Source: a virus
Length of the DNA stretch: 24,451 nucleotides
IMG/VR virus record: IMGVR_UViG_3300026528_000004
Span: 1 to 24,451 of that record
Strand: one strand, 5' to 3'
The position numbers and the translations under genes are program-made. The first letter of the stretch is position 1, and each line of letters begins with the position of its first letter. Below are positions 1 through 24,451 of the stretch, piece by piece. The notes under the pieces were generated by a model. The model was given only the letters and a program-made list of their open reading frames with translations, was not told the DNA's origin and made no database searches.

Positions 1-525
1 GAATACCTGAACAGTTTGGCCATATCTTACCAATCTGGCCCCAAATCCATCTGTTCCAAGTGTATAAGTATCGACACCTGCTGATGTAGATACTGCACTA
101 ATAACCCCTACGACTCCATCCCCCTGTTGCATCATCTGTGCATCAAGTTGACGACGCATTTCATCGAGTGCTGTCGCCGTCAATCTCCTTACACTGTTAG
201 TAACCGCTTTTCTCTCATCATCTGTTGCCCATTGAGCAAGTTTTGTGTATTCAATATTCTCTGATACGAATACACATGATACAACAGCCTTATCAAAACT
301 TGGCCCACCACCTCGACCTAAATCACCACCATCAGCATTAAAATATTGGAATGACCCACCAGGTCTTAATTCAAGTGGAATTCTCATCTGTCTGTTGGAA
401 ATCTTTTCTACATCTCGTTTCTTGATGTTAGCATAGAATTTGTCATCGCGCTCAAAAAGAACCCTTACTTTGGGTATGACACGTTCTAATTCCAAGGCAG
501 CAATTTGAGTTTCTGCAACAGCCAT
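1..525 (-). CDS. Major capsid protein, N-terminal part (cut by window edge)
   Basis: The first 175 residues of a gene running off the left edge. It starts MAVAETQIAALELERVIPKV and contains an arginine/proline stretch (RQMRIPLELRPGG) followed by a Gly-rich loop (NADGGDLGRGGG) and a helical stretch (DEMRRQLDAQMMQQG). This resembles the N-arm, E-loop and spine-helix region of HK97-fold capsid proteins. The start is decided by a good SD (AGAGAGGG) 6-8 bases before the ATG at 525. It lies just after portal and scaffold genes in transcription order, the usual place for the major capsid gene. A LAGLIDADG gene separates it from the scaffold gene. Family assignment rests on N-terminal pattern and gene order, not on the whole protein. 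Confidence 0.75.
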   Translation of the reverse strand, partial: MAVAETQIAALELERVIPKVRVLFERDDKFYANIKKRDVEKISNRQMRIPLELRPGGSFQYFNADGGDLGRGGGPSFDKAVVSCVFVSENIEYTKLAQWATDDERKAVTNSVRRLTATALDEMRRQLDAQMMQQGDGVVGVISAVSTSAGVDTYTLGTDGFGARLVRYGQTVQVF

Positions 526-538
526 TTTAATACCCTCT

Positions 539-991
539 CTAGGACTTTGAATTTAGAATTTCCAGGAATTTAATTTCAGCTTGTTCCTGAGAAATTCCAA
601 GTTTCATCATATTTCTGATGATTCTAGTTCTTTCATCATCGTTTTTTCGATACTTTGCTTTCTCATGATTCTTCCAATGATGAATTAACTCTCGAATTTT
701 ACTCTTACGGCGTAACCCCATCAATGGATAAACAGTCATCATCCATTGAATAGCAATATTACCAATAAGAGTAAAAGTATATCGAGGTTTTCTTTCATAA
801 CCATCAGAACTAACACCTTCACTATGAGAGCTTATTATTTTAGTCCTATCCATAATATCTCTCACGTGTTCAACTACATCTAAATCAGTCATTGCAATTG
901 CAAGTCTTGGACTATTATTGTTCAAACAGAAGGTGCCTTCACCTTCTAAAATGCCTGCAACATAAGCAATTTCTTTGATTGATTTAGACAT
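539..991 (-). CDS. Free-standing LAGLIDADG homing endonuclease
   Basis: 150 aa. Residues 8-21 (AYVAGILEGEGTF) are a LAGLIDADG helix with the catalytic acidic residue in the GEG position. The rest has the beta-rich and helical pattern of a small single-motif LAGLIDADG enzyme, which normally acts as a homodimer and cuts a long asymmetric site to spread its own gene. It begins 2 bases after the scaffold stop and ends 13 bases before the capsid start, so it is wedged between two essential virion genes with almost no spacer. No SD is visible before its ATG, so translation probably depends on coupling to the scaffold gene. The capsid gene's SD lies right at its 3' end. No intron is evident: both neighbouring reading frames look complete at this junction. 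Confidence 0.8.
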   Translation of the reverse strand: MSKSIKEIAYVAGILEGEGTFCLNNNSPRLAIAMTDLDVVEHVRDIMDRTKIISSHSEGVSSDGYERKPRYTFTLIGNIAIQWMMTVYPLMGLRRKSKIRELIHHWKNHEKAKYRKNDDERTRIIRNMMKLGISQEQAEIKFLEILNSKS

Positions 992-993
992 AG

Positions 994-2289
994 TTAGTCT
1001 TGCATAAGGAAATCAAGCGTTCTCATTCCTTTTGGAATTTCTTTCGGAGAAGTTACTTTATTTGACGACGATGAACGTGGCTTACCTGGAGCAATTGGAC
1101 CCTTGTTTTCAGATTCAGAGTCATCATCTGAAGTCCGTTTACCCATACCTCTTAAAGCTTCAATTCGGGCCTTTTTAATGACTGAAGGCAACAGTGTTTT
1201 AGCCTTAGAGATATAAGCAGAACGAATTCTATCTACTGATTGATGATTAAATCCATCTTCAAATGCTTTTTCCCATAACTTGTCTATAAGAACTCTGAAT
1301 CTTGAATCCTGAGATATAAGAGATTCAAGAGAATCAATCGCGTCCCGAGAGGCATTTCTTCTTACATAATCAGTCATAGACTGTTTAGGGTCAATATTCG
1401 CATCTATAGTTGATTTCAATACATTATTCACACGAGTATTTAAATCTCCTCGTGTTGACTCAAACTGTCTTTCAGTAAAAAGACGCTCACGTTCTTGAAT
1501 TTGTTTTTCTCTAGTATTATCTTCAGGTCTTTCATCACGCGATAGCACCGAAGGTGGTTGGAAATCTGATGAACCAAATATAAATTGATTCAAAACTTGA
1601 GCAGCTTGTTTGAGAAGGTCATTATTACTTCTATTTCCTTCCCGAACCATTGCCATTATTGTATGTTTAGAAATATTCCCTAACACATGATAGTAGGCTT
1701 GTTCATCAACTTTACCTAGAGTGGTAATATAATTATCTACTATCTTATGAAACGCGCGTGGGTCTGTTTCTTTAACAGTCTTTAGAATAGTCTCGACATT
1801 TCCACTCATTACATCTGACTCAAAGCGGTCCAATATCTCAGATTTTTCAACAGCAGCCTTAGCATCTTCAATAGTTGGCAATAGCTCAGTAAATTGTTGT
1901 TCTCTATAATAAGCCTTCTCTAAATAAGGAAAATCCTTAAAAATATTTGGATATTTTGCAAGTATCTCTCTTCTCGGGACAGGTGTTACTAGCTCTAACT
2001 TTTCCTCATCAGGCTCTTCTAACTCCTGTTCGAGTTCTTTTAGTTCATCATCTTCTTTCTCTTCTTTTTCTTTTCCTCTATCATCTTGCCTTTCTTCGCT
2101 AATTTTTTTATCAACATCTTCTGTTTTATGCTCAGTTCTATCCTTTTCTTTAGGTTCATCTAATTTAATGACTTCTTTATCGTCATCCTCTCCCATAAAC
2201 TGAATCATATCCTCCTTACTTCCACTATCAGTAGAAGGAATAATAGTTTCAGATTTGAAAAATGGCTCACTATTGAATAGTAGTGACAT
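994..2289 (-). CDS. Probable capsid scaffolding protein
   Basis: 431 aa from the ATG at 2289. I chose this start because AAGGTG lies 6 bases upstream; the frame also opens at a GTG at 2298, but that GTG is part of the SD itself. The N-terminal quarter is very acidic and charged (runs of E, D and K, such as KEKEEKEDDELKELEQELEE), and the rest is mostly helical with many charged residues. Such composition together with a place between portal and major capsid genes is typical of internal scaffolding proteins, which direct procapsid assembly and then leave. No protease signature is visible. The first 20 bases overlap the end of the upstream HNH gene in another frame. The function is inferred from position and composition; no catalytic or family motif was recognised. 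Confidence 0.65.
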   Translation of the reverse strand: MSLLFNSEPFFKSETIIPSTDSGSKEDMIQFMGEDDDKEVIKLDEPKEKDRTEHKTEDVDKKISEERQDDRGKEKEEKEDDELKELEQELEEPDEEKLELVTPVPRREILAKYPNIFKDFPYLEKAYYREQQFTELLPTIEDAKAAVEKSEILDRFESDVMSGNVETILKTVKETDPRAFHKIVDNYITTLGKVDEQAYYHVLGNISKHTIMAMVREGNRSNNDLLKQAAQVLNQFIFGSSDFQPPSVLSRDERPEDNTREKQIQERERLFTERQFESTRGDLNTRVNNVLKSTIDANIDPKQSMTDYVRRNASRDAIDSLESLISQDSRFRVLIDKLWEKAFEDGFNHQSVDRIRSAYISKAKTLLPSVIKKARIEALRGMGKRTSDDDSESENKGPIAPGKPRSSSSNKVTSPKEIPKGMRTLDFLMQD

Positions 2290-2728
2290 TGCTTTCACCT
2301 TGTTTTACACACCAAGTTGTCTTTTTCAAATATTCAAGCATATTCCAAATTATATCTTCATCTTCATGTAAGTATGCTATCGCTAAATTACACTTCTTAC
2401 ATAATATTCCACGAACTTTCTTAGTTTTATGGTCATGGTCTATATGAGGCTTATTTATTTCATTAAATTCATGACAACAAATTAAACAAATATTATTTTG
2501 ATTTTCCAATATTGATTCAAATTCTTCATATGTTATATTATATCTAGTCTTAAAAATCTGATTTTTATATCGCTTTCTACCACTTTCGGTTTTTTTAAGT
2601 TCTCTATACCATTCAGTTCTATATTTACTGTGACATTTTTTACACCAACTAGGTCGAGGCGACCATCTCATTTCATCTGATAATAAATTACTTTCTTTAC
2701 ATTTACTACAAGTATAAAATTTTGTCAT
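2270..2728 (-). CDS. Endonuclease VII-type HNH endonuclease
   Basis: 152 aa. The N-terminus has a zinc knuckle (CSKCKESN and WCKKCHSKY), and the C-terminal half has the recombination endonuclease VII signature: CLICCHEF, then HIDHDHKTKKVRGILCKKCN, giving the catalytic His/Asp cluster and the second zinc pair. Enzymes of this family cut branched or specific double-stranded DNA; free-standing copies often behave as homing genes. It sits between portal (stop 5 bases upstream) and scaffold genes. Its last ten codons (QGESNVTTIQ) closely resemble the last ten of the portal (QGEGNVATVQ), and the scaffold ATG lies inside this tail. No SD precedes its ATG. Confidence 0.85.
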   Translation of the reverse strand: MTKFYTCSKCKESNLLSDEMRWSPRPSWCKKCHSKYRTEWYRELKKTESGRKRYKNQIFKTRYNITYEEFESILENQNNICLICCHEFNEINKPHIDHDHKTKKVRGILCKKCNLAIAYLHEDEDIIWNMLEYLKKTTWCVKQGESNVTTIQ

Positions 2729-2733
2729 ACTAT

Positions 2734-5004
2734 TTATTGAACAGTTGCTACGTTACCTTCACCTTGGATTGGTGTAGACTGCATTTCAAGAGCATTAGGT
2801 TTTTCTTCTGGTGCTTGTCCAGTCTGTTGTGGTGGTGGCTGCATAGCCATCTGATGCATTTTTCCATGTAATAACACATTCCTATATCCATTAGGATTAT
2901 CAATCTTAGCTTGTCTACCAGCCTCAGATGTGACCCATTTTCTTACAATTTCAAATTCAATTTGATTATTATCAAAAATTGGGTCTACCTCCACTGATGG
3001 AGTCTCTTGCCCATCCATCGATGGAGACGGTTCAGAGTTCAATAGAATTTTAATTTCATCATATTGCTTTTCAACTGAATCTTCTCCAGGCACATAGAAA
3101 TCTACAAGTCCTAATGCATCCCTTATAGCAGGTAAATTCTCTGGTGAACCTAAGACTGCCATAATTTCAGGACTATTAATCTGAAGTAATTTCTCTACCA
3201 CATCCTTAATTTGGCTCCAAGTCAATGGAAGATTTTCATTTGCTTCTAATTCAATCTTTCCAATTTTTCCTTCAAGTTCAGCTTTCCGAATAAATACATT
3301 GATGAAACTTCCATCCTGATTTCTTTGAACATCGCGCTCGTCATCCTGAACTAATTTAATGAATAATGGAATAGCCTTACCAAATATCTGTTTCCACCAA
3401 ATAGTAAATATTTTCCAAACATTCTGAAGGCGCTGAAGCGCCTGTGCTCGACTCATTGAATACTGTGACGCTGTTTCACTTCCTTGTAAGGCGCCTCCGA
3501 AAAGTGATGGTAAAGCCCCTGAAACTAATTGTGCGAGGCTCTGTATATTAGTCGCAAAAGGCATGACTTCAGGTGACAATGTAGCAGTTCGAGCTTCATA
3601 GAATGCATCACCTAATCCCTTACCAGATTTCGGTATGGCTTCATATATTCCACCCGGAACAGCTTCCATATTTCTATATGCAGGGAAATTCAATACTCCA
3701 GGGTCAGCGAATGTTTGACCTATTCCATGCTCAATTGTCTGAAGAATGAGTGAAATCAAATCATTAGTAATTTCTTGAATCGAAACCAATAACATTCCAA
3801 GTGGGTCATGATGAATAAAATCTGAGAGAGGATTATATGTCAATGTCCAATGGTCATCTAAACTCTCAGGACAAGCTTCGCCAAATTCATCATTCACTAA
3901 TACTACTTTAGCTCCTTTTGGAAAGAGTTTTTTGAGTCGCGAGGTTTCATCTTCATCAAGTATATTAAATGATGACGGTCGAAGCCAAAAATTCCTTATA
4001 GTGACATTATTTGTGGGATATTCACCTTGATATTGATTAGATAATCTTCCATATTGCTCGTATGGGTCCTTTGGTCCAGTTGATGTAGAGATTTTACCCT
4101 TGAATAACTTATCTTTTTTAGAGTGTAAATGATTGAATCGTTCAATCGCATTCGCATAATGAGTTTCGTAACTAAATCCTAAATATGGTGTGTCCTGTTG
4201 TTTCTTTGCATAATTCGCGACTTTTATGTAAAGACCTCCATATGCTTCAAGACAGACACGAGATTTCGGAAGTGTAGTCTCACCTACTAATCGAGTGACA
4301 GTAAGAGTTTCTTGTTGAACTGATGGAGTCATCATCTGGCCGCAGGCAGGACATAATTCTTGTCCATTCTGTTCTGATTGATTCGATTCATTAGTTGAAT
4401 TATTTGATTGAGTTAATTCATCAGGAAGAAATTCATCAGGATTAGTCGTTTCATTTAATGTAAATCCACAACTCGGACACTTCACACTCTGTTGAGTCTC
4501 TTCAGATTCTTCATATTTCTTCTGAGTATAGGTTCCATATTCTTCATCTTCCTTAGGATATGAATAACACGCCACCATACCTTCGGTGCAATAAATGAAT
4601 AATGCATGGAGCCAAAGTAATGGAACATCATTATGTCGATAAATTATTTGTGAAATCTTGTCTCCAGCACGCGCGGTGGATAAATCAAGTGTATTATCTG
4701 CATCATCAGGAAAACATTTAATTGGAGGAACTGTAACTGATAATGCGGCTATAATTGATTCCAAATAAGCCCGAAACACATTAACTGGCTTGTCATAATA
4801 TGACTGTTCAGAATCTGAATCAGTATCGGTATCGATACGCCAATCATGTGCTACTTCACTATACCATGTTTTCTGAAATCCCTCCCAAAATAATTTTAAT
4901 CGTCTCCAAGTTCTAATTTGTCGTTCACGGACACTTGTATCTTCTTTATCGAAATGTTCTACACACTCAACTAATAAACGTTGGACTTCCTCATCTACCT
5001 TCAT
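2734..5004 (-). CDS. Portal protein
   Basis: 756 aa, close in size to P22-type portals (about 725 aa). Portals form the dodecameric ring at one capsid vertex through which DNA is packaged. The N-terminal third has the usual helical wing (YYDKPVNVFRAYLESIIAALSVTVPPIKCFP). The middle includes DPLGMLLVSIQEITNDLISLILQTIEHGIG, and a helical segment near the C-terminal half (GSETASQYSMSRAQALQRLQNVWKIF) matches the stem/clip-associated region of the family. Residues about 175-222 contain two CPxCG knuckles (CPSCG and CPACG) separated by an Asn/Ser/Gln-rich linker, which looks like a zinc ribbon insert. Gene order (small genes, portal, scaffold, capsid) supports the call. The start overlaps the end of an HNH gene by 14 bases. 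Confidence 0.8.
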   Translation of the reverse strand: MKVDEEVQRLLVECVEHFDKEDTSVRERQIRTWRRLKLFWEGFQKTWYSEVAHDWRIDTDTDSDSEQSYYDKPVNVFRAYLESIIAALSVTVPPIKCFPDDADNTLDLSTARAGDKISQIIYRHNDVPLLWLHALFIYCTEGMVACYSYPKEDEEYGTYTQKKYEESEETQQSVKCPSCGFTLNETTNPDEFLPDELTQSNNSTNESNQSEQNGQELCPACGQMMTPSVQQETLTVTRLVGETTLPKSRVCLEAYGGLYIKVANYAKKQQDTPYLGFSYETHYANAIERFNHLHSKKDKLFKGKISTSTGPKDPYEQYGRLSNQYQGEYPTNNVTIRNFWLRPSSFNILDEDETSRLKKLFPKGAKVVLVNDEFGEACPESLDDHWTLTYNPLSDFIHHDPLGMLLVSIQEITNDLISLILQTIEHGIGQTFADPGVLNFPAYRNMEAVPGGIYEAIPKSGKGLGDAFYEARTATLSPEVMPFATNIQSLAQLVSGALPSLFGGALQGSETASQYSMSRAQALQRLQNVWKIFTIWWKQIFGKAIPLFIKLVQDDERDVQRNQDGSFINVFIRKAELEGKIGKIELEANENLPLTWSQIKDVVEKLLQINSPEIMAVLGSPENLPAIRDALGLVDFYVPGEDSVEKQYDEIKILLNSEPSPSMDGQETPSVEVDPIFDNNQIEFEIVRKWVTSEAGRQAKIDNPNGYRNVLLHGKMHQMAMQPPPQQTGQAPEEKPNALEMQSTPIQGEGNVATVQ

Positions 5005-5458
5005 TTGGACTTACTTCTAGTTCTTTTCTTCGATTGAATTCCTCTAAATATGCAGCTGCCTTTAATAACAAATTTGGATTATCTCTAAAACTTCCCAATC
5101 CTTTATTACAACTTTCACATAATATTCCACGAAATTTACCACTTTCATGGTCATGGTCTATATGAAAATTCACATTTTTTCTTCCACAAATTATACAACC
5201 CTTATTAGTTATTTCTTCAAATGTTTCTCTATTTAAATCATATTTTTTCAATCTATTCTTAATTTGTTTTTCTACTAAACATTCTTTACATTTAGAAGTA
5301 GTTCCTAAATAGCATCTAAGATTGAGATAAAATTCTGATAATTTCTTGAATTGATTACATTCTGTGCATTTCCTTTCTATAATTGTTCCATCAATTAAAC
5401 GAGTTTCCATGTAATTTACATGGACTCTAGTTCTACCTCTTTCTGATAAATAACTCAT
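4991..5458 (-). CDS. Second endonuclease VII-type HNH endonuclease
   Basis: 155 aa. It has an N-terminal zinc pair (RKCTECNQFKKLSEFY, then SKCKECLVEKQ) and the C-terminal core GCIICGRKNVNFHIDHDHESGKFRGILCESCNKGLG, containing both Cys pairs and the HxDHDH active-site cluster. It is a paralogue of the HNH gene on the other side of the portal, with the same domain order but only moderate identity, so the two probably arrived separately. It lies between the Gly/Met-rich gene (4 bases upstream) and the portal, whose ATG is inside its 3' end. No SD precedes its ATG at 5458. An internal ATG (METRLIDG) is an alternative start. It probably acts as a homing or recombination nuclease; whether it is active cannot be told from sequence alone. 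Confidence 0.85.
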   Translation of the reverse strand: MSYLSERGRTRVHVNYMETRLIDGTIIERKCTECNQFKKLSEFYLNLRCYLGTTSKCKECLVEKQIKNRLKKYDLNRETFEEITNKGCIICGRKNVNFHIDHDHESGKFRGILCESCNKGLGSFRDNPNLLLKAAAYLEEFNRRKELEVSPNEGR

Positions 5459-5462
5459 AAAA

Positions 5463-5885
5463 TTAAGTCATCATTCCAGGCTGCTGTCTATATCTTTGCC
5501 ACAACTGACTAATTCCAGTATTCATATCAGGACTACTAATCATTCCTCCTGCTGGACCTAAATTTGGAGGAGGTAAACCTACTGAACCAGTATTACCTGA
5601 CATGAATGATGGGGTTCCCATTCCAGATGGATTTCCTAACATACCACCCATTCCACCCATTCCTGGTGATGGCATTCCATATCCAGATGGATTCATTCCT
5701 TGTCCTACTGATGAACCCATCTGAGGAGTTTGCCTACGTCTATTCAAGTAATTATGCAATGCATTTCCTAGTTGACCATAATTACCACCCATCATTTGAT
5801 TTCCTACTCCTTGTTGACCATAATTCGATAGTCCTTGACCAAACTTACTAAAAAATCCTGGCCTAGGTGCTGTATCTAAAGGCAT
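5463..5885 (-). CDS. Gly/Met/Pro-rich small protein upstream of portal
   Basis: 140 aa, low complexity: the middle is built of Gly, Met, Pro, Ser and Asn (for example GMPSPGMGGMGGMLGNPSG). The N-terminus (PGFFSKFGQGLSNYG) and C-terminus (ISQLWQRYRQQPGMMT) are more ordered, possibly short helices. No enzyme motif or membrane segment is present. It lies in the packaging/head cluster between the DUF6496-like gene and the portal (with an HNH gene in between) and is probably a minor virion or assembly protein. I do not recognise the family. The reading frame is well supported by tight packing with neighbours, only 9 bases after the preceding gene. Confidence 0.6.
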   Translation of the reverse strand: MPLDTAPRPGFFSKFGQGLSNYGQQGVGNQMMGGNYGQLGNALHNYLNRRRQTPQMGSSVGQGMNPSGYGMPSPGMGGMGGMLGNPSGMGTPSFMSGNTGSVGLPPPNLGPAGGMISSPDMNTGISQLWQRYRQQPGMMT

Positions 5886-5894
5886 GATTTTACC

Positions 5895-6098
5895 TCATTT
5901 CATACCAAATCTTTTTTTGAAGAAGCGCGATGGCCCAGTATCTACTCCTGATGATTGATACTCAGGATTTCCACCCTGAGCTTTTCTCTTTTCACTTAGC
6001 ATAATTGCAATAGCTTGTTTCCTATTCTTAACTAATGGTCCCTCACCAGAACGCAAGCTATTGTTTTTAAACTTCGACATTACTTGGTCGTATGGCAT
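5895..6098 (-). CDS. DUF6496-like small basic protein
   Basis: 67 aa. The sequence MPYDQVMSKFKNNSLRSGEG followed by VKNRKQAIAIMLSEKRKA matches the pattern I know for the short DUF6496 proteins found in phages and bacteria (V-M-x-x-F/W-K...L-H/R-S-G...K-x-R-K-Q-A-I-A-I-x-L-S-E). The C-terminus is basic (FFKKRFGMK). Function is unknown; the many Lys and Arg residues suggest nucleic-acid contact or a place inside the head. It is spaced 3 bases from the previous small basic gene and 9 bases from the next, as part of one leftward operon from TerL to capsid. Confidence 0.65.
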   Translation of the reverse strand: MPYDQVMSKFKNNSLRSGEGPLVKNRKQAIAIMLSEKRKAQGGNPEYQSSGVDTGPSRFFKKRFGMK

Positions 6099-6101
6099 AA
6101 A

Positions 6102-6287
6102 TCACCTATTTTGAGAAATTCTCTTCATATTTTCAGCGAATACAGCCCTTTTCTTTTGTAATCCACCTTTTTTCTTCGCATTTGAAATTTTTGATGATGT
6201 TGCTTTTCCAAATGCACCGATAGTTCCCTTTTGTTCCATTTTATTTCTAGCCTTTTGTATCCAACTTGGACTGGTATCTATTGCCAT
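6102..6287 (-). CDS. Small basic phage protein
   Basis: 61 aa from the ATG at 6287, chosen because GGAG stands 6 bases upstream; an in-frame ATG at 6299 has no such site. The protein (MAIDTSPSWIQKARNKMEQK, ending KKRAVFAENMKRISQNR) is lysine-rich. It follows a pattern seen in short phage proteins beside DUF6496 genes: W-x-x-KAR-x-x-M-x-x-KGT-x-GAF at the start and KKRAxFAxNM near the end. It has no known function. The 5' end overlaps the preceding 86-aa gene by 41 bases in another frame. Likely a minor head or DNA-associated protein; that is inference from charge and position only. Confidence 0.6.
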   Translation of the reverse strand: MAIDTSPSWIQKARNKMEQKGTIGAFGKATSSKISNAKKKGGLQKKRAVFAENMKRISQNR

Positions 6288-6507
6288 ATAAAACTCCATC
6301 GGGCCAATATTGGCCTTTCTTTCGATATTCTACAGATTGACGTAATGATAATGGCCCAAATCCATTTGTGCCACTCATACAATAACATATTTCACTATCT
6401 AATCGCCACCGATAATGTAAATTACCACCAAGACATTTTACAAATAACCAAGGCATATACTTTGTTAATTGAAATCTTAACCAAGGTTGTCTTTGACTTT
6501 GACTCAT
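6247..6507 (-). CDS. Hypothetical aromatic-rich small protein
   Basis: 86 aa, rich in Trp, Tyr and Arg (PWLRFQLTKYMPWLFVKCLGG, then GFGPLSLRQSVEYRKKGQYW). I do not recognise it. The start codon overlaps the previous gene's stop as ATGA, which suggests translational coupling, and the frame stays open to overlap the next gene by 41 bases. The 3' part supplies the SD of the next gene. The alternative, that this is a chance open frame in a 220-base gap, is less likely because other gaps in this operon are only a few bases. Confidence 0.55.
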   Translation of the reverse strand: MSQSQRQPWLRFQLTKYMPWLFVKCLGGNLHYRWRLDSEICYCMSGTNGFGPLSLRQSVEYRKKGQYWPDGVLYGNRYQSKLDTKG

Positions 6508-6833
6508 TCTCTGGATACACCTAATTCTTTCTCTAATTCATTAATACTAGGTGCCTCGCGCATTAATCGGGCCTTTTCTCTATCCTCTTGTTCTAACATT
6601 TGTTTTCTAATATTCCATGATAATGTCCTAGGACGTGTTATTTCAACTGGTGGTTTATCCAATTCTTTTTCAGGTTTTTCTAATAGTCTATTCATCAGTA
6701 ATTCATTATTATGATTCACAATGGCCAATTGTTGTTTTAGTGTTTCACATGACTCACACCATCTAGCACGTTCATTATTTTCTTGACATTCAATACAATG
6801 AGGATTTAACCAATGATGAATAAATTTCCACAT
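6504..6833 (-). CDS. Zinc-knuckle/coiled-coil small protein after TerL
   Basis: 109 aa. Residues 13-29 carry two CxxC pairs (CIECQENNERARWCESC), a probable zinc site. Residues 31-57 form a helix (LKQQLAIVNHNNELLMNRLLEKPEKEL), and the C-terminal part is charged and helical (WNIRKQMLEQEDREKARLMREA). It starts 3 bases after the TerL stop and overlaps the next gene by ATGA, so it belongs to the packaging operon. Family and function are unknown to me; the position next to the terminase suggests a role in packaging or head assembly. Confidence 0.65.
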   Translation of the reverse strand: MWKFIHHWLNPHCIECQENNERARWCESCETLKQQLAIVNHNNELLMNRLLEKPEKELDKPPVEITRPRTLSWNIRKQMLEQEDREKARLMREAPSINELEKELGVSRE

Positions 6834-6836
6834 GAA

Positions 6837-8516
6837 TCAATGAGTCCTATGAAATCTCTTAACCATCTGAATTTTATTCACTGAGGATTCAATCCCTCGT
6901 GCGTTGCGGTAAAATGCGGTCCAATCATTAGTCTCAGTTAACTTCCGTGTCAATTCCTCTTGTTTTTGAATTCTTTCAAATTCATTCTTCGATTCCATAA
7001 AGTATCTTTCAGCAGAATCAACCGCATAACGCAAATCATCATAAGGGTCGTCACCCTCGAATTCGGCCACATCCTCAACTGGTTTACCTGATGTCGGTTT
7101 TTTATCATATGAACAGGATTTAATCGATTCAATCATCACAGGACAACAGTTTGGATGACCTTCATGGACTGATGCTTCGCATCTAAATATCTGTAGCTTT
7201 GGAATGTTATCTTCTGGTTCTGGAGGATTAAATTGGTCTATGTAGGACTTATACTCTTCTAAACCTCTATTACGAAGTAACCAACTAGCATATTCATCAT
7301 TATACACTAACTGCTCAGATTGAGATACGACTGGTTTAGTCCGCCAACGTAAATATTCATGAATTAACATCTTCCCAGCTACTCTAGAACCAGGAGAGTT
7401 ATTCGATAATTCTATGTTTCTCCCCAAGGCCGATTCAATTTGTTGTTGAATCGTATGTTCTTGTCCTCTTTCTTGTCCTGCTGATTTACAGAACTTAATC
7501 ACTCTAGGATTCTCTTTTTCTACGAAGTCTTTAATGACAGGTGCCCATTCTTCAATCTTTGTTTTCAGCCAATATAATTCTCTATAAAGGAAAAGTCTTT
7601 TCTGAGGTGAAACCGCATAGAATCCAACATACGTCATTGCCGCGAATCCCCAATCTCCGACAATGAATTTCGGCCACCACTCAGGAATTGAGAATGGTGG
7701 AATCACATGTAAAGCATTTGGTGGTTCATCTGGATACTGTCTATCTCTAAATTCATCAAAGACTTGACCTTGATAGGCATTCCAATCTCCATACTTCTTT
7801 GCCTTACGCTCCGCTTCTGGCCTCGCATCTAATGATTGACTATATGTTGGGTCGATATGTTCTTCATTATCAGCTAGAGTAGCATGAATATAAATCCTCT
7901 TATTATTTCCACGACCTATGATTATCTTGCCACCTTCAGGAAATGGGTCTACAAATCGTTTCTTTACAAATGTATGTCCAATACCTCCAGGCATTCCAGC
8001 TCCACGAACTATAGATGGGAGGCCACTACCTTTAGGGGCACGATTGCGTTCAAATGCGATGTATAAGTATATATATTCTGTTAAGAGAGTAATTTCATCT
8101 GGAGTGAATAAAGATATTTCCATCGTATCATATTGATGGACATCATTCTCTGTTTCACAATGACCCAAAAATATCATCGCGCCTGAGTTAGTTGAAATCT
8201 CTCTTGCACCAAATTGGTCAAGTCTAGGGAATGTCCATATCATATCTGTCTTATTGAATGTTGCACCGAACTTCGGATATATCTCTCGACTGCGAGGCAT
8301 GACTTCATTACGAAGTTCTGGAAATGTTCGACGTAGAAATACCTGTTTGAACATCGAGTTTTCATGCCATCGATGGACTATTCCATATACAAGTAATACG
8401 TCAGATTTCCCAGACCCAGCCCCGCCTGCGTATATAGCCTCTTTAATAGTTGTCGGAAGCGCGAGGAACTGTTCCTGTTTCTTGTTGGGTCGCCAAAATG
8501 ATTTATCGAAGCTCAT
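6837..8516 (-). CDS. terL: Terminase large subunit
   Basis: 559 aa, normal length for the family. TerL is the ATP-driven motor and nuclease that packages phage DNA through the portal. Walker A is at residues 31-38 (GGAGSGKS). A Walker B-like segment follows (YDTMEISLFTPDEI). The C-terminal RNase H-fold nuclease starts near FIVGDWGF, with its first catalytic Asp, and a later acidic cluster (DDPYDDLRYAVDSAERY) supplies further metal ligands. The start at 8516 is preceded by GGA at about 8 bases. No intein or intron interrupts it, unlike the helicase in this window. It is followed closely by five small genes and then the portal. Confidence 0.93.
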   Translation of the reverse strand: MSFDKSFWRPNKKQEQFLALPTTIKEAIYAGGAGSGKSDVLLVYGIVHRWHENSMFKQVFLRRTFPELRNEVMPRSREIYPKFGATFNKTDMIWTFPRLDQFGAREISTNSGAMIFLGHCETENDVHQYDTMEISLFTPDEITLLTEYIYLYIAFERNRAPKGSGLPSIVRGAGMPGGIGHTFVKKRFVDPFPEGGKIIIGRGNNKRIYIHATLADNEEHIDPTYSQSLDARPEAERKAKKYGDWNAYQGQVFDEFRDRQYPDEPPNALHVIPPFSIPEWWPKFIVGDWGFAAMTYVGFYAVSPQKRLFLYRELYWLKTKIEEWAPVIKDFVEKENPRVIKFCKSAGQERGQEHTIQQQIESALGRNIELSNNSPGSRVAGKMLIHEYLRWRTKPVVSQSEQLVYNDEYASWLLRNRGLEEYKSYIDQFNPPEPEDNIPKLQIFRCEASVHEGHPNCCPVMIESIKSCSYDKKPTSGKPVEDVAEFEGDDPYDDLRYAVDSAERYFMESKNEFERIQKQEELTRKLTETNDWTAFYRNARGIESSVNKIQMVKRFHRTH

Positions 8517-8552
8517 TCATTCCATCCACTGAATGAATTTAATGAAATGAAA

Positions 8553-8849
8553 TTAAACAGTATTCGCCTTAATAGCTGCTGCTAATGCTTCCTTTGATGC
8601 ACCTAATTGATTAATCACTGCATCAAATTGTGCAGGGTCATTTGATACTCTCGCGTCAATTAACATTTGATGTAATTGATTCAACAATAACAAGGCTGAT
8701 TGTTCTACATCTGTATTCTCAGTAACTTGCACTTTCAAATCATTTAATGTAGCCATCTGTCTACTCTCCTTGCTTAGTATCAACTGAAGTAACGAAATGA
8801 TTTTATCTAATCGTGCATTATCATGATGATGAAAGAAATGAAATTCCAT
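8553..8849 (-). CDS. Small coiled-coil phage protein with two possible starts
   Basis: 98 aa from the ATG at 8849, or 67 aa from an in-frame ATG at 8756. The inner start is preceded by AAGGAG at 9 bases, whereas at 8849 the AGGA is directly against the ATG. The inner form begins MATLNDLKVQVTENTDVEQS, a pattern I associate with short phage proteins whose core is a heptad helix ending in A-x-A-I-x-A-N-T. The longer form adds a His-rich stretch (FHFFHHHDN) and a helix. Function is unknown. It lies just before TerL, 36 bases away. Both forms may be made. Confidence 0.6.
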   Translation of the reverse strand: MEFHFFHHHDNARLDKIISLLQLILSKESRQMATLNDLKVQVTENTDVEQSALLLLNQLHQMLIDARVSNDPAQFDAVINQLGASKEALAAAIKANTV

Positions 8850-8855
8850 TCCTAA

Positions 8856-9119
8856 TCATAACTTGAAAAGAATTTTAGCCTCAGCATCGCGTTCACCAGT
8901 CCAATTATATAAAAAGGCCGCTTCAACTGACCATTCACCTTTCAATCCAATAACTGTTACTGGTCTATGATATATAATTGCAGCCTTTACTCCATCAGAC
9001 CTAACAGTTCCAACTCCGACAAGATGATGTGATTCATCTAATTCTGGTAAAACTGTATCCTCAAATACTTTCTGTAATGCTTCAGATGAAAATAAATTAG
9101 TTCCTCTTCCTTCAGTCAT
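8856..9119 (-). CDS. Hypothetical small protein
   Basis: 87 aa. A helical N-terminus (EALQKVFEDTVLPELDESHH) is followed by alternating beta strands (LVGVGTVRSDGVKAAIIYHR, then WSVEAAFLYNWTGERDAEAKILFKL). The strand pattern and the final aromatic/basic residues recall small outer-membrane or colicin-resistance-like phage proteins, but no family can be named. The start overlaps the stop of a tiny membrane gene (ATGA), and the gene ends 6 bases before the next. There is no predicted signal peptide. Confidence 0.55.
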   Translation of the reverse strand: MTEGRGTNLFSSEALQKVFEDTVLPELDESHHLVGVGTVRSDGVKAAIIYHRPVTVIGLKGEWSVEAAFLYNWTGERDAEAKILFKL

Positions 9120-9217
9120 GGTTTGTTACTACTAAAAACAAAAGATAACCAAATGAATAGACCTAGTATAATGATACCTGAAATAAGTCCTGAATGACTT
9201 GTTATGAAATGAATCAT
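9116..9217 (-). CDS. Tiny single-span membrane protein
   Basis: 33 aa, MIHFITSHSG followed by a strongly hydrophobic span (LISGIIILGLFIWLSFVFSS) and a short polar end. The stop overlaps the next start as ATGA. No SD is seen. It fills what would otherwise be the only gap in this gene run, which supports it being real. It could be a lysis accessory (holin or spanin-like) peptide, but nothing specific shows that and no endolysin is visible in the window. Confidence 0.5.
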   Translation of the reverse strand: MIHFITSHSGLISGIIILGLFIWLSFVFSSNKP

Positions 9218-9236
9218 TTTGAATGAATTGAATGAA

Positions 9237-9497
9237 TCATCGCGTTCGTCTATCCGAAATTAAGAAATTTCGTCTTTCTGAAGTGCGAGGTTCTAATCCA
9301 GAGTCGAGAATCTTCTTATGAATTAATTCCTTAATTCTTGATGACTTAATTTTAAGTTCAATCATTTCTAGTTCAAATTGTTTATTCATTTCAACTACTG
9401 ATTCCCATTTATCGAGTGAATCTTCGGATTTAGTTAAGAGTCGATTTAGACTTAATGAAACTTGATGTAATTCATTACATAAATCCAATATGTTCAT
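9237..9497 (-). CDS. Hypothetical helical protein
   Basis: 86 aa, almost entirely predicted helix with Leu/Ile heptads (LCNELHQVSLSLNRLLTKSE, later LEMIELKIKSSRIKELIHKK) and a basic C-terminus (SERRNFLISDRRTR). Probably a coiled coil. It starts 4 bases after the previous stop without an SD, so coupling is likely. No family recognised. A 19-base AT-rich gap rich in the word TGAAT separates it from the tiny membrane gene. Confidence 0.5.
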   Translation of the reverse strand: MNILDLCNELHQVSLSLNRLLTKSEDSLDKWESVVEMNKQFELEMIELKIKSSRIKELIHKKILDSGLEPRTSERRNFLISDRRTR

Positions 9498-9501
9498 TTA
9501 T

Positions 9502-9783
9502 TTAATGATTTGATTTCTTTAATACATCTTCATCTGGAATTTTGGCTGATTGAGCATTCAATGTATTTCTGAAGTTCTCTTTTTCTTTCTCAGTCATTTT
9601 CTTGTTAATTAAATCCTCCATTCTAGACTGATGATTCATTCTAGGGGCTGTAGCTAGGAATGCTGATATTCCAGAAAATACAAGCGCGAGGTTACTGAAG
9701 AGAGGATTATTACTCTTAGTAGTAGCTGATAATAGACCTGATGCAATAGCAGAACTGATTAGTAGTAAGTCCTTACGTTTCAT
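9502..9783 (-). CDS. Small membrane protein
   Basis: 93 aa. Two hydrophobic stretches lie in the first half (LLLISSAIASGLLSA and NLALVFSGISAFLATA), followed by a charged helical tail (NHQSRMEDLINKKMTEKEKE). The short hairpin of two spans with a charged tail is compatible with a holin-like protein, but also with many other small phage membrane proteins. Its ATG overlaps the stop of the upstream 50-aa membrane gene. It lies in a cluster of small membrane genes after the tail fibre, which is a common place for lysis genes, but no endolysin is nearby. Confidence 0.5.
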   Translation of the reverse strand: MKRKDLLLISSAIASGLLSATTKSNNPLFSNLALVFSGISAFLATAPRMNHQSRMEDLINKKMTEKEKENFRNTLNAQSAKIPDEDVLKKSNH

Positions 9784-9932
9784 TTCTTTTGACTCTGCTG
9801 TGATTGAATTTGGTCTCGAATAGCATCGACAAATTTATGGTCGAGCCATAAATGGTAACTACTCAAATATAACATCATTCCCACAATCCCTAGACACAAT
9901 GCAATTAAATATCTCCAATAATCCTTATTCAT
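9780..9932 (-). CDS. Tiny membrane protein after the tail fibre
   Basis: 50 aa, MNKDYWRYLIALCLGIVGMM and onward to LYLSSYHLWL form one membrane span, followed by a polar Gln-rich tail ending SQQSQKK. The start overlaps the tail-fibre stop (TAATG) and the stop overlaps the next start (ATGA). This tight packing at both ends makes it a convincing gene despite its size. Function is unknown; together with the next gene it could form a lysis pair, which is only a suggestion. Confidence 0.6.
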   Translation of the reverse strand: MNKDYWRYLIALCLGIVGMMLYLSSYHLWLDHKFVDAIRDQIQSQQSQKK

Positions 9933-12010
9933 TAGTATCCAATACATCCATAATTAATAACATCTGAAGCAAGAAACGTTCCAGATAAAATTACTGTAGT
10001 TGTAGTAGAAATTATCTTAGTTACTCCACCCGCAGTTGTTTCATCATTTCCCCAACAACTCGGAGCGTTACTATATGCAGTCCCGAAAGTAATCGTGCAT
10101 GATGTTCCACTTGTCGCGCCTACTGTAATCTTTCCGGCTGAATCGGTTCCGGCTATTGTTGGTGATGTAGTGCCACAGGAATTTGATGTTGTTGAAGCAA
10201 CAGTAGGGGCGGTGCCGCCTCCTATTAAGTGTCTGAGACGAAGGTCTCTGCATCGCGAAGCTGTTGAACAATCAGCCGTTGAACCAACGTCAATTTGTCC
10301 GGCCGCGCTTCTTGCTAGAACAGCATCAGGTGTGCTGTTAGTTCCATTTTGAAAAGCCAATAAACCACTAACCGCAAATTCAGAAGTTCCGCCATAACTA
10401 CCAACTGTAGCTACTCCACTTGAACCATACTTTAAAGCGTAGGCATTATTAGAAGCTGCTGTTCCATCAATGGAGAAAACACTAGTGCTGCCTACTAAGA
10501 ATGAAAATCTGCTGGTTCCTCCGACTTGTAAATCTACCAATATTGAGCCGCTCGCACTTGCTGTATTTGTGACATTTCCCTTTAAAAATGTGAATGTTGT
10601 TCCACTCGCATTCCACGTCTGCGTAATATTCAGTGCTGGTTGACTCGTCGTCTGGGTCGCGCCTGTAATGATTAATCCACTACCACCAGCTACTTCAGTA
10701 ATCGTTTGATTTCCAGTAAACGTATTCGCCGCATCCGTCCGCGCAATCGTCGCAGAGGTCGAGGGAAACGTCATCGTCGTCGAATCGGTTCCTGCTAATG
10801 TGAGACTATTATTAAATGTTAATGTTTTACCAGCCGCACCAGTTAGTGTGTAGGTTCCAGTAGTGAATGTATTTCCATTTATACTCGTGGCAGTAGCCAC
10901 CCCTAATGATGGTGTAGTGAGAACAGGCGAAGTCATTGTTTGAACGCCTGTAAATGTATTAGCAGCGTCAGTTCGTGCTATCGTAGCGGAAGTTGATGGA
11001 AAAGTCATTGTCGTTCCATCAGTTCCACTCAGAGTTAATCCATTATTGACGACAAAAGTCTTTGCATTCGCTAGAGTAAATGTTCCTGTTGTTGTAGTTA
11101 TAGTTAATCCATTAATTGAGGTAGCTGTAGCTACGCCTAGACTTGGTGTAGTGAGAGATGGTGAAGTTCCAAATACTAATGCACCTGAACCTGTTTCATT
11201 AGATATAACTCCAGCCAATTGAGCGGATGTCGTTGAAGCGAATTGAGATAAGTCTCCTGCTGTTGTGGCAAGTCCTGATGTATAAGCTGATGTGAGTGTA
11301 GTGCATGTAGGCACACCAGTTCTCGCAGCTATTGAAGTGACAGCCTGATTTGTGCAATTGCCTCCAGCAACTACAATAGAACCAGTTCCATTTTGAAAAT
11401 CACTTCCATATAGAACACGAATTAATTTGGATGAACTTCCTATGTCATATGTATTATTGACAAATGGTAAAAAGTGACCTGTTGATGAAATTTGCCATCT
11501 ACTTGTAGCCTCTGTAGCTAAATAGACACCATTAGAACCAGCAGCGGAGCCAATCACTGTATCACGCGCGGTTCCTGAATTGACTCCACCCTGAGTGCCT
11601 ATAACGAAAGTATTTCCTGACCAACCTATTGCACCAAATTCGGCTGAACTACCATTTTTAATGGCAAAGGTATTTGATGCAGAATTATCTACACTATACA
11701 GTCGAATAAATCCTGATGATGAGCCTCTCTGAAAACATGTATCATCATTAGCTGTATCGACACAGAATGTATCACTAACTCCACTACTTCCACCACCTGA
11801 ACCGAGTAGAGTCCAAACATGAGTTGATGAAGGACAATTGTATAGGGCACCAGAAGTGCGATGAATATATAAGCCTCCACTCTGACAGGTTCCGGTGACA
11901 TTAGTTCCACTTCTTATCACACCATTCAAGAAAGTATTAGTCTGTTGTCCTCTTACTATACTACCGACTAATATTCCTGCTGTCAATGAAATGATGAATA
12001 GTTTCTTCAT
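9932..12010 (-). CDS. Tail fibre-like structural protein with signal peptide
   Basis: 692 aa, dominated by Thr, Ser, Gly and Ala in short beta repeats, as in trimeric phage fibres. The N-terminus (MKKLFIISLTAGILVGSIVR) is a textbook Sec signal peptide, with likely cleavage just after it before QQTN. The middle has two tandem 78-aa repeats (LTTPSLGVATATSING to NTFTG). The C-terminal part has paired cysteines (CRDLRL, NSCGTT, GTSCTI, PSCWGN, YGCIGY) and is probably a folded head domain. Fibres of this type are common in environmental phages and bind host surface glycans or proteins. The start is preceded by the recurring directional motif but only a weak GAGA. A signal peptide is odd for a virion protein assembled in the cytoplasm. 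Confidence 0.7.
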   Translation of the reverse strand: MKKLFIISLTAGILVGSIVRGQQTNTFLNGVIRSGTNVTGTCQSGGLYIHRTSGALYNCPSSTHVWTLLGSGGGSSGVSDTFCVDTANDDTCFQRGSSSGFIRLYSVDNSASNTFAIKNGSSAEFGAIGWSGNTFVIGTQGGVNSGTARDTVIGSAAGSNGVYLATEATSRWQISSTGHFLPFVNNTYDIGSSSKLIRVLYGSDFQNGTGSIVVAGGNCTNQAVTSIAARTGVPTCTTLTSAYTSGLATTAGDLSQFASTTSAQLAGVISNETGSGALVFGTSPSLTTPSLGVATATSINGLTITTTTGTFTLANAKTFVVNNGLTLSGTDGTTMTFPSTSATIARTDAANTFTGVQTMTSPVLTTPSLGVATATSINGNTFTTGTYTLTGAAGKTLTFNNSLTLAGTDSTTMTFPSTSATIARTDAANTFTGNQTITEVAGGSGLIITGATQTTSQPALNITQTWNASGTTFTFLKGNVTNTASASGSILVDLQVGGTSRFSFLVGSTSVFSIDGTAASNNAYALKYGSSGVATVGSYGGTSEFAVSGLLAFQNGTNSTPDAVLARSAAGQIDVGSTADCSTASRCRDLRLRHLIGGGTAPTVASTTSNSCGTTSPTIAGTDSAGKITVGATSGTSCTITFGTAYSNAPSCWGNDETTAGGVTKIISTTTTVILSGTFLASDVINYGCIGY
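10688..11155 (-). repeat. Two tandem 234-bp repeats inside the tail fibre
   Basis: Units at 11155-10922 and 10921-10688 each encode 78 residues beginning LTTPSLGVATATSING and ending in NTFTG plus a short tail. The protein copies are very similar; at DNA level they have many synonymous differences, so the duplication is not recent or has been kept by selection. The frame is kept exactly. Such units can change fibre length by recombination. Confidence 0.8.
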
Positions 12011-12021
12011 TTTATCTCGAT

Positions 12022-12046
12022 AAGGCCCATTATGAGCACTGAATTT
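12022..12046 (-). repeat. Directional intergenic motif, copy before tail fibre
   Basis: Read on the minus strand: CAGTGCTCATAATGGGCC, then TTATCG, 12 bases before the tail-fibre ATG. It is one of about ten related copies (core CTCATNATGGGCCGTAWTC) in the window. Confidence 0.65.
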
Positions 12047-12070
12047 ATCGAATGATTAGCACTGACTTAA

Positions 12071-12400
12071 TCAAATATTCACAGTTACAGTGACCGAAGT
12101 CCCACCAGTTCTCGATACCTGTCTAACCTTAATGAATCGAACATTAATTGGCTGAATATGTCTCATTTCTCCTGCTGCTAATGTCGCTTCATCGAGTAGG
12201 GCATAATTGGAATCATTTATCGCGCCTAATAATTGTAAATCTATTGCCGACGCAGTCCCATCAATGACTGATTGCCATACTAATGGCCTACCTTTACTTG
12301 GCCAATTAGATGGAAGTGCAAAAACTGAACCTGTTGTATCGGCCGTAGAGGTTAGTGTGTCAAGTAATTTCTCTGGAAATCCAATTTGCATTATAGTCAT
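12071..12400 (-). CDS. Probable small virion protein, beta-rich
   Basis: 109 aa. The sequence alternates short strands and turns (GSVFALPSNWPSKGRPLVWQ, then DLQLLGAINDSNYALLDEAT) and ends with a strand-rich segment (VRFIKVRQVSRTGGTSVTVT). That pattern suits a small beta-sandwich such as a decoration, fibre or neck protein. It lies between the LamG gene and the tail fibre, both probable virion proteins. No family recognised. Start at 12400 with a weak GGA upstream; an ATG three codons later is possible. Confidence 0.55.
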   Translation of the reverse strand: MTIMQIGFPEKLLDTLTSTADTTGSVFALPSNWPSKGRPLVWQSVIDGTASAIDLQLLGAINDSNYALLDEATLAAGEMRHIQPINVRFIKVRQVSRTGGTSVTVTVNI

Positions 12401-12410
12401 AATTTAATCC

Positions 12411-12446
12411 AATCTATCGAATACAGCCCATTATGAGCACTGAATT
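12411..12446 (-). repeat. Directional intergenic motif, copy between LamG and 109-aa genes
   Basis: Minus strand, directly after the LamG stop: TTCAGTGCTCATAATGGG, then CTGTATTCGATAGATT. It fills almost the whole 44-base gap. The copy at 13302-13337 matches it in nearly every base, including the GTATTCGATAGATT tail. Confidence 0.75.
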
Positions 12447-13290
12447 AAATACGTTCAAATTGATGAATAGGTAAAGTAATATCACCAGGAGGCCAAGTCT
12501 GAGTATTTACTGCTGGAACAAATCCAGTAGGACTGGGACTAAGAAAGAAATAACTTTTCATCATTGGAGAATACAAATGTTCATAAGGCGAAGCACTCCA
12601 ATAAGCGCAAAGCGCGTCAGACCATTGAGTTGAATAGATAGCGAAGTAATTGATGTCCTGAATATCAGAGCCGTTGACTCCATTACCTACATTAAGAGTC
12701 AAATTATCATTCGCGACTGTTCTACTGATTCCAGTCGATTGAGATGCAACTTTTACTCCATTTTGCCAAATTGAACTTCCTTTGTCTCCGGCTGTGAATA
12801 TCCATTTTTCTGGAATTGTAGTTGAAAATGATAATCCACTCACTGTCAATCGATTAGGTGAACTAGTCCCACCAAAATCCCAATATACAATACCATCATT
12901 ATAAGGGCAATGCGCGCCACATCGACTTGCTGTAGTCGCGGTGGTCCCAAAGAATCCAACTCCCCTATTTGTTGAATCTATCTTAAGTCTAATTACAGCT
13001 ATTGTTACATTCTTAGATGGAAGAAATGAAAAGGTTCCATCTGTTATTGTGATATAATCATTTACTGTAGGAAAATTAAGTCCTATTCCATGGAGGTTAG
13101 ATTTCCATGCAGGGCTACCTGTGGCTGACGCCACTTGAACTGGTAATACTGATGAACCACTAGTAATTAGGGCAGGCCCGAAGCCTTCATTAAATAATAC
13201 TGCTAATAAAAGACTCTGACTAAATGGATGTGATGGATTTATTCTTGCCCCCAAAGGTGGCTTCATTGAACCATGACTTAAAAGATACAT
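12445..13290 (-). CDS. LamG/concanavalin-like structural protein
   Basis: 281 aa. The opening (MKPPLGARINPSHPFSQSLL, then LFNEGFGPAL) follows the form often seen in phage proteins with a laminin-G-like (LamG_3) fold: a short lead P-P-x-G-x-x-I-N-x-x-H-P, then NEG. The middle has the usual jelly-roll strands (GIGLNFPTVNDYITITDGTF; FSTTIPEKWIFTAGDKGSSI; IWQNGVKVASQSTG) and near the end the sequence DIQDINYFAIYSTQWSDALC, also typical. These domains bind carbohydrate and sit in tail fibres, spikes or head appendages. Its location beside other fibre-type genes agrees. No signal peptide is present. Confidence 0.7.
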   Translation of the reverse strand: MYLLSHGSMKPPLGARINPSHPFSQSLLLAVLFNEGFGPALITSGSSVLPVQVASATGSPAWKSNLHGIGLNFPTVNDYITITDGTFSFLPSKNVTIAVIRLKIDSTNRGVGFFGTTATTASRCGAHCPYNDGIVYWDFGGTSSPNRLTVSGLSFSTTIPEKWIFTAGDKGSSIWQNGVKVASQSTGISRTVANDNLTLNVGNGVNGSDIQDINYFAIYSTQWSDALCAYWSASPYEHLYSPMMKSYFFLSPSPTGFVPAVNTQTWPPGDITLPIHQFERI

Positions 13291-13301
13291 TGGACTAAAC
13301 T

Positions 13302-13337
13302 AATCTATCGAATACAACCCATCATGAGCACTGTTTA
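13302..13337 (-). repeat. Directional intergenic motif, copy between 131-aa and LamG genes
   Basis: Minus strand: CAGTGCTCATGATGGGTT, then GTATTCGATAGATT, placed just after the stop of the 131-aa gene and 11 bases before the LamG ATG. Confidence 0.75.
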
Positions 13338-13730
13338 AACCGAAACAATCGATGCAATCACATCACCAGTAATCTCAGTAGTCACGGCATTTGTAGCATC
13401 GAGATTGGTTCGTTTAATATTATACTTTCCACATGGTAATACAAAACGAATCGATTCTGCTGTGGATGCTGTAGTAGATGGAAGTGTATAGGAAAGGAAT
13501 GGAGTTTGACCTAAAGTTGGAGTCGTTCCATAATTATCATATACATCAACTCTCACACCTTTAGTTGCCGCGACTGTTCCACCTGGAGTATTCTTTACAT
13601 GAACTCGCGTTTCAAATACTGTTGAACCATCATAATTGTCATTGGCTGTAGCTCCACCTGCTAATGATGCTGATGCGCTGATATTTCCGGCTGTATTAGG
13701 AGTGTATGTTGGAGTTGATGTTGTTGCCAT
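13335..13730 (-). CDS. Probable virion protein, beta-rich
   Basis: 131 aa, rich in Thr, Ala, Ser and Gly, with clear beta strands (TVFETRVHVKNTPGGTVAAT; RVDVYDNYGTTPTLGQTPFL; SIRFVLPCGKYNIKRTNLDA). Probably a small structural protein, perhaps a decoration or baseplate/fibre-associated one. It is the first structural gene after the terminator at 13803-13832, so it needs read-through or its own promoter. A 20-codon open frame ends one base before its GATG start region and may couple translation. No family recognised. Confidence 0.6.
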   Translation of the reverse strand: MATTSTPTYTPNTAGNISASASLAGGATANDNYDGSTVFETRVHVKNTPGGTVAATKGVRVDVYDNYGTTPTLGQTPFLSYTLPSTTASTAESIRFVLPCGKYNIKRTNLDATNAVTTEITGDVIASIVSV

Positions 13731-13731
13731 C

Positions 13732-13794
13732 TTATTCTCTATTTAATTGAAGCGCGATGTCTAATTCATTGTTATCAAATAAATCAAAATTCAT
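13732..13794 (-). CDS. Possible 20-aa leader peptide
   Basis: An open frame MNFDLFDNNELDIALQLNRE begins at 13794 after GAGGT at about 4 bases and ends just before the start of the 131-aa virion gene. It lies immediately downstream of a terminator hairpin. The acidic, non-repetitive peptide has no known relative. It could be a leader that couples translation, or chance. Confidence 0.35.
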   Translation of the reverse strand: MNFDLFDNNELDIALQLNRE

Positions 13795-13802
13795 GTTGAC
13801 CT

Positions 13803-13832
13803 CGCAAAAGGAAAGACCTTTTGTGGTCTTTC
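13803..13832 (-). terminator. Rho-independent terminator
   Basis: On the minus strand a perfect 8-bp stem GAAAGACC/GGTCTTTC (13832-13811) with a 6-base loop is followed by CTTTTG. It separates the regulatory-side genes (HTH, membrane, 77-aa) from the virion genes. The T run is short, so partial read-through is plausible. Confidence 0.7.
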
Positions 13833-13836
13833 ATTC

Positions 13837-13869
13837 CATCGATTACGACCCATAATGAGCACTGAATCG
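13837..13869 (-). repeat. Directional intergenic motif, copy beside the terminator
   Basis: Minus strand: TTCAGTGCTCATTATGGGTC, then GTAATCGATGG, lying between the stop of the 77-aa gene and the terminator hairpin. Confidence 0.7.
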
Positions 13870-13890
13870 ACGCGCGATGTATCGATTAAA

Positions 13891-14124
13891 TCATTTCATA
13901 GCAGATGGTCTATGTAATTTAATACTCAAATCTAACTCACCATATCGAAGAGTTCCATTAGCTTCTATTTCTACTTCCTCATCTACTTCAAATGAACTAA
14001 GCATTATATCTATTCCATATTTTATTGCATTAGGAATATTTGGATTCTTTTCTAACAAACTCGATATACCTCTACTACTTCCAACTAACTTTATATTCCA
14101 TATTAATTTTTCATTTTCATCCAT
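13891..14124 (-). CDS. Hypothetical small protein
   Basis: 77 aa, acidic, with alternating polar and hydrophobic residues and a likely beta-helix-beta fold (KLIWNIKLVGSSRGISSLLE; NAIKYGIDIMLSSFEVDEEV; TLRYGELDLSIKLHR). The hydrophobic pattern suggests a compact soluble domain. I do not recognise it. It starts 12 bases after the stop of the previous membrane gene with no SD and is the last gene before a terminator. Confidence 0.55.
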   Translation of the reverse strand: MDENEKLIWNIKLVGSSRGISSLLEKNPNIPNAIKYGIDIMLSSFEVDEEVEIEANGTLRYGELDLSIKLHRPSAMK

Positions 14125-14136
14125 CTAATGAATTGA

Positions 14137-14442
14137 TTACGGCCCATGTTGGACTGGTTCATCTCTTCTAACAATAAGATTTCTTTCTATAATCTTTCTC
14201 TCAATCATTAGGTCTATATCAGTCTTTCTGAGTGTATTTCTTTCAGCTGATTCAATCAATCCAATAAGTTTAGTGTTTGATGCTGTATTCTCTTTGACTA
14301 TTGACATGAGTTGGTCGGCCGTGATTTTCCATAATTCAGTATATTGTTTGATGTCTTTTCGATAGAATACAAACATGAATCCGGCGAGGACGCCTCCTAC
14401 TCCTAGTGTGATGAGCCATTTAATGAATTCTGGTTGGTCCAT
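14137..14442 (-). CDS. Small membrane protein with coiled-coil tail
   Basis: 101 aa. One membrane span lies at residues about 8-26 (WLITLGVGGVLAGFMFVFY), then a long charged helix (LWKITADQLMSIVKENTASN to MIERKIIERNLI). A short N-terminus, one span and a long cytoplasmic or periplasmic helix is common in phage holin-like or XhlA-like proteins, but the same layout occurs in others. The last codons and stop lie inside a copy of the directional motif (CAACATGGGCCGTAATC), so the C-terminal HGP may come from the motif. No SD. Confidence 0.6.
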   Translation of the reverse strand: MDQPEFIKWLITLGVGGVLAGFMFVFYRKDIKQYTELWKITADQLMSIVKENTASNTKLIGLIESAERNTLRKTDIDLMIERKIIERNLIVRRDEPVQHGP

Positions 14443-14474
14443 TCATTTTATTCAATTCACTGAATCGAATTAAT

Positions 14475-14494
14475 GAATTACGGCCCATGTTGAT
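14475..14494 (-). repeat. Directional intergenic motif, copy before the 101-aa membrane gene
   Basis: Minus strand: TCAACATGGGCCGTAATTC, nearly identical to the copy covering the end of that same gene at 14135-14153 (CCAACATGGGCCGTAATC). So the gene is flanked by two direct copies. Confidence 0.65.
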
Positions 14495-14507
14495 GTCTTG
14501 ATTCATT

Positions 14508-14532
14508 CAACTCAATTCAATTCAATTCAATT
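14508..14532. repeat. CAATT microsatellite
   Basis: Five tandem CAATT units (the first is CAACT) in the gene-free leader between the HTH gene and the 101-aa membrane gene. Nearby DNA is also rich in ATTCA/TGAAT words. Confidence 0.8.
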
Positions 14533-14539
14533 AAAAGAA

Positions 14540-14587
14540 GTAGAGTCTATTTGGCCCCATTGGTTTGATTTGAAAAATAGACTCTAC
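14540..14587. repeat. 13-bp perfect inverted repeat (hairpin)
   Basis: Arms GTAGAGTCTATTT (14540-14552) and AAATAGACTCTAC (14575-14587) match perfectly across a 22-base loop. On the minus strand it is followed by TTCTTTTAATT, a weak T tract, so it may be a terminator or attenuator for the leftward leader. Its arms are AT-rich and the loop is longer than usual, so an operator or an RNA-binding structure is also possible. Confidence 0.7.
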
Positions 14588-14635
14588 ATGACCACGAATG
14601 AGTGAGTTCAGGCTCAATTCAACTAATGAATTTAA

Positions 14636-14658
14636 TTAAATCATTCACACTCTCCTTT
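14636..14658 (-). other. Minigene-like AAAGGAG...ATG-ATT-TAA
   Basis: On the minus strand a strong SD (AAAGGAG) stands 7 bases before an ATG that is followed by a single Ile codon and then TAA. This has the layout of the lambda bar minigenes (ATG-ATA-TAA after a strong SD). It lies in the leader between the HTH gene and the hairpin. A GTG three bases upstream opens a 9-codon frame as an alternative. It could also be the remnant of a lost gene. Confidence 0.4.
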
Positions 14659-14686
14659 CTATCCTGAATTCATTGAATCAAAATAC

Positions 14687-14724
14687 ATGATGAGCACTGA
14701 ATTGAATGAATACGGCCCGGCCCA
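14687..14724 (-). repeat. Directional intergenic motif, rearranged copy after HTH gene
   Basis: Minus strand, right after the stop of the HTH gene: TTGGGCCGGGCCGTATTC, then CAGTGCTCATCATG. The two halves of the motif (GGGCCGTATTC and CAGTGCTCATNATG) are both present but in swapped order compared with the other copies. Confidence 0.6.
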
Positions 14725-14725
14725 A

Positions 14726-15367
14726 TTATTCCTTCACATTAATTATATCAAAACTTCTTTCATCTTTAAATTGAGGCGAATAGAATATGAATTTTGGTCC
14801 CTCATGAACTGACATGATAGACTTGTCCTCCATATTTTTTATTACCGCGCTCATATCTTTGGCTATCGAAGCTATATCTCGTGCTTTCGCACCTTCTATC
14901 TTGTCTTGACTCAATGAATTAAGAGAAAGAATTAATTTACCACGAGCCTTTTTAATGACTCTCTCCCGAGCATTATTTACATGATTACTTAAGGTAGGAC
15001 TAGGCTCGTTATATGATGTAGTTGATGTTGAGCCGTGTGAATACGCTGAAACTGATTGTTTTGAAATTCCAAATTGATTCGCGATGTTTAATGCGGCCTC
15101 TCGACCTGATTCAATAGCTGTGGCTCCTATGACTTTTCTTAGTGAATCAGGAACATTATTATCACCGGGCCTACGGCCAGGTTTATTTATTTCGACTATC
15201 TTTCCACATAAACTCTCTTCATTATCTTCAGTTAAATGACTGTTCTCATCCGCCCCTTCGGGGCACGTTGTATTGGATGAAATTGAAGGAATTGAATTGA
15301 CGCGCGAGGTCTTATTCGACCGATTTAATTCGAGTTCAAAATCCTTGTCAGAAACAATTCCTAACAT
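14726..15367 (-). CDS. HTH DNA-binding protein; candidate small terminase or regulator
   Basis: 213 aa. The first 60 residues are polar and probably disordered. A GRRPGDNN stretch (AT-hook-like) is followed by a helix-turn-helix in residues about 80-110 (SGREAALNIANQFGISKQSV, with YSHG after it). The second half is helical (NARERVIKKARGKLILSLNS; KARDIASIAKDMSAVIKNME) and ends with short strands (GPKFIFYSPQFKDERSFDII). Small terminase subunits share this N-terminal HTH followed by an oligomerising helical part, and they often begin the late operon, as here. A transcription regulator is the main alternative, since it borders the switch region and is divergent from the early genes. There is no good SD, only GAGA. 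Confidence 0.6.
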   Translation of the reverse strand: MLGIVSDKDFELELNRSNKTSRVNSIPSISSNTTCPEGADENSHLTEDNEESLCGKIVEINKPGRRPGDNNVPDSLRKVIGATAIESGREAALNIANQFGISKQSVSAYSHGSTSTTSYNEPSPTLSNHVNNARERVIKKARGKLILSLNSLSQDKIEGAKARDIASIAKDMSAVIKNMEDKSIMSVHEGPKFIFYSPQFKDERSFDIINVKE

Positions 15368-15424
15368 GAATATTCTCGATTACATGTTAATACAATAATA
15401 TTATCTAGCTCGACTATTCGATAC

Positions 15425-15453
15425 TTGACAAACCAGACGGACTGTATCATACT
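15425..15453 (+). promoter_or_regulatory. Rightward sigma70-like promoter
   Basis: TTGACA at 15425-15430 and CATACT at 15448-15453, spaced 17. It shares the stretch ATACTTGACAA...GACTGT with the promoter at 17262. No gene follows for 500 bases; it would transcribe the operator/iteron region and a hairpin at 15856. Confidence 0.55.
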
Positions 15454-15475
15454 TCGGTTCTGATGTCAAGGTCAA
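15446..15475 (-). promoter_or_regulatory. Leftward promoter overlapping the rightward one
   Basis: On the minus strand TTGACC (15475-15470) and TATGAT (15451-15446), spaced 18; a second reading is TTGACA (15469-15464) and TACAGT, spaced 17. It would drive the HTH gene and the leftward operon. Its -10 overlaps the -10 of the rightward promoter, so the two cannot be occupied together. Confidence 0.55.
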
Positions 15476-15646
15476 CTATATGGATAATATTATTTTATTC
15501 CTACTAAAATTAGGTTCTTAAATAAGTAGTCTCTTTTATTTTATTCCTCGTGATATTTTTGCTTATACAGATTTGCTCACACAAACTTCATTTCAATCTC
15601 GCCCGCCAGTTCACCAAGGATGGAACCATCTCAAGAGGGGTATCCA

Positions 15647-15672
15647 GGTGTATCATTATGAGACATGTCAAG
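15647..15672. promoter_or_regulatory. Operator-like repeat, copy A
   Basis: Contains TATCATTATGAGA followed by CATGTCAAG. Copy B (15793-15818) has TCTCATTATGAGA followed by ATGTCAAG. The shared block covers about 24 of 26 positions with one gap. The core CTCATNATGRG resembles the directional motif found between genes. Confidence 0.6.
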
Positions 15673-15721
15673 TGATAATTGTGTGACAAATATGTGAAAT
15701 TTGTGTGAAATAATTGTGACA
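15659..15721 (+). repeat. Iteron array: TGTGAMA half-sites every 11 bp
   Basis: Half-sites AGTGATA (15671), TGTGACA (15682), TGTGAAA (15693), TGTGAAA (15704) and TGTGACA (15715) start exactly 11 bp apart; a further TGAGACA sits at 15659. All face the same way. The next 50 bases are extremely AT-rich (ATTTATGAAAATAAAATG and on). Directly repeated, helically phased sites next to an AT-rich stretch are the form of replication-initiator or cooperative repressor binding regions. Confidence 0.7.
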
Positions 15722-15792
15722 TTTATGAAAATAAAATGTTATCTTTATGATAATAATACTTGACTTGTCCTATAATGGAACAACGCGCGTCA

Positions 15793-15818
15793 GGATGTCT
15801 CATTATGAGAATGTCAAG
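15793..15818. promoter_or_regulatory. Operator-like repeat, copy B, with perfect palindrome
   Basis: TCTCATTATGAGA (15798-15810) is a perfect palindrome around one central T, followed by ATGTCAAG. Copy A lies 146 bp to the left on the other side of the iterons. Confidence 0.6.
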
Positions 15819-15855
15819 GGAAATTATGTGTCAAAATTGAACACTCGGAACTTCG

Positions 15856-15885
15856 GGCATAATCAGTGCCGGCATGAATTATGCC
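15856..15885 (+). terminator. Hairpin, possible terminator
   Basis: Stem GGCATAAT/ATTATGCC (8 bp perfect, 14-base loop), followed by TATAATATTATTTTG. It could end transcripts from the rightward promoter at 15425 before the next promoter at 15919. The T run is interrupted. Confidence 0.4.
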
Positions 15886-15918
15886 TATAATATTATTTTG
15901 TGCGACTGTCGATTTATG

Positions 15919-15946
15919 TTGTATCGAGCCTGGACTATGCTATACT
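15919..15946 (+). promoter_or_regulatory. Promoter before first rightward gene block
   Basis: TTGTAT (15919-15924) and TATACT (15941-15946), spaced 16, then CTCTCTACATGGAG. It would give a leader of about 15 bases before the first ATG at 15966. Confidence 0.5.
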
Positions 15947-15965
15947 CTCTACATGGAGATGAAAC

Positions 15966-16067
15966 ATGATTAACACGTGGACAGTCGCACTAATCACGGC
16001 AATAATCGGAATCGCGATGTTAACAATTGTAATCGGTGTCTCTTACAGTATCGCGATTGGATGGTAA
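15966..16067 (+). CDS. Tiny single-span membrane protein
   Basis: 33 aa, MINTWTVALITAIIGIAMLT followed by IVIGVSYSIAIGW: one continuous membrane helix. A GGAG stands 8 bases before the ATG, just after a promoter, so it is the first gene of the rightward block and probably made early. Function is unknown. The next gene starts 4 bases after its stop. Confidence 0.65.
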   Translation: MINTWTVALITAIIGIAMLTIVIGVSYSIAIGW

Positions 16068-16071
16068 ACAA

Positions 16072-16281
16072 ATGACTAACAAATTCATTCACGTCGAAGT
16101 TCTGGACCGAGCTATGAATCCTGAATACATCATAGCTGTGCCCGTAGAATTCGCTGACATATTTCAGTATGTTAACGGTTACTACACAAGTGTCGAGGCT
16201 ACATACGTTCTCTGTATTCCAGGAAGTTTCATCGTCCGTCGCCGTAACTTCGAGAATGAAAAGATTGGAGTTGGAAAATGA
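16072..16281 (+). CDS. Hypothetical early protein
   Basis: 69 aa from the ATG at 16072. The frame is also open upstream to a GTG at 16036, but that would overlap the membrane gene and lacks an SD, while GGATGG precedes 16072. The protein has a beta-rich pattern (NKFIHVEVLDRAMNPEYIIA; EATYVLCIPGSFIVRRRNFE). No family recognised. It overlaps the next gene by ATGA. Confidence 0.55.
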   Translation: MTNKFIHVEVLDRAMNPEYIIAVPVEFADIFQYVNGYYTSVEATYVLCIPGSFIVRRRNFENEKIGVGK

Positions 16282-16505
16282 AACGATTCAATATTGGAAC
16301 GCACGTTAGATTAACTTCAGATTTTCTACGCTTGACAGGGCAATATACAGGTTCAGAACCACATTCGCGATGGATAGTTCAGTCCTGTGATTGTTCACTA
16401 TGTAAGACTGGTAATTTTGTTGCAGTGAACAAACGCAGCTTTAATAATCCTGAACGGCAGCGTCACATCGCGACTCAAAATCTCGAAAAGTGTCGAAAAA
16501 AGTAG
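16278..16505 (+). CDS. Hypothetical small SH3-like protein
   Basis: 75 aa. GTHVRLTSDFLRLTGQYTGS, then WIVQSCDCSLCKTGNFVAVN, fits a small beta barrel with a C-x-C-x-x-C group that might bind metal. Similar short proteins occur in phage and plasmid early regions, without known function. Its start overlaps the previous stop; the next promoter begins one base after its stop. Confidence 0.6.
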   Translation: MKRFNIGTHVRLTSDFLRLTGQYTGSEPHSRWIVQSCDCSLCKTGNFVAVNKRSFNNPERQRHIATQNLEKCRKK

Positions 16506-16534
16506 TTGACTTCGGTCCTTCGATGTGATAGACT
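16506..16534 (+). promoter_or_regulatory. Strong sigma70-like promoter
   Basis: TTGACT (16506-16511) and TAGACT (16529-16534), spaced 17, followed by CTCTCTCTAG. It serves the single gene at 16581, which has a terminator of its own. Confidence 0.7.
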
Positions 16535-16580
16535 CTCTCTAGTCGGAATGACCCGACCTTCAGTAAAGGAAAAGTAAATC

Positions 16581-16931
16581 ATGCAAACCAAAACCGGAAA
16601 ATTCACGTTTGCCATTCCAGAGTCACATCCCCAGGCAGGAGAAAAAATCGAAAAGACTTTCGACTACAAACTCGTTGATGATGTCGATGAGGCCATGCAA
16701 GTCATCACAGAAAAGAAATGGAGTATCGTTGCATTGGTCAATGACTCACTCAAGGCTAATGCACGTTCCAATGCATATCAGGCCGCACTACTTCCATATC
16801 GTCCATCCGAAGTAGCTCCTGAAGATATTAAGGAACGTATGGTGCGGGATTACATTCGTATGGGAATTCCTGAGGATACTGCTCGTAAACAGATTGATGC
16901 CCTGTTAGCAGCTTCTACGCAATCTGTCTAA
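16581..16931 (+). CDS. Hypothetical protein expressed as its own unit
   Basis: 116 aa. A beta-rich N-terminus (KTGKFTFAIPESHPQAGEKI, then EKTFDYKLVDDVDEAM) is followed by a helical half (VALVNDSLKANARSNAYQAA; EDIKERMVRDYIRMGIPEDT; ARKQIDALLAAST). The layout (strand sheet, then N-A-x-R-x-x-A-Y-Q-A-A helix) resembles a class of small proteins made in quantity early by environmental phages, of unknown role; binding of single-stranded DNA is one possibility but no OB-fold motif is clear. A strong promoter, AAAGGAAAAG upstream and a strong terminator point to high expression. Confidence 0.65.
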   Translation: MQTKTGKFTFAIPESHPQAGEKIEKTFDYKLVDDVDEAMQVITEKKWSIVALVNDSLKANARSNAYQAALLPYRPSEVAPEDIKERMVRDYIRMGIPEDTARKQIDALLAASTQSV

Positions 16932-16938
16932 TCGAAAG

Positions 16939-16983
16939 AGTATAGCCTAACATGATTTATATTGTGTTAGGCTATACTTTTAT
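16939..16983 (+). terminator. Strong rho-independent terminator
   Basis: Perfect 14-bp stem AGTATAGCCTAACA (16939-16952) and TGTTAGGCTATACT (16965-16978) with a 12-base loop, then TTTATAC. It closes the 116-aa gene's transcript. Confidence 0.85.
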
Positions 16984-17014
16984 ACAATATTTTATAAGGA
17001 TTTCTTTACATTAG

Positions 17015-17158
17015 GGTCATTGACCTGTCCACTATTTGCCACAACTCTCCCTCTGAGTGGTGCAAAAAGACCGCCTTGAGTGTCATTTTGACTACAGTTG
17101 TAGTTTGGCATATGACCTAACGGAAGTAGGTTTTTGTTCTTTTTTTTTTTATTTTTTT
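17015..17158 (+). other. Gene-free region with palindrome, hairpins and a T-tract terminator
   Basis: Part of a 440-base stretch (16932-17372) with no convincing gene. It holds a perfect palindrome GGTCATTGACC (17015-17025), a bulged hairpin TTTGCCAC/GTGGTGCAAA (17035-17066), a small hairpin ACTACAGTTGTAGT, and a terminator ACCTA/TAGGT (17115-17131) followed by a run of 26 mostly T bases. This may be a small RNA or an attenuator. No good -10/-35 was found directly upstream. From 17159 to 17261 I see only AT-rich DNA with a repeated ACATGC. Confidence 0.4.
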
Positions 17159-17261
17159 CTATTTACAATATTATGAAATCATTCCATAACTACTTCGATG
17201 TGACATGCAATCAACATGCCATACTAGATGGGTATTTAATACACATGTAACTTTTACATAC

Positions 17262-17290
17262 TTGACAAGTGGCCTCGACTGTGCTAAATT
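17262..17290 (+). promoter_or_regulatory. Promoter for the zinc-finger/helicase block
   Basis: TTGACA (17262-17267) and TAAATT (17285-17290), spaced 17. The upstream ATAC and inner CGACTGT match the promoter at 15425. Leader of about 75 bases, including a GGCCTAGGCC palindrome. Confidence 0.65.
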
Positions 17291-17372
17291 GACCTACAGA
17301 GAAAGAGAGTTGTCACCGAATCAGGACACAAGCAAGGCCTAGGCCAAGTGAAGCTCAGGCGAAGATAATATT

Positions 17373-17660
17373 ATGCCAACAATACCATCGCCAATCCGAC
17401 AAAAACCTAAAGGACATATCCATAGATACTACAGATTTGAGGATAGAGTATGGCATTGCGCTGACTGCACTCACTTTTGGCCGTTAAATATGCCATCCAT
17501 AGCTTTGATAGGTAAATCTAGTCTATGTTGGATATGTGATAAAGAATTTATTCTTGATGAACAAAACACAATAAGAAGTAAACCAATTTGTTTCCAATGT
17601 TGGATTGAATGTAGAAAGCAGTGGTTGATAAATGGGAAGAAAACAGCCGGAACGGACTAA
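17373..17660 (+). CDS. Zinc-finger protein 1 of tandem pair
   Basis: 95 aa with three pairs of Cys: HCADC (residues about 28-32), LCWICDKEF (about 51-56) and ICFQCWIEC (about 73-77). The final pairs probably form one zinc ribbon. The start HIHRYYRFEDRVWHC and the core IALIGKSSLCWIC line up with HVHRFIKLHGRRVNMWRC and ILLGRYSLCWDC in the next gene, so the two are paralogues. No enzymatic motif; likely nucleic-acid or protein binding. First gene after the promoter at 17262; only a weak GAAG before the ATG. Confidence 0.65.
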   Translation: MPTIPSPIRQKPKGHIHRYYRFEDRVWHCADCTHFWPLNMPSIALIGKSSLCWICDKEFILDEQNTIRSKPICFQCWIECRKQWLINGKKTAGTD

Positions 17661-17928
17661 GCACGTTCACAGATTCATCAAACTACATGGGCGTCGCGTT
17701 AATATGTGGCGGTGCTCACTAGATGGATGTGCTTACTTATGTTTCACTGGTAATCAGGATATTCTACTCGGCAGATATAGTCTCTGTTGGGATTGTGGAA
17801 GGTCATTTCCAATGGGAGAAGATAATCTAGAAGAGGAAATGCCTACTTGTATTCTGTGTAAATCAAAGAATGAAGGACTAGAAGCATCAGAGATTAATCG
17901 AATGATTCGAGAGAAAACTAATCAATAA
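17632..17928 (+). CDS. Zinc-finger protein 2 of tandem pair
   Basis: 98 aa. Cys pairs at WRCSLDGC, SLCWDCGRS and PTCILCKS give the same zinc-ribbon order as the previous gene. The spacing between the second and third pairs is nearly equal (LLGRYSLCWDCGRSFPMGED, then PTCILC), which shows an old duplication. It overlaps the previous gene by 29 bases. The acidic C-terminus (EGLEASEINRMIREKTNQ) is helical. Confidence 0.65.
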   Translation: MGRKQPERTKHVHRFIKLHGRRVNMWRCSLDGCAYLCFTGNQDILLGRYSLCWDCGRSFPMGEDNLEEEMPTCILCKSKNEGLEASEINRMIREKTNQ

Positions 17929-17943
17929 TTCAATGGTGAGAAA

Positions 17944-18717
17944 ATGAATCATAATTTCATTCCATCAATACATAATGGAACTACTTGTGCTAAATGTAGA
18001 AAACCGAGTGATGTTCATGGGGACAAGGCCGAGTGTGAAGTATGTAGTTCAATTGGGCCAGTCGATTTAATGTATGGTTCGATTCTAATGTGTCAGTCAT
18101 GTTATCAGAAGGAATTAGACCTACAAACAGCGAATAACAAACCTGAAGTAGTCGCGGCTAGATTGAACGAAGCGAGACTAGAATCACTCAATCGGACCTT
18201 AATTGAAGCAAAAGAAATAGATGAATCAATCCATGTGAGTAGTGACCTATTCAATGCCGATACAATCGCAATCATTGAACGAAAAAAGGCCATTGATTCA
18301 AATGATTCGATAGAAAACAAGCCATATTACCTAGCAAATGAACTAATCGAACAATTCAGACATAATAAACAAGTCATATTCGACAAGAATGATGAACTAG
18401 TCAAATTGAATAATCAACAAAAGGCAATTCAAGTCTATTTAAATAACCTGGCTAATCAACTAAGACAAAAAGAAAGAGAAGATTTAAGGATAACAGATAT
18501 AACATATCAACCGGACACGCCTAAAATAACGAGAGTAAAGGCTCCATCTACAGCGAAACAGAAGTTAGACATGCCAGCACTAAAAAAGGCTGCGAGTGAA
18601 TTAGGTGTCAGTGTCATGTTTGTCCAACAATTCGTTGTCCAAAGAAATTGTAGTGTAGAGGAGGCTAGTAAAATTATAAGACAGAGTATTGAAGCAGCTA
18701 AATCATCTGTTCAATAA
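17944..18717 (+). CDS. Zinc-finger/coiled-coil protein
   Basis: 257 aa. Residues 1-55 hold a zinc region (TTCAKCRKPSDVHGD; AECEVCSSIG; LMCQSCYQKE) like the two genes before it. Residues about 60-175 are a long coiled coil (AARLNEARLESLNRTLIEAK; KNDELVKLNNQQKAIQVYLN). The C-terminal 60 residues look like a UBA/HTH-type helical domain (ALKKAASELGVSVMFVQQFV, then VEEASKIIRQSI). The pattern CxxC...CxxC, ADxIAIxERKKAID, SIENKPYxLAxxL is one I associate with environmental phages, function unknown. GGTGAG precedes the ATG. The domain layout suggests a DNA-bound oligomer, as a guess. Confidence 0.65.
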   Translation: MNHNFIPSIHNGTTCAKCRKPSDVHGDKAECEVCSSIGPVDLMYGSILMCQSCYQKELDLQTANNKPEVVAARLNEARLESLNRTLIEAKEIDESIHVSSDLFNADTIAIIERKKAIDSNDSIENKPYYLANELIEQFRHNKQVIFDKNDELVKLNNQQKAIQVYLNNLANQLRQKEREDLRITDITYQPDTPKITRVKAPSTAKQKLDMPALKKAASELGVSVMFVQQFVVQRNCSVEEASKIIRQSIEAAKSSVQ

Positions 18718-18734
18718 TTGGGCCGTAATGGACC
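18718..18734 (+). repeat. Directional motif, plus-strand copy before the helicase
   Basis: TTGGGCCGTAATGGACC directly after the stop of the zinc-finger/coiled-coil gene. The first part matches the copy after the HTH gene stop (TTGGGCCGGGCCGTATTC). It could be read as codons from a TTG start, but the ATG at 18751 has a better SD. Confidence 0.6.
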
Positions 18735-18750
18735 AAATAAAGAGAAAATA

Positions 18751-21700
18751 ATGGACCGAATCATCGCGTCTCAATTCACTCGAACTGAATTAAATAAACA
18801 TAATCTATCTGATTGGAAAGTTCGCCTCACATCAAACCCTAATCAATCATTCCTAGGATTATGTTCATATCAGGATAAATGCATATTCCTGAATGCACAT
18901 CATATCGACATTCATTCCAATCTAGACGTAATCAATACAATTCGACATGAAGTGGCCCATGCTTTGACTCAGGGACACGGCCATGATTCAGTGTGGCGTG
19001 ATAAGGCTATCGAGATAGGTTGTGATAATACGAATGCATGTTCTCATCTGTCATTACCAGAACACATAATCGATGCAATTCGGTCGGGTCACATAGTAGA
19101 ATATGAGGTAAAAGAAGAAGTTGTAACAAATGTAATTCGCACACCTACATACAAAGTAACACGTCTACAAGATAAATGCCCTGAATGTGGTAAAGTAGCT
19201 AAAGAAAAGTTCTCAATCGAAACAGTCGATAAGAATGGTGATGCGATTAAACTCATCACACTCGAATGCTTTCATATTATTAAAAAGGTGTTGCCTCGCG
19301 CGACTCCTTTTGAAAGTATGGTATCGAATGATTGGAAGCCTGAAATTAAGCAGTGTAAACACGAATGGACTAAAAATAAATGTAATCATTGTGGAGAATT
19401 CAAGTTATATTCCTTCCAAGTAACTGGTGCTAAGGCTACAGAAATTGGCCTCGCGTCTCAAAGAGGATTCGGTATATTCGATGATATGGGTCTTGGGAAA
19501 GCACTTTCTTTAAAAGCCTTAATCGCGACCCCATTTGGATTTCGGTCAATGGAAAGTTTGAATCTTGGAGATTTAGTCATTTCATCAGATGGTAAATCAT
19601 ATCCAATTACCGGAATTTATCCACAAGGTAAACTAGATACATACAGAATTCTATTCAGTGATTTTACAAAAGCAATTTGTAGTGAAGAACATTTATGGAT
19701 TGTAAATACTCCAACTAGAAAATACAGAAATCAACCAAATCTAGTCAAATCAGTCAAAGAACTGAAAGGTGATTTATACCAAACATCGGAAAATTCATCT
19801 GGTAAACAGAACAACAAGTGGTATATTCCTATTACCAAACCAGTTGAATTTGCTCCTGTAACAATTCCTATAGACCCATATACACTTGGACTATTATTGG
19901 GAGATGGTTATTTTGGTGAAACTCATGTAACATTCACAAAATCAGATAATGAATTACATGAATACCTAAGTTGGAAACGAAATGGTGATACATCAAGCGC
20001 GCCAAAAGAAATTAAAAATGAATTGAATGGACTTGGATTAATTGGAACACGAGCTAACAATAAATTTGTTCCAGAAGATTATAAATTCAATTCAATTGAT
20101 GTAAGATGGTCAGTTCTTAGAGGATTGATGGATACAGATGGTTCTGTATGGAATAATGAAGTTGTTGAATATACAACAATCTCATCAAAATTAGCCAATG
20201 ATGTAATATTTCTAGTTCAATCATTAGGTGGAATTTGTAGATTAACAATAAAGGAAGAACCAAAATATACTTACAAAAATGAAATATTAATTGGACAAAA
20301 ATGCTATAGAATAGTTGTTAATATTCCAGAATGTCCATTTAGTCTTAAAAGAAAAGCATTATCATGGACTAATATATCAAAACAGAAGAAATACAAGCCT
20401 ACGCGAGCAATTTTTTCTATAGAAAAAATTGGACAAGAAGAATGTCAATGTATTTCAGTTGATAGTCCAGATAAATCCTATCTAATTGAGGATTTCGTTG
20501 TAACTCATAATACAGTTCAGGCTCTCGCGATTCTAAAGTATCACAATGAATATACTCCAACAATGGTCGTCACAAAGAGTGCAATTAAATTCCAATGGTT
20601 CAAACAGGCAGTTAGATGGCTCGGGCCTGAATACATCAGTCAAATCATATCAACCTCTCGTGATTACTTAATGCCAGGCCTGAAACTCTACATCATTCCC
20701 TACGATTTACTCAGACGATTTCCTCGTGAGAAATTACATAAACTCAGAATCAAATGTGTCATATTGGATGAAGTTCAACAAATCAAGAATCCAGATTCAG
20801 CCAGGACTCAGGAAGTTAGGAAACTAGTAGGAGCGAGTGAGAATTGTAAAGTAATAGAGCTTTCCGGCACTCCATGGAAAAATAGAGGCGGAGAATTCTT
20901 TCCTGCACTTAATTTACTCGACCCAGTGAAATTTCATTCTCATCAAGGATATTTAGATAGATGGGTTGACTACTATTGGCATGGTAATAAACGAAAGATG
21001 GGTGGAATTAGGAATGTAGAGAAGTTCAAAGAATATACAAATGGAATGCTCATCCGTCGCGAATACAATGAAGTAATGGATGAATTCCCTGAAGTCAATC
21101 GAATGAAATTGTCAATACAATTGAGTGAATTAGAACAATCAGCCTATGATGATTCGGTAAGTGAATTCGTAGCATGGTATAATCAGGCCATAATCGATGG
21201 TGTAGAAGAGCAGTTAAATGGAATAGAATTACTCGCAAGAATGGCAAGATTGAGGCACATAACGGGCCTCGCGAAAATTCCGGCTACACTGAGCTTTGTA
21301 GAGGAATTTATAGAAGATTATCCTGATAAGAAATTGGTTATATTCGTTCATCATAAAGATGTCGGTGTCATTACATTCGATTGTCTAAATGAATGTGATA
21401 AGACTAAGAATCCAGACTGGTTCGACTTAGCGAATGAATTGAAAGAATCTGGAACGAGAGTATTAAAATTGAATGCAGAGATGGATGATTCATCTCGATT
21501 CACAGCACAAGAGTCATTTAATAATTCACCACGCGCGATTCTCATAGCTTCGACTCTAGCCTGCGGAGAAGGATTAGACCTCCAGACTTGTGCAGATAGT
21601 ATCATGCATGAAAGACAATGGAATCCACAGAATGAGGACCAGGCCGCGCCGGGCAGATTTCGTCGTATCGGGCAGGTAAGTAGTGTAATTAATATAACAT

Positions 21701-21891
21701 TCCCTGAAGCTGAAGGAACTATTGACCAACATTTAGATATAATTGTCGAAGAGAAACGTAGAAACTTTCATGAAGTAATGAATAAAGGCGAAGTGAAAGG
21801 CTGGAGTCAGGATGAATTAGCACATAAATTAGCTGAAATGATTGTGAATAAACATCGTGAAAAGCGTAGTAAAAAGGAGAAAAGGGCATGA
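18751..21891 (+). CDS. SprT-like protease domain fused to SNF2-type helicase, with an intein
   Basis: 1046 aa from the ATG at 18751 (AAAGAGAAAATA before it), or 1057 from a TTG at 18718. In order: an SprT/WLM-like metalloprotease domain with HEVAHALTQGHGHDSVW (HExxH plus a third His); a zinc region (CPECG; later CKHEW...CNHCGEF); and an SNF2/DEAD-like helicase. Helicase motifs are DDMGLGK/TVQALAIL (Walker A, split by the intein), ILDEVQQIKNP (motif II), ELSGTPWKNR (III), STLACGEGLDLQTCAD (V) and APGRFRRIGQ (VI). After splicing it would be about 709 aa. SprT proteases cut proteins crosslinked to DNA; SNF2 motors move along double-stranded DNA, so joint removal or remodelling of DNA-bound proteins is a sensible inference. 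It follows the zinc-finger genes in one operon. Confidence 0.85.
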   Translation: MDRIIASQFTRTELNKHNLSDWKVRLTSNPNQSFLGLCSYQDKCIFLNAHHIDIHSNLDVINTIRHEVAHALTQGHGHDSVWRDKAIEIGCDNTNACSHLSLPEHIIDAIRSGHIVEYEVKEEVVTNVIRTPTYKVTRLQDKCPECGKVAKEKFSIETVDKNGDAIKLITLECFHIIKKVLPRATPFESMVSNDWKPEIKQCKHEWTKNKCNHCGEFKLYSFQVTGAKATEIGLASQRGFGIFDDMGLGKALSLKALIATPFGFRSMESLNLGDLVISSDGKSYPITGIYPQGKLDTYRILFSDFTKAICSEEHLWIVNTPTRKYRNQPNLVKSVKELKGDLYQTSENSSGKQNNKWYIPITKPVEFAPVTIPIDPYTLGLLLGDGYFGETHVTFTKSDNELHEYLSWKRNGDTSSAPKEIKNELNGLGLIGTRANNKFVPEDYKFNSIDVRWSVLRGLMDTDGSVWNNEVVEYTTISSKLANDVIFLVQSLGGICRLTIKEEPKYTYKNEILIGQKCYRIVVNIPECPFSLKRKALSWTNISKQKKYKPTRAIFSIEKIGQEECQCISVDSPDKSYLIEDFVVTHNTVQALAILKYHNEYTPTMVVTKSAIKFQWFKQAVRWLGPEYISQIISTSRDYLMPGLKLYIIPYDLLRRFPREKLHKLRIKCVILDEVQQIKNPDSARTQEVRKLVGASENCKVIELSGTPWKNRGGEFFPALNLLDPVKFHSHQGYLDRWVDYYWHGNKRKMGGIRNVEKFKEYTNGMLIRREYNEVMDEFPEVNRMKLSIQLSELEQSAYDDSVSEFVAWYNQAIIDGVEEQLNGIELLARMARLRHITGLAKIPATLSFVEEFIEDYPDKKLVIFVHHKDVGVITFDCLNECDKTKNPDWFDLANELKESGTRVLKLNAEMDDSSRFTAQESFNNSPRAILIASTLACGEGLDLQTCADSIMHERQWNPQNEDQAAPGRFRRIGQVSSVINITFPEAEGTIDQHLDIIVEEKRRNFHEVMNKGEVKGWSQDELAHKLAEMIVNKHREKRSKKEKRA
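19501..20511 (+). mobile_element. Ala1 intein with LAGLIDADG endonuclease, inserted in Walker A
   Basis: 337 aa, from Ala (ALSLKALIATPFGFRSMESL) to His-Asn (DFVVTHN), followed by Thr as the +1 residue. It is inserted between the Lys and Thr of GLGKT. The N-terminal splicing block has Ala in place of the usual Cys/Ser, as in known Ala1 inteins; block B is present (ICSEEHLW), and the C-terminal blocks are CQCISVDSPDKSYLIEDFVV then THN. The homing part has both LAGLIDADG helices: TLGLLLGDGYF and LRGLMDTDGSV. All residues needed for splicing and both endonuclease acidic residues look intact. Codon use is somewhat more AT-rich than the flanking helicase. Confidence 0.92.
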
Positions 21892-21898
21892 CTCATCC

Positions 21899-21919
21899 GG
21901 TGCTCATGATGGACCATAA
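21899..21919 (+). repeat. Directional motif, plus-strand copy after the helicase
   Basis: GGTGCTCATGATGGACCATAA, 8 bases after the helicase stop. It matches the minus-strand copies (GTGCTCATAATGGGCC) and is oriented with the rightward genes. Confidence 0.6.
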
Positions 21920-21945
21920 CCAGTTAAATGAAATGAGTTAAAAAA

Positions 21946-22089
21946 ATGTTTATAATCATAGTCGGAATAATCATCGGATTAATGTTTGGCCCAATGATAG
22001 GAATTCTATCAATGATATTAATTGCAATCATTTCGGCTGGTTCATTAATCAGTGATTCGATTAAATCGAGTCATTCGAGGAATATATGA
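21946..22089 (+). CDS. Tiny membrane protein
   Basis: 47 aa. Two close hydrophobic segments (FIIIVGIIIGLMFG and IGILSMILIAIISAGSLI) and a short polar end (SDSIKSSHSRNI). Lies after the helicase with a weak SD. The next gene overlaps by ATGA, supporting coupling. Function unknown. Confidence 0.55.
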   Translation: MFIIIVGIIIGLMFGPMIGILSMILIAIISAGSLISDSIKSSHSRNI

Positions 22090-22178
22090 TTTGGTTATTT
22101 ACACCTGGATGGATATTGATTACAATGATGTTAGTAGCTATCGTAGTAACTAATCTAATAAATAAATGGATGGAATAA
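22086..22178 (+). CDS. Tiny membrane protein
   Basis: 30 aa, MIWLFTPGWILITMMLVAIV then VTNLINKWME: one span with a short cytosolic end. Overlaps the previous gene by ATGA and ends 1 base before the next start. Function unknown. Confidence 0.5.
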   Translation: MIWLFTPGWILITMMLVAIVVTNLINKWME

Positions 22179-22179
22179 A

Positions 22180-22386
22180 ATGGACCCAGACATAGCCCTC
22201 GCGATTCAACATCATCAGGAAATTAATTCTACTCCACATTTTTGGGCTAGACTTGAAATGGAACAATTTGAATCTGAGAGAATAATTAGACTGAGAATTG
22301 GAAGGAAAAATGAATGTGAACTGATTACACGACGCTATTTCATGGGCCATAATGGGCCGGACTTCATTGAATCTAGTCATGGTTGA
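22180..22386 (+). CDS. Hypothetical small protein
   Basis: 68 aa, charged and helical (DIALAIQHHQEINSTPHFWA; EMEQFESERIIRLRIGRKNE). The last codons (YFMGHNGPDFIESSHG) are encoded by a copy of the directional motif (CATGGGCCATAATGGGCCGG), so the motif may have been added to, or overlaps, the end of this gene. Starts one base after the previous stop. No family recognised. Confidence 0.5.
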   Translation: MDPDIALAIQHHQEINSTPHFWARLEMEQFESERIIRLRIGRKNECELITRRYFMGHNGPDFIESSHG

Positions 22387-22600
22387 AAATGAAAGGCGTT
22401 CAGGTAATGACCGTCGTTCAAATTGGACAAGTGCAACAGCAAGAGATATTAGATTAATTGAATTAAAAGCATGGATTCTAGTTGAAATAAACAAATTAAA
22501 GGAGATAGATTCATCAGTAGTCGCAGACTATTGGGAAGGATATGAACAAGGATTTTATGATGTCATTCAGAAAATTATTGAAATGGAGTCAAACAAATGA
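22379..22600 (+). CDS. Hypothetical small protein
   Basis: 73 aa from the ATG at 22379; an in-frame ATG at 22352 would lie inside the preceding gene's end and the motif copy. The N-terminus (ENERRSGNDRRSN) has the repeat R-R-x-G-x-D-R-R common in short phage proteins. The rest is helical (IRLIELKAWILVEINKLKEI; YWEGYEQGFYDVIQKIIEME). Overlaps the next gene by ATGA. Function unknown. Confidence 0.55.
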   Translation: MVENERRSGNDRRSNWTSATARDIRLIELKAWILVEINKLKEIDSSVVADYWEGYEQGFYDVIQKIIEMESNK

Positions 22601-22830
22601 CTAGAAAAGAACACATTGAATGGTGTAAGAAACGTGCAATAGATGAATTAAATTTCTATGGCAACAATCAGAAGGGTTATACAAACGCTATTACATCAAT
22701 GGCAAGTGATTTAAGAAAACATCCTGAAACAAATCATGAAGCACTAATTTCATTATGTATGATGCAATTATTAATGCCTCATACTCTGAATCGTGAATCA
22801 ATAATTAAATTTATTAATGGATTTAATTAA
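22597..22830 (+). CDS. Conserved small phage protein of unknown function
   Basis: 77 aa. The pattern MTRKEHIEWCKKRAIDELNF, ITSMASDLRKHPETN and ending IKFINGFN matches a widespread family of short phage proteins (MTRxEHxxWCKxRA...S-M-x-S-D-L-x-K-H-P-x-T...F-I-x-G-F). I know of no assigned function. Overlaps the previous gene by ATGA and is followed immediately by the nuclease gene. Confidence 0.7.
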   Translation: MTRKEHIEWCKKRAIDELNFYGNNQKGYTNAITSMASDLRKHPETNHEALISLCMMQLLMPHTLNRESIIKFINGFN

Positions 22831-23880
22831 ATGAATGAACATCCAGATGAACGAACAATAAATGAAATTCCTATAACCGAAGTAATTGACAGGCCATTAG
22901 GAGGTAAATCCAATTTAATTCTAGATAGTCAAATATTCAGTTCAATCATGAACTGTCCTCGTCTCACCGACTTCAGATTCAATCATAACTTTATATCCAT
23001 AGGTGGTAAGTCAAGTTCATTAGAGTGTGGTTCAATAGTCCATGCATTCATGAAATCATTCTATCGCGCCTTAATAAATGGAGTGAAACGTGCTGACGCG
23101 ACTGGATTCGGATTGACATCGGCTGAATTATACATTAAAGGATGTCCTCATTGCACAGATTTTATTCCACAAGAAATCATTCGAGAAGATGGTCAGAAAG
23201 TTACATTAAGTAAACCACAATGTAATCATAAACCAAATGAATATCCTGGCCTAAAGAATACACAAGCCAAAAGCGAGGGATACAATGTAGGTTGGGAATA
23301 CGTTCTTTCAACTTGTGAACAATACGCCGAGTTTTATCGTAATGACCATTGGGTTCCACTTGAAGTTGATACTGTAAAAGGTGAAGTATTATATGAAGAT
23401 AATGAAGTCCGAATTATGTGGAAGGCCCAAATTGACCTTGTAATGGACACGAATCAAGGAATATTTCCAGTAGACCATAAAACGATGAAAGCTAGAAGAG
23501 ATACTTTGTCCCTTAATAACCAGTTTATTGGTCAGTGTTTATTGATGAAAACTAGAAATGTGTTCATTGATAAGGTGGGATTCCAAAAGACACTAAAGGC
23601 TGAAGAGAAATTCACTCGACCCCCTATTAGCTATACGGCAGAACGTTTAATCGAGTGGCAAAGTGAAATACTACCCTATTATGCAAAATTACTTCTTATG
23701 TATGCTGAATCTGGATATTGGCCACCTAATTTTAGCCATTGTGAAACTAAATACGGCAATTGTGCGTTTGTTGATGTCTGTCAATCCAATCCAAGCATGA
23801 GGGAAAGTGAACTAAAAAATAATTTCATGACGGGCGAAGCCTGGGACATTCAATCTGATGATATGAATGGAAATGACTAA
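22831..23880 (+). CDS. PD-(D/E)XK nuclease with Fe-S cysteines (RecB/Cas4-like)
   Basis: 349 aa. The nuclease core is WKAQIDLVMDTNQGIFPVDH followed by KTMK: the first Asp and the DHK of the D...(D/E)xK site. A conserved Gln in the following helix (LNNQFIGQCLLMK) is like motif QxxxY. Cysteines near the N-terminus (MNCPRLTDF) and C-terminus (CETKYGNCAFVDVC, giving C-x6-C-x5-C) match the 4Fe-4S arrangement of Cas4/AddB nucleases. An additional Cys pair (GCPHC) and QCNHK lie in the middle. Such nucleases resect DNA ends for recombination or replication. It sits before a Sak4-like ATPase, a pairing found in phage recombination modules, with an HNH gene in between. Confidence 0.8.
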   Translation: MNEHPDERTINEIPITEVIDRPLGGKSNLILDSQIFSSIMNCPRLTDFRFNHNFISIGGKSSSLECGSIVHAFMKSFYRALINGVKRADATGFGLTSAELYIKGCPHCTDFIPQEIIREDGQKVTLSKPQCNHKPNEYPGLKNTQAKSEGYNVGWEYVLSTCEQYAEFYRNDHWVPLEVDTVKGEVLYEDNEVRIMWKAQIDLVMDTNQGIFPVDHKTMKARRDTLSLNNQFIGQCLLMKTRNVFIDKVGFQKTLKAEEKFTRPPISYTAERLIEWQSEILPYYAKLLLMYAESGYWPPNFSHCETKYGNCAFVDVCQSNPSMRESELKNNFMTGEAWDIQSDDMNGND

Positions 23881-24236
23881 TGTCTAGACCTGGTAAAACT
23901 ACTGATGTAGTTAAACGAATAAAAGCCAAAACTATATATGAAGGAGAATGTTGGAGATTTACTGGCAAAAAGGCTGGTAGAGGATATGGTTGTATCTGGT
24001 ATAAAGGACGAACTGTAAGAATCGGTCGCCTTATATGTCATTTGTTTCATAATGCCAATTTGAAGGATAGTTCTTGGGTTGCATGTCATACTGATGAATG
24101 TAAATTCAATGATTGTTGGAATCCAGAGCATCTTAAAGTAGGAACCCAACAAGAAAATGTAAATGACCAGATAAGATTAGGTCGATTTTCTTATGGAACT
24201 AAAAATCTTTTAGGATTTAAAAGAGGGTCTAGATGA
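23880..24236 (+). CDS. HNH endonuclease (HNH_3 type)
   Basis: 118 aa. The typical HNH_3 order is present: GRGYGCIWYKGRTVRIGRLI, then CHLFH, and the active-site region VACHTDECKFNDCWNPEHLK followed by VGTQQEN. The two Cys of the CHTDEC...C and His residues of HNH are intact. It starts inside the nuclease stop (TAATG) and ends overlapping the ATPase start (ATGA), so it is packed precisely into the recombination module. GTCTAGA occurs at both edges of the gene. Free-standing HNH genes like this are usually homing genes. Confidence 0.85.
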   Translation: MSRPGKTTDVVKRIKAKTIYEGECWRFTGKKAGRGYGCIWYKGRTVRIGRLICHLFHNANLKDSSWVACHTDECKFNDCWNPEHLKVGTQQENVNDQIRLGRFSYGTKNLLGFKRGSR

Positions 24237-24451
24237 AAACATTAGACCAGTATGATGTTGATATTCTTTTTACTCTTATGAAGGGTGAGCCGGGACTTCG
24301 CAAATCAACCTGTGCCTTATCATATCCAACACCACAATATTGGATTTCAACCGACCGAAAAATGAATGCTCTTAATCTTCCAATGAAAAGATGGGGAATA
24401 AATCCAAAAGATATTCATGCAGATGACTTCACTGATTGGGATAAACCCAAA
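24233..24451 (+). CDS. Sak4-like/AAA ATPase, N-terminal part (cut by window edge)
   Basis: 73 residues of a gene running off the right edge, starting MKTLDQYDVDILFTLMKGEP. The P-loop region reads GEPGLRKSTCALSYPTPQYW, then DRKM; this matches the phage single-domain RecA-like (Sak4-type AAA_24) form GxPGxGKST...FP.P.xxxDxD, but the usual Gly before Lys is Arg. The same Arg form is, to my knowledge, common in environmental phage relatives, so it need not be inactive. The family helps with single-strand annealing or strand exchange. The start overlaps the HNH stop. Confidence 0.65.
   Translation, partial: MKTLDQYDVDILFTLMKGEPGLRKSTCALSYPTPQYWISTDRKMNALNLPMKRWGINPKDIHADDFTDWDKPK

Follow-up and report, generated by a model that had tools for sequence, protein, structure and literature searches.

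The junction of the portal and scaffold genes in the viral DNA studied here is very probably the insertion scar of a free-standing Endonuclease VII (Endo VII, DHHRN) homing endonuclease gene, which entered the overlap of the two genes. The 3' end of the portal gene occurs at this site in two diverged copies. The upstream copy closes the portal gene, and the downstream copy forms the C-terminal tail of the endonuclease (HNH) gene and holds the start of the scaffold gene. A second genome, L067, has the same arrangement. The window, i.e., the whole stretch of DNA analysed, comprises 24,451 nucleotides and contains the following features of the locus:

2734..5004, minus strand: portal protein gene, 756 aa, SU10-portal-like (weak Pfam SU10_portal match, relatives and gene order)
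2734..2766, minus strand: putative new portal 3' end, QGEGNVATVQ and stop, with AACG instead of the scaffold ATG (sequence comparison)
2270..2728, minus strand: Endonuclease VII / HNH-type (DHHRN) gene, probable homing endonuclease, between portal and scaffold (PF02945, E 4.8e-18; PHROG endonuclease VII)
2303..2728, minus strand: endonuclease proper, residues 1-142 (extent of isolate homologues and AlphaFold confidence)
2270..2302, minus strand: sequence read as the native portal 3' end, which serves today as C-terminal tail (residues 143-152) and stop of HNH and holds the scaffold start region (ATG at -20, low-confidence tail in the model, missing from HNH relatives at other sites)
2295..2300, minus strand: scaffold Shine-Dalgarno (SD) sequence AGGTGA (sequence)
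994..2289, minus strand: scaffold gene, ATG at 2289-2287, 20-nt overlap with the HNH 3' end (ORF list; position as in the portal/scaffold overlap of relatives)

The Pfam match of the portal protein is weak (E 7.5e-6, under the gathering score); the terminase large subunit gene is located upstream of portal in the same gene run. The gene at 994..2289, for which neither a Pfam nor a PHROG match was found, is presumed to encode the scaffold by gene order; its position matches that in relatives.

The doubled gene end and the endonuclease tail

At its 3' end the HNH gene (final 33 nt, minus strand 2302-2270) reads CAAGGTGAAAGCAATGTCACTACTATTCAATAG and encodes the peptide QGESNVTTIQ, and the portal gene (final 33 nt, minus strand 2766-2734) reads CAAGGTGAAGGTAACGTAGCAACTGTTCAATAA. 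Direct comparison confirmed the agreement at 25 of 33 positions described in the earlier note; the two copies share the reading frame and each closes with a stop. The HNH and portal ends are the sole pair with at least 22/33 matches in the whole window, and in 300 first-order Markov shuffles, with 3000 positions scanned in each, the maximum never exceeded 22. Among 1987 neighbouring gene pairs from the first batch of related loci, the HNH/portal pair of the window and of the identical locus L003 showed the highest 3'-end similarity (25/36), the runner-up reaching 21. L003 is 100% identical to the window across 9282 bases and is therefore the same virus, giving no independent evidence.

Only the HNH copy contains the scaffold ATG and SD (2300-2295), as the earlier note had placed them, and this ATG lies at -20 from the HNH stop. 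The portal copy has no ATG anywhere, because AACG stands at the equivalent position.

The HNH protein of the window matches Pfam PF02945 at residues 59-136 of 152, i.e., the motif lies toward the C-terminus. According to PMC6083498, this position is characteristic of the endonuclease clade, unlike the resolvase clade. The residues D97, H98, H100, R106 and N114 and two cysteine pairs (C81, C84 and C110, C113) are invariant in an alignment of 14 sequences. In catalytic residues and cysteine pairs, the protein agrees with the DHHRN family, and in motif position with its endonuclease clade. The best matches of its AlphaFold model among solved structures were Hpy99I and T4 Endo VII, with low TM-scores of about 0.3.

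The tail does not belong to the enzyme itself, as follows from the HNH relatives at other sites, the isolate homologues and the structure model. HNH relatives at other junctions mostly end a few residues past the last helix, and their tails are unrelated. The core of the window protein, ...IIWNMLEYLKKTTW, matches that of L144, ...LIWNMLEYLKRTTW, which is encoded at another site; the cores end in ...EYLKKTTW and ...EYLKRTTW, respectively, and the tails differ (CVKQGESNVTTIQ in the window and NKEVAS in L144, each followed by a stop). Homologues from isolate phages align to about residue 138. The AlphaFold model is of high confidence to about residue 143, with pLDDT below 50 at residues 144-147 and 149-152, and the tail is predicted to be disordered from about residue 144. 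The close HNH relatives found in viral contigs belonged to the same virus only, and an alignment query added L067 and five distant sequences. The HNH relatives were inspected for the same terminal peptide at other sites, and it was not present in them.

Related junctions and a second case

The portal protein search yielded 46 viral contigs at first and about 500 by an alignment query, the best 80 per query being kept. After removal of duplicates, the junction set comprised 175 distinct portal ends with downstream sequence. Portal relatives were not found among isolate phage records, and prokaryote genomes contained one, in a Bacteroidetes MAG contig. In 162 of the 175 junctions the next gene already begins before the portal stop, nearly all of them without an intervening gene; the 162 include two LAGLIDADG cases, where the next gene is the endonuclease. 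The nested ATG is most commonly located at -20 relative to the portal stop (71 junctions), followed by -17 (23 junctions). The portal ends of relatives resemble that of the window, e.g., QGEGNVATQQ in L005 and MGEANVATVQ in L011 (both closed by a stop), with the scaffold ATG within the NV codons. The commonest position of the ATG in relatives is that found in the HNH copy, and therefore the HNH tail corresponds to the native portal end with the scaffold start. The same agreement places the HNH gene within the ancestral portal/scaffold overlap.

These junctions bear out two proposals of the earlier note, the direct overlap of portal and scaffold in the ancestor and the in-frame fusion of the original portal end to the HNH C-terminus. 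HNH-free relatives with a QGESNVTTIQ-like portal end over the scaffold start exist, as in L005 and L011, and in the HNH-free relatives, which were inspected for separated portal and scaffold genes, the two genes do overlap.

In L067, an HNH protein 47% identical to that of the window is encoded at the same portal/scaffold site, with the same scar. It ends in KGEANVNTQQ and a stop, and the scaffold ATG lies inside, 20 nt before the HNH stop. In match counts over 30 nt, a length too short for a tree, the HNH tail of L067 agreed on average at 23/30 with eight members of its clade that lack the HNH gene, and the portal end at 16/30, the members agreeing with each other at 21.6. The likeness to relatives continues beyond the HNH stop into scaffold. 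No GGAGAA SD is left in the portal end, and the ATG there runs directly into TAA. By local-alignment score alone the doubling in L067 is not significant (p 0.068); the case rests on the comparison with HNH-free relatives. The junction HNHs of the window and L067 form a clade of their own against 12 others (98/93 support). Their hosts are not sisters, L067 belonging to a supported group of nine portal rows, of which all but L067 are HNH-free. The window and L067 are the two independent HNH cases of the scar, and in both the gene end is doubled, with one copy on either side of the endonuclease core. Comparison of the sequences at these junctions shows that the ancestral genes overlapped, that the tail is the old portal end, that the scar recurs in L067 and that the upstream copy has lost the scaffold start. 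L067 also has a second Endo VII-type HNH gene upstream of portal (2804-3259), with a different tail (EYLKRHSEKIA and stop).

Proposed course of the insertion and its alternatives

In the proposed ancestor, the scaffold ATG would have lain about 20 nt ahead of the portal stop, and portal would have terminated within the scaffold start. The gene of the endonuclease would have entered about 33 nt before this stop, in the portal frame, and the second copy of the portal 3' end would have come with it or later, on its upstream side. After the insertion, the new copy would terminate portal, and the endonuclease ORF would read into the old portal end, gaining the last ten codons and the stop as its tail; scaffold would keep the old SD and ATG, now within the HNH tail. 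The work would thus be split between an upstream copy that keeps the portal peptide but no longer provides the scaffold start (AACG in the window, ATG-TAA in L067) and a downstream copy that keeps the scaffold start and is released from portal function. Losing the scaffold start may spare the upstream copy false initiation and perhaps self-cutting, and the altered copy might resist both the enzyme and excision between the repeats. The insertion boundary was set directly upstream of CAAGGTGAA in the window, and in L067 directly upstream of the AAGGAGAA that matches it; with free-standing homing enzymes, however, cleavage may occur at a distance from the insertion point (PMC2988022).

Homing is the likely route of entry, because insert-bearing and insert-free alleles occur at one site, the Endo VII active site is intact and F-CphI, a member of the DHHRN family, has demonstrated activity (PMC6083498). 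Break repair is known to co-convert the flanks (PMC2988022), and co-conversion would supply a donor portal end, leaving the end of the recipient as the HNH tail. The new portal end may then have come from another phage. L067 fits this model well, and the window is consistent with it without proving it. The donor-derived portal end proposed in the earlier note may be right: the L067 portal end departs from those of all its close relatives, which speaks for a foreign or recoded end, and the window is ambiguous. The two copies in the window agree at 23/30 and the best native match of either copy is 24/30, so local duplication followed by divergence could also have produced them.

Such a local duplication, caused by a replication slip or break repair, would have come first, the endonuclease gene then arriving between the copies or as part of the repair, with no donor; the copies would diverge by dividing the two functions. 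This is a variant of the scar reading that differs in the source of the portal end, and it is to be taken seriously, although it falls clearly short of being probable. Apart from the near equality of the match counts in the window, it is favoured by L180 (8268-8345), where the portal end is doubled around a short linker and no endonuclease gene is present. The upstream copy there has no nested scaffold ATG and the downstream copy has one at -20. However, L180 may reflect either an insertion that was later lost or an independent doubling of the overlap, and the two copies in L067 agree at 15/30 only, the portal end falling off its clade and the tail on it.

It could also be supposed that the tail is native to the HNH family and resembles the portal end by convergence, both ends housing the scaffold start in another frame. 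SD and ATG would indeed constrain both copies if both were scaffold starts, but the portal copy has no ATG, HNH relatives encoded elsewhere, as well as those of isolate phages, lack the tail, and the L067 tail matches the portal ends of its own HNH-free cousins. These observations refute convergence in the main and make it very improbable. Chance similarity or misassembly, which the shortness of the repeat might suggest, has a negligible probability, since the shuffles never reach 25/33 and the same scar in another genome, L067, refutes it.

Other endonuclease insertions and known systems

A LAGLIDADG gene is located at the portal/scaffold junction in L164 (3557-4037) and L202 (8297-8767). Both genes begin at an ATG nested in the portal end (MRNLRSN... 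and MNLLQLSS..., respectively), and the same nested ATG starts scaffold in relatives (MRNLLFNS... in L203). The scaffold of L164 and L202 restarts downstream, with a different and shorter N-terminus. Judging from the sequences, two unrelated endonuclease families have reached opposite solutions, HNH having taken the old portal end and LAGLIDADG the old scaffold start. Insert-bearing and insert-free alleles are thus found at one conserved site, with two HNH and two LAGLIDADG junctions in 175, and the portal tree gives four state changes for the presence of the insert.

Within the reading of the junction as an insertion scar, a more general proposal can be made tentatively, as it falls a little short of being probable. 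The endonuclease lineage may carry in its mobile unit the 3' end of the upstream gene in recoded form, with the next start silenced, and may invade essential overlaps in this manner. The recoding would block self-cutting and repeat excision, and LAGLIDADG genes would use the mirror trick at the same junction. If this is true, junctions of overlapping essential genes, which a plain insertion would break, become invadable.

Several junctions of the set have other forms. The LAGLIDADG gene product of L202 has the tail GGTIQ, followed by a stop. L207 (8250-8330), a relative of L202 (90% in portal), has no inserted gene, a portal end NEPENIGTVQ with a stop and the scaffold start TAATGG; this junction could be the product of LAGLIDADG gene loss. 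The overlap is resolved in L160, L167, L169, L170 and L175, where the portal end has no nested ATG and scaffold starts 9-54 nt downstream.

Among all endonuclease genes of the related loci, the doubling was clear only at the portal/scaffold HNH genes. It was not found for LAGLIDADG and HNH genes at the portal-start and scaffold/capsid junctions, nor was it clear at the Endo VII genes of 12 isolate phages (Klebsiella, Rahnella, Mycobacterium, Rhodococcus and others). The weak score of one of these isolates, KpV2811 (p 0.003 before correction for 12), was taken as chance.

The closest precedent appears to be the mobile ORFs of fungal mitochondria carrying a foreign C-terminus, known from Allomyces atp6 and Glomus atp6, atp9, cox2 and nad3 (PMC3630166). 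In these too, the endonuclease ORF lies at the 3' end of a host gene, which ends in a diverged inserted copy, and the native end is left downstream of the endonuclease (PMC3630166). The fungal enzymes are of the LAGLIDADG or GIY-YIG type, whereas that of the phage is Endo VII-type; moreover, no overlapping downstream gene is described for the fungal ORFs, and in the case of atp6 and cox2 mRNA showed no displaced native end (PMC3630166). The displaced end in the phage must keep working, because it holds the start of the next gene and supplies the endonuclease stop.

F-CphI of cyanophage S-PM2 is likewise encoded by a free-standing phage gene and has the Endo VII motif near its C-terminus, with D, H, H, R, N and cysteine pairs. 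However, it lies beside an intron-bearing psbA and takes part in collaborative homing, and the available part of PMC6083498 describes no gene-end duplication. The seg and mob genes of T4-like phages are also inserted between genes, and several overlap the upstream ORF (segC by 20 bp, mobA by 23 bp). They home via break repair with co-converted flanks, but, unlike the phage studied here, neither a diverged second end of the upstream gene nor a donated C-terminal tail is described in the available part of PMC2988022, and the text of this review does not mention duplication. No phage precedent for the doubling of a gene end was found in the open-licence literature.

Overlapping essential genes should be almost shut to insertion, and a doubled overlap with one job per copy would be a way in. 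The scar is readable, as it orients the event and points to the likely target of the endonuclease from the letters of the DNA. Phage endonucleases may have C-terminal peptides that are in fact ends borrowed from the invaded gene. A process described in fungal mitochondria would thereby extend to phages, with the twist that the displaced end still has to work.

Including the HNH gene at the junction, the window contains four endonuclease genes of the free-standing kind, and also one apparent intein. Another gene of the Endo VII type (4991-5458, minus strand) lies just upstream of portal, the start of which it overlaps by 14 nt. An HNH or LAGLIDADG gene is present at the portal-start junction in many relatives, with no clear doubling of the end of the upstream gene. 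A LAGLIDADG-type gene (539-991, minus strand) is located between scaffold and the next gene, probably that of the major capsid protein, and has homologues at various junctions in L182, L203, L217, L093, L103 and L207. An HNH endonuclease-like gene with a PHROG match (23880-24236, plus strand) follows an exonuclease-like gene. The SprT-like and SNF2 helicase gene (18718-21891, plus strand) contains an apparent intein with a LAGLIDADG domain at GLGK|T, whose first residue is apparently Ala, suggesting an unusual class.
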